Assembly (NCBI RefSeq): GCF_018263905.1
Contig: NZ_JAAFZU010000001.1
Coordinates: 360,228-424,227 of the forward strand
Source of the DNA: Loktanella sp. SALINAS62
GTDB lineage: Bacteria > Pseudomonadota > Alphaproteobacteria > Rhodobacterales > Rhodobacteraceae
DNA length: 64,000 nt
Direction of reading: 5' to 3'
In this document: in pieces, positions 1-64,000 of the stretch
Position numbering within the stretch: position 1 is the stretch's first letter
Layout of the letters: every line of letters begins with the position of its first letter
Notes under the pieces: generated by a model
Database searches by the model: none
What the model saw: only the letters and a program-made list of their open reading frames with translations
Told to the model about the DNA's origin: nothing
Program-made: the position numbers and the translations under genes

Positions 1-191
1 CCTTGGAGATAGAGGAAAACGAAATAAACCCCCGTCAATATGCACAGGATCAGCGCCGACAGCACACCATTGACGATCAGCGGTTTGATGCCTTCGGGCA
101 GGATCATCGACAAAAGCTTTGGCACAAGCCACGCGATCAGGGCCAGCGCCATCGCGGGTATCAGCAGTGCGGCGGTCATGGCGTTTTCCAT
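1..191 (-). CDS. Membrane protein, 3' end cut off by window edge
   Basis: An open frame on the minus strand runs off the left end of the window. The visible N-terminus reads MENAMTAALLIPAMALALIA and continues with hydrophobic stretches at about residues 5-23 and 37-60, so at least two membrane segments are likely. ATG codons at 191 and 179 are both in frame. The second overlaps the stop of the small upstream frame as ATGA, which suggests translational coupling and may be the true start. No family can be named from 63 residues. It could be a small inner-membrane protein or the start of a larger transporter. Confidence 0.55.
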   Translation of the reverse strand, partial: MENAMTAALLIPAMALALIAWLVPKLLSMILPEGIKPLIVNGVLSALILCILTGVYFVFLYLQ

Positions 192-316
192 GCGGCAAGG
201 CAGCGGAACGCTGCAACCAGACGCAGCGGATCGCGCAGGGCGCTGTCGATGGCTGCCGCGTCGGATATGTCGGCACGGCGGACTGCGATTTCAGTGTCGC
301 GGTTGATTATCTGCAT
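176..316 (-). CDS. Possible 46-residue protein of unknown function
   Basis: A short minus-strand frame begins at ATG 316 and ends in an ATGA overlap with the membrane protein gene. That overlap is the main reason to think it is translated. The product has no membrane segment. Its first half (MQIINRDTEIAVRRADISDA) loosely recalls the first strand of GNAT acetyltransferases, but the frame stops before any acetyl-CoA motif, so it could be a relic. There is only a weak CAGG upstream. The 226 bases between this frame and the transpeptidase gene (317-542) hold nothing I recognise. Confidence 0.3.
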   Translation of the reverse strand: MQIINRDTEIAVRRADISDAAAIDSALRDPLRLVAAFRCLAAWKTP

Positions 317-542
317 GACGTTCGGGCCTGATCGGATGTCGCGGTACTGCGATCAACGCAAACTTTGTGTCCTTGTCATGGAACAGAAGCAGAAACAGGC
401 CGGATTTGTCCATCCCGTCGTCGGGCGGATTTCCATTTATGGCGTGAACCTAACCCGCGCCCCTGCCGCTTTTGGCGCGGGGTCGCCGGGTAGAACGTGG
501 GGCCACCTGCTTTGTCAGCGGGCCGCGACCGAATGGCCGCAA

Positions 543-1346
543 TCAGAAATTGCTGGCCAGTTGGTCGCGTTGCGGTTCACGATCGGCCGACACCGCCGCC
601 GGGCCAAGCAATTCGTCAGCGCTGATGATGGTCGGCGGCTGTTCGACGCCACGGTTAAAATATTCAGGATCGACGCGCAGTGATTCCGCCTCGGACCGGA
701 TGTTGATAGTCATCGGCGTGGTGACATTGTTGTACAGGTGAATGATGTCCTGATTGAACATGCGGATACAGCCGGCAGAGCCGGAATTGCCGATGCTGGC
801 CAGATCGTTGGTCCCGTGCACGCGATAGTAGGTATCGCGCCCGTTGCGGTAGATATACAGCGCCCGCGCACCCAATGGACTGCGCAGACCGCCGGGGATG
901 CCACCGCGGAAATCGCTGTAAACCTCTGGTTCGGTGCGGATCATGTTGGCGGTTGGCGTCCAGCCGGGCCATGCCTTTTTCAGCTGGATCGTCGCCAGAC
1001 CAGACAATGTGCGACCTTGACGGCCAACGCCGACGGGATAGCGGGTGGCCGTGCCATCCATCTTCACGTGATACAGAAACTTGGCATAGGGATCGACGTC
1101 GATGGACCCGCGCGGCGCTTCGCCGGTATAAACGCCTTCCATCCGGCGATTGATGCCTTGGGTGTATTCCAGCGGGATCGGCGGCAGATCGTAGCCCGCA
1201 TCCTGAAGGGGTGGGTATTCCGGCAAGAATGCGGGCATTTCGACCACAATTCCGGTGTCCGGGACACGCGGGGCACATGCCGCCGCGCCAGAAGCCAAAA
1301 GCATGGACCCAAAGGCCCGGCGGGACATGGACGACGTGACTGTCAT
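543..1346 (-). CDS. L,D-transpeptidase (YkuD domain), exported
   Basis: This is a peptidoglycan L,D-transpeptidase of the ErfK/YbiS/YcfS type, which makes 3-3 cross-links or attaches proteins to murein in the periplasm. The C-terminal half carries the family signature HGTND followed by SAGCIRM, with the nucleophilic Cys and the upstream His. The N-terminus has SRRAFGS and a hydrophobic stretch ending in ASGAAAC, so it is exported, possibly through Tat and possibly as a lipoprotein, although the lipobox is imperfect. The start is uncertain: GTG 1358, ATG 1346 and ATG 1328 are in frame. ATG 1346 is used here because it gives a normal signal length. The gene stands alone. Confidence 0.88.
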   Translation of the reverse strand: MTVTSSMSRRAFGSMLLASGAAACAPRVPDTGIVVEMPAFLPEYPPLQDAGYDLPPIPLEYTQGINRRMEGVYTGEAPRGSIDVDPYAKFLYHVKMDGTATRYPVGVGRQGRTLSGLATIQLKKAWPGWTPTANMIRTEPEVYSDFRGGIPGGLRSPLGARALYIYRNGRDTYYRVHGTNDLASIGNSGSAGCIRMFNQDIIHLYNNVTTPMTINIRSEAESLRVDPEYFNRGVEQPPTIISADELLGPAAVSADREPQRDQLASNF

Positions 1347-1627
1347 TTCTATTTTCACCGATCTTTATTTCAATCCTCTTTATCATTCCGGAATGATTTG
1401 GCAAATCGTCAGCGCCCCCGCGTTGCAATCGCTCACGATGGGTTGACCGGATTGCTTGCCTTGCGCGGGGCTGAACGGCAAGATTGCAGAATGAAACAGT
1501 TGAATTGCCGGATCGTGACCGGGCCCATCGCGCGAATCGCCCGACCTTTTGCCACCGCAGGGGCGAGGGCGTTGGCTTACTTTCACCACGCTATCGACGC
1601 GGTGGACGTCGATGGGGGACGGTGCAC

Positions 1628-2098
1628 GTGAAAATGACAGGCCTGTTCAATCGCCTGCTGCGCTATATTGCCCAGCGCGGCCTGCGCGATGCCGCGCGGT
1701 TGATCCCATCGGAAAGCAACCGGCTGGAACAGCCATCCCGCGCCAAGCCCGCGCCTGACGGGCAGATGCGGTTGCACCTCTTCGGGGCGAATTTCGAACA
1801 CGAAGCGGACGCCATCGGGTTTTGCACCCAGCCACCGGGCACCGATCTGCCCAGCCCCCTGACCGTGCAACTGGACGGTGCCTTTGTCGATCACGCAGAG
1901 GTCGAGGTGGTGCACGGCGCGATCAAACAACGGCTGGACACGTTTCTGGAAGACGAAGACACCGATGATGTGTTGCTGCGGCTAGCCGGTGACAACACAC
2001 TGATCATCCTGACAGAACGTGCTTTTTGTGGCATGCCTTTCAGCTTGGATGACACGCAGGATCTGACGTATCTAGGCGATATCATGGTGCGGGTCTGA
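1628..2098 (+). CDS. Conserved-looking protein of unknown function
   Basis: A 156-residue soluble protein with no signal peptide, membrane segment or motif I recognise. It begins with a basic amphipathic stretch (FNRLLRYIAQRGLRDAARLI) and is acidic in the middle (FLEDEDTDD). The GTG start at 1628 is chosen because GGGGGA lies about 10 bases upstream. An ATG two codons later (1634) is the alternative. Longer in-frame starts upstream give arginine-rich, non-protein-like sequence. It lies only three bases before the P1 peptidase gene and is probably co-transcribed and translationally coupled with it. The 281 bases in front (1347-1627) contain its promoter region and nothing else identified. Confidence 0.65.
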   Translation: MKMTGLFNRLLRYIAQRGLRDAARLIPSESNRLEQPSRAKPAPDGQMRLHLFGANFEHEADAIGFCTQPPGTDLPSPLTVQLDGAFVDHAEVEVVHGAIKQRLDTFLEDEDTDDVLLRLAGDNTLIILTERAFCGMPFSLDDTQDLTYLGDIMVRV

Positions 2099-2101
2099 CG
2101 G

Positions 2102-3085
2102 ATGCGGAATCTGCTGACGGATGTGGCCGGGCTGCTGGTCGGTCACGCACATGACACCCGGCTGAAATCGGGCGTCACCGTCGTCACAGCGGACACCCCT
2201 TTCGTCTGCGGCGTGCACGTCATGGGCGGGGCACCGGGCACGCGCGAAACCGATCTGCTGGCCCCCGACAAACTGGTTGAACGGGTCGATGCACTGGTGT
2301 TGTCGGGCGGGTCGGCGCTGGGTCTGGATGCGGCGTCCGGTGTGGCCAACGCGCTGCGCAGTCAGGGGCGCGGTTTCGATGTGGGTGGCCAGCGGGTGCC
2401 CATCGTGCCTGCCGCCATCCTGTTTGATCTGCTGAACGGCGGTGACAAGGACTGGACTGAAAACCCTTATGCCGCGCTGGGCGCTGCGGCGCTGCTGGCC
2501 GCCGATGATGCGCCCGGTCTGGGCAGCGTGGGCGCGGGCTGCGGGGCCACGACGGCAACGTTCAAGGGCGGGATCGGACAGGCGTCCACCATGCTGGAAG
2601 ATGGCACCATGGTCGCGGCACTAGTGGCCGTGAACGCGCTAGGGTCTGCCGTGGTCGGTGACGGCCCGCAATTCTGGGCCGCACCGTGGGAAAACGGCGA
2701 CGAATACGGCGGCCACGGTCCCGCGCTGCGTTATCCGGCAGGGCGCCCCGCGATGAAAGGCGACGGACGCCACACGACCCTTGGGATCGTCGCAACCGAC
2801 GCGGCCCTGACGCAGGCGCAGGCCACCCGGCTTGCCATCAGTGCGCACGACGGGTTTGCTCGTGCGCTGGTGCCCAGCCACACCCCGATGGACGGCGATC
2901 TGGTGTTTGCGCTGTCCCATGGCCGCCGCCCCATGACGGACGCCGCTGGGATGGGTCATGCCGCCGCGACCGTTACGGCCCGCGCCATCGCCCGTGCCAT
3001 CTGGCATGCGACAGCGGCACCCGGCGATCTGGTTCCAACCTACGCGGCACGACACGGCCCGCCACGGAACGCATCGGCAGACTAG
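2102..3085 (+). CDS. P1 family (S58, DmpA/NylC-like) peptidase
   Basis: A 327-residue N-terminal-nucleophile hydrolase of the DmpA/BapA/NylC group, whose members cleave N-terminal residues, beta-peptides or cyclic and oligomeric amides after self-processing. Family blocks seen are GVHVMGGAPGTRETDLL, VLSGGSALGLDAASGVANAL and GVGAGCGATTATFKGG. The sequence GRHTTLGIVATDA places the likely autocleavage site just before Thr225 or Thr226, matching the Thr of NylC/ThnT rather than the Ser of DmpA (inference by alignment from memory). There is no signal peptide, so it is cytoplasmic. It follows the unknown gene by three bases. The substrate cannot be predicted. Confidence 0.88.
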   Translation: MRNLLTDVAGLLVGHAHDTRLKSGVTVVTADTPFVCGVHVMGGAPGTRETDLLAPDKLVERVDALVLSGGSALGLDAASGVANALRSQGRGFDVGGQRVPIVPAAILFDLLNGGDKDWTENPYAALGAAALLAADDAPGLGSVGAGCGATTATFKGGIGQASTMLEDGTMVAALVAVNALGSAVVGDGPQFWAAPWENGDEYGGHGPALRYPAGRPAMKGDGRHTTLGIVATDAALTQAQATRLAISAHDGFARALVPSHTPMDGDLVFALSHGRRPMTDAAGMGHAAATVTARAIARAIWHATAAPGDLVPTYAARHGPPRNASAD

Positions 3086-3152
3086 CGGTTTTCCCCCGTC
3101 ACCAACCAAACTATATCCGACGCAACGCAACCGGATTCCGAAAGGATCAGCC

Positions 3153-4631
3153 ATGCTCGATCAGACAACCGACCTTGCCGCGCAACTCAAGCGCCCCGAT
3201 CTTTTGTGCCAAAAGGCCTATGTCGCGGGGGAATGGGTGGACGCCGCATCCGGCAAGACCATCGACGTGGTCAACCCGGCCCGTGGCGACGTGATCGCCA
3301 CCGTCCCCGACCTGACGCGCGAAGAAGTGGCGCGCGCCATCGCCGCCGCCGACAAGGCGCGCCATTCATGGGCCAAGCGCACCGGCAAGGACCGCGCGTC
3401 GGTGATGCGTAAATGGTACGATCTGATGATGGCCAACCAAGAAGACCTTGCCGTCATCATGACCGCAGAACAGGGCAAACCGCTGACGGAATCGCGCGGC
3501 GAGGTCGCTTACGGTGCGGGTTTCGTCGAATGGTTCGGTGAAGAAGCCAAGCGCATCTACGGCGAAACGATCCCCGCACATCTGGAAAACGCCCGCATTA
3601 CGGTGATAAAGCAGCCGATCGGTGTTGCCGCCGCGATCACGCCGTGGAATTTCCCCAACGCGATGATCGCGCGCAAGGTGGCACCCGCCTTGGCGGCCGG
3701 TTGCGGTTTCGTGGTGCGCCCCGCATCGCTGACCCCGCTGTCGGCGCTGGCGATGGGCAAGCTGGCCGAAGAAGCAGGCATCCCCAATGGATTGTTCAGC
3801 GTCGTCACGTCCGACGACAGTTCCGGCATTGGCAAGGAGTTTTGCGAAAACCACGCCGTGCGCAAGCTGACCTTTACCGGATCGACCGAAGTGGGGCGCA
3901 TCCTGCTGCGACAGGCTGCCGATCAGGTGATGAAATGTTCGATGGAACTGGGCGGCAACGCGCCGTTCATCGTGTTCGACGACGCCGACATTGACGCCGC
4001 CGTGCAGGGCGCCATCGCCTGCAAATTCCGCAACAACGGCCAGACCTGCGTCTGTGCCAACCGGATCTATGTGCAAAAAGGCGTCTATGACGCATTCGCG
4101 CAAAAGCTGAAGGCCGCCGTGGAAAAGCTGACCGTGGGTGACGGACTGAAGGACGGTACCGATCTGGGACCGCTGATCGAACCCAAGGCCAAGGAAAAGG
4201 TCAAGGAACACATGGCCGACGCCGTATCCAAGGGCGGCACCGTCATTCTGGGCGGCGAAGAACACGCGCTGGGCGGTCAATTCTTTCAGCCAACCATCGT
4301 GACGGGCGCGACGCAGGACATGCTGGTGGCGACCGACGAAACATTCGGTCCCTTTGCGCCGCTGTTCGCCTTCGAGGACGAGGACGAGGTGATCGCCATG
4401 GCGAACGACACGATCTTTGGTCTTGCCAGCTATTTCTACGCCAAGGACATGTCCCGCGTGATCAAGGTGCAAGAGGCGCTGGAATACGGCATCGTCGGCG
4501 TGAACACCGGGATCATCAGCACCGAAGTCGCGCCCTTTGGCGGCGTGAAACAATCGGGTCTGGGCCGCGAAGGCAGCCACCACGGCATCGACGATTACCT
4601 TGAGATGAAATACATCTGCACGGCTATCTGA
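3153..4631 (+). CDS. gabD: NAD(P)-dependent succinate-semialdehyde dehydrogenase family protein
   Basis: A 492-residue aldehyde dehydrogenase close to GabD, which oxidises succinate semialdehyde to succinate in GABA catabolism. Seen are the cofactor-fold entry PWNFPNAMIARKVAPALAAG, the general-base Glu in MELGGNAPF and the catalytic Cys at about residue 299 in NNGQTCVCANRIYV. The double-Cys pattern and the ending GLGREGSHHGIDDYLEMKY are typical of GabD/DavD enzymes; glutarate semialdehyde is an alternative substrate. ATG 3153 is preceded by AAAGGA. No aminotransferase is adjacent. One residue differs from the GabD norm: the usual FTKPAS/RPA segment reads VVRPASLTPLSA. Confidence 0.92.
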   Translation: MLDQTTDLAAQLKRPDLLCQKAYVAGEWVDAASGKTIDVVNPARGDVIATVPDLTREEVARAIAAADKARHSWAKRTGKDRASVMRKWYDLMMANQEDLAVIMTAEQGKPLTESRGEVAYGAGFVEWFGEEAKRIYGETIPAHLENARITVIKQPIGVAAAITPWNFPNAMIARKVAPALAAGCGFVVRPASLTPLSALAMGKLAEEAGIPNGLFSVVTSDDSSGIGKEFCENHAVRKLTFTGSTEVGRILLRQAADQVMKCSMELGGNAPFIVFDDADIDAAVQGAIACKFRNNGQTCVCANRIYVQKGVYDAFAQKLKAAVEKLTVGDGLKDGTDLGPLIEPKAKEKVKEHMADAVSKGGTVILGGEEHALGGQFFQPTIVTGATQDMLVATDETFGPFAPLFAFEDEDEVIAMANDTIFGLASYFYAKDMSRVIKVQEALEYGIVGVNTGIISTEVAPFGGVKQSGLGREGSHHGIDDYLEMKYICTAI

Positions 4632-4648
4632 ATACCCGGATCGCCCGC

Positions 4649-4677
4649 ACCGAAAGCGGTATTTTGCCGCTTTCGGT
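4649..4677 (+). terminator. Strong hairpin after gabD
   Basis: ACCGAAAGCGG (4649-4659) and CCGCTTTCGGT (4667-4677) form an 11-bp perfect stem with a 7-base T-rich loop, 18 bases past the gabD stop. There is no T-run after it, so it may act as an mRNA-stabilising 3' end or a weak terminator. Confidence 0.6.
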
Positions 4678-4756
4678 CATCCGATTGCGCACATCTTTTT
4701 CTTTTTGTACATCTCACATGGCAGGACCGTCCTGCGTTTTAATTAAGGATCGGTCC

Positions 4757-5860
4757 ATGCGCGCAGCGTTGCCCCCGAACGAGGATGAACGGCTGGAGGC
4801 GTTGTCAGCCTATGATTTCAAAAGCACGCCGCATGAATCCGATTTCGACGATATCGTCGATCTGGCGTCCAAGATTTGTGAAACACCCGTGTCGCTGATG
4901 TCGCTGCTGGACAAGGACCGCCAATGGTTCAAATCCAGCGTGGGCGTGAAAGTCGATGATACGCCCCGCGACAACGCGATCTGCGCCCATGCCCTGCTGC
5001 AAGACGATCTGCTGGAAATCGAAGACATGCAGGTTGACCCGCGCACCGCCGATAACGGGTTGATTGTGCGGGACAACGGGCTGCGATTTTACGCCGGTGT
5101 TCAGCTACGCACGCCGCAGGGATTGGCGATCGGAACGCTGTGCGTGCTGGACAACAAACCGCGCAAACTGACGGACCTGCAACGCCAGACGCTGCGCACG
5201 CTTGCAAATCAGGTCATGACCCAGCTTGAACTGCGCCGCACGCTGCACAATCAGGAAATCCTGCGCCAGGAAATGGACCACCGGGTCAAGAATTCGTTGC
5301 AGACCGTGCAATCGCTGATCCGGCTTTACGGAAGCAAGGTGACGGACCCCGTCGCAACCGAAGCGTTCGCCGCCGTGGACCGTCGCCTGACCGCCGTTGT
5401 GGCGCTGCACCGCGAGTTGCATCAATCCAGCGCGGTGGCACGGGTACGGATGCAGCCGTTCATGGCGGGGATCCTGTCTCATCTGCGCCAGACCTGTCCG
5501 GACAGCATCACGATCAAATCGCAGGTCGCCGACTTTGAACTGGCATCTGCCGAAGCGACGGCGGTGGCCGTGGTGGTGTCGGAATGTGTGGCGAATGCGG
5601 TGAAACACGCCTTTCCGGACCAGCGCGACGGGGTGATCGACGTGACCTTGCAATATTGTCCCGATGGCAGAGTGGAAATGCGCTGCGCCGACAACGGCAT
5701 CGGGTCCGACACCGCCAACAGTCCCATCGAAATGCTGACCAGTCTGGGCCAGCGGATCATGGAAGCCTCTGCCCAGCAGATCGCGGCAAAGCTGGACCGC
5801 AAAAGCGGGCCGGATGGTTATGTCGTCACAATGACATTCAAACCGGTGCTGGTGCCCTAG
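4757..5860 (+). CDS. Sensor histidine kinase, GAF plus HisKA_2/HATPase
   Basis: A 367-residue soluble kinase with no membrane segment. Residues about 30-160 form a GAF domain (ending AIGTLCVLDNKPRKLTDLQ). The phospho-acceptor His lies in MDHRVKNSLQTVQSLIRLY, the HisKA_2/HWE-like box. The ATP-binding domain shows the N box SECVANAVKHAF and G box DNGIGS. Such kinases in alphaproteobacteria often feed the PhyR-EcfG general stress pathway or respond to light or redox, but no response regulator is adjacent, so the partner is unknown. ATG 4757 is chosen for the AAGGA just upstream. The gene ends tail to tail with the DUF1285 gene, overlapping by four bases. Confidence 0.88.
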   Translation: MRAALPPNEDERLEALSAYDFKSTPHESDFDDIVDLASKICETPVSLMSLLDKDRQWFKSSVGVKVDDTPRDNAICAHALLQDDLLEIEDMQVDPRTADNGLIVRDNGLRFYAGVQLRTPQGLAIGTLCVLDNKPRKLTDLQRQTLRTLANQVMTQLELRRTLHNQEILRQEMDHRVKNSLQTVQSLIRLYGSKVTDPVATEAFAAVDRRLTAVVALHRELHQSSAVARVRMQPFMAGILSHLRQTCPDSITIKSQVADFELASAEATAVAVVVSECVANAVKHAFPDQRDGVIDVTLQYCPDGRVEMRCADNGIGSDTANSPIEMLTSLGQRIMEASAQQIAAKLDRKSGPDGYVVTMTFKPVLVP

Positions 5861-6465
5861 ACACCATCGGGCAGTTCCGACGTCTTGATGATCGGAAAGA
5901 ACGCGCCGCCCGACCGCACACCGAACCAATCGTCGCCATCGTGGTTTTCAGTCTCTCCCAGATCCACAAGACGGTAAAAACTTTTGCGGTCGATCAACGC
6001 TTCAAGGTTGCGACGGATCAGCACATATGGCGACGGTTCGCCCGTTTCGGGGTCGCGCGTCACCCGGATCGGCGCGTCGGGGCCTGCGGTGACATGATCG
6101 CCCACGTTGGTTTCGAACACCAGATCATCGCCCGTGCGCCGGAAATCGATGGCAACGAACGGCGCGTCTTCGACTGTGATGCCGACCTTTTCCACTGGCG
6201 TGACAAGGAAATAATCATCCCCCTCCCGTTTCAGGATGGTCGAAAACAGCCGCACCAGCCGGGTCCGGCCAATCGGTGTGCCCTGATAGAACCACGTCCC
6301 GTCCCGCGCGATCCGCATGTCGATGTCACCGCAGAAATCGGGGTTCCACAGATGCACCGGCGGCAGCCCACCTGCCTTTTGCGCCTTGTTTGCCGCATCC
6401 GCGAGGCTTTCGGCAGTAGGTGTCACGTTCTTTTGTGGACCGGGTCGCTTTGTCATTGGGGTCAT
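5857..6465 (-). CDS. DUF1285 domain protein
   Basis: A 202-residue cytoplasmic protein. The stretch beginning PPVHLWNPDFCGDIDMRIAR and the following DGTWFYQGTPIGRTRLVRLF match the DUF1285 family, which has known structures but no assigned activity. It is divergent from the MoxR gene 50 bases away, a pairing I remember from many Rhodobacteraceae, so it may serve the same membrane-protein cluster. The N-terminal 30 residues are low-complexity (Ala/Lys-rich). Confidence 0.85.
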   Translation of the reverse strand: MTPMTKRPGPQKNVTPTAESLADAANKAQKAGGLPPVHLWNPDFCGDIDMRIARDGTWFYQGTPIGRTRLVRLFSTILKREGDDYFLVTPVEKVGITVEDAPFVAIDFRRTGDDLVFETNVGDHVTAGPDAPIRVTRDPETGEPSPYVLIRRNLEALIDRKSFYRLVDLGETENHDGDDWFGVRSGGAFFPIIKTSELPDGV

Positions 6466-6515
6466 CCGCGATAAGTGCTGTTATAACGGGACATAGCGGC
6501 GAAGGATGGATTGTC

Positions 6516-7520
6516 ATGGCGAATACCGACGACCTTGTAGCGCAGATCGAAGCATTGGGCGAAAAGCTCGCACTTGCCCGCGCCTCGATCGCGGCGCGAT
6601 TTCTGGGGCAGGATCGGGTCGTCGATCTGACGCTGACCGCGCTGATCTGCGGCGGGCATGCAGTGCTGATCGGCCTGCCCGGTCTGGGCAAGACCCGGCT
6701 GGTCGATACACTGTCGACGGTCATGGGGCTGGACGGCAACCGTATTCAGTTCACCCCCGACCTGATGCCAGCCGACATTCTGGGGTCCGAAGTGCTGGAA
6801 ACCGGCGAAGGCGGCGCCCGCGCGTTCCGCTTTATCGAGGGTCCGATCTTCTGCCAGCTTCTGATGGCAGACGAAATCAACCGGGCCAGCCCACGCACGC
6901 AGTCCGCGCTGCTGCAGGCAATGCAGGAAAAAGAAGTCACGATCGCAGGCCAGCACCGCAAACTGGGCGTTCCGTTTCACGTACTTGCCACCCAGAACCC
7001 GATCGAACAAGAAGGCACCTATCCCCTACCAGAGGCGCAGTTGGACCGTTTCCTTGTGCAGATCGACGTGCCCTATCCCGACCGCCAGACCGAACGTGAC
7101 ATCCTGATTGCGACCACGGGTGCGGTCGATGCGCAATCCACCGCCGTCTTTACCGCCGCCGAACTGCTGGCCGCACAGGATTTGCTGCGCCGGATGCCAG
7201 TGGGTGACGGGATCGTGGAAATGATCCTTGATCTGGTGCGCGCCTGCCGTCCGGGCGCGGATGCCACACGCGACGTGAACGACAGCGTCAGCTGGGGTCC
7301 CGGCCCCCGTGCATCGCAGGCGCTGATGCTGTGTGTGCGGGCGCAGGCACTGCTGTCAGGCCGACTTGCCCCCACGCCAGAGGATGTGCGCGCGATGGCC
7401 ACACCCGTGCTGAAACACCGGATGGCGCTGTCCTTTGCAGCGCGCGCGCGCGGCGTCGATCTGGACGCGCTGATCGACAGCGTGGCCGCCGACATCACCC
7501 GGACCGCCGCCGCCGCATGA
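6516..7520 (+). CDS. MoxR family AAA+ ATPase
   Basis: A 334-residue AAA+ chaperone-like ATPase. The Walker A is GLPGLGKTRL (about residue 52) and the Walker B is LLMADEINRA, followed by SPRTQSALLQAMQEKEVTI, the hallmark of the MoxR group. MoxR proteins remodel or insert metal into partners that carry VWA-like domains; the partner is probably the DUF58 protein encoded next, which overlaps by four bases (ATGA). The start at 6516 has GAAGGA nine bases upstream; longer in-frame starts run into the divergent DUF1285 promoter region. Confidence 0.93.
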   Translation: MANTDDLVAQIEALGEKLALARASIAARFLGQDRVVDLTLTALICGGHAVLIGLPGLGKTRLVDTLSTVMGLDGNRIQFTPDLMPADILGSEVLETGEGGARAFRFIEGPIFCQLLMADEINRASPRTQSALLQAMQEKEVTIAGQHRKLGVPFHVLATQNPIEQEGTYPLPEAQLDRFLVQIDVPYPDRQTERDILIATTGAVDAQSTAVFTAAELLAAQDLLRRMPVGDGIVEMILDLVRACRPGADATRDVNDSVSWGPGPRASQALMLCVRAQALLSGRLAPTPEDVRAMATPVLKHRMALSFAARARGVDLDALIDSVAADITRTAAAA

Positions 7521-8389
7521 CCGACCCCACCGCCCTGCGCACCCGCGCCGAACGGACCGCCAGCGCGCTGCCGCCCCTGTTGGCGACCGCGGAACATCTG
7601 GCCAGCACCGTGATCCTGGGCGATCACGGTCGCCGTCGCGCCGGAACCGGCGATACATTCTGGCAATACCGCCCCGCACAAAGCCACGACACCGCCCGCA
7701 GTATCGACTGGCGACGCTCTGCGCGGTCCGACAGCGCATTCGTGCAGGACAGGGAATGGCAGATCGCGCAGTCGGTCGTATTCTGGGTCGATCAGGGCGC
7801 GTCGATGCGGTTCAGCTCTGACTCCGGCGTGCCGGACAAGGCAACGGTCGCACGCACGCTGGCGCTGGCCTGCGCAATCTTGCTGAACCGGGGGGGTGAA
7901 CGCATCGGATTGACCGGGTCCGCCTTGCCGCCCCGTCGTGGCACCGCACAGATCACGCAAATGGCCGCCTTGCTGTCGCAGGACGACCCCGCCGACTACG
8001 CCCTGCCCGAAGCACGCGGCATGGTGCCCCACAGCCGGGCGGTGTTCGTTTCGGATTTCCTGTCGGACCTCGCCCCGATTGAATCAGCACTGACCCGTGC
8101 CGCCGATCAGGGCGTGCATGGCGCGCTGGTCCAGATCCTTGATCCGCAGGAAGAAGCGTTCCCCTTTGACGGGCGCACCGTATTTGAGTCGATGACCGGT
8201 GGCCTGCGTCACGAAACGCTCAAGGCCGGAGATCTGCGCAACCGCTATCTGGACCGGCTGGCCGAACGCAAGGACCGGCTCAGCGGTCTGGGCCGCACGA
8301 CGGGCTGGCAGTTCACGACACAGCACACCGATGCCCCCGCCACGCAGGCCCTGCTGTGGCTTTATTCCGCGTTGGAGCAATCGGCATGA
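7517..8389 (+). CDS. DUF58 domain protein (VWA-like, MoxR partner)
   Basis: A 290-residue soluble DUF58 protein. The DUF58 core is seen around SIDWRRSARSDSAFVQDREW, followed by a degenerate von Willebrand A fold (VFWVDQGASMRFSS). Proteins of this kind pair with MoxR ATPases and are thought to act as adaptors at the membrane. It overlaps the MoxR gene as ATGA and is followed by a copy of the dispersed repeat before the DUF4159 gene. Most DUF58 proteins have two N-terminal membrane segments; none is visible here, so this is the short soluble form. Confidence 0.9.
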   Translation: MTDPTALRTRAERTASALPPLLATAEHLASTVILGDHGRRRAGTGDTFWQYRPAQSHDTARSIDWRRSARSDSAFVQDREWQIAQSVVFWVDQGASMRFSSDSGVPDKATVARTLALACAILLNRGGERIGLTGSALPPRRGTAQITQMAALLSQDDPADYALPEARGMVPHSRAVFVSDFLSDLAPIESALTRAADQGVHGALVQILDPQEEAFPFDGRTVFESMTGGLRHETLKAGDLRNRYLDRLAERKDRLSGLGRTTGWQFTTQHTDAPATQALLWLYSALEQSA

Positions 8390-8390
8390 T

Positions 8391-8440
8391 CCTTCTTCTT
8401 GCCATAAATATCCCGGGGGTCCGGGGGCAGCGCCCCCGGG
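8391..8440 (-). repeat. Dispersed intergenic repeat, copy A (inverted)
   Basis: The core reads on the minus strand (GATATTTATGGCAAGAAGAA) and begins one base after the DUF58 stop. On the plus strand it is followed by a G/C stem-loop made of GGGGGC and GCCCCC around AGC. This is the only copy of the four whose core points away from the downstream start codon. Confidence 0.75.
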
Positions 8441-8449
8441 ACTTGCATC

Positions 8450-11221
8450 ATGACTAGCCTTGGACCGATCGCCTTTACCGCGCCGTGGTTGCTGCTGGGG
8501 CTGATCGCATTGCCGATCCTGTGGATCTGGCTGCGCGCGGTGCCGCCCGCCCCGGTGCGCCGCCGATTTCCGGGGGTGGCGCTGCTGCTGGGGCTGACCG
8601 ACCGGGAAACCCAATCCGACCGCACGCCGTGGTGGCTGCTGTTGTTGCGGCTACTGGCTGTCGCCGCGATCATCATCGGGTTTGCTGGACCTGTGTTGAA
8701 CCCACAGGACCCCCGCGACGGGTCCGGACCGTTGCTGGTGGTGCTGGATGGCACATGGGCCGACGCACGTGACTGGGCGCAACGGATGGAACGCACCCGA
8801 CTTGCGCTGGATGACGCGGCGCGCACCGGTCGGCCAGCGGCGGTCATCACCCTGACCGATCCCCCGGACGCAATGCCCGATTTCCAGCCCGCACAGTCCG
8901 TCGCCCAGACCCTGCCAAACCTGCAACCCGCGCCGTGGTCACCGGACCCAACGGCGATGGCCACCTTGGCCGACACGCTGTCCGGTGCATTCGATACGCT
9001 GTGGCTGTCCGACGGGCTGGCCCGCGACGGGCGCGACACGATGCTGTCCGCGTTCGAGGATCACGGCATCCTGCGCGTCGTCCAGACCCCGCGCAGCACC
9101 GTGGCCCTGCGGCCCGCCGTTTTCGACAGCGGCAATATTGCGCTGTCTGCCGCACGCACACCGATCGGTCTGCCGCTAAGCGTGCCGGTGCAGGCCATCG
9201 GTCTGGACCCTGCGGGCACGGAACGGGTGCTGGCATCCATCGACATCGATTTTGCCGCCGGTGACGGCGTAGGCGAAACACTGCTGTCCTTACCACCGGA
9301 GCTGCGCAACCGCGTCACCCGCTTTGCGCTGGCCGGGGTACGATCCGCAGGTGCCGTGACGCTGACCGATGACGCCCTGCGCCGCCGCGAAGTGGCGTTG
9401 ATCGCCGGTGGCGGTGCCGCCGAAGGGCTGGATCTTTTGTCGCCGCTTTACTACCTGCGCGAAGCGCTTGAACCGACCGCCGATCTGATCGACGGCACGC
9501 TGGAAGACGTCCTGCTGGCCAATCCGGATGTGATCGTGCTGGCCGATGTGGCCAACCTGTCGGGTGCCGAATCCGATGGCCTGATCGCTTGGGTCGAAAA
9601 TGGTGGCCTGCTGCTGCGTTTTGCCGGTCCGCGGCTGGCGGCATCCGACGTGGGCCGCACCACCGAAGACCCGCTGCTGCCCGTGCGCCTGCGTGCCGGT
9701 GGCCGCAGTGTCGGTGGCGCGATGAGCTGGGGCGAACCCAAAAGTCTGGCAGCCTTTCCGGATGATTCACCTTTTCGTGGCCTGTCGGTGCCGGGCGACG
9801 TGACCGTGACAGCGCAGGTCGTGGCCCAGCCCGATCCCACGCTGGCGGACCGCGTGATCGCGGGGCTGGCGGACGGCACGCCATTGGTGACGCGCAAGGC
9901 GCTGGGTCAGGGACAGGTCGTGCTGATGCATGTGACCGCCAACGCTGAATGGTCGTCGCTTCCATTGTCGGGACTGTTTGTGCAGATGCTGGAACGGCTG
10001 GCGGTGTCCACGCGCCCCGCATCCCCCGACCTTGATGACCTTGCAGGTACGGTCTGGTTGCCGCAGGCGCGGTTGAACGCCTTTGGCGCATTGATCGACG
10101 CCACGGCCCAGGCGGGGGTGCCCGGCGAAACACTGGCAGGGGCTGTGCCCGGACCGAACCTGCCGCCGGGGGTTTATGCATTCGAGGATGCCCGTGTGGC
10201 GGTAAACGTGGCGGACGCAGATACGACGCTTGCCACCGCGCAATGGCCCGCGCGCATCCCGGTCGAAGGTTTGGACATCGCACGCGAACGCCCGCTGAAA
10301 GGCTGGCTGCTGGCCGCAGCACTAGTGCTGCTGGCGGTCGATGTGATCGCGTCGCTGGCGGTGGGCGGGCGGTTGCGCGGCCCGCGTGCCGATGTGGCCG
10401 CGGCCCTGCTGGCTGTGCTGCTGATCCCCGCCCTGCCGCAGGGCGCCAGCGCGCAGGCGCCCGACGACAGTTTTGCCATCGACGCCACGCAAGCGGTGTC
10501 GCTGGCCTATGTCCAGACCGGTGACCCGCAGATCGACGAGGTGTCGGAAGCGGGATTGCGCGGCTTGTCCGACGTCCTGTTCCACCGCACCTCTATCGAG
10601 CCATCGGCGCCGATGGCGATTGATCTGGAATCCGACGAACTGGCGTTCTTTCCGTTCATCTACTGGCCGCTGACGGCGAACCAGCCACTGCCGTCACGCG
10701 ACGCCTATGCCAAGCTGAACCGCTATCTGCGGTCGGGCGGGATGATCCTGTTCGACACCCGTGATGCGGATACCGCGCGGTTCGGATCGTCCAGCCCCGA
10801 AGGTCGGCAGTTGCAGGCCATTGCCACGTCGCTGGACATTCCTGCGTTGGAACCGATCCCCGATGACCACGTGCTGACGCGGACATTCTACCTGATACAG
10901 GATTTTCCGGGCCGCACCGCCAGCCGCGACGTCTGGGTCGAAGCTGCCCCCCCCGACGCCGAACAATCCGAAGGGATGCCGTTCCGCAACCTCAACGACG
11001 GTGTGACACCGGTTGTGATCGGCGGCAACGACTGGGCGCGGGCCTGGGCGGTGGACCAATATGGCGACCCGATGTTCCCCGTCGGGCGCGGCAGCGCAGG
11101 CGAAACGCAGCGCGAATACGCTTACCGGTTCGGGGTCAATTTGATCATGCATGTGCTGACGGGCAACTATAAATCAGATCAGGTCCACGTGCCGAACCTA
11201 TTGGAAAGGTTGGGCCAATGA
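8450..11221 (+). CDS. BatA/DUF4159 domain membrane protein
   Basis: A 923-residue protein with a BatA-type N-terminal region: membrane segments at about 8-24 and 62-82, the first containing PWLLLGLIALPILWIWL. A VWA/GATase-like middle follows (VVLDGTWADARDW; GLIAWVENGGLLLRFAGPRL). Near residues 620-665 there are further membrane segments, and from about 680 to the end a periplasmic DUF4159 domain (AYVQTGDPQIDEVSEAGLRG; FIYWPLTANQPLPS). It is the central membrane piece of the MoxR-DUF58 cluster. By analogy with Bat proteins a role in envelope integrity is possible, but no function is established for DUF4159. ATG 8450 has only a weak GGGAC upstream. Confidence 0.88.
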   Translation: MTSLGPIAFTAPWLLLGLIALPILWIWLRAVPPAPVRRRFPGVALLLGLTDRETQSDRTPWWLLLLRLLAVAAIIIGFAGPVLNPQDPRDGSGPLLVVLDGTWADARDWAQRMERTRLALDDAARTGRPAAVITLTDPPDAMPDFQPAQSVAQTLPNLQPAPWSPDPTAMATLADTLSGAFDTLWLSDGLARDGRDTMLSAFEDHGILRVVQTPRSTVALRPAVFDSGNIALSAARTPIGLPLSVPVQAIGLDPAGTERVLASIDIDFAAGDGVGETLLSLPPELRNRVTRFALAGVRSAGAVTLTDDALRRREVALIAGGGAAEGLDLLSPLYYLREALEPTADLIDGTLEDVLLANPDVIVLADVANLSGAESDGLIAWVENGGLLLRFAGPRLAASDVGRTTEDPLLPVRLRAGGRSVGGAMSWGEPKSLAAFPDDSPFRGLSVPGDVTVTAQVVAQPDPTLADRVIAGLADGTPLVTRKALGQGQVVLMHVTANAEWSSLPLSGLFVQMLERLAVSTRPASPDLDDLAGTVWLPQARLNAFGALIDATAQAGVPGETLAGAVPGPNLPPGVYAFEDARVAVNVADADTTLATAQWPARIPVEGLDIARERPLKGWLLAAALVLLAVDVIASLAVGGRLRGPRADVAAALLAVLLIPALPQGASAQAPDDSFAIDATQAVSLAYVQTGDPQIDEVSEAGLRGLSDVLFHRTSIEPSAPMAIDLESDELAFFPFIYWPLTANQPLPSRDAYAKLNRYLRSGGMILFDTRDADTARFGSSSPEGRQLQAIATSLDIPALEPIPDDHVLTRTFYLIQDFPGRTASRDVWVEAAPPDAEQSEGMPFRNLNDGVTPVVIGGNDWARAWAVDQYGDPMFPVGRGSAGETQREYAYRFGVNLIMHVLTGNYKSDQVHVPNLLERLGQ

Positions 11222-11251
11222 TCGGATGGTGCGCGCGTTGTGAGTGCGGGA

Positions 11252-11286
11252 TGCCTCCGGCGGGGATATTTTTGGCAAGAAGAAGC
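11252..11286 (+). repeat. Dispersed intergenic repeat, copy B
   Basis: The core GGATATTTTTGGCAAGAAGA is preceded by a short GCCTCCGGCGGGG remnant of the stem-loop part. It ends 11 bases before the ATG of the next gene. If read through in frame it would encode DIFGKKK, which gives a false N-terminal extension. Confidence 0.75.
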
Positions 11287-11297
11287 AGGGGTTGCTG

Positions 11298-13379
11298 ATG
11301 CAAACGGTGGTTCTGGACCCGCTGCTGCCGCTGGTGGCGATCTATGGCGTGGGCGCGCTGGTGCTGTTGGCCGTGGTGCTGGCGGTCTGGCGGCGGCTGT
11401 CCGGCTGGTGGCTGCGCGGGCTGGCTGGCCTTGCACTGATGGCGGCATTGCTGAACCCGGCATTGAGCCGCGAAGACCGCGAGCCGCTGTCCGATATTGT
11501 CATGCTGGTGGTCGATGAAAGCGCCAGCCAGCAGATCAGCGACCGACCCGACCAGACCGCCGCCGCGATTGCCAATGTCGAGGCAGAGGTCGCGCGGCTG
11601 GACAATACAGAATTGCGCGTGGTGACCGTCAGGGACGGCGCGGGCGATGGCGGGACGCAGGCGATGACGGCACTGGCCGAAGCATTGGCCGAAGAACCGC
11701 AGGGCCGGATCGCTGGTATCCTGATGATCACCGACGGACGTATCCACGATCTGGACCGCGCGCCGCCCCTGCCCGCACCGCTGCACGCGTTGGTGACGGG
11801 ACAGCCCGACGACTGGGACCGCAGGCTGGTGGTGTCCAATGCACCTGCATTCGCCATTCTGGGCGAACCTGTCTTGCTGACCCTGCGGGTCGAGGATCAG
11901 GGGGCGGTGCCCGCCGGGTCAGAGGTCGCATCACTGCAGATCAGCATCGATGGCGGGCCACCGCTGCCGTTCGAGGTGCCGGTGGGGCGCGACATCGAAT
12001 TGCCGGTAGACCTGCCGCACGGCGGGATGAACGTCCTGCAATTCGAGACACCCGAAATCGCGGGGGAATTGACCGCGCGCAACAATGCTGCCGTCGTGCA
12101 GATCAACGGCGTGCGCGACCGCCTGCGGGTACTGCTGGTGTCGGGCGAGCCGCATGCGGGCGAACGCACATGGCGCAACCTGCTCAAGGCGGACGCGGCG
12201 GTGGATCTGGTGCATTTCACCATCCTGCGCCCGCCTGAAAAGCAGGACGGTGTCCCCGTGGACGAGCTGTCGCTGATTGCGTTTCCGACCCGCGAGCTGT
12301 TCATGGAAAAGATTGAGGATTTCGATCTGATCATCTTTGACCGCTACCGCAGGCGGGGTATCCTGCCGTCGCTTTATCTGGAAAACATCGCAAATTACGT
12401 GATGAACGGCGGTGCTGTGCTGGTATCTTCGGGGCCGGAATACGGCAGTGCGGACAGCATCTTTCGTTCGCCGTTGCAGACAATTCTGCCCGGTGCGCCG
12501 TCCGCGCAGGTGTTCGAGGATGGCTATATCCCGCAAGTGACCGATCTGGGCGACCGTCATCCGGTGACGGCGGGATTGGAAGCGATGTCGCCTGCGACTG
12601 ACGATGAGGGTCCGGGATGGGGCCGCTGGTTCCGGCTGGTGGATGTCACCGTGACCGAGAGCGCGAAGGTGTTGATGACCGCGCTGGACGATCGCCCGTT
12701 GCTTATGCTTGATCGTGTGGGCGAAGGCCGCGTTGCACTGATCGCCAGCGACCAGAGCTGGCTGTGGGATCGCGGTTTCGAAGGTGGGGGACCACAGGCG
12801 GAACTGCTGCGCCGTCTGGCACACTGGATGATGGAAGAACCCGAGCTGGAAGAAGAGGCGCTGTGGGTCGAACCGACGGGCCAGACAATGCGGATCATCC
12901 GGCGCACGCTCGATGACTCGCCGGGTGAGGTTGTCGTGACCACACCTGATGGTGACACCGTCACACTGTCGTTGGAAGAGGTCAGCCCCGGTCGGTTCGA
13001 GACGCTATGGGACGCGCCGGAAACGGGTCTGTATCGCCTGACCGACGGCACGCTGGATGCGGTCATCGCGCTTGGACCGGCAGCACCGCGCGAGTTCGAA
13101 CAGACCATCGCAACCGAAGACACGCTGGCGGGGCCGATCGCTACTACGAACGGCGGCAGCGTCCGGGTGTCCGACGGTGCTGTCGATCTGCGCACGGTCC
13201 GTGAAGGCCGTCCAGCCGCGGGGCGCGGGTGGCTGGGGATCACACCGCGCGGGGCGTATCGCACGGCCGACATCACGATCGCGCCAATCCTGCCCGCCTG
13301 GGCGTTTTTGCTGATTGCGGCGCTGCTGGTAATCGGTGCCTGGCTGCTGGAAGGGCGCGGGCGTCGCCGCCAGCCCTGA
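11298..13379 (+). CDS. Glutamine-amidotransferase-like/VWA membrane protein
   Basis: A 693-residue membrane protein: two segments near the N-terminus (about 8-28 and 35-52) and one at the C-terminus (about 666-686, PAWAFLLIAALLVIGAWLL). Between them is a degenerate VWA fold (DIVMLVVDESASQQISDRPD) and, from about residue 275, a class-I glutamine-amidotransferase-like fold (LRVLLVSGEPHAGERTWRNL; NYVMNGGAVLVSSGPEYG) without an obvious catalytic Cys. It completes the MoxR-DUF58-DUF4159 set and is probably co-transcribed. ATG 11298 is preferred over an ATG at 11244, because the intervening codons are simply the dispersed repeat. Confidence 0.85.
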   Translation: MQTVVLDPLLPLVAIYGVGALVLLAVVLAVWRRLSGWWLRGLAGLALMAALLNPALSREDREPLSDIVMLVVDESASQQISDRPDQTAAAIANVEAEVARLDNTELRVVTVRDGAGDGGTQAMTALAEALAEEPQGRIAGILMITDGRIHDLDRAPPLPAPLHALVTGQPDDWDRRLVVSNAPAFAILGEPVLLTLRVEDQGAVPAGSEVASLQISIDGGPPLPFEVPVGRDIELPVDLPHGGMNVLQFETPEIAGELTARNNAAVVQINGVRDRLRVLLVSGEPHAGERTWRNLLKADAAVDLVHFTILRPPEKQDGVPVDELSLIAFPTRELFMEKIEDFDLIIFDRYRRRGILPSLYLENIANYVMNGGAVLVSSGPEYGSADSIFRSPLQTILPGAPSAQVFEDGYIPQVTDLGDRHPVTAGLEAMSPATDDEGPGWGRWFRLVDVTVTESAKVLMTALDDRPLLMLDRVGEGRVALIASDQSWLWDRGFEGGGPQAELLRRLAHWMMEEPELEEEALWVEPTGQTMRIIRRTLDDSPGEVVVTTPDGDTVTLSLEEVSPGRFETLWDAPETGLYRLTDGTLDAVIALGPAAPREFEQTIATEDTLAGPIATTNGGSVRVSDGAVDLRTVREGRPAAGRGWLGITPRGAYRTADITIAPILPAWAFLLIAALLVIGAWLLEGRGRRRQP

Positions 13380-13461
13380 CCAAAGTGCCGCGGCTGCCCG
13401 CGGTGGCATCGCTTGTCACACCGGCGTCGGCACCGTAGGCTTTGGCGCAGGAGGAACGCAG

Positions 13462-14895
13462 ATGCATATGCCAGCCCCGGACGCGCGGATCATGGACCTG
13501 AAATCGCAGCTTGCGGCGCGGTTGCGTCAGGTCATGGCCGCCGATGCCGTCATCGATGCCGAAGCCGAAACCCGCGCCTATGAATGCGACGGATTGAGCG
13601 CCTATAAATGCCCGCCGCTGCTGGCGGTCCTGCCGTCCTCGACCCGCGAAGTGGCTGACGTGCTACGGATCTGCCATGACATGGGTGTGCCCGTGGTGCC
13701 GCGGGGGGCCGGGACGTCGCTTGCAGGGGGGGCGATGCCGACGGCGGATTGTGTGATACTGGGTGTGGCACGGCTGAACGCGGTACTGGAAATCGACACA
13801 GCCGACCGTCTGATCCGGGTGCAGACAGGACGGACGAACCTGAGCGTCACAGGCGCTGTGGAAGCGGACGGTTTTTTCTATGCGCCCGATCCGTCAAGCC
13901 AGCTGGCCTGCGCGATCGCGGGCAATATCGCGATGAATTCCGGCGGGGCGCATTGCCTGAAATACGGCGTGACCACCAACAATCTGCTGGGCGTCACGAT
14001 GGTGCTGATGGACGGCACCGTGGTGGAACTGGGCGGTGGGCATCTGGATGCCGCCGGGCTAGACCTGCTGGGTGTGGTCTGCGGGTCAGAGGGTCAGTTG
14101 GGGGTCGTCACGGAAGCCACATTGCGGATTCTGGCCAAACCAGAAGGCGCACGCCCTGTGCTGATCGGGTTTGACAGCAACGCCGTGGCGGGCGCCTGCG
14201 TCAGCGATATCATCAAGGCGGGTGTCTTGCCGGTCGCCATCGAATTCATGGATCGTCCCTGCATCGAGGCCTGCGAAGCATTCGCCAAAGCGGGCTATCC
14301 CGACTGCGAAGCGCTGCTGATCGTGGAAGTTGAAGGGTCCGACGCCGAAATCGATCACCAGTTGGGGCTGATCAGCCAGATTGCGCGGAGGCACAATCCG
14401 GTGGAAATCCGAGAAGCGCAGGATGCCGATCAGGCCGCGCGGATCTGGCTGGGGCGCAAATCGGCGTTCGGCGCGATGGGTCAGATCAACGATTACATGT
14501 GTCTGGACGGGACGATCCCGGTGTCGGAACTGCCCCGCGTGCTGGACCACATCCGCGCATTGTCGCAGGAATACGGGCTGGACGTGGCCAATGTGTTTCA
14601 TGCAGGCGACGGGAACATGCACCCGCTGATCCTGTACAACGCCAATATGCCCGGCCAGCTGGAAACCTGCGAGGCGATGGGCGCCGCGATCCTGAAACTA
14701 TGTGTCGAAGTCGGCGGTTGCCTGACCGGGGAGCATGGTGTCGGTATCGAGAAACGCGATTTGATGCACGTGCAGTTCGACCCCGTCGATCTGACGGCAC
14801 AGATGGCGGTCAAGGATGTGTTCGATCCAAGGTGGCTCTTGAACCCCGCAAAGGTGTTTCCATTGGATGCATCGGCGCAACACCGGGCGGCCTGA
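13462..14895 (+). CDS. glcD: Glycolate oxidase FAD subunit GlcD
   Basis: A 477-residue FAD-linked oxidase. It contains the FAD-binding (PCMH) signature VPRGAGTSLAGGAMPTADCV, the block CAIAGNIAMNSGGAHCLKYG and the C-terminal GDGNMHPLILYN and GCLTGEHGVGIEKRDLM of the GlcD/D-lactate dehydrogenase family. With GlcE and GlcF it oxidises glycolate to glyoxylate at the inner membrane. ATG 13462 is preceded by GGAGGA. The TGA stop lies in the loop of the first stem-loop of repeat copy C, which fills the gap to glcE. Confidence 0.95.
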   Translation: MHMPAPDARIMDLKSQLAARLRQVMAADAVIDAEAETRAYECDGLSAYKCPPLLAVLPSSTREVADVLRICHDMGVPVVPRGAGTSLAGGAMPTADCVILGVARLNAVLEIDTADRLIRVQTGRTNLSVTGAVEADGFFYAPDPSSQLACAIAGNIAMNSGGAHCLKYGVTTNNLLGVTMVLMDGTVVELGGGHLDAAGLDLLGVVCGSEGQLGVVTEATLRILAKPEGARPVLIGFDSNAVAGACVSDIIKAGVLPVAIEFMDRPCIEACEAFAKAGYPDCEALLIVEVEGSDAEIDHQLGLISQIARRHNPVEIREAQDADQAARIWLGRKSAFGAMGQINDYMCLDGTIPVSELPRVLDHIRALSQEYGLDVANVFHAGDGNMHPLILYNANMPGQLETCEAMGAAILKLCVEVGGCLTGEHGVGIEKRDLMHVQFDPVDLTAQMAVKDVFDPRWLLNPAKVFPLDASAQHRAA

Positions 14896-14950
14896 GGCCG
14901 CCTTGGAGGCGCTGCCTCCAAACCTCCGGGATATTTTTGGCAAGAAGAAG
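14886..14950 (+). repeat. Dispersed intergenic repeat, copy C (most complete)
   Basis: There are two perfect stem-loops: GGCGGCC/GGCCGCC (14886-14892, 14896-14902; the loop TGA is the glcD stop) and TTGGAGGC/GCCTCCAA (14903-14910, 14914-14921). The core ATATTTTTGGCAAGAAGAAG follows at 14931-14950. The glcE ATG follows with no gap, so the core's AAGAAG stretch occupies the ribosome-binding position. Confidence 0.8.
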
Positions 14951-16039
14951 ATGATGACCCCGCAAACCGAAGACGATGTGGCGCAGATGGTACGCGACGC
15001 ACAAGGACCGTTACGGGTGCGTGGCGGTGATACGCGCGGCGTGATGTCCGAGGGGGACACGCTGAGCACGGCCGGTCTGTCGGGAATGACGCTATACGAA
15101 CCCGGCGCGTTAACCCTGGTCGTGCGGGCCGGGACGCCGATGACGGATGTGGAGGCCGCACTGGCAGCTGAAAACCAGCGTCTGGCGTTCGAGCCGCTGG
15201 ATCACCGGGTCTTGTTGGGCACGACGGGCACGCCCACGATCGGGGGGGCCGTGGCAGTCAATGCAGCCGGACCGCGCCGGATTCAAGTCGGCGCCTGCCG
15301 CGATCACCTGCTGGGCGTGCGGTTTGTGGATGGTGGCGGGCAGATCATCAAGAACGGGGGCCGCGTGATGAAGAACGTGACCGGCTATGATCTGGTAAAG
15401 CTGCTGGCGGGCAGTCACGGCACGCTTGGCGTGCTGACCGAGGTATCGTTGAAGGTGCTGCCGCAGCCGGAACGCACCGCCACCCTGACCGCCCATGTGG
15501 CCGACGCAGGTGCTGCCGTCGCGCTGATGTCGCAGGCACTGGGATCGGCTTTTGACGTGACGGGGGCTGCGGCACTGCAAGAGGACGGCGGTTTCCGCGT
15601 TTTTGTCCGGCTGGAAGGATTTGACGCCAGCGTCAGGTATCGTGCGGGCCGACTGCGTGATGCGTTGCGGCTGGACGATGGCGATGACCCGTGGGCAGAG
15701 CTGCGCGATGTGGCCGTGTTGCGCCACCATGCAGGCGTTGTGCGCGTATCGGTCAGGCCATCGCAGGCGCCGCAGGTGCTGGCGCGGCTGGATGATGATG
15801 TCGCGGTGCAAATGGACTGGGGCGGCGGACTGATCTGGCTGGGGGGCGACGACGCTACGGCACTGCTGCGTGCGGCACAGGCTGTTTGCGCCGATCTGGG
15901 CGGGCATGCGACCGGGATCAAGGGCGATTTCGCCAGCCCGCGTTTCCAGCCGGAACCGGCAGCGGTGGCTGCGATCAGCGCAGGCCTGCGTGCGAAATTC
16001 GACCCCCGCGGTATCCTGAACCCCGGAGTGATGGGCTGA
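14951..16039 (+). CDS. glcE: Glycolate oxidase subunit GlcE
   Basis: A 362-residue second FAD-binding subunit of glycolate oxidase. It is shorter than GlcD and has the family opening RVRGGDTRGVMSEGDTLSTA, the block LLGTTGTPTIGGAVAVNAAG and VMKNVTGYDLVKLLAGSHGT. The C-terminus GDFASPRFQPEP to FDPRGILNPGVM is typical. Two adjacent ATG codons (14951, 14954) are possible, both directly after the repeat core. It overlaps glcF by one base (TGATG), so expression is coupled. Confidence 0.93.
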   Translation: MMTPQTEDDVAQMVRDAQGPLRVRGGDTRGVMSEGDTLSTAGLSGMTLYEPGALTLVVRAGTPMTDVEAALAAENQRLAFEPLDHRVLLGTTGTPTIGGAVAVNAAGPRRIQVGACRDHLLGVRFVDGGGQIIKNGGRVMKNVTGYDLVKLLAGSHGTLGVLTEVSLKVLPQPERTATLTAHVADAGAAVALMSQALGSAFDVTGAAALQEDGGFRVFVRLEGFDASVRYRAGRLRDALRLDDGDDPWAELRDVAVLRHHAGVVRVSVRPSQAPQVLARLDDDVAVQMDWGGGLIWLGGDDATALLRAAQAVCADLGGHATGIKGDFASPRFQPEPAAVAAISAGLRAKFDPRGILNPGVMG

Positions 16040-17424
16040 TGCAAACCACATTTACCCCGGCCCAACTGGACGATCCGGCGACTGCACGGTCGAACCAGAT
16101 CCTGCGGGCCTGCGTGCATTGCGGGTTCTGCACCGCCACCTGCCCAACCTATCAGGTGCTTGGCGACGAATTGGATAGCCCGCGCGGGCGCATCTACCTG
16201 ATCAAGGACATGCTGGAAAACGACCGCGATCCGGACCCCACGACGGTCAAGCATATCGACCGCTGCCTGTCCTGTCTGGCCTGCATGACGACTTGTCCGT
16301 CCGGTGTGCATTACATGCACCTTGTGGATCACGCGCGCGCCTATATCGAGGCGCGTTATACCCGCCCATGGCCCGAACGGGCGCTGCGCTGGGTATTGGC
16401 GCAGGTGCTGCCCTATCCGCGGCGGTTCCGGCTGGCATTGGCAGGGGCAAAACTGGCGCGCCCGCTGGCGCGGTTCATGCCCGACCCGCGCCTGCGTGCG
16501 ATGTTGCACATGGCGCCAAAAGTGATCCCGCCGGTATCGCGTAACGATGATCCGCAAACATTTGCCGTGCCGGACGCCAAAATGCGGGTGGCCCTGATGA
16601 CGGGATGCGCCCAGCGCGCGTTGAACACCGATATCAACGATGCCACGATACGACTGTTGACCCGGCTGGGAGCAGAGGTCGTGATTGCAGACGGTCAGGG
16701 CTGCTGCGGCGCGCTGACCCATCACATGGGCAAGGAAGACGCATCGCACGCCAGCGCCGCCGCCAATATCCGCGCGTGGATGCAGGCGGGGGATCTGGAC
16801 GCGATCGTCATCAACACGTCCGGCTGCGGCACGACGGTCAAGGATTATGGCCATATGTTCCGCAACGATCCGCTGGCTGCCGACGCCGCACGCGTGTCTG
16901 CGCTGGCGCGCGATATCAGCGAGATGCTGCTGGATCTGATGCCCGCCGATTGCCCGCAACTGGATCTGAACGTCGCCAAAGGCGGCATTGCGGGAACCGA
17001 TGCCCAACGTTTGCCGTCACAGGCGGCGGGCGCAGGTGAGGGCTTGCGCGTCGCCTATCATGCGGCCTGTTCGTTGCAGCATGGCCAGCAGGTGAAAGCC
17101 GCGCCAAAGATGCTGTTGCAGCGGGCGGGGTTCACCGTGCTGGAACCGGCCGACAGTCACCTGTGCTGCGGATCGGCGGGCACCTATAACCTGATGCAGC
17201 CCGTCATTGCGGGCCAGCTCAAGGACCGCAAGGTTGCGACACTGGCCGCACTGACGCCTGACATCGTGGCGGCAGGCAATATCGGTTGCATGATGCAGAT
17301 CGGGGATGCGGCGGGCGCGCCCATCGTCCATACGGTGGAATTGCTGGACTGGGCGACCGGGGGGCCACAGCCGCCTGCGTTATCCCGCGCATCGGCGCAT
17401 CGGGCCGTTCCACGGTTGCGCTGA
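16039..17424 (+). CDS. glcF: Glycolate oxidase iron-sulfur subunit GlcF
   Basis: A 461-residue iron-sulfur protein that passes electrons from GlcD/E to the respiratory chain. Two 4Fe-4S motifs are present near the N-terminus, CVHCGFCTATCPTY and CLSCLACMTTCPSGV. Two CCG domains follow (GQGCCGALTHHMG and HLCCGSAGTYNLMQP). The length and motif order are those of GlcF. It is the last gene of the glcDEF operon. A regulator (GlcC) and malate synthase are not adjacent. Confidence 0.95.
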   Translation: MQTTFTPAQLDDPATARSNQILRACVHCGFCTATCPTYQVLGDELDSPRGRIYLIKDMLENDRDPDPTTVKHIDRCLSCLACMTTCPSGVHYMHLVDHARAYIEARYTRPWPERALRWVLAQVLPYPRRFRLALAGAKLARPLARFMPDPRLRAMLHMAPKVIPPVSRNDDPQTFAVPDAKMRVALMTGCAQRALNTDINDATIRLLTRLGAEVVIADGQGCCGALTHHMGKEDASHASAAANIRAWMQAGDLDAIVINTSGCGTTVKDYGHMFRNDPLAADAARVSALARDISEMLLDLMPADCPQLDLNVAKGGIAGTDAQRLPSQAAGAGEGLRVAYHAACSLQHGQQVKAAPKMLLQRAGFTVLEPADSHLCCGSAGTYNLMQPVIAGQLKDRKVATLAALTPDIVAAGNIGCMMQIGDAAGAPIVHTVELLDWATGGPQPPALSRASAHRAVPRLR

Positions 17425-17487
17425 TCGGTCATAGTGTTGCCATCTGCGTCTGCCACAGCATGGCCTTGACCAAAGGAACACCTGACC

Positions 17488-18288
17488 TTGCGACCGATCC
17501 TTTTTCTGTTCCTGACCTTGTTCGGCACGACACTGTCCGCGCAGGACACATCGTTGATGGCGCTGCAAACGTCTGACACCGGGCGCGGTTGGGAAGCCGT
17601 CGGGCGGTTGGACGTGGATCGCGGGGGGTTTTGCACCGCATCATTGATCGAAGAAAAATTGATCCTGACGGCAGCGCATTGTCTGTTCGATGCGGACGGC
17701 ACGCGGATCGCGGCAGACCGGTTCACATTTCTGGCAGGTCTGCGCGATGGCAGGGCCGAAGCGACGCGTGGTGTGCTGCGCGTGACCGCGCATCCCGGTT
17801 ACGTTCACCGGTCCGACCGTCCGCAAAATGATGCGGTTGCCATGGATATCGCCGTGCTGGAACTGGATCGCCCGATCCGGCAGGGAAGGATCGTGCCGTT
17901 CACGCTGGCGTCGGAACCCGTGACCGGCGCGCAGGTGGGCGTCGTGTCCTATGCCAGCGGCCGCGCCAATATTCCGAGCCTGCAAGAAGTATGCGAGGTG
18001 TTGGATCGCCAAACCGGAATGTTGGTGCTGACCTGTTCGGCGGATTTCGGGGCCAGCGGGTCGCCTGTCTTTTGGATGAACGGGGGTGTTCCGCGCATCG
18101 TTTCGGTCATTTCGGCCAAAGGGCGTTCCGGCGACCGTGACGTATCATTAGGCACGTCGCTGGCGGCACCACTGGCGACGCTGTTGCAGGCCCACGCGCA
18201 GGGCACGGGCGCCCTGCCACCACCTGTCGCGCGCACCATCGGGGTGGGATCACGCGACGGCACCGGGGCCAAATTCGTCCGCCCGTAA
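17488..18288 (+). CDS. Secreted trypsin-like serine protease
   Basis: A 266-residue S1-family protease with a Sec signal peptide (MRPILFLFLTLFGTTLSAQD, cleavage probably after SAQ). Triad blocks seen: LTAAHCLFD (His), NDAVAMDIAVLELDRPI (Asp) and ADFGASGSPVFWMNG (Ser). The predicted location is periplasmic or extracellular. The start is TTG 17488, supported by AAAGGAA about 10 bases upstream and by the signal peptide beginning at once. The catalytic GASGSP context is nearer to glutamyl-endopeptidase-like (V8/trypsin-like) members than to digestive trypsins. It is a single gene; its substrate is unknown. Confidence 0.87.
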   Translation: MRPILFLFLTLFGTTLSAQDTSLMALQTSDTGRGWEAVGRLDVDRGGFCTASLIEEKLILTAAHCLFDADGTRIAADRFTFLAGLRDGRAEATRGVLRVTAHPGYVHRSDRPQNDAVAMDIAVLELDRPIRQGRIVPFTLASEPVTGAQVGVVSYASGRANIPSLQEVCEVLDRQTGMLVLTCSADFGASGSPVFWMNGGVPRIVSVISAKGRSGDRDVSLGTSLAAPLATLLQAHAQGTGALPPPVARTIGVGSRDGTGAKFVRP

Positions 18289-18315
18289 CGGGTCTTTGTT
18301 TCGCGCGCAGCACCT

Positions 18316-18346
18316 CTTGAACGGGGGATTTAGGGTGCCCAGATAT
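18316..18346 (+). promoter_or_regulatory. Candidate heat-shock (RpoH) promoter
   Basis: CTTGAA (18316-18321), 17 bases, then CCAGATAT (18339-18346). This fits the alphaproteobacterial sigma-32 pattern (CTTG box, about 17-base spacer, C-rich/AT -10) reasonably though not perfectly, and lies 100 bases before the small heat-shock gene. The leader between contains a GATGCCG/CGGCATC hairpin (18358-18364 region). Confidence 0.5.
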
Positions 18347-18446
18347 ACGGCGTCGCGATGCCGTTGAGGGTCGCGGCATCAACCGGGGCCGGGCCCGTTC
18401 GGGGCGGCCTTACCGTGTTATCGCTTGAACCAAAGGATGACCTGAC

Positions 18447-18914
18447 ATGCGAAATCTAGACCTGACACCGCTTTACCGTGCCACAGTCGGCTTTGACCAG
18501 ATCGCCGATCTGATGGACCGTGCACTTGCCTCTGATGTGGGCAGCCAGACCTATCCGCCTTACAATATCGAAAAGACCGAAGACGACGGGTGGCGCATTT
18601 CCATCGCCGTTGCCGGATTTTCCGACGCCGACCTGTCGATCGAAGTGAACAACCGCAACCTGATCGTGACCGGGCGCAAGACCGATGACGACAAGGGACG
18701 CAAGTTCCTGCACCGTGGCATCGCAACCCGTGCGTTTGAACGCCGGTTCCATCTGGCCGACCACGTCCATGTGACGGGCGCCAGCCATGTGGACGGGATG
18801 CTGCATATCGACCTGATCCGCGAAGTGCCCGAAGCGTTGAAACCGCGCCGCATCGCGATTGAAAAGCAGGCCCCGACCGACGCCGATGTCGTCGACGCCA
18901 AAGCTGTCAACTGA
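18447..18914 (+). CDS. Small heat-shock protein, Hsp20/IbpA type
   Basis: A 155-residue alpha-crystallin-domain chaperone that holds unfolding proteins. The opening (LYRATVGFDQIADLMDRAL) is typical of IbpA-class proteins. The crystallin domain spans about 35-125 (PPYNIEKTEDDGWRISIAVA; FERRFHLADHVHVTGASHVD; GMLHIDL). ATG 18447 has AAAGGA 11 bases upstream. The gene sits between a candidate RpoH promoter and a strong terminator, so it is probably monocistronic and heat-induced. Confidence 0.93.
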   Translation: MRNLDLTPLYRATVGFDQIADLMDRALASDVGSQTYPPYNIEKTEDDGWRISIAVAGFSDADLSIEVNNRNLIVTGRKTDDDKGRKFLHRGIATRAFERRFHLADHVHVTGASHVDGMLHIDLIREVPEALKPRRIAIEKQAPTDADVVDAKAVN

Positions 18915-18930
18915 TCCACCCAGACACACG

Positions 18931-18960
18931 AAAGGCGGGCCATCGCGGCCCGCCTTTTTA
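18931..18960 (+). terminator. Rho-independent terminator of the hsp20 gene
   Basis: AAAGGCGGGCC (18931-18941) pairs perfectly with GGCCCGCCTTT (18947-18957) and runs into a T-run. Confidence 0.9.
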
Positions 18961-18977
18961 ATTTTGAAGCCGGACGC

Positions 18978-19457
18978 TCAAAACGTCAGGTCGGCCTGGT
19001 AGCCCTGATCGGGTTCAGAGTCGGTCGCGTTCGCCTTGGCGATTTCGTAAAAGAAACGCACCGCACTGGTCGTCGAGAACCAGCAAGCAGCCGTTGTCGG
19101 TTCAAAGCACAGCAGGCGCACGTCGGGGTCCTGCTTGTCATCCTCGAACCAGGCGGATGCGACGAAATTCCAGATCTCGTCCAGCACCTTTTTATCGTCG
19201 TGCAGTTTCAGCGTGCCGTCGATATTTGCGTAAAGCCCCGATTTGCCGTCCGCGATGACGAAACGGGCGTCTTGCGGCGCACCAGTCGTGTTTTCGACCA
19301 GTGTTTCACCGGCAGCAGCGATAAACCATATCTTGCCATCGCGTTCCTTGCGCAGTGTAGGCGACATCGGCACCAGCTTGTCGTTCTTTCCCAGTCCCAG
19401 CATACCGGCTTGCACATCGTCCACACGGTCCCAGAAATCTTGTTTGGCGTCGCTCAT
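18978..19457 (-). CDS. Pyridoxamine-5'-phosphate-oxidase-like general stress protein
   Basis: A 159-residue split-barrel protein of the general-stress-protein-26 type (COG3871-like), which binds flavin or deazaflavin in known relatives. Typical blocks are VPMSPTLRKERDGKIWFIAA and GQ-like SGLYANIDGTLKL, followed by ASAWFEDDKQDPDVRLLCFE. The start ATG 19457 has AGGAGGCC upstream. It is encoded alone, converging with the hsp20 gene across the shared terminator. The substrate is unknown; a stress role is inferred from the family name only. Confidence 0.85.
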   Translation of the reverse strand: MSDAKQDFWDRVDDVQAGMLGLGKNDKLVPMSPTLRKERDGKIWFIAAAGETLVENTTGAPQDARFVIADGKSGLYANIDGTLKLHDDKKVLDEIWNFVASAWFEDDKQDPDVRLLCFEPTTAACWFSTTSAVRFFYEIAKANATDSEPDQGYQADLTF

Positions 19458-19521
19458 CGCGGCCTCCTGTTAATTGATCTGGGTTGAAACGCGCGGCTGT
19501 GCCGCGCGGTTCCGGTCGATG

Positions 19522-21012
19522 TCATGCGGTCAGGGCGTGGCCGGACATATCCTTGACGTCCTCGTTCTGGTCTTTCCACGTGGCACGTTCATCATCGGTC
19601 GCTTTGGGTGAAAACAGCCCGGTCAGCGCGTAGAAAACGCCGATCACAGGTGCAGTCCAGCAAGCGAACGCCAGCGGGATATACAGCAGGTTTTCAAGGT
19701 TGCCGTCCATGATGCCCAGACCCAGTGCCGTGATGACAAATGCCCCACCCGCGTTCCAAGGGATAAGTGGCGACATCAGCGTCCCGCCTTCTTCGACCGC
19801 GCGCGACAGGTTCAGCGTCGAATAGCCGATGCCGCGATACAGCGGCGCATACATCCGCCCCGGCAACGCGATCGAGATATAGGGATCGCCCGCCACGACA
19901 TTGGTCGCAAAACTGGTCGCGATGGCAGAGCTTTGGACCGCACCAAAGCTGCTGACCCGTTTGATGATTGCGTTAATGATGGCTTCCAGACAGCCGGTGC
20001 GTTCCAGCGCACCACCAAAACCAAGTGCGATCAGCATCAGTGAAATCGTCCACATCATCGACTGGATGCCACCCGCGTTCAGCAGGCTGTCGATATCCGA
20101 CACACCGGTTTCGATGGCGAAACCCGATTGCGCATAGGTAAACACGTCATGCAAACCTTCGCCCTGCCAGAAGATTGCAACAAATCCGCCGGCCAGAACG
20201 CCCGAAAACAGCGATGGCAGGGGCGGTTGTTTCGTGACGGCCAGCCCCACAACCACAAGTGCTGGCAGCAGTGGCACCAGACCGATGACGAATTGATCCT
20301 GCAAGCCGCTGGTAATCGCATTGATCGCGTCGAACGATGTCTCGCCCTCGCCCATCAGCATGAAGCCCGCACCGATATAAATGGTCAGCGCGATCAGCAT
20401 GGCCGGCACCGTGGTCGGCAGCATGTTCTGGATGTGGTCAAAAACCGTGACACCGGTGACGGCAGGCGCAAGGTTCGTCGTGTCCGACAGGGGTGAAATC
20501 TTGTCACCAAAAAATGCGCCCGATACGACCGCGCCCGCTGTCCAATAGACGGGCACGTCAAACCCCGCGCCGATCCCCATCAGCGCCAGACCGATGGTGC
20601 CGACCGTGCCCCAACTGGTCCCCAGCGAAAGCGATACCACCGCACACAGGATCATGGCGGCGGCCAGAAAGATTGACGGGTTCAGCAGCGTCAGCCCGTA
20701 ATAAATCAGCGTCGGCACCGTGCCGGACGCGATCCAGACACCGATGATCATGCCGACGATGATCAGTACCGCCAGCGATGGCATCGACACATGGATGACG
20801 TGAAACACGCCTTCGCGGATGTCGGGCCAGACCTGGCCGCGCATCCGGCCCAGCAGTGCGGTGATCGCAAGACCGATGATCAGCGGGATATGCGGTGTGA
20901 AGTCGCCATAGTAGAAAAGTTGTAACGCCAGCAGGCCCAGTGTCAGCACAACAGGTAAAAGTGCGAGCCATAAGCTTGGCAGGTTCTTGTCTTCACTGGC
21001 TATGGCGTTCAC
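19522..21012 (-). CDS. nhaC: Na+/H+ antiporter NhaC
   Basis: A 496-residue inner-membrane antiporter with about 11-12 hydrophobic segments. NhaC-family motifs are LSLGTSWGTVGTIG, GAFFGDKISPLSDTTNLAP and LSRAVEEGGTLMSPLIPWNAGG. It exports Na+ (or exchanges organic ions in some relatives) for pH and salt balance, as expected for a marine bacterium. The GTG start at 21012 has GGAGG eight bases upstream. A perfect AT-rich inverted repeat lies just 5' of that site (21023-21046). It is downstream of polA on the same strand, 58 bases away. Confidence 0.93.
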   Translation of the reverse strand: MNAIASEDKNLPSLWLALLPVVLTLGLLALQLFYYGDFTPHIPLIIGLAITALLGRMRGQVWPDIREGVFHVIHVSMPSLAVLIIVGMIIGVWIASGTVPTLIYYGLTLLNPSIFLAAAMILCAVVSLSLGTSWGTVGTIGLALMGIGAGFDVPVYWTAGAVVSGAFFGDKISPLSDTTNLAPAVTGVTVFDHIQNMLPTTVPAMLIALTIYIGAGFMLMGEGETSFDAINAITSGLQDQFVIGLVPLLPALVVVGLAVTKQPPLPSLFSGVLAGGFVAIFWQGEGLHDVFTYAQSGFAIETGVSDIDSLLNAGGIQSMMWTISLMLIALGFGGALERTGCLEAIINAIIKRVSSFGAVQSSAIATSFATNVVAGDPYISIALPGRMYAPLYRGIGYSTLNLSRAVEEGGTLMSPLIPWNAGGAFVITALGLGIMDGNLENLLYIPLAFACWTAPVIGVFYALTGLFSPKATDDERATWKDQNEDVKDMSGHALTA

Positions 21013-21022
21013 GGCGGCCTCC

Positions 21023-21046
21023 GGTTTTTTGTGATGACAAAAAACC
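21023..21046 (-). promoter_or_regulatory. AT-rich perfect palindrome between polA and nhaC
   Basis: GGTTTTTTGT (21023-21032) and ACAAAAAACC (21037-21046) form a 10-bp perfect inverted repeat around GATG, 11 bases upstream of the nhaC start and 25 past the polA stop. It may be an operator for nhaC, or the polA terminator (a T-run occurs within the stem on either strand). Confidence 0.5.
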
Positions 21047-21070
21047 TAGGGCTTCAAAAAATTAATCCAG

Positions 21071-23860
21071 TTAATGTGCCGCTGCCCAAGTCAAACCCTT
21101 GCCGCCATCCACGGACAGTTGCACGTCAAGATGGACCGCAGGGGCGGCTGCACCTTCCATGACGGTGCGTGCCGTGTCGATCAATGCGTCGGCGGCATCG
21201 GCGTCCACCTCGAACAACAATTCGTCGTGGACTTGCAGCAGCATGCGGGCGGGCTGTCCCTGAATGGCGTCGGGCATCCGGATCATGGCACGGCGGATCA
21301 CATCGGCGGCGGTGCCTTGGATCGGTGCGTTGATGGCGGCCCGTTTGGCGAACCCGGCGTGCGGTCCCTTTGCATTGATTTCAGGCGTATTGATCCGGCG
21401 ACCGAACAACGTCTGGACGTAGCCGTGGTCTTTGGCAAATGCGACGGTGTCGTCCATATAGGCGCGGATACCGGGGAAACGTTCGAAATAGCGGTCGATG
21501 AACCCCTGCGCCTGATCGCGCGGAATCCGCAGATTGCGCGCAAGGCCAAAGCCGCTGATACCGTAGATGACGCCAAAGTTGATCGCCTTGGCCTGACGCC
21601 GCACCTCTGGCGTCATCTGATCCAGCGGCACGTTGAACATTTCCGACGCGGTCAGGGCATGAATGTCCACGCCGTCGCGGAACGCCTGTTTCAATTCTTC
21701 GATCCCGGCGACATGGGCGAGGATGCGCAATTCGATCTGACTGTAATCCAGACTGACCAGCAGCTTACCGTCCTCTGCCACGAATGCTTCGCGGATGCGG
21801 CGACCTTCTTCGGACCGGACGGGGATGTTTTGCAGGTTTGGATCGGTTGATGCCAGCCGCCCCGTGATCGCGCCCGCGATGGAATAGCACGTGTGCACGC
21901 GGCCCGTGTCGGGGTGGATGTGGTCCTGCAAGGCGTCGGTGTAGGTCGATTTCAGCTTTGACAACTGCCGCCAGTCCAGCACACGACCGGGCAATTCGTG
22001 TTCGGTGGCAAGGTCTTCCAGAATGTCGGCGCCGGTCGAATAGGCCCCCGTCTTGCCTTTTTTCCCACCGGGCAGGGACAGGTCATCAAACAGGATTTCG
22101 CCCAGTTGTTTGGGCGATCCGACGTTGAATTTGCGCCCGGCCAGCGTCTGGATTTCGTCTTCGAGTGCTGCCATTTTCTGGGAAAACGCGTTCGACATGC
22201 GCGACAGCGTATCGCGGTCCACCTTGATCCCGGTGCGTTCCATCTGCGCCAGCACAGGAATCAGCGGGCGTTCCAGCGTTTCGTAAACTGTCGTGACCTT
22301 GTTGACGTGCAGTTGTGGTTTCAGATGTTGCCACAGGCGCAGGGTGATGTCCGCGTCCTCTGCCGCGTATTTTACCGCGTCTTCGATTGGCACACGGTCA
22401 AAGGTGATCGCCTTTTTACCCGTGCCCAACAGCGGTTTGATCGGGATCGGGATATGCCCCAGATAGCGTTCAGACAGCACATCCATGCCGTGGTTATGCA
22501 GCCCCGCATGCATCGCATAAGACAGCAGCATCGTGTCGTCGATGGGCGCAATGGCGATGCCGTAACCCGCAAATATCTTGGCATCGTATTTCATGTTCTG
22601 CCCGATCTTGAGGATACTGTCGTCCTCCAGCACGGGTTTCAGGGCCGCAAGACAGGTGTCGAAATCCATCTGTCCGTTTGCCAGCGCCACGGTGCCGAAC
22701 AGATCGTCGGCACCCGCGTCCTTGTGCGCCAGCGGGATATAACACGCCTGCCCCGCCGTGACGCACAGGCTGATGCCGACCAGATCGGCGCGCATTTCGT
22801 TCAGGCTGGTGGTTTCTGTGTCGATGGCAACATAGCCGTGTTCGTAAATCCGGTCGATCCAGACTTGCAGCGCGTCCAGATCGCGCACGCAGTCATAGGC
22901 GTCAACATCGAACGGTTTTTCTGCGGGCTGGGCCACATCTTGCGAGGCTTCGACCTCGATTGCCGGTGCTTCTGCCCCAAGGCTGGCGGCGATGCGTTTG
23001 CTGACGGTGCGAAATTCCATCTTTGCCAGAAAACCCAGCAGGGTGTCGGGGTCAGGGTCGCGGATTTCCAGATCGTCCAGCGTGAAATCCAGCGTCATGC
23101 CGCAATCAAGTTGCACCAACTGTTTCGACAATTCGATCTGCGCGCGATGGTCGATCAGGGTCTGGCGCCGCTTGGGTTGTTTGATTTCCGACGCGCGGTC
23201 CAACAGGTCTTCGAGCGTGCCGAATTCGTTGATCAGTAACGCCGCCGTCTTGATCCCGATACCGGGTGCGCCGGGCACGTTATCGACGGAATCGCCTGCC
23301 AGCGCCTGCACATCGACCACACGTTCGGGGCCGACGCCGAATTTTTCGATCACGCCGTCGCGGTCGATACGCTTGTTTTTCATCGGGTCCAGCATTTCGA
23401 CGCCGTCACCGACCAGTTGCATCAGATCCTTGTCCGACGACAGGATCGTGACGCGCCCGCCCGCGTCGCGCGCGACGCACGACAAGGTGGCGATGATGTC
23501 GTCGGCTTCAAACCCCTGCATTTCTTCGCAGGCGATGTTGAAAGCACGGGTGGCGTCACGCGTCAGTGGAATCTGCGGGCGCAGGTCTTCGGGCATTTCA
23601 TCGCGGTTCGCCTTGTACTGGTCGTACATGTCGTTGCGGAACGTGTGGCTGCCCTTGTCGAAAATCACCGCCACGTGCGTTGCCGCATCGGGGCCAGAAT
23701 TCCCTTCGATGTAGCGTTGCAGCATGTTCACGAATCCCGACACGGCACCGACGGGCAAGCCGTCGGATTTGCGCGTCAGTGGCGGCAGCGCGTGATAGGC
23801 CCGAAAAATAAAGGCAGAGCCGTCGATCAGGTGCAGATGGCACCCCTTACCAAAGGCCAT
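21071..23860 (-). CDS. polA: DNA polymerase I
   Basis: A 929-residue three-domain polymerase for repair and Okazaki-fragment processing. The 5'-3' nuclease domain begins LHLIDGSAFIFRAYHALPPL and includes ILSSDKDLMQLV. The 3'-5' exonuclease keeps its acidic motif VAIDTETTSLN, so proofreading is probably active. The polymerase has motif A LVSLDYSQIELRILAHVAG, the O-helix block RRQAKAINFGVIYGISGFG and motif C QVHDELLFEV. ATG 23860 is chosen because it overlaps the stop of the upstream zf-CHCC gene (TGATG), and longer extensions are not conserved-looking. Confidence 0.97.
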   Translation of the reverse strand: MAFGKGCHLHLIDGSAFIFRAYHALPPLTRKSDGLPVGAVSGFVNMLQRYIEGNSGPDAATHVAVIFDKGSHTFRNDMYDQYKANRDEMPEDLRPQIPLTRDATRAFNIACEEMQGFEADDIIATLSCVARDAGGRVTILSSDKDLMQLVGDGVEMLDPMKNKRIDRDGVIEKFGVGPERVVDVQALAGDSVDNVPGAPGIGIKTAALLINEFGTLEDLLDRASEIKQPKRRQTLIDHRAQIELSKQLVQLDCGMTLDFTLDDLEIRDPDPDTLLGFLAKMEFRTVSKRIAASLGAEAPAIEVEASQDVAQPAEKPFDVDAYDCVRDLDALQVWIDRIYEHGYVAIDTETTSLNEMRADLVGISLCVTAGQACYIPLAHKDAGADDLFGTVALANGQMDFDTCLAALKPVLEDDSILKIGQNMKYDAKIFAGYGIAIAPIDDTMLLSYAMHAGLHNHGMDVLSERYLGHIPIPIKPLLGTGKKAITFDRVPIEDAVKYAAEDADITLRLWQHLKPQLHVNKVTTVYETLERPLIPVLAQMERTGIKVDRDTLSRMSNAFSQKMAALEDEIQTLAGRKFNVGSPKQLGEILFDDLSLPGGKKGKTGAYSTGADILEDLATEHELPGRVLDWRQLSKLKSTYTDALQDHIHPDTGRVHTCYSIAGAITGRLASTDPNLQNIPVRSEEGRRIREAFVAEDGKLLVSLDYSQIELRILAHVAGIEELKQAFRDGVDIHALTASEMFNVPLDQMTPEVRRQAKAINFGVIYGISGFGLARNLRIPRDQAQGFIDRYFERFPGIRAYMDDTVAFAKDHGYVQTLFGRRINTPEINAKGPHAGFAKRAAINAPIQGTAADVIRRAMIRMPDAIQGQPARMLLQVHDELLFEVDADAADALIDTARTVMEGAAAPAVHLDVQLSVDGGKGLTWAAAH

Positions 23861-24039
23861 CAAACCTTGTCCTTGAAATCCTCGTGGATAAAGCGCGCAT
23901 CGCAATACCCACATTCCACAAAGCCCTTGTCATGTGGGATGGCCAGCCAGACGCGCGGATGGCCAAGGCCGGGGCCGCTGCCATCACAGGCGATGCGCCA
24001 TTGGTCGACGATCTTGGTTTCCGGTGCGGGACGTGTCAT
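23860..24039 (-). CDS. zf-CHCC zinc-finger protein (NDUFS6-like)
   Basis: A 59-residue protein, easily missed by length. It reads [20 protein letters not shown], continues through [10 protein letters not shown] and ends [18 protein letters not shown]. The Cys/His/Cys/Cys ligands (IAC, GH, ECGYC) and the spacing match the zf-CHCC family, which includes the bacterial and mitochondrial complex I accessory zinc subunit NDUFS6. Its stop overlaps the polA start by one base, so the two are translationally coupled. No other complex I gene is nearby, so a respiratory role is an inference from homology. Confidence 0.85.
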
Positions 24040-24122
24040 GGGATGGCCTTGCGTTGCTGCGGGCCATGCCCGCCGATGTTCGACCCACAGCCTAGCCCAG
24101 CCCAGCGAGGGGTGAAAGACCC

Positions 24123-25055
24123 ATGACCGACAATGCCATCGAAATCACCGGTCTGAAAAAGACCTATGCCGCCACAGGCCGCAGTCCGGCCAAGGAGGCG
24201 CTGAAAGGCATCGACCTGACGATTCCACGCGGGTCGATCTTTGGTCTGCTGGGACCGAACGGTGCTGGCAAATCGACGCTGATCAATATTCTGGCGGGTC
24301 TGGTCATCAAAACCGAAGGCGCGGTCAAGATTTGGGGATTCGATCAGGATGTGAACGCGCGCCAGTCGCGGGCTGCAATCGGAATCATGCCGCAGGAACC
24401 GAACCTTGATCCGTTTTTCACCCCGCGCGGGTCGCTGGATGTGCAGGCAGGGCTGTACGGTGTGCCGCGCAAACAGCGCCGCACCGATGAGATCCTTGAA
24501 CTGATCGGTCTGGCCGACAAGGCCGACGCCTATGCCCGGTCGCTGTCGGGCGGGATGCGGCGGCGGTTGCTTTTGGGCAAGGCGCTGGTGCATTCACCGC
24601 AGATCCTAGTGTTGGATGAACCCACCGCAGGCGTCGATATCGAACTGCGCAATCTGCTGTGGCAGAACGTGCGGCAGTTGAACCAACAGGGCATGACGAT
24701 CATCCTGACCACCCACTACCTCGAAGAAGCAGAGGCGATGTGTGACGAGATTGCCATCATCAACCACGGCGAAATGATTGTCCGTGATACCACGGCGAAC
24801 TTGCTGGGGACGCTTGATCAAAAGACGCTGGTCATCACGCCGGATGCCGACCATCCCGACCTGCCCCAGATGCCCGGCGGCGTTACCGGCGAAAAACGGG
24901 CGAACGGCACGCTGGCATTCACCTATCAATCCAGCAAAACGCCAGCCGGGCAGATCATCGAAATGGTCCGCAATTCAGGTATCACGATCCGCGACGTGAC
25001 ATCGGAACAGCCCGACCTTGAAGACGTGTTCCTGTCGCTGACGTCTACGCGCTAG
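24123..25055 (+). CDS. ABC transporter ATP-binding protein (ABC-2 type), no permease
   Basis: A 310-residue ATPase: Walker [14 protein letters not shown], signature [19 protein letters not shown], Walker [17 protein letters not shown] and H-loop [18 protein letters not shown]. The C-terminal 80-residue extension and the overall pattern match exporters of the CcmA/DrrA/YadG type, which pair with an ABC-2 permease. Here no permease follows: the next gene is convergent on the other strand. The partner must lie elsewhere or has been lost. ATG 24123 has GAGGGGTGA upstream. Confidence 0.9.
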
Positions 25056-25116
25056 GATGGTGGGACGGCGGGCGGGGCGCCTTTGCGGCGGCGGCCGCGA
25101 ACAGCGCCGGGCGGCG

Positions 25117-25479
25117 TTACTTTGGCAGCATCCGGCCCAGTTGCGTCCCGCCAAGGATGTGAAGATGAAAGTGCGGCACGTCCTGCACGCCATGCGTCCG
25201 GGTATTGGCGATGGCCCGGAATCCGTCCGTCACGCCGGTGATCCGGCACACTTCGGCAACGGCTTGCATGAACCCGACCTGTTCGTCCGCACTGGCCGCA
25301 TCCGCGAAGTGGTCGAACGACATATACGGCCCTTTGGGCACGATCAGCACATGCACGGGCGCTTGCGGTTCGATATCGTGAAACGCCAAGGCGTGATCGT
25401 TTTCAAAAACGGTCTTGTTGGGGATTTCACCGCGCAGGATGCGGGCAAAGATGTTCTGGTCATCGTATTCAAAGTTCAT
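25117..25479 (-). CDS. HIT family protein (Hint-like nucleotide hydrolase)
   Basis: A 120-residue histidine-triad protein that hydrolyses AMP-linked substrates such as adenosine phosphoramidates. The triad HFHLHILGG appears near the C-terminus, and HVLIVPKGPYMSFDHF and IFARILRGEIPNKTVFEND mark the family. It is eight bases downstream of the GT14 gene and probably in the same transcript, though the functional link is unclear. Confidence 0.93.
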   Translation of the reverse strand: MNFEYDDQNIFARILRGEIPNKTVFENDHALAFHDIEPQAPVHVLIVPKGPYMSFDHFADAASADEQVGFMQAVAEVCRITGVTDGFRAIANTRTHGVQDVPHFHLHILGGTQLGRMLPK

Positions 25480-25487
25480 GTCGGTCC

Positions 25488-27065
25488 TCAGTCCACGAAA
25501 AGATAGGGTGTTTCGGCAAGTGTCTTGGCCACGTCTTCCGACACACTGAGGAAACTGGCAAGGGCCGGCGCGTTTTCGATGGGCGTTGCGCGCTCTTTGA
25601 TCCGGTACATATGCGGAAAATTTGCTTCCCTGATCCGGTCGCTTTCAAAGGTCACGTCCTGTTTGATTGTCGGCAAAAGCTGCTGCAGCGCCTCTGTCGG
25701 GGTCTGTTCACCGGCCAGCCCAACCCGTTTTGCATGCCCGATCAGGTAGTCTTCGGTAAAGTCACATTCGATTTCCAGCACCCGTGTGGTGGACCGGTCC
25801 GATACAAAATCGTGCATCAACTCGATATTGGATGTGTCCAGACAGATAAGCATGCGGTCGCTTTCGTAGTAATCGAACAGCATCCGCATCAGCGCCCGCC
25901 GATGCCGCGTGCGTTTGCCCAAAGACGCCTGAATCCCACCCAGATCAGGCATTTCGGTGTCTTCCTCGTTGAACAGATAGGCGATGGCCGGAATGTTGGT
26001 GTTGTGTTTGATCGCCCCCAGCAATCGCTTGGCCACGTGCCATTTCTTGCAGGCGATAATCAAAAGCTCGCGTTCGCGGCCCAACGTGCTTTCGGTTTCC
26101 CAGAACCGGTCGGCAAAGCGGCGCCCGATCCGGCCCCGCCCCGTCAGGAACTTGAACAGGTTGCGCCCCTCGTTCGAGATCTGGAAATCGGTGCGTTCAG
26201 ATGCATAAAGCCGCCCCAGACGTGTCTTGAGATCCGCCGCCTCCGGGCTGATCTTGCGGGCGAACAGGGCATCCTGATTCAGCAATAGATCGAAGTGATC
26301 GTTGAAGAACGTCACAGGCATGCCGTAGTCGGTGAACATCAAAAATGTCAGCGTGCGGGTTTCGATTTCCTTGCCGGGCACCAGATGGCGCACGAGTGTC
26401 TGGAAAAAGGTTTCGTCCGGAATCCATGTCGTGCGGAAAAACCGCATCACGTCACGCCGCGCCCTTGTGAAATCAAGGATCATTTCAATGGTCTGACGAC
26501 GCAGGCACCACCACTGGCTTCCGATCATCACCTGAATATCCTGAGGGACATTGCGGGTCAGGCCCAGCTTGCGCTGTGTCCAGAAACTCCAGTAAAAACG
26601 GCGTTTCTGCGTACGTTCGTTGAACCAGTGGCGATAAATCAGCCGTTCTTGCTTGAACCCTGTCTTGATCCAGTCGCTTTCAAGGAAATCGAAACTTTCG
26701 ATATAATCGCGGTCGTTGCGGTCCAGAAACTCGTGGGCATAGCGCGCCGATTTGATCGCAAGGCAGTCCCCCGAGACCATGTAGAAATGCGTGGCCCGCG
26801 GAAAGGCGTCAACTGCGGCCTCGACCGCGGACAAGGTGGCACCGACAAGGCTCCATTCGCCCCAGCCACATTTCACCCGTCGCTTGGCAAAGGTGACATT
26901 GGGGTTATTGACCAGGGCGGCCCGGATCCGTTCGTAGGATTCGCGTGGTGCACGGGCATCAAAATGAATGGAAATACAGTCGCCAACCGCAGTCAATTGC
27001 CGCGCCTGCTGGATGATGGCATCGGGGTCCTTGTGGCACAAAAGGATAAAAGCGATCGTGGCCAT
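25488..27065 (-). CDS. GT14 (core-2/I-branching-like) glycosyltransferase with C-terminal extension
   Basis: A 525-residue protein. Residues about 1-250 resemble the Branch/GT14 beta-1,6-N-acetylglucosaminyltransferases: FILLCHKDPDAIIQQARQL, the block ATHFYMVSGDCLAIKSARYA, GSQWWCLRRQTIEMI and the acceptor-side WIPDETFFQTLVRH. The remaining 270 residues form a separate domain (I recall it as DUF5927/5928 in Roseobacters) with SKWHVAKRLL-like and FNEEDTEMPDLGG segments. There is no membrane segment. It is divergent from a sulfotransferase gene 153 bases away, suggesting sulfated surface polysaccharide or capsule synthesis. The donor sugar is not predictable. Confidence 0.82.
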   Translation of the reverse strand: MATIAFILLCHKDPDAIIQQARQLTAVGDCISIHFDARAPRESYERIRAALVNNPNVTFAKRRVKCGWGEWSLVGATLSAVEAAVDAFPRATHFYMVSGDCLAIKSARYAHEFLDRNDRDYIESFDFLESDWIKTGFKQERLIYRHWFNERTQKRRFYWSFWTQRKLGLTRNVPQDIQVMIGSQWWCLRRQTIEMILDFTRARRDVMRFFRTTWIPDETFFQTLVRHLVPGKEIETRTLTFLMFTDYGMPVTFFNDHFDLLLNQDALFARKISPEAADLKTRLGRLYASERTDFQISNEGRNLFKFLTGRGRIGRRFADRFWETESTLGRERELLIIACKKWHVAKRLLGAIKHNTNIPAIAYLFNEEDTEMPDLGGIQASLGKRTRHRRALMRMLFDYYESDRMLICLDTSNIELMHDFVSDRSTTRVLEIECDFTEDYLIGHAKRVGLAGEQTPTEALQQLLPTIKQDVTFESDRIREANFPHMYRIKERATPIENAPALASFLSVSEDVAKTLAETPYLFVD

Positions 27066-27218
27066 GTGTCAGCGCGGGTCCGGTTCAAGACTGTTGTACC
27101 GTGTCCTCATATCAACAACAGGTTGCAAATAGACAGGCTTTCTTTGCCAATCACGCTTTACTTAGCCATGATGAAGTTTGAAATCGGGTATATTCCCAAA
27201 CCGACGAGGTAGCGACCC

Positions 27219-28037
27219 ATGGGGTTTCCCGGCACATGGATGACGACAAGCGAAAGCATGGTCTATCGCGTGGTGCCAAAATGCGCCTGTTCGACCATTG
27301 GCCAGATCATGTTCTATTCGGATCATGGCAGCTTTTTCGATGGTGACATTCACGACGCGCAGGACGGGCTGCACAAATGGGCATTGGATAGCAGTCAGCC
27401 GCTGATCGCGGACAACGTCAAGGCGCACAAATCCTATGCGTTCACCTGTGTGCGCAATCCCTATACCCGGATTCTGTCGTCATTTTTTGACAAGATCTGC
27501 GGTATCCAGCGCAACGGCAAACGCTATCGCGGCAACCTTGTACCGCTGCTGATCCAGAAATACGGTATCGAGGTCGGCGACCCGGAAACCGGGTTCGAAT
27601 TCGACCAGATCAAATCGTTCCGGCGCTTTTTGCTGTTCGCGCGTGACACGATCCGTTGGCGACGCCCGATGGAACCCGATATCCACTGGTCCGCGATGTC
27701 GGGCCATATCAGCACGTTCATCCACAACGGCGGCACTTACGACAGCATTTTTTGGACCGAACAGTTCAACGACGGCATGGCCGATGTTCTGGCGGCCGTT
27801 GAAACGCCGCATCCCGTCGATCTGGACGCGATCCCGCGTTTTAACGAAAGCGAAGGCCACGGGCCAAAGCGGTTGCATAAGGTGTCAGAGTATTTCGACG
27901 ACCTGTCGATGCACCTGATGTGGGAAATCTACAAAAAGGATTTCCAGCTTTTCCGTTATGATTTTGACAATCCAGACAACAAGATGCCAACCGGTGATCT
28001 GGACCTGCGCGAAATTCACGCAAAGCTGGGGGATTAA
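27219..28037 (+). CDS. Sulfotransferase family protein (Sulfotransfer_2 type)
   Basis: A 272-residue protein resembling carbohydrate sulfotransferases of the HNK-1/chondroitin type: the 5'-phosphosulfate site is VPKCACSTIGQIMFYSDHGS and the 3'-phosphate block is FTCVRNPYTRILSSFFDKIC. It would transfer sulfate from PAPS to a glycan. The start ATG 27219 has GAGG nine bases upstream. It is divergent from the GT14 gene and followed by repeat copy D and a Rossmann-like protein, which together look like a small surface-glycan group. Confidence 0.87.
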   Translation: MGFPGTWMTTSESMVYRVVPKCACSTIGQIMFYSDHGSFFDGDIHDAQDGLHKWALDSSQPLIADNVKAHKSYAFTCVRNPYTRILSSFFDKICGIQRNGKRYRGNLVPLLIQKYGIEVGDPETGFEFDQIKSFRRFLLFARDTIRWRRPMEPDIHWSAMSGHISTFIHNGGTYDSIFWTEQFNDGMADVLAAVETPHPVDLDAIPRFNESEGHGPKRLHKVSEYFDDLSMHLMWEIYKKDFQLFRYDFDNPDNKMPTGDLDLREIHAKLGD

Positions 28038-28112
28038 GGGGCATATGTCCCCAGGGGCTTTGCCCCCGCGCCGCAAGCGGCGCTCCCCCAGGATATTTTC
28101 AGCAAGAAGAAA
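28038..28112 (+). repeat. Dispersed intergenic repeat, copy D
   Basis: Three stem-loops (GGGG...CCCC at 28038-28052; GGGGC/GCCCC; GCGCCGC-AA-GCGGCGC ending near 28083) precede a divergent core GGATATTTTCAGCAAGAAGA. The copy ends 15 bases before the next ATG. Confidence 0.75.
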
Positions 28113-28127
28113 GTGGACCCAGCCACC

Positions 28128-28826
28128 ATGACACGCGTGTTGATCCTGGGGTCTGGCCCCGACGTTGCAGAGGTCACCGATTGGTCCCGCGCGCCATTCG
28201 ATGTGATAGTCGCGATCAACAACGCTTGGCGGATCCGCGATGATTGGGATGTTCTGATCCATCCGTCAGATTTCCCCGATGATCGCAAGCCCGTGCATCT
28301 GCTGCCGGGACAGCGGATCGTTCAGGCGGCTGATTACGTGCCGATACAGAACACCTATGGCGGGTTTGTCTATGCTGGCGGCACGATGGCGTTTACTGCC
28401 GGGTACTGGGCGCTGGGGGCGCTACGGCCCCGTGTCATGGCGTTTGCGGGGTGCAACATGGTGTACCCCACCGCTGGCCCAACGCATTTTTATGGCACCG
28501 GCACCGCCGACCCGTTGCGCCCCGATGTCACCCTCCGATCGCTTCCGGCGAAATCCGCGCGTCTGCGCATTCACGCCGCGCGCCAAGGGTGTGCCTGTGT
28601 AATCGTCACTGGAGAAGATAGCGTTCTGGCGTTTCCGCGCGCGACACCCGACGCCTTGCCAGATGGCCCATCGTTATACGACGTGTCGGTCGCAGATTTG
28701 GCCGACGCCGAAGAAGCGAAGCTGGATTACCGTGTCCCCAGCGGGAAATACTGGAAAGAGGAAACCCGCTTTGACCCCGCCAAGATCGACGCACTCGATC
28801 AGATGTGGCTGCGCGCGGGCGGCTAA
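28128..28826 (+). CDS. Unknown Rossmann-like protein, possibly glycan-related
   Basis: A 232-residue protein starting MTRVLILGSGPDVAEV, a nucleotide-binding-type glycine loop, followed by FDVIVAINNAWRIRDDWDVL, which resembles the early part of DUF115 or sialyltransferase-like (GT29) folds where a residue number or address of a motif is read (inference, weak). The middle has NTYGGFVYAGGTMAFTAGYW. No signal or membrane segment is present. ATG 28128 is used; a GTG at 28113 lies within the repeat's tail. It ends overlapping the convergent nth gene by four bases. Context suggests surface polysaccharide work. Confidence 0.65.
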   Translation: MTRVLILGSGPDVAEVTDWSRAPFDVIVAINNAWRIRDDWDVLIHPSDFPDDRKPVHLLPGQRIVQAADYVPIQNTYGGFVYAGGTMAFTAGYWALGALRPRVMAFAGCNMVYPTAGPTHFYGTGTADPLRPDVTLRSLPAKSARLRIHAARQGCACVIVTGEDSVLAFPRATPDALPDGPSLYDVSVADLADAEEAKLDYRVPSGKYWKEETRFDPAKIDALDQMWLRAGG

Positions 28827-29467
28827 AGCACCTTGTCGTCGAACAGGCACAGATCGCGGATCAGGCAGGCCGCGCACTTCGGTTTGCGGGCGACACAGGT
28901 GTAGCGTCCGTGCAAGATCAGCCAATGGTGTGCATGTTGCTGATAATCGGCTGGGACGTGGTCTTCGATTCGGCGTTCGACCTGATCCACGTCTTTGCCC
29001 GGCGCGATCCCGGTACGGTTGCCGACACGAAAGATATGCGTATCGACGGCCTGCGCCGGATACTGCCACCACATGTTCAGCACCACGTTCGCCGTTTTGC
29101 GGCCGACCCCCGGTAACGATTGCAGGGCAGCGCGGGAATTCGGCACCTCTCCGCCGTAGTCATCCACAAGGATCTGGCTGAGCTTGATAACGTTCTTTGC
29201 CTTTTGGCGGAACAAACCGATGGTTTTGATATGTGCGGTCACACCGTCGAGACCAAGATCCAGCATCTTTTGCGGGGTATCGGCAATCGCAAACAGATCG
29301 CGCGTCGCCTTGTTCACGCCTTTGTCGGTGGCCTGCGCCGACAGGGCAACCGCGACGACAAGCGTATAGGCGTTGACGTGATCCAGCTCTCCCTTGGGTT
29401 CGGGCTGGACCGCGTGAAACCGGCGAAAGATTTCACGGATTGTCAAATAATCAAGTTGCTTGGCCAT
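28823..29467 (-). CDS. nth: Endonuclease III
   Basis: A 214-residue base-excision glycosylase/AP lyase that removes oxidised pyrimidines. It has the helix-hairpin-helix LPGVGRKTANVVLN with the catalytic Lys, the catalytic Asp in VDTHIFRVGNRTG, and the 4Fe-4S ligands C-x6-C-x2-C-x5-C in CVARKPKCAACLIRDLC. The length is normal. It is divergent from the Ada-like gene, another DNA-repair gene. Confidence 0.96.
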   Translation of the reverse strand: MAKQLDYLTIREIFRRFHAVQPEPKGELDHVNAYTLVVAVALSAQATDKGVNKATRDLFAIADTPQKMLDLGLDGVTAHIKTIGLFRQKAKNVIKLSQILVDDYGGEVPNSRAALQSLPGVGRKTANVVLNMWWQYPAQAVDTHIFRVGNRTGIAPGKDVDQVERRIEDHVPADYQQHAHHWLILHGRYTCVARKPKCAACLIRDLCLFDDKVL

Positions 29468-29553
29468 GCCACTTGATGCCCCGACGCGGCAGCATGCGCA
29501 AGTTCCGCAGGATTCGGGTCGCGCCGTTGGATACCGAAACTTATGCTAGTGAA

Positions 29554-30396
29554 ATGAAACATGACCACAGCTATCATTATGCCGTCATGGCCCGTGCAAT
29601 TGCCGCCATCGATGCGCGGCAGGGGGAACCCGCCAGCCTGACACAGATCGCAAGTGCATTGGACATGAGCCCCGCGCATTTCCAGCGGCTTTTTTCGGCA
29701 TGGGTTGGCGTATCACCCAAACGCTACCACCAGTATCTGACGCTGGATCACGCGCGGCACATGCTGCGTGACCGGTTCACGACGCTAGAAACCGCAGATG
29801 CCGTAGGGCTTTCGGGCACAAGCCGCCTGCACGATCTGTTTGTGCGCTGGGAGGCCATGACGCCCGGTGCATTTGCCAAGGCGGGGGCAGGGCTGACGAT
29901 CCGGTGGGGATGGTTTGACAGCCCGTTTGGTCCGGCTCTGGCGATGGCGACCGCACGTGGCCTGTGCGGACTGGCCTTTTCAGCCGAAACCGGGCCGGAT
30001 GCCGCGATGTCCGATCTGACGGCACGCTGGCCCGATGCGAATTTCGTCGAAGACCCGACCGCCGTCGCAAGCTGGGCCCATGCCGCCCTGCACGGCATGG
30101 GCGAGGCGCGGCTGCATATGATCGGCGCACCGTTCCAGATCAAGGTCTGGGAGGCGCTGATGCGTATTCCGTCGGGCCATGTCAGCACCTATTCGGAAAT
30201 TGCCGCCAGCATCGGCAGCCCCAGTGCGGTGCGCGCTGTCGGCACGGCGGTTGGCCGCAATCCGGTCAGCCTGCTTATTCCGTGCCACCGTGCCTTGCGG
30301 AAATCCGGTGCGCTGGGTGGCTATCACTGGGGGCTGCCGATCAAGCGTGCCCTGCTGGCCCATGAAGGCGCGCGCGCCGACGCCCGCGCACCTTGA
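29554..30396 (+). CDS. Ada-like AraC regulator/O6-methylguanine-DNA methyltransferase without sensor domain
   Basis: A 280-residue fusion: an AraC HTH at about 10-105 (SLTQIASALDMSPAHFQRLF; GVSPKRYHQYLTLDHARHML) and an Ogt-type methyltransferase domain whose acceptor Cys is in LLIPCHRALRKSGALGGYHWG. The N-terminal Ada zinc domain, which takes methyl from phosphotriesters and switches Ada into an activator, is absent. The protein therefore repairs O6-methylguanine but cannot use the classic Ada signal. ATG 29554 follows AGTGA only weakly; longer in-frame starts reach back into the nth promoter. Confidence 0.88.
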   Translation: MKHDHSYHYAVMARAIAAIDARQGEPASLTQIASALDMSPAHFQRLFSAWVGVSPKRYHQYLTLDHARHMLRDRFTTLETADAVGLSGTSRLHDLFVRWEAMTPGAFAKAGAGLTIRWGWFDSPFGPALAMATARGLCGLAFSAETGPDAAMSDLTARWPDANFVEDPTAVASWAHAALHGMGEARLHMIGAPFQIKVWEALMRIPSGHVSTYSEIAASIGSPSAVRAVGTAVGRNPVSLLIPCHRALRKSGALGGYHWGLPIKRALLAHEGARADARAP

Positions 30397-30502
30397 TATG
30401 CTCTGTGGTGACCGCGCTATTTGATAGCAGCGGCAGTTGCGCCATATAGTCACATATCACGAATGCCCGGATGACCGGGGTTCTCACCAAGGGAAAACAG
30501 AC

Positions 30503-31156
30503 ATGACAATCACGCGTCTTAATATGACGGTCGCAGCTGCCGCATTGTTGCTGACCACTGCCTGCGCCGGAACCGGCGGTCCGAACGACAACCAGAATGC
30601 TGCCAGCGGCGCCTTGATCGGTGCAGGCCTTGGGGCCATCGCCGGTGTCGCTGCAGGGGACGACGATCAGGAACGTCGCCGCAATGCGCTGATCGGGGGC
30701 GCGCTGGGGGCTGCCGCTGGTGCAGGCGTCGGCAACGTGCTCGACCGTCAGGAACAGGAATTGCGCAACGCATTGGGCAACAATGTCGGCATCGTCAACA
30801 ACGGCAACAACCTGATCGTGACACTGCCACAGGACATTCTGTTCGCAACCAATTCGACTGCCGTATCCGCGTCGGCACAGGGCGACCTGAACACATTGGC
30901 CCGCAGCATCCAAGCCTATCCGAATTCGACGGTGAACGTCATCGGACACACCGACGATGTGGGGGCTGCTGCGTTCAACCAGGATCTGTCGCAACGCCGT
31001 GCACAGGCTGTCAGCAACGTCCTGATCAATGCGGGTGTGTCCCCGGCACGCATTCGGTCCATTGGCCGCGGCGAGGACCAGCCCATTGCGACGAACCTGA
31101 CACCCGCCGGGCGTCAGCAAAACCGCCGGGTCGAAATCGTCATCACTCCGAACTGA
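30503..31156 (+). CDS. OmpA family lipoprotein with glycine zipper
   Basis: A 217-residue outer-membrane lipoprotein: signal with lipobox LLTTACAG, glycine-zipper region (GALIGAGLGAIAGVAAGDDD, GGALGAAAGAGVGN) at about 35-85, and a peptidoglycan-binding OmpA C-terminal domain (NVIGHTDDVGAAAFNQDLSQ; RIRSIGRGEDQPIATN; RQQNRRVEIVI). Similar to YiaD/PAL-type proteins. ATG 30503 has AAGGGAA upstream. It is monocistronic, ending at a strong terminator shared with atpF. Confidence 0.92.
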   Translation: MTITRLNMTVAAAALLLTTACAGTGGPNDNQNAASGALIGAGLGAIAGVAAGDDDQERRRNALIGGALGAAAGAGVGNVLDRQEQELRNALGNNVGIVNNGNNLIVTLPQDILFATNSTAVSASAQGDLNTLARSIQAYPNSTVNVIGHTDDVGAAAFNQDLSQRRAQAVSNVLINAGVSPARIRSIGRGEDQPIATNLTPAGRQQNRRVEIVITPN

Positions 31157-31224
31157 TCGACAATCGGACCCGCAGGGTCGCCCCGCCAGTTTTGCGACAG
31201 GCGGGGCGATCCTGTGGCCAACAA

Positions 31225-31255
31225 AAAAGCCCGGTGCAGACTGCACCGGGCTTTT
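31225..31255. terminator. Bidirectional terminator
   Basis: AAAAGCCCGGTGCA (31225-31238) and TGCACCGGGCTTTT (31242-31255) form a 14-bp perfect stem with A/T ends, between the convergent OmpA-lipoprotein and atpF genes. Confidence 0.92.
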
Positions 31256-31279
31256 GTCGTGAAACGGGAAAGCGGTCGA

Positions 31280-31837
31280 TCAGTGCATCTTGGCTTTGAC
31301 CGTTTCAATCGATTCGTCGATCAGGGCATTGGTCCGTGCCGCGTCCATGTTTTTGGCGACAACATCACGTGCTGCCGCGACCGCAACGGTGATCGCCTGA
31401 TCACGCACATCGCGGATGGCGTCGGCACGGGCGGCGGCAAGCTGGTCTTCGGCACCGGCCAACCGGCGGTCGATGTTTGCCGCAATCTCGTCCTTTGCCA
31501 TCTGGGCAGAGCGTTCTGCTTCCTGACGGGCATTGGCGACGATGCGGTCAGCCTGTTCCTGCATTTCCTTTTGCTTGCGCTCGTACGACGCCAGCAAGGT
31601 CTGCGCTTCTTCACGCAGCGCGCGGGCTTCGTCCAGATCGGACTGGATGCCTTGCGCCCGCTTGTCGAGCATGCCCGAAATCTTGCCGGGCACTTTGTAA
31701 TACAACAGGACGGCGACAAACAGGATGAATGCCAGCAACACCACGAAATCCGTGTTGGCCAACGAAACAAATGTCTCGCCTGCAGCCAATACGGGACTGG
31801 CTGTTAGGGCCAGGATTGCAATCAGGATGTGACGCAT
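31280..31837 (-). CDS. atpF: ATP synthase Fo subunit b
   Basis: A 185-residue peripheral-stalk subunit. It has an N-terminal hydrophobic segment that also looks like a signal (MRHILIAILALTASPVLAAG), a membrane anchor FVVLLAFILFVAVLLYY and then a long charged coiled coil. It links F1 to Fo as a heterodimer with b'. It is the last gene of the operon, three bases after the b' stop. Confidence 0.95.
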   Translation of the reverse strand: MRHILIAILALTASPVLAAGETFVSLANTDFVVLLAFILFVAVLLYYKVPGKISGMLDKRAQGIQSDLDEARALREEAQTLLASYERKQKEMQEQADRIVANARQEAERSAQMAKDEIAANIDRRLAGAEDQLAAARADAIRDVRDQAITVAVAAARDVVAKNMDAARTNALIDESIETVKAKMH

Positions 31838-31840
31838 GGT

Positions 31841-32371
31841 TTATCCTTTCATCCGGTCATTGACAGCTGCGTTCACGCTGTCAGCAGACGCATCGACGCC
31901 AAAGGCAGCAACCAGAGCCTGTGCAACATCGCGTGCGACCTCGCCGACGTTTTCGCTCGCGTTGGATCGAATATCGGCAATCGCGGCTTCGGCTTCGGCA
32001 GTTTGGGCTGCGATCTTGGTGTCCGCTTCGGTCAGTGCCGCGTCCAGATCGCGCTGCGCTTCGGCGCGGGCTTCATCAGCGATACGGTTGCTTTCGGCAC
32101 GGGCGTCAGCCAGTGCCTTTTCATAGGATTTTTCTGCTTCGGACGCTTTGTTTTTCAGGTCTTCGGCCGCCGCCAGATCATTCGAGATCGTACCCGAACG
32201 TTCTGCCAGAATCGCAGAGATCCGCGGCAAGGCGATCCGCGACAATATAAGATAGATCGCGACCAGGGCGATCAGCAGCCAGAAAATCTGGTTCGGGAAT
32301 GTCTCGAAGTTCAGCTGCGGCATGCCCGCTTCTGTGACATTCTCGGCCATTGCCTCGGTTTGAATAGCCAT
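31841..32371 (-). CDS. atpF': ATP synthase Fo subunit b'
   Basis: A 176-residue second stalk subunit, as found in photosynthetic and many other alphaproteobacteria. Membrane anchor [20 protein letters not shown] at about 28-47, then a coiled coil rich in Ala/Glu/Arg. ATG 32371 is preferred to an ATG 30 bases upstream because GAGGGA lies five bases before it. Confidence 0.95.
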
Positions 32372-32464
32372 CGGTTCCCTCGGAATGCTGGTTACGGACA
32401 CGACCGAGGCACAGTGTGCCCCGGTCAGCCGTAAGGATAATTTACCTCTCTGACGGTGTCAGAG

Positions 32465-32686
32465 TTAGGTGAACATCAGCAGCAGAGCGATGAGGAACGA
32501 GAAGATCCCCAGGGCTTCTGCAAACGCAAGGCCGATGAACAGGGTCGCTGTCTGCGACGCGGCGGCAGAGGGGTTGCGCAGTGCGCCTGCCAGATAGTTG
32601 CCAGCTACGTTGCCGACACCAAGAGCTGCCAGACCGGTACCGATGCCGGCAAGGCCGGCGCCCAGAGTTGCGATATCGCCTTCCAT
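32465..32686 (-). CDS. atpE: ATP synthase Fo subunit c
   Basis: A 73-residue hairpin proteolipid of the rotor ring. The polar loop is RNPSAAASQ and the proton-binding carboxylate is Glu57 in [12 protein letters not shown]. The surrounding residues lack the Gln/Ser/Thr set of Na+-dependent rings, so H+ is the likely ion. AAGGAG precedes the ATG. Confidence 0.97.
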
Positions 32687-32735
32687 GATCTTTTCTCCTT
32701 ACAGATGGAATTTGAGGGTCGTGATTTGTCGGACC

Positions 32736-33575
32736 TTAGTGTGCGGGGTGCAGCGCATCCTTTAGATACACACAGGTCAGAATTGCGAAAACATATGCCT
32801 GAATTCCGGCAACCAGCACTTCCAGACCGTAGATCAGGGCGATGGCCACGACGGACACCGGGCTAAGCACCGCGATGGCGGCAAAGCCTGCGAACACCTT
32901 GATCACGGCATGGCCGGCGGTGATGTTGCCTGCCAGACGGACAGAGTGGCTGACCGGCCGGACGAAGTAGGAAATCACTTCGATCACGGCAATGATCGGA
33001 CGCAGGAACAGCGGCGCTTCGGACATCCAGAACAGTTTCAGGAACGCAGGTCCATTCAGGATGAAACCCAGAATGGTCACGCCAAAGAACACACCAAAAC
33101 CCAACACCGCCGTCACGGCGATATGGCTGGTTGTCGAGAACGACATCGGGATCAGGCCAAGGAAGTTGGCAAACAGAATGAACACAAACAGTGTCATGAT
33201 GTAGGGGAAGTACCGCAAACCTTCTTTGCCGGCGACGTCTTCGACCATCTTGTGCGTGAAGCCGTACAGCAATTCAGCGATGGATTGCGACCGCGACGGG
33301 ATCGTGGACCGGTTCCGCGTTGCGAAAATGAACAGGGCTGCGACGCACAGCACGGCGATTGCCAGCCAAAGCGTTACGTTCGTCGGGGTGTACCAGCTGA
33401 TCGGGCCGTCGCCGAACAGCGGGCGCACGATGAACTGGTCCAGCGGGTGGAACACCAGACCGCCTTCTTCTGCGGGATATGCACCACCTTCGACCAGATG
33501 TTCGGTCGTCGCACCTTCGGTGACGCTTTCAGCGACAGACGGAACTTCGGTCACGATATCGTTTTCACCCGCCAC
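32736..33575 (-). CDS. atpB: ATP synthase Fo subunit a
   Basis: A 279-residue subunit with five or six membrane segments that forms the proton half-channels. The essential Arg lies in [19 protein letters not shown]. The start is ambiguous. GTG 33575 is chosen because GAGG lies nine bases upstream, whereas ATG 33584 directly abuts that GAGG. It overlaps the atpI 3' end by 11 bases either way of reading, so the two are coupled. Confidence 0.93.
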
Positions 33576-33921
33576 GTGTCTCATCCTCGTTTTCGGCGGG
33601 ATCACCCGCCATTTGTTTCGCCTGCATTTCCTTGGCCGACCGCATCATGGTGTTCACACCAGCCGCGAGGCCCAAGAAGATGAACAGCACCAAAAAAATC
33701 GGCATCGTTCCAAAGAACAGATCCAGACTATATCCAATGCCGAAACCGATCCCAAGACCGGCCACCAGTTCGATCACCATTCGCCAAGCATGTTGCGCCT
33801 GAGAATAATGATTTTCACCATGAGCCTTCACCGGTTCTTGTGCCTTGCGCCGCGCGGCCAGCTTTTCTTCCAGCGCCTTCAGGCGCGCTGTCGGATCGGT
33901 CTGGTCCGGGTTCGGTGACAC
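33565..33921 (-). CDS. atpI: ATP synthase protein I (AtpI)
   Basis: A 118-residue small membrane protein with two segments ([20 protein letters not shown] and [20 protein letters not shown]) and a charged N-terminal helix. AtpI assists c-ring assembly or ion supply. It is the first gene of the Fo operon, with the order atpI-atpB-atpE-atpF'-atpF typical of alphaproteobacteria; F1 genes are not in the window. Confidence 0.93.
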
Positions 33922-34070
33922 GTCGGTTGGACCCCGTCATTTCGTTGCCGAGGGTCTATGTTGCGCGCCAGTCAGAGTCAACAAGTGCTTAATCACGTCA
34001 AACCATTGAAAATACAGAACTTCGTCGCTTTTACGACGTAGACCGCCGCCGTGCACCACGCGATAGACAT

Positions 34071-34086
34071 TCAACCGTTCGGTTGA
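34071..34086. promoter_or_regulatory. Candidate operator palindrome
   Basis: TCAACC (34071-34076) and GGTTGA (34081-34086) form a perfect inverted repeat around GTTC, 31 bases before the ArsR-type gene and in the divergent region with atpI. It may be an autoregulatory site. Confidence 0.4.
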
Positions 34087-34117
34087 CGGTTTGCACGTTA
34101 CAGGACTAACGCTGTGC

Positions 34118-34477
34118 ATGGCTTCCAATCTTGACACCACTTTTGCAGCACTGGCCGATCCGACGCGGCGCGCGATCCTGTCGATGCTGCTGGAAGACGA
34201 CATGGCCGTCACCGACGTGGCAGAACCGTTTCAGATGTCGCTGGCCGCGATTTCCAAGCATCTGGGCGTGCTGACGGCCGCCGGTCTGATCTCTCAGGAA
34301 AAGCGGGGGCGCGTCAAATGGTGCAAACTAGAACCTGACGCGCTGCATGCCGCCGCAGTCTGGATGCAGGCGTTCGGCATGATGGGGCCGCTGGATCTGG
34401 ACGCGTTCGAAGGGTTCTTGCAACGCGAACTGGACATGAAAACGCCGCCAACTGCGGATGCAGCCGACGGCGATTGA
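34118..34477 (+). CDS. ArsR family winged-helix regulator
   Basis: A 119-residue repressor-type protein: FAALADPTRRAILSMLLEDD opening and a recognition helix region MSLAAISKHLGVLTAAGLIS. No Cys pair for metal is visible in the alpha-3 or alpha-5 positions (only one Cys, in VKWCKLEP), so it is probably one of the non-metal ArsR proteins that often control an adjacent SRPBCC gene, absent here. The start ATG 34118 follows AGGAC by 11 bases. Confidence 0.88.
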   Translation: MASNLDTTFAALADPTRRAILSMLLEDDMAVTDVAEPFQMSLAAISKHLGVLTAAGLISQEKRGRVKWCKLEPDALHAAAVWMQAFGMMGPLDLDAFEGFLQRELDMKTPPTADAADGD

Positions 34478-34496
34478 ATTGCAGCCTAGGCTTTGA

Positions 34497-34565
34497 TCAA
34501 AGCACGAATTGGATGATCGCAAGCACAATAACGACAAGCCCGACGATGTAGATAATGTTTCGCAT
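34497..34565 (-). CDS. 22-residue membrane peptide
   Basis: A tiny frame reads MRNIIYIVGLVVIVLAIIQF followed by VL and TGA. It is a single hydrophobic helix, preceded by AAAAGGTGAACGGAA, a good ribosome-binding site. I recall near-identical short peptides from other Rhodobacteraceae (from memory, unverified). It is encoded antisense to nothing and lies between the ArsR gene and the DMT exporter gene, so it could be the last gene of the LysR-DMT transcript. Confidence 0.6.
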   Translation of the reverse strand: MRNIIYIVGLVVIVLAIIQFVL

Positions 34566-34594
34566 TTCCGTTCACCTTTTCTTGAGTTCACAGG

Positions 34595-35527
34595 CTAACT
34601 GCCCCCGACCACGTTTGGTTCCGTGGCTGTTCGTCCACTGACCGCACTATCGTCGCGCAACAGTAGGAATAACGCCAGAACAGTCAAACCTATACCAATC
34701 AGGATCAACGCGGGCGGTGCCTGTTCACCCAGCGCCAACTGCCAACAGATCACCCATGACGGCGTCAGATAGGTATAGGCCATGACCTTTGCACTTGGCA
34801 GGCGGACCGCCGCGAATTGCAGCAGGGCAAAGGTCGATGCCGATGCCGCCACGGAAATATAGGCCAGTGTGATCCAAACAATGGCAGGCAGGTCGGCCCA
34901 AGGCGTCGCCACGATGTCGGCCCATGCATAGACGGTCAACAGCAGCGCCCCCGCCAACAGCGTGCCACAGGCAAAGATCAGCGTGCCTTCGCCGCGCTTT
35001 ACCAGCGGGACCATCGGCGTATAAAGCGCATGCCCAATGCAGCCGATAAAGAAAATCGCCTCGCCTTTACCCACATCAAGAGCGCGCACCGCTCCCCAAT
35101 CCGCGCGAAAGATCACCCAAAGCGCCCCAACCCCACCGATCGACAACGCCAGTGCCATGCGCCCCGTCAGACGTTGCCGCAACAACAGCCAGCCAAAGCC
35201 TGCCGCCATGATCGGCGTCAGCGTGAACACGGCAGAGGTGCTGACCGGCGGCGCTGTTTTCAGACCTTCGAACATGGTGGCGAAATAAACGCTCATCAGT
35301 GCGGCCAGCACGAAATACCGCCAAGGCGCGCGAAATGCCGACCGCTCGATTTGCCCCGTCGCCGCGGACGCTGCCAGCAGCACCAGCCCTGCGACCCAGA
35401 ACCGGGCGGCGGTCATCACGACGGGATCGATGTCGTTGGCCGCCAGACTGCCCAGCGCGAAACTGCCCGCCACCAACGCGGAAAAAGCAAGCATTGCCAG
35501 ATGCCCGGCACGTCCGTCAGGTATCAA
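34595..35527 (-). CDS. DMT/EamA family exporter
   Basis: A 310-residue inner-membrane protein with ten hydrophobic segments in two EamA repeats, e.g. LAMLAFSALVAGSFALGSLA at the start, and the second repeat beginning near KGEAIFFIGCIGHALYTPMV. Such proteins export metabolites or amino acids; the substrate is unknown. It overlaps the upstream LysR gene by 11 bases, so the regulator and exporter form one operon, an unusual same-strand arrangement for LysR pairs. Confidence 0.9.
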   Translation of the reverse strand: MIPDGRAGHLAMLAFSALVAGSFALGSLAANDIDPVVMTAARFWVAGLVLLAASAATGQIERSAFRAPWRYFVLAALMSVYFATMFEGLKTAPPVSTSAVFTLTPIMAAGFGWLLLRQRLTGRMALALSIGGVGALWVIFRADWGAVRALDVGKGEAIFFIGCIGHALYTPMVPLVKRGEGTLIFACGTLLAGALLLTVYAWADIVATPWADLPAIVWITLAYISVAASASTFALLQFAAVRLPSAKVMAYTYLTPSWVICWQLALGEQAPPALILIGIGLTVLALFLLLRDDSAVSGRTATEPNVVGGS

Positions 35528-36401
35528 GCTTGGCGTCCTTGACCCAGTCTTTCAGAAAGGACACGAAGGCCTGCACCTTTTTGCTGCGGTGCAGGTCCAC
35601 ATGCGTCACGACCCAGACATCGACGGCCCATTCGTCGGGTGCCTCGATCACGGGCACCAGTTCGGGCATCGTCATCAGGTTAAGACTGGCCATGAAACCG
35701 ATCCCTGCACCCGCCAAAATGCCCTCTCTGATGACGCGGTCGTCAGAGGAACGCAGGATGCGACGATCTTCGGGTACACGGTCGAACAGCCACCGGTAAA
35801 ACGGCGCGCGATGGTCATTATCGACGTGGGTGACGAAATCATGGTGTGCCAGATCGGCCTCGGACGTGACCGTACCATTTTTTTCCAGATAGCCCTGGGT
35901 CGCCACAAGTGCAGGTTTGATGCGAAACAAGGGCTGTACGACGTTGTCGGGTTCGGATGGACGGTTGCCCGCGCGGATCGCGACATGCGCTTCGCCGTAT
36001 TCAAGCCGGAACACGCGATGATCGGTCAGGATACGGGCACGAATGTCAGGATATTCGACACGGAAATCGGTCATGATCGACGCCAGCACCCCGCCGAAAT
36101 CAGCCAGCGACGTGACGGTCAGATCGCCGGACACGCCTTCGCCCTGCCCCTTGATCCGGCCCGCAAGCTGCGTGAACTGATCGTCGGTTGTCTGCGCCAC
36201 CTGCAACAGATCGGTGCCCGCATCCGTCGGCGTATAGCCACGTGCATGGCGCTGAAACAGTTTGACGCCCAGTCGCTGTTCCAGCGCATCAATATGCCGG
36301 ATCACAGTCGCATGGTGGACCCCAAGTTTTTCTGCGGCACCACTGACTGTGCCCGCCCGCGCCACCTGAAAGGCCGTGCGGATTTCATCCCAACTGTCCA
36401 T
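35517..36401 (-). CDS. LysR family transcriptional regulator
   Basis: A 294-residue regulator: N-terminal winged helix (AARAGTVSGAAEKLGVHHAT-like region, then VIRHIDALEQRLGVKLFQRH) and a C-terminal effector domain from about residue 90. Co-operonic with the EamA exporter, which is its likely target. The effector is unknown. Confidence 0.92.
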   Translation of the reverse strand: MDSWDEIRTAFQVARAGTVSGAAEKLGVHHATVIRHIDALEQRLGVKLFQRHARGYTPTDAGTDLLQVAQTTDDQFTQLAGRIKGQGEGVSGDLTVTSLADFGGVLASIMTDFRVEYPDIRARILTDHRVFRLEYGEAHVAIRAGNRPSEPDNVVQPLFRIKPALVATQGYLEKNGTVTSEADLAHHDFVTHVDNDHRAPFYRWLFDRVPEDRRILRSSDDRVIREGILAGAGIGFMASLNLMTMPELVPVIEAPDEWAVDVWVVTHVDLHRSKKVQAFVSFLKDWVKDAKLDT

Positions 36402-36522
36402 ATCGCTCTTTCATTCGCCGTGACATTGCACGCACGCAGGGTCAGGTATTTCGCGGCTTTGCGCAATCACCAATGATCACCCCGCCTTGACCGCATGGCT
36501 GGTGTCGCACAGTTTAACGGAC

Positions 36523-37428
36523 ATGACGTCGTTCAAGCAACGTATCCTGCGCATTCACGCGTGGACGGTCCAGAAACCGGCGCTGGCCATTGTGCGTCAC
36601 GTCGGCCTGTTGCGTCAGCTGTTCACGCTAAGCGCGATCATCGCAAACAAGACGCCCCCCGGCCTGTCTGTGACGCCACTCACGCTCGGGGGATGCCGGG
36701 CCTATGCCTGCGACACGGGGCACGCCACCCCGAACGGCACCACGCTGTATCTGCATGGCGGTGGATTCGTGATCGGCAACCTGCGGACCTATCAGCATCT
36801 TGTCGCGCGGCTGGGCAAGGCTGCGGGCACGCGGGCGATTTTTCTGGATTACAGGCTTGCGCCCGAACATCCGTTTCCAGCGGCCATTGACGATGCAGAA
36901 GCGGCTTGGCGCGCCTTGTCCGACGATCCCGACGCCGGGCCGTTGACCTTGGCCGGGGACAGTGCGGGCGGCAATCTGGCGCTGGCGCTGCTGCACCGCA
37001 TTGTGGCAAACGGGCTGACCCGACCGTGCGCCGTCGCGGCCCTGTGTCCGGTCACGGACCTGCGTTTGCAGAACCCGTCACTGACAGCAAACCGCAAGAC
37101 CGATCCGCTGGTTTCGGCCCGTTGGGGCCGCCGCAGCGTTGCGGCCTATCTGGCGGGGGCGGACCCGATGCGGCCCGATGCCTCGCCGATCATGGGGAAT
37201 TTCACCGGTGCGCCACCGGTGCTGATCCATACCGACCGGTCAGAGATCCTGAACGATGATGCGCACCGGATGGCAGAAGTCCTGCGTGCGCAAGGCGTCG
37301 ATGTCACATTGACCGAAACGGATGGTCTGTATCATGTATGGCACCTGAATGTCGGTCGCACGATAGAAGCAGACCAAAGCATCGCAGAGATCGGCGCGTT
37401 TCTGGCAGATGCGGTCAAAGGAGGCTGA
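36523..37428 (+). CDS. Alpha/beta hydrolase, HSL (hormone-sensitive lipase) family
   Basis: A 301-residue esterase. The oxyanion motif is LYLHGGGFVIGN, the nucleophile elbow is GDSAGGNLALALLH, the Asp lies near PPVLIHTDRSEILNDDA and the His in GLYHVWHL. These are the class IV lipolytic enzymes acting on short acyl esters in the cytoplasm. ATG 36523 is chosen; a TTG at 36487 would add 12 residues. It directly abuts the DoxX gene. Confidence 0.9.
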   Translation: MTSFKQRILRIHAWTVQKPALAIVRHVGLLRQLFTLSAIIANKTPPGLSVTPLTLGGCRAYACDTGHATPNGTTLYLHGGGFVIGNLRTYQHLVARLGKAAGTRAIFLDYRLAPEHPFPAAIDDAEAAWRALSDDPDAGPLTLAGDSAGGNLALALLHRIVANGLTRPCAVAALCPVTDLRLQNPSLTANRKTDPLVSARWGRRSVAAYLAGADPMRPDASPIMGNFTGAPPVLIHTDRSEILNDDAHRMAEVLRAQGVDVTLTETDGLYHVWHLNVGRTIEADQSIAEIGAFLADAVKGG

Positions 37429-37785
37429 ATGACACTCTTGATCCTGATCCTGCGGATCGCCCTGACGGTGGCGTTTCTATATTATGGCTTGCGCAAACTT
37501 GTCGGCGGCACGGCTGATGTGGCGGTCTATGACGCGCTTGGGTTTGGCCAATGGCCGCGCCCGATCACCGGCAGCGTAGAGGTCATTTGCGCGATCGGGC
37601 TGTGGGTGGTGGGGTTTCAGGGCATTGCGGCGCTGGGGCTATTGGTGACGGTGCTGACCGGCACGGCAGCGTTAAGCCTGTTCACGACCCTGCCCCGCGC
37701 GCACATGTTTGCACTGATCGCAGGTGCGGCGGTGCTTGTGTGGTACGACATGGCCGATATCCTGCTGTTCCTGCCACAGACTTGA
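37429..37785 (+). CDS. DoxX family membrane protein
   Basis: A 118-residue protein with four hydrophobic segments. The LRIALTVAFLYYGLRKLVGG opening and IGLWVVGFQGIAALGLLVTV match DoxX/SURF4-like proteins, whose roles range from redox to unknown. The ATG follows the esterase stop without a gap, so the two are coupled. Confidence 0.8.
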   Translation: MTLLILILRIALTVAFLYYGLRKLVGGTADVAVYDALGFGQWPRPITGSVEVICAIGLWVVGFQGIAALGLLVTVLTGTAALSLFTTLPRAHMFALIAGAAVLVWYDMADILLFLPQT

Positions 37786-37821
37786 CTCTGCGGTGCGACA
37801 GCCGTAATCCGCGACCAACAC

Positions 37822-37857
37822 CCGGAAGTCTGATCTTCCGGTCCCCGCTTCAGGGGA
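37822..37857 (+). other. Two consecutive hairpins upstream of ffh
   Basis: CCGGAAG/CTTCCGG (37822-37828, 37835-37841) is followed at once by TCCCC/GGGGA (37842-37846, 37853-37857). There is no T-run. It lies 37 bases after the DoxX stop and about 95 before ffh; it may be a transcript end, an attenuator or part of an unannotated small RNA. Confidence 0.5.
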
Positions 37858-37952
37858 TCGCCCTCCGTCAGCGCGTTGCGCCCACGGGGGCGCTACCGCA
37901 TTGAGCGTTCGTACCTATATGGTCCGCAACGCAACCGACGACAGGACGACCC

Positions 37953-39443
37953 ATGTTCGAGAATCTTTCCGACCGGCTATCAAGCGTCTTTGACCGTCTG
38001 ACAAAACAGGGCGCGCTGTCCGAAGACGATGTAAAAACCGCCCTGCGCGAAGTCCGCGTTGCCCTGCTGGAAGCCGACGTTTCGCTGCCCGTGGTCCGCG
38101 ATTTCATCAAGGCGGTCGAAGCAAAGGCAACCGGTCAGGCGGTCACCAAATCGATCACACCCGGCCAGCAGGTCATCAAGATCGTCCATGACGAATTGCA
38201 GCACATGCTGTCCGGCGACGAAGACCCCGGCAAGCTGAAAATCGACAACCCGCCCGCGCCGATCCTGATGGTCGGACTTCAAGGGTCGGGTAAAACCACG
38301 ACCACCGCCAAACTGGCGAAACGGTTGAAGGACCGCGAAGGCAAAAAGGTCCTGATGGCTTCGCTGGATACCAACCGCCCCGCCGCGATGGAACAGTTGG
38401 CGATCCTTGGCACGCAGATCGGCGTCGATACCCTGCCAATCATCATTGGTGAAACACCGGTTCAGATTGCCAAACGCGCCAAAACTCAGGCGTCACTGGG
38501 TGGCTACGATGTCTACATGCTGGATACGGCGGGACGTCTGCACATCGACGCCGAACTGATCGCCCAAGCGGCAGAGGTGCGCGACATCGCCAACCCGCGC
38601 GAAACGCTGCTGGTGGTCGATGGTCTGACAGGTCAGGACGCGGTCAACGTCGCAAAGGAATTCGACGACAAGATCGGCGTGTCCGGTGTCGTGCTGACCC
38701 GGATGGACGGCGACGGTCGCGGCGGTGCCGCCTTGTCGATGCGCGCCATCACCGGCAAGCCGATCCGGTTCGTGGGCCTTGGCGAAAAAATGGACGCCAT
38801 CGAAACCTTTGAGCCGCAACGCATCGCGGGCCGTATCCTGGGCATGGGCGACATCGTGGCGCTGGTTGAAAAGGCGCAGGAAACGCTGGAAGCCGAACAG
38901 GCCGAACGCATGATGAAGCGGTTCCAGAAGGGCCGTTTCAACATGAACGACCTGAAGATGCAGCTGGACCAGATGCTGAAAATGGGCGGCATGGAAGGCA
39001 TGATGGGAATGATGCCCGGCATGAACAAGATGAAGGGCCAGATGGACAAGGCCGGGATCGACGACCGCATCCTGAAACGCCAGATCGCGCTGATCAACTC
39101 CATGACCAAAAAGGAACGTGCCAACCCCGAACTGCTGGCCGCCAGCCGCAAGAAGCGGATCGCGCAGGGTGCCGGCCTAGAAGTGTCGGAACTGAACAAG
39201 CTGGTGAAACAGCACCGTCAGATGGCCGACATGATGAAAAAGATGGGCAAGGGCGGCATGCTGAAGCAGGCGATGAAACAGATGATGGGCAAGGGCGGCG
39301 CCATGCCCGACATGAACGATCCCGCCGCCATGCAGGAAGCTGCAAAAGCAATGCAGGGCCGGATGCCGCAGGGTGGCCTGCCCGGTCTGGGTGGCGGTTC
39401 GGCATTGCCCCCCGGTCTGTCCGGTTTCGGCAAGAAGAAATAA
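37953..39443 (+). CDS. ffh: Signal recognition particle protein Ffh
   Basis: A 496-residue SRP GTPase that targets nascent membrane proteins. The N domain is followed by G1 VGLQGSGKTTTTAKLAKRL, the DTAGR motif (YMLDTAGRLHIDAEL) and G4 LTRMDGDGRGGAALSM. The methionine-rich M domain (from about 330) binds 4.5S RNA and signal peptides and ends with an unusually long Met/Gly tail (PGLGGGSALPPGLSGFGKKK). It heads the translation cluster, three bases before the first GNAT gene. The ending GFGKKK is coding and unrelated to the dispersed repeat. Confidence 0.98.
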   Translation: MFENLSDRLSSVFDRLTKQGALSEDDVKTALREVRVALLEADVSLPVVRDFIKAVEAKATGQAVTKSITPGQQVIKIVHDELQHMLSGDEDPGKLKIDNPPAPILMVGLQGSGKTTTTAKLAKRLKDREGKKVLMASLDTNRPAAMEQLAILGTQIGVDTLPIIIGETPVQIAKRAKTQASLGGYDVYMLDTAGRLHIDAELIAQAAEVRDIANPRETLLVVDGLTGQDAVNVAKEFDDKIGVSGVVLTRMDGDGRGGAALSMRAITGKPIRFVGLGEKMDAIETFEPQRIAGRILGMGDIVALVEKAQETLEAEQAERMMKRFQKGRFNMNDLKMQLDQMLKMGGMEGMMGMMPGMNKMKGQMDKAGIDDRILKRQIALINSMTKKERANPELLAASRKKRIAQGAGLEVSELNKLVKQHRQMADMMKKMGKGGMLKQAMKQMMGKGGAMPDMNDPAAMQEAAKAMQGRMPQGGLPGLGGGSALPPGLSGFGKKK

Positions 39444-39446
39444 ACC

Positions 39447-40028
39447 ATGACCCCGTCGTCTGCCCTGCCCAGCCGTTTGCTAACCTGCGCCCCGGTGTTG
39501 ACCACCGGGCGTCTGGTGTTGCGCGGCCCGCAGGACAGCGACCTTGATGCGCTGACCGACATGATGACGCAATCCAGCCGCATGGGCGCTGTTGGCGGCA
39601 ATGGCACCCCGACCGAAGCGTGGCGCGCGTTCATTTCCGGCATCGGTCACTGGCAGATGCGCGATTTCGGGTTTTTCACGATCACCGACCGCGCGACGGG
39701 CAAGACCTATGGCCGCTGCGGCCTGCTGCGCCATGTGGGATGGCCCGAAACCGAACTGGCCTATCACCTGTTCGACGGTGCCGAAGGCCGCGGAATAGCA
39801 TACGAGGCCGCTGTCGCCGTACGCCACTGGGCTGGCGAGGTACTGGGTCTTGGGCCGCTGGCGTCGTTCATTGGACCGACGAACGCGCGCAGCCGCGCGC
39901 TGGCCAGACGGCTGGGCGCCATCGAAGAAGACGTGCAGACCATCGACGGCGACGAAGCGCTTGTGCATCGCCATCTGGCGCATGATGCACCGCTGGCCCG
40001 TGCCCAATGGCTGGAGGTGTCGCAATGA
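39447..40028 (+). CDS. GNAT acetyltransferase, RimJ/RimL type (first of three)
   Basis: A 193-residue acetyltransferase of the RimJ/RimL type that could acetylate protein N-termini or small molecules. The opening LTTGRLVLRGPQDSDLDALT is typical, and the acetyl-CoA region lies around LAYHLFDGAEGRGIAYEAAV. It follows ffh by three bases and overlaps the next GNAT gene by four (ATGA). Substrates are unknown; ribosomal proteins are a guess from context. Confidence 0.88.
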   Translation: MTPSSALPSRLLTCAPVLTTGRLVLRGPQDSDLDALTDMMTQSSRMGAVGGNGTPTEAWRAFISGIGHWQMRDFGFFTITDRATGKTYGRCGLLRHVGWPETELAYHLFDGAEGRGIAYEAAVAVRHWAGEVLGLGPLASFIGPTNARSRALARRLGAIEEDVQTIDGDEALVHRHLAHDAPLARAQWLEVSQ

Positions 40029-40543
40029 TCGACGACAATCTGCAGACCGCGCGCCTGATCCTGCGCCGCCCGAATGGGTCCGACTGGCCTGCGTTTCGTG
40101 ATTTCATGCTGTCTGACCGTGGCGCGCGTTTCGGCCACACGACAGCAGGTGCGGCATGGCGCAGTTTTGCCGCCGAATTGGGACACTGGCAGATTTTTGG
40201 CCATGGCATGTGGGCCGTCACGCAGCGCGGGTCCGATGCCATCGTGGCACTGATCGGCCCCTGGACACCACCGGACTGGCCCGAACCCGAAATCGGTTGG
40301 ATGGTGCTGGACCCCGCCATCGAAGGCCAGGGTATCGCCACAGAAGCGGCCAAGGCCGCGATCCTGCACGCGTTCTCGACGCTCGGCTGGACCACGGCAG
40401 TCAGCTATATCGCCACGGACAATTCCCGCTCTGCCGCACTTGCCGCGAAATTGGGCGCAACACCCGATCCATCCGCCACACCGCCCGCCGCTTATCCGGG
40501 TCAGGTCGTCTGGCGACACCCCCGGCCAAAGGAACTGACATGA
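40025..40543 (+). CDS. GNAT acetyltransferase (second of three)
   Basis: A 172-residue paralog of its neighbours: LQTARLILRRPNGSDWPAFR at the start and the acetyl-CoA loop near EIGWMVLDPAIEGQGIATEA. The ATG at 40025 overlaps the stop of the first copy; an ATG at 40007 is less likely. The end, VVWRHPRPKELT, resembles the ending of the third copy ([11 protein letters not shown]), showing that the two share a recent ancestor. Confidence 0.88.
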   Translation: MIDDNLQTARLILRRPNGSDWPAFRDFMLSDRGARFGHTTAGAAWRSFAAELGHWQIFGHGMWAVTQRGSDAIVALIGPWTPPDWPEPEIGWMVLDPAIEGQGIATEAAKAAILHAFSTLGWTTAVSYIATDNSRSAALAAKLGATPDPSATPPAAYPGQVVWRHPRPKELT

Positions 40544-41112
40544 CACTACATCCCTGGGAAACACCGCCGCAAGGACAAGCCGCCGTCGCCGTCGAACGCA
40601 TCGGGCAATCGCTGCCCCGCATCGCATCGGACCATTGCGTTCTGCGCGGCCCCTACATGGAAGATTTCGACGTCTTCGCCGATCTTGTGACGTCGGATCG
40701 GGGGCGCTATGTTTCTGGCCCGCTGACACGCGAAGGCGCGTGGGACGATTTCATCCAGTTGACCGCAAGCTGGATCCTGCGCGGGTGCGGGTTGTGGACC
40801 GTCGAACATCAGGACGACAAGCGCGTTTTGGGTTTTGTCCTGCTGGGTCACGAAACCGGCGACCCGGAACCCGAACTTGGCTTTTTGTTCACCGCAGAAG
40901 CCGAAGGCGCAGGCTATGCGTTTGAAGCGGCTGAAAAGGCGCGCAACAACGCGTGGAACGCACTGAGCTTTGAGACGCTGGTCAGCTATATCGACCCCGA
41001 AAACGACCGGGCGATCGCGCTGGCAAAACGTCTGGGCGCCGAAAAGGTGCAAGGCGAAATGCACGACGGCTGCGAAATCTGGCGCCACCCGCGGCCGGAG
41101 TATGACCTGTGA
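40540..41112 (+). CDS. GNAT acetyltransferase (third of three)
   Basis: A 190-residue paralog with an N-terminal extension of about 30 residues before the RimJ-like domain (IASDHCVLRGPYMEDFDVFA). Its acetyl-CoA loop is ELGFLFTAEAEGAGYAFEAA. It starts at an ATGA overlap and overlaps the chorismate mutase gene by four bases, so ffh to chorismate mutase reads as one coupled run. Confidence 0.88.
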   Translation: MTLHPWETPPQGQAAVAVERIGQSLPRIASDHCVLRGPYMEDFDVFADLVTSDRGRYVSGPLTREGAWDDFIQLTASWILRGCGLWTVEHQDDKRVLGFVLLGHETGDPEPELGFLFTAEAEGAGYAFEAAEKARNNAWNALSFETLVSYIDPENDRAIALAKRLGAEKVQGEMHDGCEIWRHPRPEYDL

Positions 41113-41408
41113 CCCAAGACGCCGCCAGCCGTGCCGCAGAGCTTTTGAAGGACCACCGCGCCAGCATCGACCGGCTGGACGCGATCCTTGTCTATACGCT
41201 GGGCGAACGCTTCAAGCATACGCAGGCCGTGGGCCACCTGAAAGCGCAGCACGACCTGCCACCGTCCGACCCACAGCGCGAGGCGACGCAAATCGCCCGG
41301 CTTACCGATCTTGCGAAACGGGCCGATCTGGACCCGGAATTCGCCAAGAAATTCCTGAATTTCATCATTCAGGAAGTCATCCACCACCACGAACAACACA
41401 AATCCTGA
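41109..41408 (+). CDS. Chorismate mutase, AroQ type
   Basis: A 99-residue all-helical monofunctional mutase (chorismate to prephenate for Phe/Tyr). The first helix has [20 protein letters not shown], with the Arg and the second block [20 protein letters not shown] matching the AroQ active site, and the end [13 protein letters not shown]. The GTG start at 41109 overlaps the GNAT stop. Its place before rpsP is a pattern I recall in Rhodobacteraceae. Confidence 0.9.
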
Positions 41409-41448
41409 CGGCGCTGCCGTCGACAAAGCCAAGAAAAGGAAAACTCTC

Positions 41449-41853
41449 ATGGCCATGAAAATTCGTCTCGCACGCGGCGGTTCCAAAAAGCGTCCGTATT
41501 ATTCCATCGTTGCTGCCGACAGCCGCATGCCGCGTGACGGTCGTTTCAAGGAAAAGCTGGGCACCTATCAGCCGATGCTGTCCAAGGACGATGAAAACCG
41601 TGTCCGGATGGACATGGAACGCGTGCAGTACTGGCTGGGCCAGGGCGCAGAACCCACAGACCGCGTGGCCCGTATGCTGGAAGCCGCAGGCCACCTGCCC
41701 AAGAAAGACCGTGCCAACCTGAAAAAAGGTGAGCCGGGCAAGGCCGCCAAGGCACGCGCTGAAGAAAAAGCAGCCAAGCAGGCCGCCATCGACGAAGCTG
41801 TAAACGCCCCCGCCGAAGAAGCACCGGCAGAAGAAGCAGCCGCAGAAGAGTAA
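41449..41853 (+). CDS. rpsP: 30S ribosomal protein S16
   Basis: A 134-residue S16: [20 protein letters not shown] opening and [20 protein letters not shown]. The C-terminal 50 residues are an Ala/Glu/Lys-rich tail ([12 protein letters not shown] at the end), longer than the E. coli protein (about 82 residues) but usual in alphaproteobacteria. AAAAGGAAAA precedes the ATG. A terminator follows. Confidence 0.97.
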
Positions 41854-41876
41854 GCCGCTTTTCCGCGCTGGATCAG

Positions 41877-41909
41877 GGCCCGTCGTGCTGATGCACGGCG
41901 GGCCTTTTT
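41877..41909 (+). terminator. Rho-independent terminator after rpsP
   Basis: GGCCCGTCGTGC (41877-41888) pairs with GCACGGCGGGCC (41893-41904, one G-T pair) and is followed by five T. It separates rpsP from rimM, so rimM needs read-through or its own promoter. Confidence 0.85.
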
Positions 41910-42001
41910 CGTGGTGAAACCTATTCCGCAGGGTCGGGTGACGCGTTAGGGTGCGGTCGGCCCTTTGCGTGGGGTCGTGGTGCGTAATCGAAAGACCAGA
42001 C

Positions 42002-42511
42002 ATGACAGAAACGGTAATTGTGGGCCGGATCGGCGGCTCTTTCGGCGTCAAGGGCGAAGTGCGGATCAAATCGTTCTGCGCGGACCCGCAGGACATCGCG
42101 GATTATGCGCCGCTGACAACCGAAGATAACCGGGTCTTTGCCCAGATGGTTTTGACGGGGCAGACCAACGGCGGCTTTACCGCGCGGCTGGACGGCGTCA
42201 TCACGAAAGAAGACGCCGACGCGCTGCGCAACGTCGATCTATATGCGCCACGCGACGCGCTGCCGACCTTGCCCGACGACGAATATTATTACACCGATCT
42301 GGTCGGCCTGACCGTGGTGGATACCGGCGGCGTAACGCTGGGCACCGTGGCCCGCGTGGTCGATCACGGCGCGGGGGATTTACTGGATATCGCGGTGTCG
42401 GGCAGGTCCGAAACGGTCTTGTTGCCGTTCACCCGTGCAGCCGTGCCGACTGTCGACCTGACAAGCCGCAGGATCGTGGCGGACCCGCCGGACGGCCTGT
42501 TCGACGCATGA
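42002..42511 (+). CDS. rimM: Ribosome maturation factor RimM
   Basis: A 169-residue 16S rRNA processing factor: N-terminal domain VGRIGGSFGVKGEVRIKSFC and C-terminal PRC-barrel block EYYYTDLVGLTVVDTGGVTL. It assists assembly of the 30S head. The ATG at 42002 is preferred to a 51-base longer version in the rpsP terminator region. It overlaps the next gene (ATGA). Confidence 0.95.
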   Translation: MTETVIVGRIGGSFGVKGEVRIKSFCADPQDIADYAPLTTEDNRVFAQMVLTGQTNGGFTARLDGVITKEDADALRNVDLYAPRDALPTLPDDEYYYTDLVGLTVVDTGGVTLGTVARVVDHGAGDLLDIAVSGRSETVLLPFTRAAVPTVDLTSRRIVADPPDGLFDA

Positions 42512-43311
42512 GGCGGATTTTCGTCCACCCGGGTTTTCACAAGACAGGGACCAGTTCGATCCAACATTTCCTGTGGTTCAACCGCGAAACACTGGAACCT
42601 TTTGCCGCCCCCGTCATGCTGCGCCACATGAAACCGTTGCTACAGGTCATCGGTCGATTTTCACGCACGCTGAACCCGCTGGATTTGATGGATTACGTGG
42701 CGCGGCTGGACGACGCCTTTGCCGTGGCGGCCCCCCGCGACGATCAGAACATCATCGTGTCCTGCGAAGGCTTGCTGGGCAATCTGCCCGGCGGCCCCGG
42801 CGTCACGGGCTATGACGCAGCGCCGACGCTTGCAAGCTATCTGACAGGGTATCTGGCGGAACGGTTTCCAGACGCGGAACAACACATGATCCTGTCCACC
42901 CGCGATGCCGATGGCTGGCTGTTCAGCACCTATCGCCACCTTCTGCGCGGGCACCGTATGACGCTGGACCGTGCTGCATTCGCAACGCTTCTTTCCAGCA
43001 CGGTCGATCTGGACGAAACCGTGGCAGAGGTGTCGGACGCCATCGCACCGATCCCGACGCTTACGCTGCCAATGGCGCAGGCGGCCATGCACCCGCTTGG
43101 CCCCGGCGGGGCATTTTGCGCGCGGATCGGCGTGCCGGACGACATCATGGACCGATTGCAGCCCGTCGGCGCAGGCAACGCCGGACCCGATGACGCGCTG
43201 TGGCAGCAATTCCTGACGCTGAACCGCAGCACGCTGTCCGACCGCGCCGTGAGCGCCGAAAAGGAACGTCTGGCGCAGGATGCGAACCTTGGGGGCTGGC
43301 GATTTGCATGA
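42508..43311 (+). CDS. Sulfotransferase-like P-loop protein (first of pair)
   Basis: A 267-residue protein with the 5'-phosphosulfate-type loop HPGFHKTGTSSIQHF at residues 6-20, the hallmark of sulfotransferases. The 3'-phosphate region is likely LSTRDADGWLFSTYRHLLRG. Acceptors are unknown. It is coupled to rimM by ATGA overlap and followed by a second, related gene. The insertion of these two between rimM and trmD is the oddity; in many bacteria rpsP-rimM-trmD-rplS are contiguous. Confidence 0.75.
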   Translation: MRRIFVHPGFHKTGTSSIQHFLWFNRETLEPFAAPVMLRHMKPLLQVIGRFSRTLNPLDLMDYVARLDDAFAVAAPRDDQNIIVSCEGLLGNLPGGPGVTGYDAAPTLASYLTGYLAERFPDAEQHMILSTRDADGWLFSTYRHLLRGHRMTLDRAAFATLLSSTVDLDETVAEVSDAIAPIPTLTLPMAQAAMHPLGPGGAFCARIGVPDDIMDRLQPVGAGNAGPDDALWQQFLTLNRSTLSDRAVSAEKERLAQDANLGGWRFA

Positions 43312-43315
43312 TCCG

Positions 43316-44116
43316 GTGCGCGTCATCGTTCATCCCGGATTTCACAAGACCGGGACATCCAGCCTGCAAAGCTATCTGCACCGTCACCGTGCCGCACTGG
43401 CACCCTATGTCGCGTTTTACGGCAAGGACGATTTCCTGAAGGCGGGCAGCGCCGCGCGCATCTATGCGCAAAAGCCGTTTCCATGGCGGCTGCGTGCGTT
43501 CAGGCGGCGGCTGGACGCCTTTTTGACCAGCATCCCGGACGCCCCCGTCATCATGCTGAGCCGCGAGACATTCAGCGGTGCGATGCCGGGACATCGGCGG
43601 ATGCTGGGCCGTACGATCACCGGCTATCACGGGGTCGCCGTGCCGCTGGGACGCCAGATTATCGCTGCATTGCAGGCGCGGTTCGGGCCACAGGTCCAGA
43701 TCACATTCGTCTATACCCTGCGCGACCGCGAGGGTTGGATCAGATCCGTCTATGGCCATCTGCTGCGGTCGATCCATCTGACACAGGATTTCGACGCGTT
43801 CCGCGCGCGTTTTCCCGACCTGATGGACCCCGCGGCAGAGGCGCGCCGCATCGTGGCCACGCTGGGGGTTGCGGACGCGCATTATTTCGATCTGGCCGAC
43901 ATCGGGTCGCGGCGCGAGGGTCCGGCAAGCGCGATCCTTGATCTACTGGATGTGCCGTCAGCGGTCAGGGCCGCCCTGCCCCCTGCGGGCCGTGCGAACA
44001 GCGGCCAGACTGCCCCGATGGAACAGGTCTTTCTGGACATGAACCGGGCGGGCGGCCCAAAGGCCGATCTGAAACGACGCAAAGACGCCATGTTACGCGA
44101 CGCACGCCGCCGCTGA
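43316..44116 (+). CDS. Sulfotransferase-like P-loop protein (second of pair)
   Basis: A 266-residue paralog of the upstream gene: both begin with the same HPGFHKTGTSS loop. Here also VYTLRDREGWIRSVYGHLLR, matching the 3'-phosphate block. The GTG start at 43316 is chosen because it puts the first beta strand at the same distance from the loop as in the paralog; an ATG at 43280 would add 12 residues and overlap the previous gene by 32 bases. No signal or membrane segment. Confidence 0.75.
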   Translation: MRVIVHPGFHKTGTSSLQSYLHRHRAALAPYVAFYGKDDFLKAGSAARIYAQKPFPWRLRAFRRRLDAFLTSIPDAPVIMLSRETFSGAMPGHRRMLGRTITGYHGVAVPLGRQIIAALQARFGPQVQITFVYTLRDREGWIRSVYGHLLRSIHLTQDFDAFRARFPDLMDPAAEARRIVATLGVADAHYFDLADIGSRREGPASAILDLLDVPSAVRAALPPAGRANSGQTAPMEQVFLDMNRAGGPKADLKRRKDAMLRDARRR

Positions 44117-44179
44117 CGGAACCTGCATATCCCGAGCCGCGTTTTGTGTTCAACGAAACGTTATCCAAAGGAATGCATC

Positions 44180-44341
44180 ATGATCGAACTGATCATCACC
44201 CTGCTTGTCATTGCTGCTATTGCCGCCCTGCTGGGATTTGGCCGAATCAGCGGGATCGCCCTGTCTGGCGCAAAAATCCTGATCCTTGTGGTTCTGGTCC
44301 TGTTCTTGCTGGTGTTGTTCGGCTTCATCGCGCTGGCATAA
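44180..44341 (+). CDS. DUF1328 membrane peptide
   Basis: A 53-residue protein with two hydrophobic helices: MIELIITLLVIAAIAALLGF, then ISGIALSGAKILILVVLVLF. The GFGxIxG...AK block identifies the DUF1328 (YtjA) family, small stress-associated inner-membrane peptides of unknown function. AAAGGAA lies just upstream. It sits between the sulfotransferase pair and trmD. Confidence 0.88.
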   Translation: MIELIITLLVIAAIAALLGFGRISGIALSGAKILILVVLVLFLLVLFGFIALA

Positions 44342-44383
44342 AGGGACGTGCCAATTGGCCCGCGCCGCGCTATAGCGCCGGCC

Positions 44384-45205
44384 ATGACTGACACGCCCCG
44401 ATCCGCTGGCCGCAAGACCATCCGCCCGACGCTGCAACCGCGCGAACTGATGACCGATGCGCCTGACCTGTCCGGCGTGTGGACGGCACAGGTGCTGACG
44501 CTGCTGCCCGAAGCCTTTCCCGGTATTCTGGGCGAAAGCCTGATCGGACGTGCGCTGAAAGACGATTTGTGGCAATTGCAGATCACCGATTTGCGCACCT
44601 ATGGCGAAGGCAAGCATCGCAACGTCGATGACACCCCCGCAGGCGGCGGCGCAGGCATGGTGTTGCGCGCTGACATCCTGGACCGGGCGCTGCGCGATGT
44701 GCGGGCCGGGTCGCGGGGCCGCAATCCGTTGATTTACCTGACACCGCGCGGACGCGCCATGACACAGGCACTGATGCACAAGCTGGCAACCAGCGATGGC
44801 GTCACCCTGTTATGTGGCCGTTTCGAAGGTGTCGATGAACGCGTGATCGAAGCCCACGACGTGATAGAGGTCAGTCTGGGCGACTTTGTCATGACCGGCG
44901 GAGAGATCGCTGCAATGGCCTTGATAGATGCGACGGTCCGGCTTATACCCCGCGTGCTTGGGAATCAAGCATCGGTAGAGGAGGAATCCTTCTCTCACGG
45001 ATTGCTTGAACATCCACAGTACACGAAACCTGCCGACTGGAACGGTCGCGCGATACCCGAAGTGCTTCTATCGGGACATCACGCGAAAATCACCGACTGG
45101 CGGCGGGCACAGGCCGAAAGGCTGACAAAGGAACGCAGACCTGACCTCTGGCGGGCTTATTGTGCGGTGCATGGTAGGGACCCGGATGAAGACCGAGAGC
45201 TCTGA
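44384..45205 (+). CDS. trmD: tRNA (guanine-N1-)-methyltransferase
   Basis: A 273-residue SPOUT methyltransferase that makes m1G37. Family blocks: LTLLPEAFPGILGESLIGRA, GGGAGMVLRADILDRAL, LLCGRFEGVDERVIE and the AdoMet knot LGDFVMTGGEIAAMALIDA. The first about 30 residues form an extension compared with E. coli. The start at 44384 is a guess among nearby ATG codons. Confidence 0.96.
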   Translation: MTDTPRSAGRKTIRPTLQPRELMTDAPDLSGVWTAQVLTLLPEAFPGILGESLIGRALKDDLWQLQITDLRTYGEGKHRNVDDTPAGGGAGMVLRADILDRALRDVRAGSRGRNPLIYLTPRGRAMTQALMHKLATSDGVTLLCGRFEGVDERVIEAHDVIEVSLGDFVMTGGEIAAMALIDATVRLIPRVLGNQASVEEESFSHGLLEHPQYTKPADWNGRAIPEVLLSGHHAKITDWRRAQAERLTKERRPDLWRAYCAVHGRDPDEDREL

Positions 45206-45256
45206 GGTTCGCATAAACGTCGCGGGAAAACCCGTGCTATCATAGGAGCGCATGAT

Positions 45257-45634
45257 ATGGATATCATCGCACAGATCGAAGCGGAGCAAATTGCTGCGCT
45301 GGGGAAAACCATCCCCGATTTCAAAGCGGGTGACACCATCCGCGTCGGTTACAAAGTGACCGAAGGCACCCGCACACGGGTTCAGAATTACGAAGGCGTC
45401 TGCATCGCCCGCAAGAACGGCAAAGGCATTGCCGGATCGTTCACGGTCCGCAAGATTTCCTTTGGCGAAGGCGTGGAACGTGTGTTCCCGCTGCATTCGA
45501 CCAACATCGACGAAATCACCGTCGTCCGCCGCGGCAAGGTCCGCCGGTCCAAGCTGTATTACTTGCGCGCACGTCGCGGCAAATCGGCGCGTATCGTGGA
45601 AATGTCGAACTACAAGCCCCGCAACGACGCATAA
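45257..45634 (+). CDS. rplS: 50S ribosomal protein L19
   Basis: A 125-residue L19 (F[22 protein letters not shown]; [35 protein letters not shown]). It is at the 30S/50S interface. AGGAGCG precedes the ATG. It is 11 bases upstream of rpmE. Confidence 0.97.
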
Positions 45635-45645
45635 GGACGGACATC

Positions 45646-45867
45646 ATGAAAAAAGACATCCATCCCGATTACCACACGATCGACGTCAAGATGACGGACG
45701 GCACCGTGGTTCAGATGAAATCCACCTGGGGCAAGGAAGGCGATCAGATGTCGCTGGATATCGACCCTTCGGTCCACCCCGCCTGGAACGGCGGCACATC
45801 CCGCCTGATGGATTCCGGCGGCCGCGTGTCCAAGTTCAAGAGCAAATACGCCGGTCTGGGCTTCTAA
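45646..45867 (+). CDS. rpmE: 50S ribosomal protein L31
   Basis: A 73-residue L31 ([34 protein letters not shown]). There is no Cys in the protein, so it is the zinc-free form. It is the last gene of the cluster, ending at a strong terminator. Confidence 0.96.
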
Positions 45868-45890
45868 GCCAACCGCGCCAGACAAACGAC

Positions 45891-45917
45891 AAACGCCGCC
45901 CCACGGGGCGGCGTTTT
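45891..45917 (+). terminator. Rho-independent terminator after rpmE
   Basis: AAACGCCGCCCC (45891-45902) and GGGGCGGCGTTT (45905-45916) form a 12-bp perfect stem. Confidence 0.9.
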
Positions 45918-46063
45918 GCGTTCTGGGAGAGTTTTTTCTAAGGGTGCCTATATGGGGCCTTGCGGTAAAGATCGACCTGTGCCACAAAGCTATCAGCGCA
46001 AACGGCCTCAGTCGCAGCGCAAGCGACAAAAGTCGCAGGAAACCTCAATTAAGGAACTCAGCC

Positions 46064-46453
46064 ATGGCAAATCCGATTAACTTTTCCCTTGAAGACCGAC
46101 ACTTGGAGCAGGATCCCAATCTGTCGAAATTCAACTTCGATCCGGGCAGTTTTCGTAACATCTACGAAAGTGAGACTGGCAGAGATATTGAGAAGGCGCT
46201 TACATCTCATGTTGGAATAGCCTGCCTGATAGGGGCGATTGCCGCCGCCCCAACAAGGCCAGCAGTAGTTTCCACCGAATGGATCGTCGAGCACAGATGC
46301 GATCATATCGCGTTTGAAGACGAGTACAAAAAAATGACAGGTCGTATGATCAGGCAAATCGTCGAACATATTGGTGGAAAATTTGTACGACGCGGCGTTC
46401 GGATCAATGTAGAGTCGCGCTATGGATCAGGAGCCATCTACCGGTTCGATTGA
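46064..46453 (+). CDS. Orphan protein of unknown function, GC-poor
   Basis: A 129-residue soluble protein (MANPINFSLEDRHLEQDPNL opening; C-terminal VRRGVRINVESRYGSGAIYR). The start ATG 46064 has AAGGAA nine bases upstream. The coding sequence is clearly poorer in G+C than its neighbours and uses AGA, AGG and ATA codons that the others avoid, hinting at acquisition from elsewhere. The last 30 residues look like a conserved beta-hairpin (ESRYGSGAIYRFD), but I cannot name the family. Confidence 0.65.
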   Translation: MANPINFSLEDRHLEQDPNLSKFNFDPGSFRNIYESETGRDIEKALTSHVGIACLIGAIAAAPTRPAVVSTEWIVEHRCDHIAFEDEYKKMTGRMIRQIVEHIGGKFVRRGVRINVESRYGSGAIYRFD

Positions 46454-46461
46454 ATAGGAAA

Positions 46462-46491
46462 GGATCGCCGCCGTATAACTGGCGGCGATCC
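46462..46491. terminator. Perfect hairpin between convergent genes
   Basis: GGATCGCCGCC (46462-46472) and GGCGGCGATCC (46481-46491) form an 11-bp stem with loop GTATAACT. There is no long T-run on either strand. Confidence 0.65.
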
Positions 46492-46497
46492 ATGACG

Positions 46498-46884
46498 TTA
46501 CATCGTCCCCAGCGCTTTCCGGCAATCTTCTGCGGTCTCGCGGCACATCTTGGCACAGCGTTTGCAGTGGTCGTCCTCGTGTTGTTCGCACATGGCGGCG
46601 CAGGTTTCACAGGCCTGAATGCACAGTTCCAGCGTGGCCTTGATGATGGCTACGTTTTCACCGGTGCGGCGGGTGGCGACGCGGTAGGTGGCGGTGCAAA
46701 TGTCGGAACAATCCATGCACAGGCGGATGCACTGGCGGCGATCCTCTTCTTCTGCCGAACAGGCATCGGCGCAGGAATTGCAGATCGCGGCGCAATACAT
46801 GGCGTAACGCACGGCTTGCGTCAGCGGTTCGTTGTCGTGGCCTGCGACGTCGGGATGTTCGGCAATCATTTCCTTGATGGACAT
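46498..46884 (-). CDS. Cysteine-rich four-helix copper-binding protein (DUF326)
   Basis: A 128-residue protein with 16 Cys, mostly in CxxxCxxC-like groups along predicted helices (YCAAICNSCADACSAEE; CIRLCMDCSDIC; LCIQACETCAAMC; CKRCAKMCRETAEDC). This is the DUF326/Csp-type pattern, which in known copper storage proteins lines the bundle core with Cu(I). No signal peptide, so it is a cytosolic Csp3-like store or buffer. AGGAGAG precedes the ATG. No other copper gene is nearby. Confidence 0.88.
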   Translation of the reverse strand: MSIKEMIAEHPDVAGHDNEPLTQAVRYAMYCAAICNSCADACSAEEEDRRQCIRLCMDCSDICTATYRVATRRTGENVAIIKATLELCIQACETCAAMCEQHEDDHCKRCAKMCRETAEDCRKALGTM

Positions 46885-46979
46885 TCGATCTCTCCTGTCT
46901 GGGTTGTGTTATTCAACACGCCCATCGACAGAGTGTTCCCGAACGAAAAAGGCGCGCCACCGGGGCGCGCCTTGATCAA

Positions 46980-48299
46980 TTATGCGGCAGAGGAACGACC
47001 GCCACCGCTGCGACGGCGACGCTGGCCGCCGCCCGGTTTGGCGTTGGTGTGACCCGGCTTGTTCTGGGTCTGGGTCTTGGGTTTGCCCGCACCAGCGGCG
47101 CGGGGTGCACCACGACCACGGCCACCGCCGCCACCGCCACCATTCGGGCGTTTTTTCTGGCCCGGCTGGATTTCCCAGCGACGGCCCGTAGCGGTCGGGA
47201 TCGTGTCCTTCATCGCCTTTTCGATATCTTGCAGTTCGATCATCTCGTCCGGGGCGACCAAGGCGACGGCACTGCCGTCGGCTCCCGCGCGCGCCGTCCG
47301 CCCGATCCGGTGAACGTAGTTTTCCGCGACGTTCGGCAGATCGAAATTGTAGACATAAGCCACGTCGGGAATATCCAGACCGCGTGCGGCGACGTCCGTG
47401 GCGACCAGCACCCGAACCTTGCCCTGCTTGAACGATTCAAGCGCGCGGTCACGCTGGCCCTGGCTTTTGTTGCCGTGGATCGATGCTGCGGCGAAGCCCT
47501 TGTTTTCCAACTGCTTGTAGATTTTTTCACAGCCGTGCTTGGTCCGGCCAAACACGATGGCCAGCTCGTCGCGGTGTTTGTCCAACAGTTCGACCAGCAG
47601 GTCGAATTTCGCAGCCTGCGCCACAAAATGCACCGATTGTTCGATCTTCTTGACGGCCTGACCCGGCGGGTTGACCTGCACGCGGACCGCATCCTTGAGG
47701 TAGGTATCCGCCAGCTCGCTCATCAATTTGGGCATGGTTGCGCTGAACATCATGGTCTGGCGATCTTTTGCCAGCAACGGGGCGATCCGGCGCAACGCGT
47801 GAATGAACCCCATGTCCAGCATCTGATCGGCTTCGTCCAGAACCAGGTAAACCGTTTCGTCCAGACGCACGGCGCGACGGTCCAGCAGGTCAATCAACCG
47901 GCCGGGGGTCGCAACCAGCAGGTCGACACCATTTTGCAAACGCTTTGTCTGCGCGGTGATCCCGGCACCACCGACGACCAGCGCGACCTTCAGGTGCGTG
48001 CCTTGGGTGTAGTTGGTCAGATTGTCGGAAATCTGCTTTGCCAATTCGCGTGTCGGCGCAAGGATCAGGCCGCGCACGGTCTTGGGTGCGGGTTTGGTGC
48101 CCGTTTTCATCAATGCGTCGATCATCGGCAGACCAAAGGCTGCCGTCTTGCCGGTGCCGGTCTGGGCCAGGCCCATGACGTCGCGGCCCTGCATGGCGTA
48201 GGGGATCGCCTGTTTCTGAATGGGGGTGGGATCGGTGATGCCCTGTTCGGCAAGCTTTTCCACCAGACGGGGCGCGAGGCCCAACATGTCGAAATCCAT
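46980..48299 (-). CDS. DEAD-box RNA helicase, RhlE type
   Basis: A 439-residue ATP-dependent RNA helicase for ribosome assembly or RNA turnover. Motifs: Q motif DPTPIQKQAIPYAMQGRDVM, I AQTGTGKTAAFGLP, II VLDEADQMLDMGF, III SATMP, V ATDVAARGLDIPDV, VI HRIGRTARAG. The C-terminal tail is Gly/Arg-rich (RPNGGGGGGGRGRGAPRAAG), an RNA-binding extension typical of RhlE. The start at 48299 is used; longer frames upstream are the leader. Confidence 0.95.
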   Translation of the reverse strand: MDFDMLGLAPRLVEKLAEQGITDPTPIQKQAIPYAMQGRDVMGLAQTGTGKTAAFGLPMIDALMKTGTKPAPKTVRGLILAPTRELAKQISDNLTNYTQGTHLKVALVVGGAGITAQTKRLQNGVDLLVATPGRLIDLLDRRAVRLDETVYLVLDEADQMLDMGFIHALRRIAPLLAKDRQTMMFSATMPKLMSELADTYLKDAVRVQVNPPGQAVKKIEQSVHFVAQAAKFDLLVELLDKHRDELAIVFGRTKHGCEKIYKQLENKGFAAASIHGNKSQGQRDRALESFKQGKVRVLVATDVAARGLDIPDVAYVYNFDLPNVAENYVHRIGRTARAGADGSAVALVAPDEMIELQDIEKAMKDTIPTATGRRWEIQPGQKKRPNGGGGGGGRGRGAPRAAGAGKPKTQTQNKPGHTNAKPGGGQRRRRSGGGRSSAA

Positions 48300-48642
48300 A
48301 ATAACTCTTTCCGGGACCGAACGGCCCCTTGCGGCACACGACGGACGTGTGCGGCGCAGATGGGTCGCTGCAAGAGTATCGTCCACGCCGAATTGCCCGG
48401 ACGCCGCTTGCGGCGCTGGACCCCCTGCGTGACCGTGGGAACCTGAAAATACGACGGCGATCTTGCGGGGCATTGTGCGCCCGGCCCTGCTCACGCGGCA
48501 GGATCAACCGTCTGCATGCCACATGGCCTGTCGCACACGATATGTCAACAGCCACGACAAAAGCGGATGCGCCTGCCTGCTTGCGCTTTTATTGCATCGA
48601 CACACAAGATAGGGTGCGATCAACCAACAGAAGGGCAGAGAC
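48300..48642. other. 343-base divergent region between helicase and mipZ
   Basis: No gene is seen here. The helicase side has a hairpin GCACACG/CGTGTGC (48334-48340, 48346-48352) and a GCGCCGC-AA-GCGGCG-type stem further out, suggesting a structured leader such as many cold-responsive helicase genes have. The mipZ side is plain and ends with AGAAGGGCAG before the GTG. Confidence 0.5.
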
Positions 48643-49452
48643 GTGGCGCATATCATCGTGGTCGGCAACGAAAAGGGTGGTGCCGGCAAATCGACTGTCG
48701 CGATGCATGTCGCCACCGCGCTGGCGCGGATGGGGCACCGGGTCGGCACGCTGGATCTGGATATGCGGCAAAAGTCGCTGGGCCGCTACATGCTGAACCG
48801 GCAAACCTATCTCAAAGACGAAGGTCTGGACCTGCCGTCACCCACCTATGCCGAGCTGCCCGAAATTGATCAGGACAGCATCGGTCCGAACGAAAATATT
48901 TATGATCACCGCCTGTCAAAGGCCGTGGCGGCACTGGAACCCACATCGGATTTCATCCTGATCGACTGCCCCGGCAGCCATACCCGGCTAAGCCAGGTTG
49001 CGCATTCGCTGGCCGACACGCTGCTGACCCCGCTGAACGACAGCTTTGTTGATTTCGATCTGCTGGCGCATGTCGACACGGCGGGCGAGCAGATCACCGG
49101 GCCATCGGTCTATTCGGAAATGGTCTGGAACGCACGGCAGTTGCGGGCGCAGGCCGGGCTGTCACCGATCGACTGGGTCGTGGCGCGCAACCGCGTTGGC
49201 GCGCAGCAGATGGTCAACAAGGACAAGATGGAACGCGTGATCGAAAAACTGGCCCGTCGCATCGGGTTTCGCATCGCGCCCGGTTTCAACGAGCGCGTCA
49301 TTTTTCGTGAACTGTTCCCGCGTGGCCTGACCCTGCTGGATTTGCGCGACATCGGCGTAAAGAACCTGAACATCTCGAACGTGGCGGCACGGCAGGAGTT
49401 GCGCGAATTGATCAAGGCGCTGAACCTGCCGGGCGTCACCGCCGATTTCTAG
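48643..49452 (+). CDS. mipZ: Division-plane positioning ATPase MipZ (ParA family)
   Basis: A 269-residue P-loop ATPase: deviant Walker A NEKGGAGKSTVAMHVATALA, switch I with DLDMRQKSLGRYM, and Walker B FILIDCPGSHTRLSQVAHSL. In Caulobacter and relatives MipZ forms a gradient from the poles that blocks FtsZ rings away from midcell, through ParB. The GTG start at 48643 follows AGAAGGGCAG by eight bases. No parB or ftsZ is adjacent. It overlaps the convergent esterase by four bases. Confidence 0.92.
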   Translation: MAHIIVVGNEKGGAGKSTVAMHVATALARMGHRVGTLDLDMRQKSLGRYMLNRQTYLKDEGLDLPSPTYAELPEIDQDSIGPNENIYDHRLSKAVAALEPTSDFILIDCPGSHTRLSQVAHSLADTLLTPLNDSFVDFDLLAHVDTAGEQITGPSVYSEMVWNARQLRAQAGLSPIDWVVARNRVGAQQMVNKDKMERVIEKLARRIGFRIAPGFNERVIFRELFPRGLTLLDLRDIGVKNLNISNVAARQELRELIKALNLPGVTADF

Positions 49453-50261
49453 GCATCCAGAAACGCCGCAACATCCGACAACATGATCCGCGCCTCTGGC
49501 AGCGATCCCGGCCACAGATGCCACATGTGGAACAAATCCGGCACGGTGCGCAGGCAAACCTCTGCCCCTGCCAATGCGGCGGCGCGCGCCAGCAGCAAAC
49601 TGTCGTCGAGCAGGATTTCCGTCAGGCTGGTATAGATCATCAGCGGCGGCAGCCCCGTGAGATCTCCCAGCAACGGCGACACTTCCGGATCGTCCGTGGC
49701 GCGATCGCCAAAGGCCAGTTTGGCCAGATGTGTGTCCTGCGCATCCTTGTTCATCAGGTCCGTGTCGCCGTTGCGGGTCCGGGACTGACTGGACCCGTTG
49801 CGATCGGTATTGGGCGACAACAGCACAAGCCGCCGGATGTCCGCCCCCCGTTGCGCCAGCACCAACGCCAGGTGCCCGCCCGCACTGTCACCCACGACCC
49901 GCGCGCCCGGCAGCGCCTTTAGCACCTGATCGACTGCGCAGTGAATTGTGGGCCAGCCGTGTTCCGGTGCCAGTGGATAATCCGGCACAAAAACGCGGCT
50001 ATCCGCCAGATTTGCAAGGTAGTCTGCACAGGCCGCATGGCTGATCGACCCGCCAAAGACGTATCCGCCCCCGTGCAGCCAGACAATCACGTCATCCCCC
50101 TGCCCGAACCAGCGACCGGCACAGCCACCCACCGTTGCAAGCGGTGGCAGCTCTCGTGGGTCGGGCCAGCGGGTCAGCGTATCAAACGCCGCGCGCATGT
50201 CTTCGGGCGACCCGTCCACAGGGGTTCGCCGGATGTGCCGTTCCAATGCAGCGCGTGACAT
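49449..50261 (-). CDS. Alpha/beta hydrolase, HSL family
   Basis: A 270-residue esterase: WLHGGGYVFGGSIS oxyanion motif, VVGDSAGGHLALVL nucleophile elbow, and the His in LFHMWHLWPGSL. It is overlapped by one base with the SDR gene upstream, so the two are co-transcribed and may act in sequence on the same compound. Confidence 0.88.
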   Translation of the reverse strand: MSRAALERHIRRTPVDGSPEDMRAAFDTLTRWPDPRELPPLATVGGCAGRWFGQGDDVIVWLHGGGYVFGGSISHAACADYLANLADSRVFVPDYPLAPEHGWPTIHCAVDQVLKALPGARVVGDSAGGHLALVLAQRGADIRRLVLLSPNTDRNGSSQSRTRNGDTDLMNKDAQDTHLAKLAFGDRATDDPEVSPLLGDLTGLPPLMIYTSLTEILLDDSLLLARAAALAGAEVCLRTVPDLFHMWHLWPGSLPEARIMLSDVAAFLDA

Positions 50262-51043
50262 CAGACGTTAATGGACCCGACGGCCCCCCCATCGACGCGG
50301 TAATTCGAACCGGTGACGAATGATGCAAGTTCCGAACACAAGAATGCGACGACGGGTGCGACCTCTTCAACCTTGCCGCGCCGGTTCAGCACCAGATAGG
50401 GACGTTCCTCTTTCAAAAAGCTTGTGACCGCATCATCAAAACTGACGCCACGTTCTTTCGCCCGCTTTTCCATCATACCATCGGTCATCGGTGTTTCGAT
50501 GAATGCGGGTGAAACGCAATTTACCAACAGCCCTTTGCCAGAATGCTGCATCGCCACGGATTTCGCAAAGCTGAGCAGGGCCGATTTAGAGGCGTTATAG
50601 ACGGTTTCATCGGGATAGGGTTGGGCCACGTTTTCAGACGTCAGAAACACGACCCGGCCCCAGCCGCGTTCGATCATCGGCGGACACAGATGGCGCGCCA
50701 GCCGGACACCTGACAAAAAGTCGACGTTCAGCGCGTCGACCCAGTCTTCCTCGCTCATGGTCAGCGGGTCGCCTTTGCCACCCGTGACGCCTGTCGCGTG
50801 GACAACGATGTCAAACCCGGTGCCGACCTCATTGACCAGGGCGTGCACACCTTTGACACTGGATAGATCGGCGGTGACACCGGTGATACCCAGCGCGTCT
50901 GCGGTTTCGGCGACGCCGTCGGCATCCAGATCGGTCAGGGTGACAGCGACACCCGCTTCCATCAGCAGCTTGATCGTTTCCAGTCCGATGCCACCCGTGC
51001 CGCCAGTCACCAGCGCAGTCTTGCCTTTGATACCCAAGTCCAT
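50261..51043 (-). CDS. Short-chain dehydrogenase/reductase (SDR)
   Basis: A 260-residue classical SDR: nucleotide motif VTGGTGGIGLETIKLL, the NNAG region replaced by VVHATGVTGGKGDP, and the active-site Tyr-Lys in YNASKSALLSFAKSVA. Substrate unknown; many relatives act on 3-hydroxyacyl or sugar substrates. The unusual ATG-V in place of NNAG marks a divergent member. It is upstream of, and coupled to, the esterase. The 221 bases upstream (51044-51264) hold a possible CCTACG/CGTAGG hairpin with a G-run. Confidence 0.88.
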   Translation of the reverse strand: MDLGIKGKTALVTGGTGGIGLETIKLLMEAGVAVTLTDLDADGVAETADALGITGVTADLSSVKGVHALVNEVGTGFDIVVHATGVTGGKGDPLTMSEEDWVDALNVDFLSGVRLARHLCPPMIERGWGRVVFLTSENVAQPYPDETVYNASKSALLSFAKSVAMQHSGKGLLVNCVSPAFIETPMTDGMMEKRAKERGVSFDDAVTSFLKEERPYLVLNRRGKVEEVAPVVAFLCSELASFVTGSNYRVDGGAVGSINV

Positions 51044-51264
51044 GGGTTGCTCCTAACAAATGATACCCATGCCAACAGGGCCAGTGGCCGATCTGTTCCA
51101 TGCGATCACCATAGGTGCGACAAAGTGCGCCCTACGGACCAAGGGGGGGGCGTAGGTGACCTTGCCCGGGATCACGTCTTGATTAGGTAAGGTCGCGGGG
51201 TTGAGTGTTGACGCGATCTGGCTGTCACCGATCCACCTGTCGCCAATCGCGCATGATCCGCTGA

Positions 51265-52281
51265 TTACCGCAGACGGCGCGGCGCGGGACGCGGCAGGCT
51301 GGTCCGGCGGCGTGTTGCCGCTGTAGCAGCCAGCGCCCCCAATCCGAATGCTGCCGCGACGATACCGCCCGCAACCAGTTTGCGGGCGGTATCGCCGTCG
51401 ACCGTCAGGGCAGATGGCTTGATCGGTCCGCTGAAATCGCCATCGGCAGAGGCGTGGCGCGCCACCGGCGCGAACAGGTTGTCATCATCAGGCACAGCCC
51501 AGGCCGGCGTGTCGCTTTCCTGCATTTCTATTCCGTTGTCGGCCAGTGTGCGGTCGATGTAGTTCGGCAAAAGCATGTCACCGAACATCAGTTTCAGAAC
51601 TGATTTGCCCACCAGCACCTCTCGCAGGTTGCCGTCGATGGCCTTGAGCACCGCTGTCGCCGCGACTTGCGGATCATAGACAGGGGCGGCAGGGCGGGGT
51701 TTGTAATTCAGCCGGTTACGCGCCCATTCGAACTGCGGTGTGTTCATCGCGGGCAGTTGCACCAGCGACAGATGCAGGCCGGGCCGATCTTGCATGACTT
51801 CTGACCGGATTGCCCCAACGAACCCGTTGATCGCATGTTTCGATGCGACATAGGCCGATTGGCCCGGCACCGGACGATAGGCCAGACCAGACCCGACATG
51901 GACGATGTTGCCATGCCACATGTGCTGCAACGCCAATCGCGTACCATTCACCTGACCCAGAAAGGTCGTCCGCACGATGCGTTCGAATTCGTCCACCTCC
52001 ATGTCGGTAAAGCGCGAAAAGGCGGTGCTCATCGCGCAATTGACCCAGACCTTGGGCGCGCGGTCGGCGCATAATGTCTGCACAGCCGCAGAAAGCGCTG
52101 CGGCGTCGCCGACATCGGCGGCAGCGGTCTGGACGCGGCCCACCATATAATCACTGCGTAACTGGTCCAGCCGGTCCTGCCCGCGCGCCACGACACCGAC
52201 GGTCATCCCACGCGACGCCAATGCGTCAACGATACTGCGTCCAACACCCGCTGTGCCGCCCAATACGATTGCATCGGTCAT
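51265..52281 (-). CDS. SDR family oxidoreductase with C-terminal membrane anchor
   Basis: A 338-residue protein: SDR domain from MTDAIVLGGTAGVGRSIVDA, catalytic YVASKHAINGFVGAIRSE, through about residue 250; then a linker and a hydrophobic C-terminal segment VAGGIVAAAFGLGALAATAA followed by a basic tail (RRRTSLPRPAPRRLR). The tail suggests attachment to the inner membrane by a single C-terminal helix. The start 52281 is used because upstream in-frame codons are arginine-rich and not gene-like. Confidence 0.85.
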   Translation of the reverse strand: MTDAIVLGGTAGVGRSIVDALASRGMTVGVVARGQDRLDQLRSDYMVGRVQTAAADVGDAAALSAAVQTLCADRAPKVWVNCAMSTAFSRFTDMEVDEFERIVRTTFLGQVNGTRLALQHMWHGNIVHVGSGLAYRPVPGQSAYVASKHAINGFVGAIRSEVMQDRPGLHLSLVQLPAMNTPQFEWARNRLNYKPRPAAPVYDPQVAATAVLKAIDGNLREVLVGKSVLKLMFGDMLLPNYIDRTLADNGIEMQESDTPAWAVPDDDNLFAPVARHASADGDFSGPIKPSALTVDGDTARKLVAGGIVAAAFGLGALAATAATRRRTSLPRPAPRRLR

Positions 52282-52357
52282 TCGAAACCCCTGTTGCTGC
52301 CGCACGCGACGTCGCGTGCATTGGAACAGAAGCGTTGTGCCGCGGCCGAAGTTCCCC

Positions 52358-53623
52358 TCAGCCCTTGCCTTTCCACGGGACAAGCAGCCGTTCCGCCCAG
52401 CGCATCAGCATGTCGATGCCGAAACCGATGATCCCGATCAGGATGATACCCAGCAGCACGATATCGGTATTCTGGAACTTGGACGCGACCATGATCATCA
52501 TGCCAGCGCCCTTTTCCGCCGCGACCAATTCCGCCGCCACAACGGTGCCCCAACAGACGCCCATCGCCACGCGGGCTGCGGTAAAGATTTCCGGCAGCGA
52601 ATTGGGGATGATGACGTGCCGCAGGATCTGCGCCTTGGACGCACCCAGCGAATAGGCGGCGTGGACCTTGCTGATGGCGACACCGGACACGCCCGACCGC
52701 GCGCCGATCGCCATGATCCAAAGGGCGGCAAGAAACAGCAAAATGACTTTGCCGACCTCTCCGATGCCGGCCCAGATGATGACCAGCGGGATCAGGGCCA
52801 ACGGTGGCACCGGGCGCATGAATTCGACAATCGGATCGAACCAGCCGCGAAACCAGTTCGACAGGCCCATCGCATAGCCCAGTGGTATGCCCACGATGGC
52901 ACCGCAGACGAACCCGGTCACGACCCGGAACAGCGACCAGCCCAGATGCCCCAGCAGTGATGTACCGCGAAATCCGTTGACCGCCACATCATAGGTGCGG
53001 GCCGCGACCTCTTCGGGGGCGGGCAGATAAAGCGATTCCATCTGCCAGCCTGCGGCGGGGGTAAAGTTCGGCGTGCCCTTGTCTGAAATGGTGACGCTGC
53101 CGCCCGCGACCTGCACCGTGCCACCGGGCGACACCGGCTGTCCGTCGACGGCTACAACCTGCGCGCCGTCGTCGCGGGTCAATTCATCGTTGCGGTCGAC
53201 AGCGACCAGCACGTTGCGCCATTGCGCGACGGTGGCGCTGTCGTTCTTGGCAAACCCGTCACCGGGTTCGACATCCGGCGCGTCGGGGTTTTCGGATCGG
53301 GGGTGGACGACGACGGTGACCGTTGCATCATCGGTTTGCCCGTCCAGCGCCGCCGTATAGGTAAATGACGTCGTGCCCAGAAACGGGCCCGGCGCGTGCA
53401 GAAACTGCGGGATCAACGCAGAGCCCGTGAACATGCACCACAGCAAGAAAATCGTCAGGACAGAAATGACACCTGCAGCCCGGTTCGGGCGCACGGCGCT
53501 TTCGTCACCAAAGGTCACGGTTTTCAGCGCGGCATAATCCGATGTCGCCCGTGCGCCGGTCAACTTTGTCACGATGACATAGGCGGCCACGAAGATGCCG
53601 ACGTAAAGTGCAAGGATGATCAT
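52358..53623 (-). CDS. ABC transporter permease (TauC/SsuC-like) with extra periplasmic segment
   Basis: A 421-residue permease. The C-terminal 240 residues are an ordinary BPD permease of the taurine/sulfonate/nitrate type (GFRGTSLLGHLGWSLFRVVT; EFMRPVPPLALIPLVIIWAG; the EAA-like ALGASKAQILRHVIIPNSL region). In front is an added part: two membrane segments (about 3-20 and 48-68) and a 120-residue soluble stretch (about 75-195) rich in Thr/Val/Asp that looks like a beta-domain in the periplasm. It overlaps the ATPase gene by four bases. Confidence 0.87.
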   Translation of the reverse strand: MIILALYVGIFVAAYVIVTKLTGARATSDYAALKTVTFGDESAVRPNRAAGVISVLTIFLLWCMFTGSALIPQFLHAPGPFLGTTSFTYTAALDGQTDDATVTVVVHPRSENPDAPDVEPGDGFAKNDSATVAQWRNVLVAVDRNDELTRDDGAQVVAVDGQPVSPGGTVQVAGGSVTISDKGTPNFTPAAGWQMESLYLPAPEEVAARTYDVAVNGFRGTSLLGHLGWSLFRVVTGFVCGAIVGIPLGYAMGLSNWFRGWFDPIVEFMRPVPPLALIPLVIIWAGIGEVGKVILLFLAALWIMAIGARSGVSGVAISKVHAAYSLGASKAQILRHVIIPNSLPEIFTAARVAMGVCWGTVVAAELVAAEKGAGMMIMVASKFQNTDIVLLGIILIGIIGFGIDMLMRWAERLLVPWKGKG

Positions 53624-54426
53624 GCCGCAGGCCCAGTCGTTCCCATGATCTCGGCTTCCATGTCCCAGATCATGTTCAGAATTTCCTCTCGCCGGGTGGC
53701 GAAATCGGGGTGTTTCTTGACCTCTCGCAGGTCGGCATCGACGCCCATTGCCGCAAACGGCAAATTGTATTCCTTGTGGATACGGCCCGGGCGCGGGGCC
53801 ATCACGATCAGCCGTTCACCCAAAAGCAGCGCTTCTTCGACGGAATGGGTGATCAGAATGATCGTCTTGCCGGTTTCCTGCCACAGCTTCAGCACCAGGC
53901 TTTGCATTTTTTCGCGGGTCAGCGCATCCAGCGCGCCCAGCGGTTCATCCATCAAGATCACGTCAGGATCGTTGGCCAGACAACGGGCCAATGCCACACG
54001 TTGCTGCATCCCGCCCGACAATTCATAGACCATCTTTTCTTTGAAATCCTGCAAGCCTACGACGTTTAGCAGGTGATCGACCTCTGACCGGTAATCCTTG
54101 GCCTTGCGGCCCGCCATGCGGGGACCGAAACTGACGTTGTCGCGCACGCTCATCCATTCGAACAGCGCGCCCTGCTGAAACACCATGCCGCGTTCCGCGT
54201 CTGGTCCAGTGATCCGGTGGCCGTTCAGCGTCATCTGACCAGCGGTCGGCGCCAGAAAGCCCGCGACGATATTCAAAAGGGTGGTCTTGCCGCAGCCGGA
54301 TGGGCCCAGCACGCTTAGCAATTCGCCCGCCTTCAGATCGAGGCTGACATCCTGCAAAGCCTGCACATGCCCGCCATCTGGCAGGTCAAAGCGCATCGAT
54401 AGATTTTCGATATGAAGTCCCGACAT
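53620..54426 (-). CDS. ABC transporter ATP-binding protein (TauB/SsuB-like)
   Basis: A 268-residue importer ATPase: Walker A GPSGCGKTTLLNI, signature ELSGGMQQRVALARCLANDP, Walker B VILMDEPLGALDALTREKMQ, and THSVEEALLLGERLIVM. It belongs to the nitrate/sulfonate/taurine group. The ATG at 54426 has GGAC upstream only; the next gene upstream encodes the binding protein, separated by a hairpin. Confidence 0.92.
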   Translation of the reverse strand: MSGLHIENLSMRFDLPDGGHVQALQDVSLDLKAGELLSVLGPSGCGKTTLLNIVAGFLAPTAGQMTLNGHRITGPDAERGMVFQQGALFEWMSVRDNVSFGPRMAGRKAKDYRSEVDHLLNVVGLQDFKEKMVYELSGGMQQRVALARCLANDPDVILMDEPLGALDALTREKMQSLVLKLWQETGKTIILITHSVEEALLLGERLIVMAPRPGRIHKEYNLPFAAMGVDADLREVKKHPDFATRREEILNMIWDMEAEIMGTTGPAA

Positions 54427-54477
54427 GTCCTGCCTTGTCAGTGGTGTTGCGGCAGGTCGGACCAGCCGAAAGATGAC

Positions 54478-54502
54478 GGGCCCGGGCACATGCCCCGGAC
54501 CC
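54478..54502 (-). other. Intercistronic hairpin in the ABC operon
   Basis: A GC-rich stem-loop (GGGCCCGGGC and GCCCCGGACCC around ACAT) lies between the binding-protein gene and the ATPase gene, on the strand of transcription. Such stems commonly protect the abundant binding-protein mRNA and lower expression of the genes behind it. Confidence 0.6.
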
Positions 54503-54513
54503 GTCAGTGACGT

Positions 54514-55515
54514 TTACATGCCCTGCGCCTGCATCAGGGGTCCGGTGTTGACCGTGCCCGTGTAATCGTCAAGCGCGCTGTCGATCGATCCGGCTTCGAC
54601 GAACACATCGGCCACGCCTTTCATAAAGCTTGCCGCATTGCTGCCCAGCCAGGCATCCGACAACTGCGCGTCGATGGACGGAAAGGTAAAGGTCGAAAGA
54701 GAGTTGCGTGTCGCTTCGACATCCATGCCGGATTGCTCTGCGATCACTTCCAGCATTTCATCGCTTTGGGTGTCGTTCCATGCGGCGTTCGCATCGGCCG
54801 TCACCTTTAGGAACTGGGCCACGACATCGCCATTTTCCGCCACATAGGATGCCGGGGCAGACGTCACGTCGAACACCAAGATCCCTAGCTCTTCTTTTTC
54901 GGCACCGGTTAGCAGGACGTTGCCGTATTCTTTCATCCGGGCCAGCGCACCGCCCCAGCCGCAGGCAAAGTCCACGTCACCCTGCCCGAGGGCCACAGCA
55001 CCTTCGGCGGGGGCCATGTCGACGACCGTCAGGCTGTCCAGCGGCACACCGAAATGGTCCATCTGGCGCAGAAACCCGTAATGCGCAGCGGTGCCCAGCG
55101 GAACGGCAACCTTTTTCCCAGCCAACTCGTCGGCGGATTCCTTGTCGATTTCCAGATTGGCGCTGACGACGCAGTTGTCGTTGTCGGAATAGCTGACCGC
55201 CACATCGACCACCTGAATGTCCTGCCCGCCCGATGCGGCCACGACGAACGGTGGCACACCTTGACTGACGGACAGTTGCACGTCACCCGACGCCATCGCT
55301 GCCGACATTGCTGTACCGGTGTCAAAAGACACCCAGTTCACCGTCATACCCAATGCTTCATCATAGCTTCCGTCAGCCTTGGCCGCGAGGAACGGCATCG
55401 GCCATTCCAGAAAATAACCGACCGTCAGTTCGCTATGGGCTGCCGCCGTCGCAGCCTGACCGGTCATCGCCATCGCGGCGGCCGCCGCAAAGGCGCAAGT
55501 CGTTGTCTTGAACAT
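54514..55515 (-). CDS. ABC transporter substrate-binding protein (taurine-like)
   Basis: A 333-residue periplasmic protein with a Sec signal (MFKTTTCAFAAAAAMAMTGQ then AATAAAHS, cleavage near ATA). The mature part follows the TauA/SsuA layout: LTVGYFLEWPMPFLAAKADG, GDVQLSVSQGVPPFVVAASG and KKVAVPLGTAAHYGFLRQMD. Taurine is the best-known ligand of this type, but other amines or sulfonates are possible and no catabolic gene is adjacent. AGGGAGCACGAG precedes the ATG. Confidence 0.88.
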   Translation of the reverse strand: MFKTTTCAFAAAAAMAMTGQAATAAAHSELTVGYFLEWPMPFLAAKADGSYDEALGMTVNWVSFDTGTAMSAAMASGDVQLSVSQGVPPFVVAASGGQDIQVVDVAVSYSDNDNCVVSANLEIDKESADELAGKKVAVPLGTAAHYGFLRQMDHFGVPLDSLTVVDMAPAEGAVALGQGDVDFACGWGGALARMKEYGNVLLTGAEKEELGILVFDVTSAPASYVAENGDVVAQFLKVTADANAAWNDTQSDEMLEVIAEQSGMDVEATRNSLSTFTFPSIDAQLSDAWLGSNAASFMKGVADVFVEAGSIDSALDDYTGTVNTGPLMQAQGM

Positions 55516-55748
55516 CTCGTGCTCCCTATTGATTATTGCCCAACACCGCAGCGGCGCCCGGCCATATGTAAAGTCACCGCTTGCTGTCATCGACCATGGT
55601 GCCGCCCGCAGCTGACGTGCCCAGTCAAAGGCTAGGGTGACGCGGCAACAGGGGTCAATCCATTTTTAGGCGCGGGTCAGGACGCAGAACCGCTTCACAG
55701 ACACCGCTGTCAGCGTTATCGAATGCCTGACACCCAAGGAGTTCGCCC

Positions 55749-56435
55749 ATGAAACGCTCGCGGATCAATGCCATCATGGCCCGTGCAAACGACATGATCA
55801 CAGCACAGGGGTTCACCCTGCCGCCGTTCGCCTATTGGTCACCCGATGAGTTTGTTGCCCAAAAAAGCGCCGCCCGCCATGTGATCGATTCCCGATGTGG
55901 CTGGGACATCACAGATTACGGTGCGGGCAACTTTGACGATATGGGGCTTTTCCTGTTCACGCTGCGCAACGGTTTGCTGCGCGACCTGCAGCGCGGCGGC
56001 GGCATGTGCTATGCCGAAAAGCTGCTGATCAGCAGATCGGACCAGCTTAGCCCGATGCATACCCATGCGCTCAAGGCCGAAGATATCATTAACCGCGGCG
56101 GGGCCACGCTGGTGGTGGAACTGTTCGGGTCGGACGCGGATGGGAATTTCGATGAAACCGCAGGCGGCACGGTGATGTGCGACGGGATCATGCGCGATTT
56201 CGCACCGGGCGAACGGCTGCATCTGGCCCCCGGCGAAAGCGTGACGCTGCAACCGGGCGACTGGCACGCGTTCTGGGGCAAAGACGGTGACGTCCTGATC
56301 GGAGAGGTCAGCACCGTCAACGACGACGAAACCGACAACATCTTTCGCGAACCCATCGGCCGGTTTTCCAAGATAGAGGAAGACGCGCCACCGACCCATC
56401 TGTTGGTCAGCGACTATGCGACATGGCTGGCCTGA
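55749..56435 (+). CDS. D-lyxose/D-mannose isomerase family protein
   Basis: A 228-residue cupin-fold sugar isomerase. The metal ligands are in SPMHTHALKAEDIINRGGAT (His, His, Glu) and GDWHAFWG (His). Members interconvert D-lyxose with D-xylulose or D-mannose with D-fructose. CAAGGAG lies just before the ATG. It overlaps the glycerate kinase gene by 13 bases, which suggests that the two act in one sugar-breakdown route. Confidence 0.88.
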   Translation: MKRSRINAIMARANDMITAQGFTLPPFAYWSPDEFVAQKSAARHVIDSRCGWDITDYGAGNFDDMGLFLFTLRNGLLRDLQRGGGMCYAEKLLISRSDQLSPMHTHALKAEDIINRGGATLVVELFGSDADGNFDETAGGTVMCDGIMRDFAPGERLHLAPGESVTLQPGDWHAFWGKDGDVLIGEVSTVNDDETDNIFREPIGRFSKIEEDAPPTHLLVSDYATWLA

Positions 56436-57694
56436 CAGACCCCCGCGCGTTGCTGACGGCGTTGTTCGACGCCGCTGTCGCGCGCGCTGATCCCATGCTG
56501 GTGGTGCCGCCGCATCTGCCGCCGCGCCCTGCCGGTCGGTTGCTGGTGATCGGCGCGGGCAAGGCCAGCGCCCGCATGGCTGAAGCCGCCGAACACCACT
56601 ATGGCCCCTGTGACGGGCTGGTCCTGACACGCTACGGCTACGCCCGCCCCTGCGCCGGGATCACCGTGACAGAAGCGGCGCATCCGGTACCCGATCAGGC
56701 CGGGTTTGACGCGACACGGGCGCTGCTGGACCGGGTGGCGGGGCTGGGACCGGACGATCTGGTGGTGACACTGATATCGGGCGGGGGGTCGGCGCTGCTG
56801 TGCGCGCCCGACGGCGGTCTGACGCTGGCAGATAAACAGATCCTGAACCGGGCGCTGCTGGCGTCCGGTGCGCCGATTTCGGCAATGAACGTCATCCGCA
56901 AACGCGCAAGCGCAATCAAGGGCGGCAAACTGGCCGCCGCCTGCGCGCCCGCCCGCATCGTCAGTCTGATCATCTCTGACGTGCCCGGTGATGACCCGGC
57001 AGAAATCGCATCCGGCCCCACTGTCGGTGACGATACGGTGGCTGATGTCGCAGCACTGCTGGACCGCTACGCCATCGCGCTGCCCGACCATGTGCGGACG
57101 GCGTTGCTGGCCAATCCCGGCCCCCTACCTAGCACCGACCCGCGCCTGTCCCGAAACGTCGCACATGTGGTCGCGGCCCCGCGCCAGTCGCTGGACGCCG
57201 CCGCCGCACTGGCCCGCGCATCGGGGATCACCGTGCACCTGCTGGGCGACGCGCTGGAAGGCGAGGCGCGCACGCTGGCCGCTGACCATGCCCACAGGGC
57301 GCGGGCCATCGCAGACGACATGACCCCCGCATCGGCCCCGGTGTTGCTACTGTCTGGCGGGGAATGCACCGTGACGCGGCGCGGCGACGGGGTCGGCGGG
57401 CCGAATGCAGAATTTGCGCTGGCGGCGGCCATTGCCCTGAACGGTCACCCCCGTGTCCACCTGATTGCCTGCGATACCGACGGCGTCGACGGCGCGGCAG
57501 AGGTCGCAGGCGCCTACGTCGGCCCTGATACGCTAGACCGTGCCGCGTCCTGCGGCGTGGATGCAGGGGCGGCGCTGGACCGGAACGATGCCCATACATT
57601 TTTCGCCGCAGTGGCCGACCAGATCATCACTGGCCCCACGCTGACGAACGTGAACGATTTTCGCGCGCTGCTGATCCTGCCGCCGCATCCGTAA
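56423..57694 (+). CDS. Glycerate 2-kinase (DUF4147/MOFRL)
   Basis: A 423-residue class-II glycerate kinase making 2-phosphoglycerate. N-terminal DUF4147 domain (LLVIGAGKASARMAEAAEHH; VTLISGGGSALLCAPDGGLT; KGGKLAAACAPARIVSLIIS) and C-terminal MOFRL domain (LLSGGECTVTRRGDGVGGPN; IACDTDGVDGAAEVAGAYV). It overlaps the isomerase gene; these kinases feed glycerate from serine, tartronate or sugar-acid routes. Confidence 0.93.
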   Translation: MAGLTDPRALLTALFDAAVARADPMLVVPPHLPPRPAGRLLVIGAGKASARMAEAAEHHYGPCDGLVLTRYGYARPCAGITVTEAAHPVPDQAGFDATRALLDRVAGLGPDDLVVTLISGGGSALLCAPDGGLTLADKQILNRALLASGAPISAMNVIRKRASAIKGGKLAAACAPARIVSLIISDVPGDDPAEIASGPTVGDDTVADVAALLDRYAIALPDHVRTALLANPGPLPSTDPRLSRNVAHVVAAPRQSLDAAAALARASGITVHLLGDALEGEARTLAADHAHRARAIADDMTPASAPVLLLSGGECTVTRRGDGVGGPNAEFALAAAIALNGHPRVHLIACDTDGVDGAAEVAGAYVGPDTLDRAASCGVDAGAALDRNDAHTFFAAVADQIITGPTLTNVNDFRALLILPPHP

Positions 57695-57704
57695 ACATGC
57701 GAAA

Positions 57705-57730
57705 AGGGCGCGGTCCGCAAACCGCGCCCT
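57705..57730 (-). terminator. Terminator of the DUF4394 gene
   Basis: AGGGCGCGGT and ACCGCGCCCT form a 10-bp perfect stem; on the minus strand a TTTT follows, so it serves the DUF4394 gene and may also end the glycerate-kinase transcript. Confidence 0.8.
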
Positions 57731-57752
57731 CTGATGGCCCAAATGGCGCAGC

Positions 57753-58535
57753 TTACATCGCGGGCAGGATCGTGACGTCGCGGATGTCGCCATCCACGCC
57801 TTCGATCATGCCGACGCTGGTGGCGGCACCGGTTTCCAGATCGACGGAATACAGCGTGTTGCCGTTCACCAGCCACGCCATATTGTCCAGCGCGTCACTG
57901 GTTTGTACATCGAACGCATAGATCTCGCCCGGTGCATCCAGACCCAGCTTGCCAATGGCGGCCAGCGTGCCGTCGTTGGGCGATGTCTGCTGGATGACCG
58001 CCACGATGGTCGCGTCGATGTCATACATCGCAGTCGATTCCGGCTGGCCAAAGCTGTTGATGTAGGCGGCAGCGACGATGTCGGGGGTTTCACCGACGTG
58101 CATGTCGTCTTCGGCCCAGTCAAGGCTGCCGTCGACGGTGACCTCACCTGTATCGACGTTGACGCGGTGGTTCGTGGTGCCGGTCATGAAACGCAGACGG
58201 TCGGCGGCTGGGTTGAAATCCACGATAACAGGCGCATCGGCGACGGGCAGCGGGGTATCCATCGTCGACATTTCGGTCGCTTCGCCGGTGGCGGTGTCGA
58301 TGCTGACGACTGTCATATCGGGCGTCACACCGACCAGCGTTTTGTTGGCAGGGCGCAGGTCGATACCCAGCAGGCTGTCCACACCGGCAACATCCATCGT
58401 GCCGGACACGGCCAGCGTTTCGGTGTCGAACATCACCAGCGTCTTTTCCCCGACAAGCCCGACGGCAGGTGCGGCCAGCGCCGCGGTCGCGGTCAGGGCA
58501 AGTGCGGACGTGGAAAGTGCTGCAATACGAAACAT
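57753..58535 (-). CDS. Exported DUF4394 protein
   Basis: A 260-residue protein with a signal peptide (MFRIAALSTSALALTATAAL then AAPAVG) and a DUF4394 domain. Repeated beta-propeller-like blocks are seen (DSLLGIDLRPANKTLVGVTP; VDFNPAADRLRFMTGTTNHR; AAYINSFGQPESTAMYDID). Function unknown; relatives are periplasmic or surface proteins. ATG 58535 has AAGGA eight bases upstream. Transcription is probably driven by the ECF promoter at 58591-58619, so it belongs to the regulon of the divergent sigma factor. Confidence 0.88.
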   Translation of the reverse strand: MFRIAALSTSALALTATAALAAPAVGLVGEKTLVMFDTETLAVSGTMDVAGVDSLLGIDLRPANKTLVGVTPDMTVVSIDTATGEATEMSTMDTPLPVADAPVIVDFNPAADRLRFMTGTTNHRVNVDTGEVTVDGSLDWAEDDMHVGETPDIVAAAYINSFGQPESTAMYDIDATIVAVIQQTSPNDGTLAAIGKLGLDAPGEIYAFDVQTSDALDNMAWLVNGNTLYSVDLETGAATSVGMIEGVDGDIRDVTILPAM

Positions 58536-58590
58536 GGGTTGGTTCCTTTTTGGCTTCATGATGGACAGCAATTCCTGCCGTCCTTGCCCT

Positions 58591-58619
58591 GAAGACACGC
58601 CAAACCGGAAAACGGATGC
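58591..58619 (-). promoter_or_regulatory. Candidate ECF sigma promoter for the DUF4394 gene
   Basis: On the minus strand GCATCC (58619-58614), a 16-base spacer, and TGTCTTC (58597-58591). It matches exactly the two boxes and the spacer of the plus-strand copy at 58708-58736. The start codon is 55 bases downstream. Confidence 0.75.
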
Positions 58620-58707
58620 AGCGGACCGCAACTTTTTCGGAATTATTCTGCCCGCCCTATGCCCCGCCCGAATAACAGGGCCGCGCGCGCTGTCTTTGCA
58701 GTCAGCC

Positions 58708-58736
58708 GCATCCAATCGGCGGTCCCGCGTGTCTTC
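58708..58736 (+). promoter_or_regulatory. Candidate ECF sigma promoter for the sigma/anti-sigma operon
   Basis: GCATCC (58708-58713), 16 bases, TGTCTTC (58730-58736). It is identical in boxes and spacing to the divergent copy. The spacers differ apart from their last bases, so this is not a simple duplication. It implies autoregulation. Confidence 0.75.
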
Positions 58737-58838
58737 TACTTGACGGGAGAGAACATGTTGCATCACGCCCTGAAAGCACCGACACCTTGCCAGACCATGA
58801 TGACGCCCGGCGTCTGGATGAACAAAAGGACCGCCGTC

Positions 58839-59390
58839 GTGACAGACCACAACCAACAGCTTCACGATGCGCTGCACGATTGCAGGGCCGGGCGGCAGAC
58901 CGGCGTGGAACGGATCATCGCACTGGAAGGTCCGCAACTGCTGGGCGTCGCGACGCGAATGCTGGGCCGCCGCGATCTGGCCGAAGAGGCGTTGCAGGAC
59001 GCGATGGTGCAGGTCTGGCGCAAGGCGGCGCAGTTTTCCGACGCCAGCGGATCGGCACGCGGCTGGATCTATGCGATCCTGCGCAACCGCTGCCTGAACA
59101 TTCTGCGCGACGGCAAGCGGATCAGCCTGCTGTCACCGGACGAACTGACCACCCTGCAAGAGGCGCGACAACGCAGCGTGCCCGCACAGGACTGGGAAAT
59201 TCTGGCCGGTGCATCCAAACTGCAAACCTGTCTGCGCGGACTGGAAGATCAGGCCCGCACAGCGATCCTGCTGGCCTATGTCGGCGGCTATAGCCACGGC
59301 GAAATCGCAGCACGGCAGGATGTGCCACTGGGCACAACGAAATCATGGATCCGCCGTGGCCTTGCATTCCTGAAGGAGTGCCTGACATGA
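58839..59390 (+). CDS. ECF RNA polymerase sigma factor
   Basis: A 183-residue sigma-70 family ECF factor. Region 2 includes LLGVATRMLGRRDLAEEALQ and DAMVQVWRKAAQFSDAS; region 4 includes LAYVGGYSHGEIAARQDVPL and GTTKSWIRRGL. The GTG start at 58839 follows AAAAGGA by eight bases, and the AGG codon inside that site is otherwise rare here. An in-frame ATG at 58755 with GGGAGAG just upstream, close behind the promoter, would add 28 residues and cannot be excluded. It overlaps the anti-sigma gene (ATGA). Confidence 0.9.
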   Translation: MTDHNQQLHDALHDCRAGRQTGVERIIALEGPQLLGVATRMLGRRDLAEEALQDAMVQVWRKAAQFSDASGSARGWIYAILRNRCLNILRDGKRISLLSPDELTTLQEARQRSVPAQDWEILAGASKLQTCLRGLEDQARTAILLAYVGGYSHGEIAARQDVPLGTTKSWIRRGLAFLKECLT

Positions 59391-60097
59391 CCGTGTTGCC
59401 CGATCATCTGACGGCGTTGTCCGACGATTACGTGCTGGGATTGCTGTCCGAATCTGAAACCATGCTGTTCGAGGAAGTGATGCAGCGCGACCCCGCCGTC
59501 GCGGCCTATGTCGGCGATCTGCGTGACCGATTGCTGCCGTTGGACTTGTCGGCATCTGTGCAGGATCTGCCTGCCGGGTTCGCGGACGCTGTGCAGGATC
59601 GGCTGGGGGCCGTAAAACAACTGCCGGCGGCGCCCCGGTCGCACCCGAAACCGGCCAACGATCCACATCGTCCACGTGCATGGCGCGGTGCGTTGGCGGC
59701 CAGTATCGTCGCGCTTGCCATAGGGTTCGGTGCGGGCTGGCAGCGGCCCCTGCCCGATCCCGTGGTCGTCGCTGTTCTGGTGGATGACGCAGGTGTGCCG
59801 CAGGCCGTGGTCGAAGATTACGGCAACGACACCGCCACGGTGCGTTTTGTGGCTGATATCGATGTGCCCGCAGATCGCAGCCTGCAGGCGTGGACCCTGC
59901 CGTCTGCCGAACTGGGTGCCACGTCGCTGGGGGTATTGGACGGTGCGCGATCTACCGTTCTGGATTTTGGGGATCTGCCTGATCCCGAAGCCCAGCAACT
60001 GTATGAGGTCACGCTGGAACCACTGGGCGGTTCACCCACCGGCAGGCCGACCGGTCCGATCATCGGCAAGGGGTTCGCTGCCCTGCAGGATAGCTGA
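59387..60097 (+). CDS. Membrane anti-sigma factor (RskA-like)
   Basis: A 236-residue protein: cytoplasmic N-terminal anti-sigma region (LSDDYVLGLLSESETMLFEE; VAAYVGDLRDRLLPLD), one membrane helix (RGALAASIVALAIGFGAGW, about 101-119) and a periplasmic RskA C-terminal domain (SLQAWTLPSAELGATSLGVL; YEVTLEPLGGSPTGRPTGPI). It lacks the His-Cys-Cys zinc motif of ZAS anti-sigmas. It probably holds the ECF factor until an envelope signal arrives. Confidence 0.9.
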   Translation: MTVLPDHLTALSDDYVLGLLSESETMLFEEVMQRDPAVAAYVGDLRDRLLPLDLSASVQDLPAGFADAVQDRLGAVKQLPAAPRSHPKPANDPHRPRAWRGALAASIVALAIGFGAGWQRPLPDPVVVAVLVDDAGVPQAVVEDYGNDTATVRFVADIDVPADRSLQAWTLPSAELGATSLGVLDGARSTVLDFGDLPDPEAQQLYEVTLEPLGGSPTGRPTGPIIGKGFAALQDS

Positions 60098-60123
60098 CGG
60101 ACGCCAAAACGACGCCCGTCAGC
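60093..60123. terminator. Hairpin between convergent anti-sigma and transaldolase genes
   Basis: GCTGACGG (60093-60100) and CCGTCAGC (60116-60123) can pair; the anti-sigma stop codon lies within the first arm. There is no clear T-run. Confidence 0.55.
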
Positions 60124-60130
60124 AGTCGGC

Positions 60131-61072
60131 TTACATACGTTCTGCGATAACCTCGATCAGCTTTTGATGGTCAGCGTCGAAATTGCGGATGCCTTCGGCC
60201 AGCTTTTCCGCAGCCATCGGATCACCGTTCAGCTCCCAGCGGAATGTCGCCTCGTCCATTTCGATGCGGTCCATCTGCACAGCACTTTCGGGTGACAGCG
60301 CACGGGTCAGGGTGCTGGTGTCCTGCTTCATTTCGTCCAGCAACGCCGGAGAGATCGTCAGATTATCGCAGCCCGCCAGCGCCTTGATCTGGTCGGTGTT
60401 GCGGAACGATGCGCCCATGACGATCGTGTCGATGCCGTTGGATTTGTAGTAGTCATAGATGCGGCGGACGGATTTGACGCCCGGATCTTCGTCGGGGGCA
60501 TAGCTGTCGCGGCCTTCGGCCTTTTTGTGCCAGTCGGTGATGCGCCCGACAAAGGGTGAAATCAGGAACGCGCCCGCATCCGCACAGGCCACGGCCTGCG
60601 CCATCGAAAACAGCAGCGTCAGATTGCAGTCGATTCCATCCTTTTGCAGGATTTCGGCAGCGCGGATACCTTCCCATGTCGACGCCAGCTTGATCAGCAC
60701 CTTTTCCTTGCCGACGCCGCGCTTTTCATATTCAGCGATGATCTCGCGGGCGCGGGCGACGGATTTTTCGGTGTCGAAGGACAGGCGCGCGTCCACTTCG
60801 GTCGATACACGCCCCGGAACCAATGCGGACAGTTCGGCGCCCATCGCCACTGTCAGCACATCGACCAGTTGTGTGGCGGTCAGGCCCGCCTTGCAGCCTG
60901 CTTCCAATTCACGCTCCATCAGATCGCCCGATGCGGGGTCGGTCAGTGCCTTGAGAACAAGGGACGGATTGGTCGTGCAATCGACGGGTTCGTATTTCTT
61001 GACCGCCGCGACCTCTCCGGTGTCGGCGACCACGGTGGTCATTTCGCGTAGCTGGTCCAGCACGTTCGTCAT
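60131..61072 (-). CDS. tal: Transaldolase
   Basis: A 313-residue class-I transaldolase of the pentose phosphate pathway. The substrate block is CTTNPSLVLKALTDP, the Schiff-base Lys is in EKVLIKLASTWEGIRAAEIL, and the end is DADHQKLIEVIAERM. It has the long (E. coli TalB-like) form. The 131 bases upstream (61073-61203) show no gene; it is downstream of the YhaN-like gene on the same strand. Confidence 0.97.
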   Translation of the reverse strand: MTNVLDQLREMTTVVADTGEVAAVKKYEPVDCTTNPSLVLKALTDPASGDLMERELEAGCKAGLTATQLVDVLTVAMGAELSALVPGRVSTEVDARLSFDTEKSVARAREIIAEYEKRGVGKEKVLIKLASTWEGIRAAEILQKDGIDCNLTLLFSMAQAVACADAGAFLISPFVGRITDWHKKAEGRDSYAPDEDPGVKSVRRIYDYYKSNGIDTIVMGASFRNTDQIKALAGCDNLTISPALLDEMKQDTSTLTRALSPESAVQMDRIEMDEATFRWELNGDPMAAEKLAEGIRNFDADHQKLIEVIAERM

Positions 61073-61203
61073 GGTTTGCGTCCTTTTTTCCGGTCCTTGC
61101 AGCGGCCACGAAAGGCTTCGCGCGCCGTCACGGTGTCGTTACTTTATATAGCGGTCTTATCCCTTGTTCCAACCGACGGCGTCCATACCAAAGCAGGGGT
61201 CGG

Positions 61204-64000
61204 TCAGATTTCATGCACCATCGGCGGTGTATCGCAGACCTTGCGCGCCAGATCGACCACATGGCGATGATGCGTCAGATAGATCGCCTGCCCCGACCGT
61301 CCAATCTGTTCCATCACGCGGCAGGCCGCGCTGGTGCGGGTTTCATCGAAGGTTTCAAAGATGTCGTCGCAGAAGAACGGCAACCGTGTGCCCTGCGCCA
61401 CCATCTGTTCATGCGCCGCAGCGCGCAGTGCCAGATACAGCTGGAATCGTGTGCCTTTGGACATGTCCAGCACGCCCTTCGTGGTGCCGTCGGCAGCAAT
61501 GGCCAGCAAGGTTTCGGACGCGCCGTCGGCCTTTGTGGCCAACCGCGCATAGGCACCGTCGGTCAGCATGGCAAAACAGCGTTCAGTTGCGGACATCATC
61601 GCGCTGCGGTGGCTATCACGGTAACGGCGGATCGCCTCTTCGGCCAAGGTGTGTCCCAGCGACAGTTCCAGATGATCCAGTATCGCCGCTTCCAGTTCCA
61701 GTTCCAGCGTCGCGCGCTGTTCCGTCAACTGTGCGACCTCGGCACTTGCGGTAACCTGCGCCAGTGCGGCCTGTCCGGCAACGCGGGTTTCGACGGCACG
61801 GGTTACATCCTGTTCAGCCTGCTTCAGGGCATCGGCAGTTCGGTTTGCCCTTGCGTCCAGCGCTGCGGCAGTTGCGTCTGACAATCGGGCACGGGCCGAC
61901 GTCAGATCGGGTTCGGCCAGCTCCGCTGTGACTTTGGCGATCAGGTCGGCTCGTTCCGCACGGTCTGCGATAACCTGTGCCGCCGCCATCGCGCTTTGCC
62001 GTAGATCGTCCAGCGTATTGGTGGGTACGCCGGACGGGAAAAGCCCGGCCATCGCCTGACGACGACTGTCCAGCTGCGCCTGCGCATCCTGCTGGTGGGC
62101 CAATTCCGCCCGCGCCGCAGTCAGCCTGTCGGTGTCACGTGCCGCTTTTTCTGCCAGCGCACGATCGGCGTCGGCCCGTTGCCGCAGGCGAGCAAAGGTC
62201 GCGGCAGCCGTATCCCCGCAACCGATACCACAGGTTTCCGCAAGCGCATTGATCGCCGCCCCGAACTGCGTCTGATCGGCGACCATCTTGTCCACGCGAC
62301 CCGCCGCTTCGGCACGGCGATCTTCTTGCGCGCGAAGGCTGCGCAGTGCCGCCAAAGAGGTCATCAACCGATCGGGTGACAGCGCCTGCCCGAACAGATC
62401 GTCGATCAGGTCGCACCACCGCTTGTCCGCGGCATCCCGTTCGGCCTGCACCGTGGCGGCGCGCGCGTTGCGCCGCGCCAGATCGCCGTTCAGCGCGTGA
62501 AGGCTTGCGCGCGCCTGATCCAGCGCATTTTGCGCGTCGCGTTCTGCCCCGGCCAAACGACGCGCCACATCCAGCGCGCCATCGAACGTCGGTGCAACCA
62601 GATCCAGATGCGGTGCCAGATCGGCCATCAACGCATCGGCCTTGTCCAGTGTCGGCGCGTGCTGGTCGCGCAGGCGCGCCAACGCATCACGCGCCGCCTG
62701 TGCAGTTGCATGGGCCTGCACCCAGTCCAGCCAGCCCGTCGCGGTTTGCCCCGCTGGAAATCCGACCTGACGGGCCACTGCGTCGATGGCGTCTTGCAAC
62801 GATGCCCGGTCTGCCTGCAGGGCTGCAAGACGTGCTTCTGTCGCGTCCGCGCGTGCGGTCGCTTCGGCATGGGACTGTTCCACCTGTCGCAACTGTCCCA
62901 GATCACCGGCCTGTGCCACCTGACGACGCAAGGCCGCGTCCACCGCCTGCATCGCGTCTGCGAATTGATCGGCACTGTCAGCGTCCAATGCCTGTCGGTG
63001 CTGGGTCCAGAAACGGTCACGCCGATCGGTCAAGTCACGCAGGTCTGCGTCCCGCAAAAGACCGCTGCTGCCGACCAATTGCGCGGCCTGTGCGGCCCGG
63101 GCGGCGATATCTTCGCGGTGTTGCGACAGTGTCGCGGTCGTCTGTTCGGTCTGAGTTTCCAGTGATGCATCACGCGCCACCCACGCTTGGGCCTGGGCCT
63201 GTGTCGTCGGACAAGGCGGCAGCGTGGCACCACAGCCCAGCGCATCGCGGGCGGCGTCGGCAGCCGTCACCGCACCTGCAATCGCGTCCTGCGCGCGCAA
63301 GACTGCGGGTGCCAGCCGGTCCACATCATAGCGCGACAGGATTGCGCCGATACCCTGCATCGGCAGGGCGCGTGCAATCATGGCATCCACAGCAGATTGT
63401 GCAGCGTCACGGCGGTCGGACAGGTCTGTGACTTCTTGCGCTGCAACGGCAGCGGCATCGCGGCAGGCGCGCAAAACCTGGCGCGTCTGATCCAGCGTTT
63501 CGATGCTTTCCGCGTCAATGACCAGCGCCTGCGGGTCTACGCCGTCGGCCGCGCCCAGATCGCGGGCGGCCTGCACCATGGCGCGCAATGCGTCTTGCGC
63601 TTGGGTGCGGCGGCGGTCGATATCCTGCGTGGCGGTCGCATCACGGCTGCGCAACCCGTCCAGCGCATCCAGTTGCGCGGTCAGGTCGGACGGATCGGAC
63701 ACCGGCCCAAGTTCGTCCAGTGCTGTCGTCACCGCAGCTATTTCAGCGGTCAACCGCGCAACATCGGCATCCAGTCGTGTGTGCTGTGCCAGCATGTCGA
63801 CCAACGTTTCGGGATCGAAATCCAGCCGTGCAGGATAGTTTGAAAAGGGCGCGATCCGGGTGTCCAGCAGATCGATCCGACCCAGCATCGGCAGAACCCG
63901 CTGTTCTGCCGCGACCCGTGCCGCGTCATCATGCAGGCCGTCGCGGTTTTGGCGGGCCTCTGCCTCTGCCTGCTGAGCGTCGGCCAGCGATTTTTTCAGG
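61204..64000 (-). CDS. YhaN/SbcC-like coiled-coil ATPase, N-terminus beyond window
   Basis: The frame stays open to the right edge. The visible 932 residues are a long Ala/Arg/Asp-rich coiled coil (hinge cysteines GCGATLPPCP at about 240 of the visible frame and CGIGCGD further on), then the ABC-type C-terminal half: signature-like LDMSKGTRFQLYLALRAAAH and Walker B LPFFCDDIFETFDETRT with LTHHRHVVDLA. The Walker A is outside the window. It belongs with the YhaN/AAA_23 group that usually pairs with a YhaM/SbcD-like nuclease, expected upstream. Role in DNA repair inferred. Confidence 0.87.
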   Translation of the reverse strand, partial: LKKSLADAQQAEAEARQNRDGLHDDAARVAAEQRVLPMLGRIDLLDTRIAPFSNYPARLDFDPETLVDMLAQHTRLDADVARLTAEIAAVTTALDELGPVSDPSDLTAQLDALDGLRSRDATATQDIDRRRTQAQDALRAMVQAARDLGAADGVDPQALVIDAESIETLDQTRQVLRACRDAAAVAAQEVTDLSDRRDAAQSAVDAMIARALPMQGIGAILSRYDVDRLAPAVLRAQDAIAGAVTAADAARDALGCGATLPPCPTTQAQAQAWVARDASLETQTEQTTATLSQHREDIAARAAQAAQLVGSSGLLRDADLRDLTDRRDRFWTQHRQALDADSADQFADAMQAVDAALRRQVAQAGDLGQLRQVEQSHAEATARADATEARLAALQADRASLQDAIDAVARQVGFPAGQTATGWLDWVQAHATAQAARDALARLRDQHAPTLDKADALMADLAPHLDLVAPTFDGALDVARRLAGAERDAQNALDQARASLHALNGDLARRNARAATVQAERDAADKRWCDLIDDLFGQALSPDRLMTSLAALRSLRAQEDRRAEAAGRVDKMVADQTQFGAAINALAETCGIGCGDTAAATFARLRQRADADRALAEKAARDTDRLTAARAELAHQQDAQAQLDSRRQAMAGLFPSGVPTNTLDDLRQSAMAAAQVIADRAERADLIAKVTAELAEPDLTSARARLSDATAAALDARANRTADALKQAEQDVTRAVETRVAGQAALAQVTASAEVAQLTEQRATLELELEAAILDHLELSLGHTLAEEAIRRYRDSHRSAMMSATERCFAMLTDGAYARLATKADGASETLLAIAADGTTKGVLDMSKGTRFQLYLALRAAAHEQMVAQGTRLPFFCDDIFETFDETRTSAACRVMEQIGRSGQAIYLTHHRHVVDLARKVCDTPPMVHEI

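Follow-up and report, generated by a model that had tools for sequence, protein, structure and literature searches.

The window analysed here, a stretch of 64,000 nucleotides from Loktanella sp. SALINAS62, contains a compact cassette of three genes arranged around an intergenic region of 219 bp. On one side, the minus strand encodes a DUF4394 protein (57753-58535) with a signal peptide read from its sequence; its match to PF14339 (E 2.7e-63) scores 213.8 bits against a gathering cut-off of 29.6, placing it within the family, and its other Pfam match, ZirS_C, lies below threshold. On the other side, the plus strand carries the gene of a SigK-like ECF sigma factor (58755-59390, from the predicted start), whose regions 2 and 4 are recognized by PF04542 (E 1.1e-15) and PF08281 (E 8.9e-13) and whose product contains the cysteines C159 and C209. 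A likely ribosome-binding site, GGGAGAG, can be read from the sequence at 58745-58751 (+), just ahead of this gene. The gene of an RskA-type anti-sigma factor follows at 59387-60097 (+), identified by its RskA_C domain (PF10099, E 5.5e-19), its start overlapping the sigma stop codon through ATGA.

Sequence-profile searches against the PDB yielded no convincing relative for either the DUF4394 protein (best E 0.42) or the anti-sigma factor (best E 0.76). The AlphaFold2 model of the DUF4394 protein is all-beta, with 20 strands (pLDDT 87.6, pTM 0.84). Its first Foldseek match is a Toxoplasma microtubule-associated chain, and many of the top matches are LRP6, ROS1, Atg18 and WD40 domains (TM 0.38-0.53), which we take to be propeller proteins; according to the model, the DUF4394 domain is probably a small beta-propeller. 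The model of the anti-sigma factor (mean pLDDT 83.6, pTM 0.49) comprises N-terminal helices, a helix at about 100-118 and then the RskA_C beta domain, the middle helix being a likely transmembrane segment through which the protein would be inserted in the membrane.

Two ECF-type promoter sites lie between the DUF4394 and sigma genes, pointing outward. The DUF4394-facing site (58591-58619, -) reads (T)GCATCC as the -35 box, a spacer of 16 and (G)TGTCTTC as the -10 box, while the sigma-facing site (58708-58736, +) reads GCATCC, N16 and TGTCTTC, leaving 88 bp with 39% AT between the -35 boxes (58620-58707). Both are exact matches to GCATCC-N16-TGTCTTC, the only two in the whole 64 kb, confirming the preliminary description in its claim of two outward copies with the same boxes and spacer length. 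The identity in fact extends further than was stated there, to GCATCC-N13-GCGTGTCTTC, with 16 bases alike. When up to two mismatches are allowed, the window holds six matches, four of them with two mismatches, compared with a mean of 2.05 in shuffled sequence, and six were reached by 3 of 100 shuffles. The earlier judgement that such a pair is unlikely by chance also held up: under a first-order Markov model of the 219-bp intergenic region, with the pair defined post hoc as 6-N(14-18)-7 with identical boxes, a non-overlapping outward pair arose in 28 of 20,000 simulated sequences, and one in any orientation in 46 of 20,000. A looser estimate of 363 in 4,000 was set aside, as it had also counted overlapping and self-palindromic pairs.

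Across the 3.83 Mb genome, GCATCC-N15-GTGTCTTC occurs in perfect form twice, both times at the window sites. Four further copies carry one mismatch, three of which (L117, L119, L120) lie within coding frames, and the fourth (L118) is intergenic, beyond the 3' end of a gene and about 710 bp upstream of the next start on the same strand; it could be a further target site. At lower stringency the matches multiply, with 54 at up to two mismatches against 16 for a reversed control pattern. The short form GCATCC-N15-17-TGTC, proposed earlier as a genome-wide search, did produce an excess (82 matches, where the reversed control gave 11), and yet its matches were not accepted as targets. The sites inspected in context, namely the four with one mismatch, L123 and L126 with two, and L241, L243 and L244, overlap coding frames with the exception of L118, and a wider regulon built on weak matches was not adopted. 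Base and codon composition is one possible explanation of the excess over the control, and weaker sites could still extend the regulon; since the weak matches exceed the reversed control, the very small regulon predicted here is claimed at high stringency only. A related form, TGCATCC-N15-17-SGTA, stays at chance level in this genome (7 matches against 5 in the control), and a laxer motif finds a match in at least 152 of 295 genomes of the family.

Relatives of the locus were gathered with the sigma protein alone as query, and 52 loci selected by sigma similarity were counted (L031, which is the window, L034, L036 and L061-L109). Excluded before counting were L032, L033 and L035, which share contigs with L061, L062 and L065, as well as L037-L060, taken as distant paralogues, and L110-L114, whose matches were poor or partial. 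DUF4394, sigma and anti-sigma genes occur together in 51 of the 52. The one departure, L109, from a metagenome-assembled genome, has a DUF7282 protein (L109:3318-3734, -) in the place of DUF4394, and no DUF4394 match was found in its genome by a type of search that cannot prove absence. No other neighbouring gene is widely shared within about 3-4 kb on either side of the trio, the largest additional cluster being an ABC transporter ATPase found at 7 loci. Neighbour clusters present at 36, 24 and 18 loci were discarded, being taken as antisense frames of the trio on the basis of one representative each.

The promoter facing DUF4394 is the constant one of the pair. Of the 52 loci, 50 have GCATCC-N15-17-xGTC in this position. 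The strict form TGCATCC-N15/16-GTGTCTT gives 39 matches in 32 of 51 genomes, 37 of them at the cassette, with none for the reversed control. These 51 genomes all carry the sigma/anti-sigma pair, 50 of them with DUF4394, and represent the relatives other than the window's own genome; the 19 genomes lacking a strict match do so because their boxes differ by at least one letter. With the trio and the strict motif so closely associated, the existence of a sigma/anti-sigma/DUF4394 module, as originally proposed, is well borne out. Off the cassette, one strict match lies within alaS and the other near a second DUF4394-like gene. The latter, L175:2999-3027 (+), belongs to the genome of locus L072 (Cereibacter flavus) and adjoins a second DUF4394 gene (L175:1924-2886, -) whose product has a PEP-CTERM-like end, although the motif is oriented away from this gene.

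A second set of 25 loci, nearly all found through protein similarity (L177 through the motif; L249 is close to first-set loci), comprises 19 divergent cassettes, 5 in other gene orders, and L250, which has no sigma match. All 19 divergent cassettes have GCATCC toward DUF4394, and 18, judged by eye, have an xGT core as the -10 box on that side, L205 being the one without. Among six cassettes of other gene order, the site was found upstream of DUF4394 in L213 and L252 (an Alloyangia plasmid), and the scan found none before DUF4394 in L180, L215, L217 and L253. DUF4394 cassettes are plasmid-borne in L248, L249 and L251 (Paracoccus, Allorhizobium), the plasmid of L249 being typed as conjugative. 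In a sample of the phylum, DUF4394 was present in 20 of 398 genomes with 24 matches, 9 of which, the window included, are adjoined by sigma and anti-sigma genes.

Toward the sigma gene the picture is more varied. By a rule that accepts GCATCT beside GCATCC, the -10 box on this side is of TGTC type in 15 of the 52 loci, including the window, of GGTA type in 24, and in 13 the rule finds no site; GGTATAG accounts for 16 of the 24. In the second set, GCATC(C/T) points toward the sigma gene in 14 of the 19 divergent loci. The GGTA-type loci (L079-L084, L087, L088, L090-L094, L096-L098, L100-L105, L107, L108) have GGTATAG, GGTAGAG, CGTATAG or GGTATAA after GCATC(C/T), and retain GTGTC on the DUF4394-facing side. 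Thus, the earlier claim that the sigma factor drives both its own operon and DUF4394 is well supported by comparison in its DUF4394 half, and its extension to matching boxes on both sides holds for the window but not for the many relatives whose sigma-facing site is altered or absent by the rule, which makes autoregulation the less conserved half. The distribution of the sites indicates that the promoter tracks divergent DUF4394 genes first, the sigma gene second, and other arrangements only sometimes.

These counts lend themselves to another reading, in which DUF4394 alone is under this sigma factor and the sigma operon is transcribed by another form of the polymerase, leaving little or no feedback; the clearest case would be Rhizobiales, whose -10 box is often GGTATAG. 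The altered or missing boxes in the first set and the five second-set loci without GCATC(C/T) toward the sigma gene are what it would predict, but the window and most of its Rhodobacterales relatives have closely matching sites, and GCATC(C/T) is retained at equal spacing even where the -10 box differs. Furthermore, TGCATCC-N15-17-GGTATAG is nearly confined to the module, with 13 of its 17 matches in 36 genomes at the cassette and a single match for the reversed control, so that this reading appears quite improbable. One sigma factor may read two kinds of -10 box, or one promoter may be stronger than the other.

The spacing of the boxes bears on a further alternative. In 34 of the 38 loci having both sites, the -35 boxes are 19-26 bp apart, within an overall range of 19-99 bp, forming a back-to-back inverted repeat, GGATGCA...TGCATCC, that might be bound as an operator by some other, dimeric regulator rather than serve as paired -35 boxes. 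The gap varies across the full range, however, while GCATCC and the -10 box stay 16-17 apart. Moreover, a lone box precedes DUF4394 in the five second-set loci that have no sigma-facing copy, and in two operon-order cassettes as well, and the flanks of about 3-4 kb hold no widely conserved gene for a further regulator, all of which makes an operator very improbable. Between paired promoters, the gap is richer in AT than its surroundings in 37 of the 38 loci (mean 65% versus 41% elsewhere), the window, atypical also in the width of its gap, being the sole locus whose gap is no richer; an AT-rich gap would be compatible with an upstream element of RNA polymerase common to both promoters.

Comparison with known systems leads to SigK. 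In the PDB, the sigma factor finds its best match in SigK (4nqw, E 1.9e-13), barely ahead of RpoE (2q1z, E 2.1e-13). C159 and C209 are present in all 50 sigma sequences compared, taken from the 52 loci with L104 and L106 left out, and align with SigK Cys133 and Cys183 in 4nqw at an equal spacing of 50 residues. According to the available part of one paper, this cysteine pair is found in 94% of ECF18, 56% of ECF19 and fewer than 2% of other ECF families (PMC7509140), and in our sequences it points to the ECF18/ECF19 groups. The same source, in the part available, describes a sigma site before mpt83 in the mpt83-sigK-rskA cassette, in Yersinia too, and an RskA that can inhibit as well as activate SigK (PMC7509140). 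Like that cassette of Mycobacterium and relatives and of Yersinia enterocolitica, the present one has the gene of an exported protein beside those of an ECF sigma factor and an RskA-type anti-sigma factor, with a sigma-type site upstream of the exported gene and the SigK cysteine pair. It differs in that the partner is a DUF4394 (PF14339) protein rather than an MPT83-type or fasciclin protein, in that the genes are mostly divergent with back-to-back promoters, and in the low similarity of the sigma factor to SigK, which scores 89.7 bits with the NCBIfam profile NF007228, far under its cut-off of 226. The partners MPT83 and MPT70 are of the fasciclin-domain type. Assignment to the mpt83-sigK-rskA cassette proper was rejected on the non-fasciclin partner and the sub-cut-off score; judging by the cysteine pair and the RskA_C anti-sigma neighbour, the unit appears to be a variant of this cassette, with an exported DUF4394 protein standing where the fasciclin protein would be.

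Among other ECF systems, E. coli RpoE-RseA and Rhodobacter RpoE-ChrR are autoregulated ECF sigma factors with cognate anti-sigma factors, and have unlike anti-sigma domains, unlike promoter boxes and larger regulons. The Brucella BcrS system, in the available part of its description, belongs to ECF16 and has differing boxes (PMC8315932). The available portions of ECF papers on S. meliloti and Bradyrhizobium contain no GCATCC-initial word as a -35 box, and the one GCATCC-initial word there, in PMC6180224, is an ECF29 -10 box. An article on Azospirillum RpoE6 names fasciclin, in its available part, in a reference only (PMC12826043), and what is available of PMC8103513, PMC7406223, PMC10880074 and PMC3597554 provides background on the topic only.

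The preferred reading, to which we assign a probability of roughly 80%, is that of a self-contained cassette of the SigK/RskA kind, in which a sigma factor held by RskA would act at two outward promoters to raise both itself and the exported DUF4394 protein. The RskA-type membrane anti-sigma factor would hold the ECF sigma factor until an envelope signal, a redox signal sensed through the cysteine pair, or both, set it free, and the freed sigma factor would direct RNA polymerase to the two promoters with GCATCC as the -35 box and (G)TGTC as the -10 box; that this one factor reads both is an inference. One promoter would then raise sigma and anti-sigma factor together, a positive feedback carrying its own brake, and the other would yield the exported DUF4394 protein, apparently the one dedicated output of the cassette. 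The steps of holding and release are drawn from the SigK literature, and the promoter steps from conservation. What the protein would do in the periplasm is a guess, binding or protection being the candidates.

DUF4394 had been cast in the preliminary description as either the output of the cassette or the partner sensed by the anti-sigma factor. The former role fits the conserved DUF4394-facing site. In the latter role, DUF4394 would act on RskA in the periplasm, as its ligand or by feedback, and the cassette would measure something through it. This role gains from the predicted all-beta, propeller-like fold, since propeller folds often serve as binding scaffolds, as well as from the close linkage between DUF4394 and the sigma/anti-sigma genes. 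In a quick, midpoint-rooted tree of 90 sigma rows, computed without bootstrap and containing several long branches, a branch with an SH-aLRT of 96 separates a side of 69 rows, 67 of which have DUF4394; four further DUF4394 rows lie outside it. L109 sits inside this DUF4394 group despite its DUF7282 partner, as does L209, which has no DUF4394 within 1.5 kb. Co-variation, however, gave no specific signal for such sensing: across 48 rows (L088, L104, L106 and L109 left out), the partial distance correlation with DUF4394, given sigma, was 0.25 for RskA_C against 0.26 for the cytoplasmic domain, and the order flips between Rhodobacterales (0.48 versus 0.22) and the others (0.20 versus 0.41), the Rhodobacterales subgroup having been assigned by hand, using record titles and the order of the loci, with L071 on opposite sides in the site count and in this test. 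The unrelated exported families of related cassettes, described below, fit an exchange of outputs at least equally, and a ligand role for DUF4394 therefore seems unlikely.

A sample of the class extends the comparison. A relative of the sigma factor at E <=1e-24 is present in 43 of 385 genomes, and among 29 new loci from this sample, 11 have DUF4394 and 18 do not. In eight of those 18, nine proteins adjoining the sigma gene were scanned, giving fasciclin (PF02469) in L212, L214 and L229, Ferritin_2 in L219 and L216, the latter also with a cytochrome c, DUF4331 in L226, cytochrome P460 in L230, and a protein without a family in L223. The upstream scan covered 200 bp before the start of the partner gene (183 in L216), the start being an internal ATG in L212 and L229. 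GCATCC-N14-18-xGT(A/C) points toward the partner gene in five of seven cases (L212, L214, L229, L219 and L226), with CGTA as the -10 box in each, and none was found in the 183 bp and 200 bp scanned before the partner genes of L216 and L230; shuffled copies of the stretches contained such a site in 9-25 of 2,000.

The fasciclin/RskA/SigK-like cassettes of alphaproteobacteria (L212, L214, L229, L252, L253) share a related sigma and anti-sigma pair with the present cassette, differing in the PF02469 partner and, in L212, L214 and L229, in a -10 box that is CGTA-like instead of TGTC; there, a TGCATCC site lies 74-97 bp upstream of the adopted fasciclin start. At the fasciclin genes of L252 and L253 (the latter on a Paracoccus plasmid), the scan detected no site of this kind. 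L252, on an Alloyangia pacifica plasmid (NZ_CP022191.1, 135410-141120), has sigma, anti-sigma and fasciclin genes followed in tandem by DUF4394, sigma and anti-sigma genes.

A tentative extension of the preferred reading, still rather doubtful, treats the GCATCC promoter together with the sigma/anti-sigma pair as the constant chassis of few-output, SigK-like cassettes in alphaproteobacteria, in which the exported protein is exchangeable among DUF4394, fasciclin, DUF7282, ferritin-like and DUF4331 proteins. Within the DUF4394 branch, this protein would in addition report back to the RskA domain, giving a closed periplasmic loop driven by the back-to-back promoters, with the AT-rich stretch between their boxes.

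A search of the open-licence literature found no paper on DUF4394, on PF14339, or on DUF4394 together with a sigma factor, and the cassette gives this family a regulatory context not found in print there. SigK/RskA cassettes are best known through the antigens MPT70 and MPT83, and the present comparison suggests that they are a chassis of more general use for exported proteins, through which the roles of those proteins may be approached by comparing their partners.
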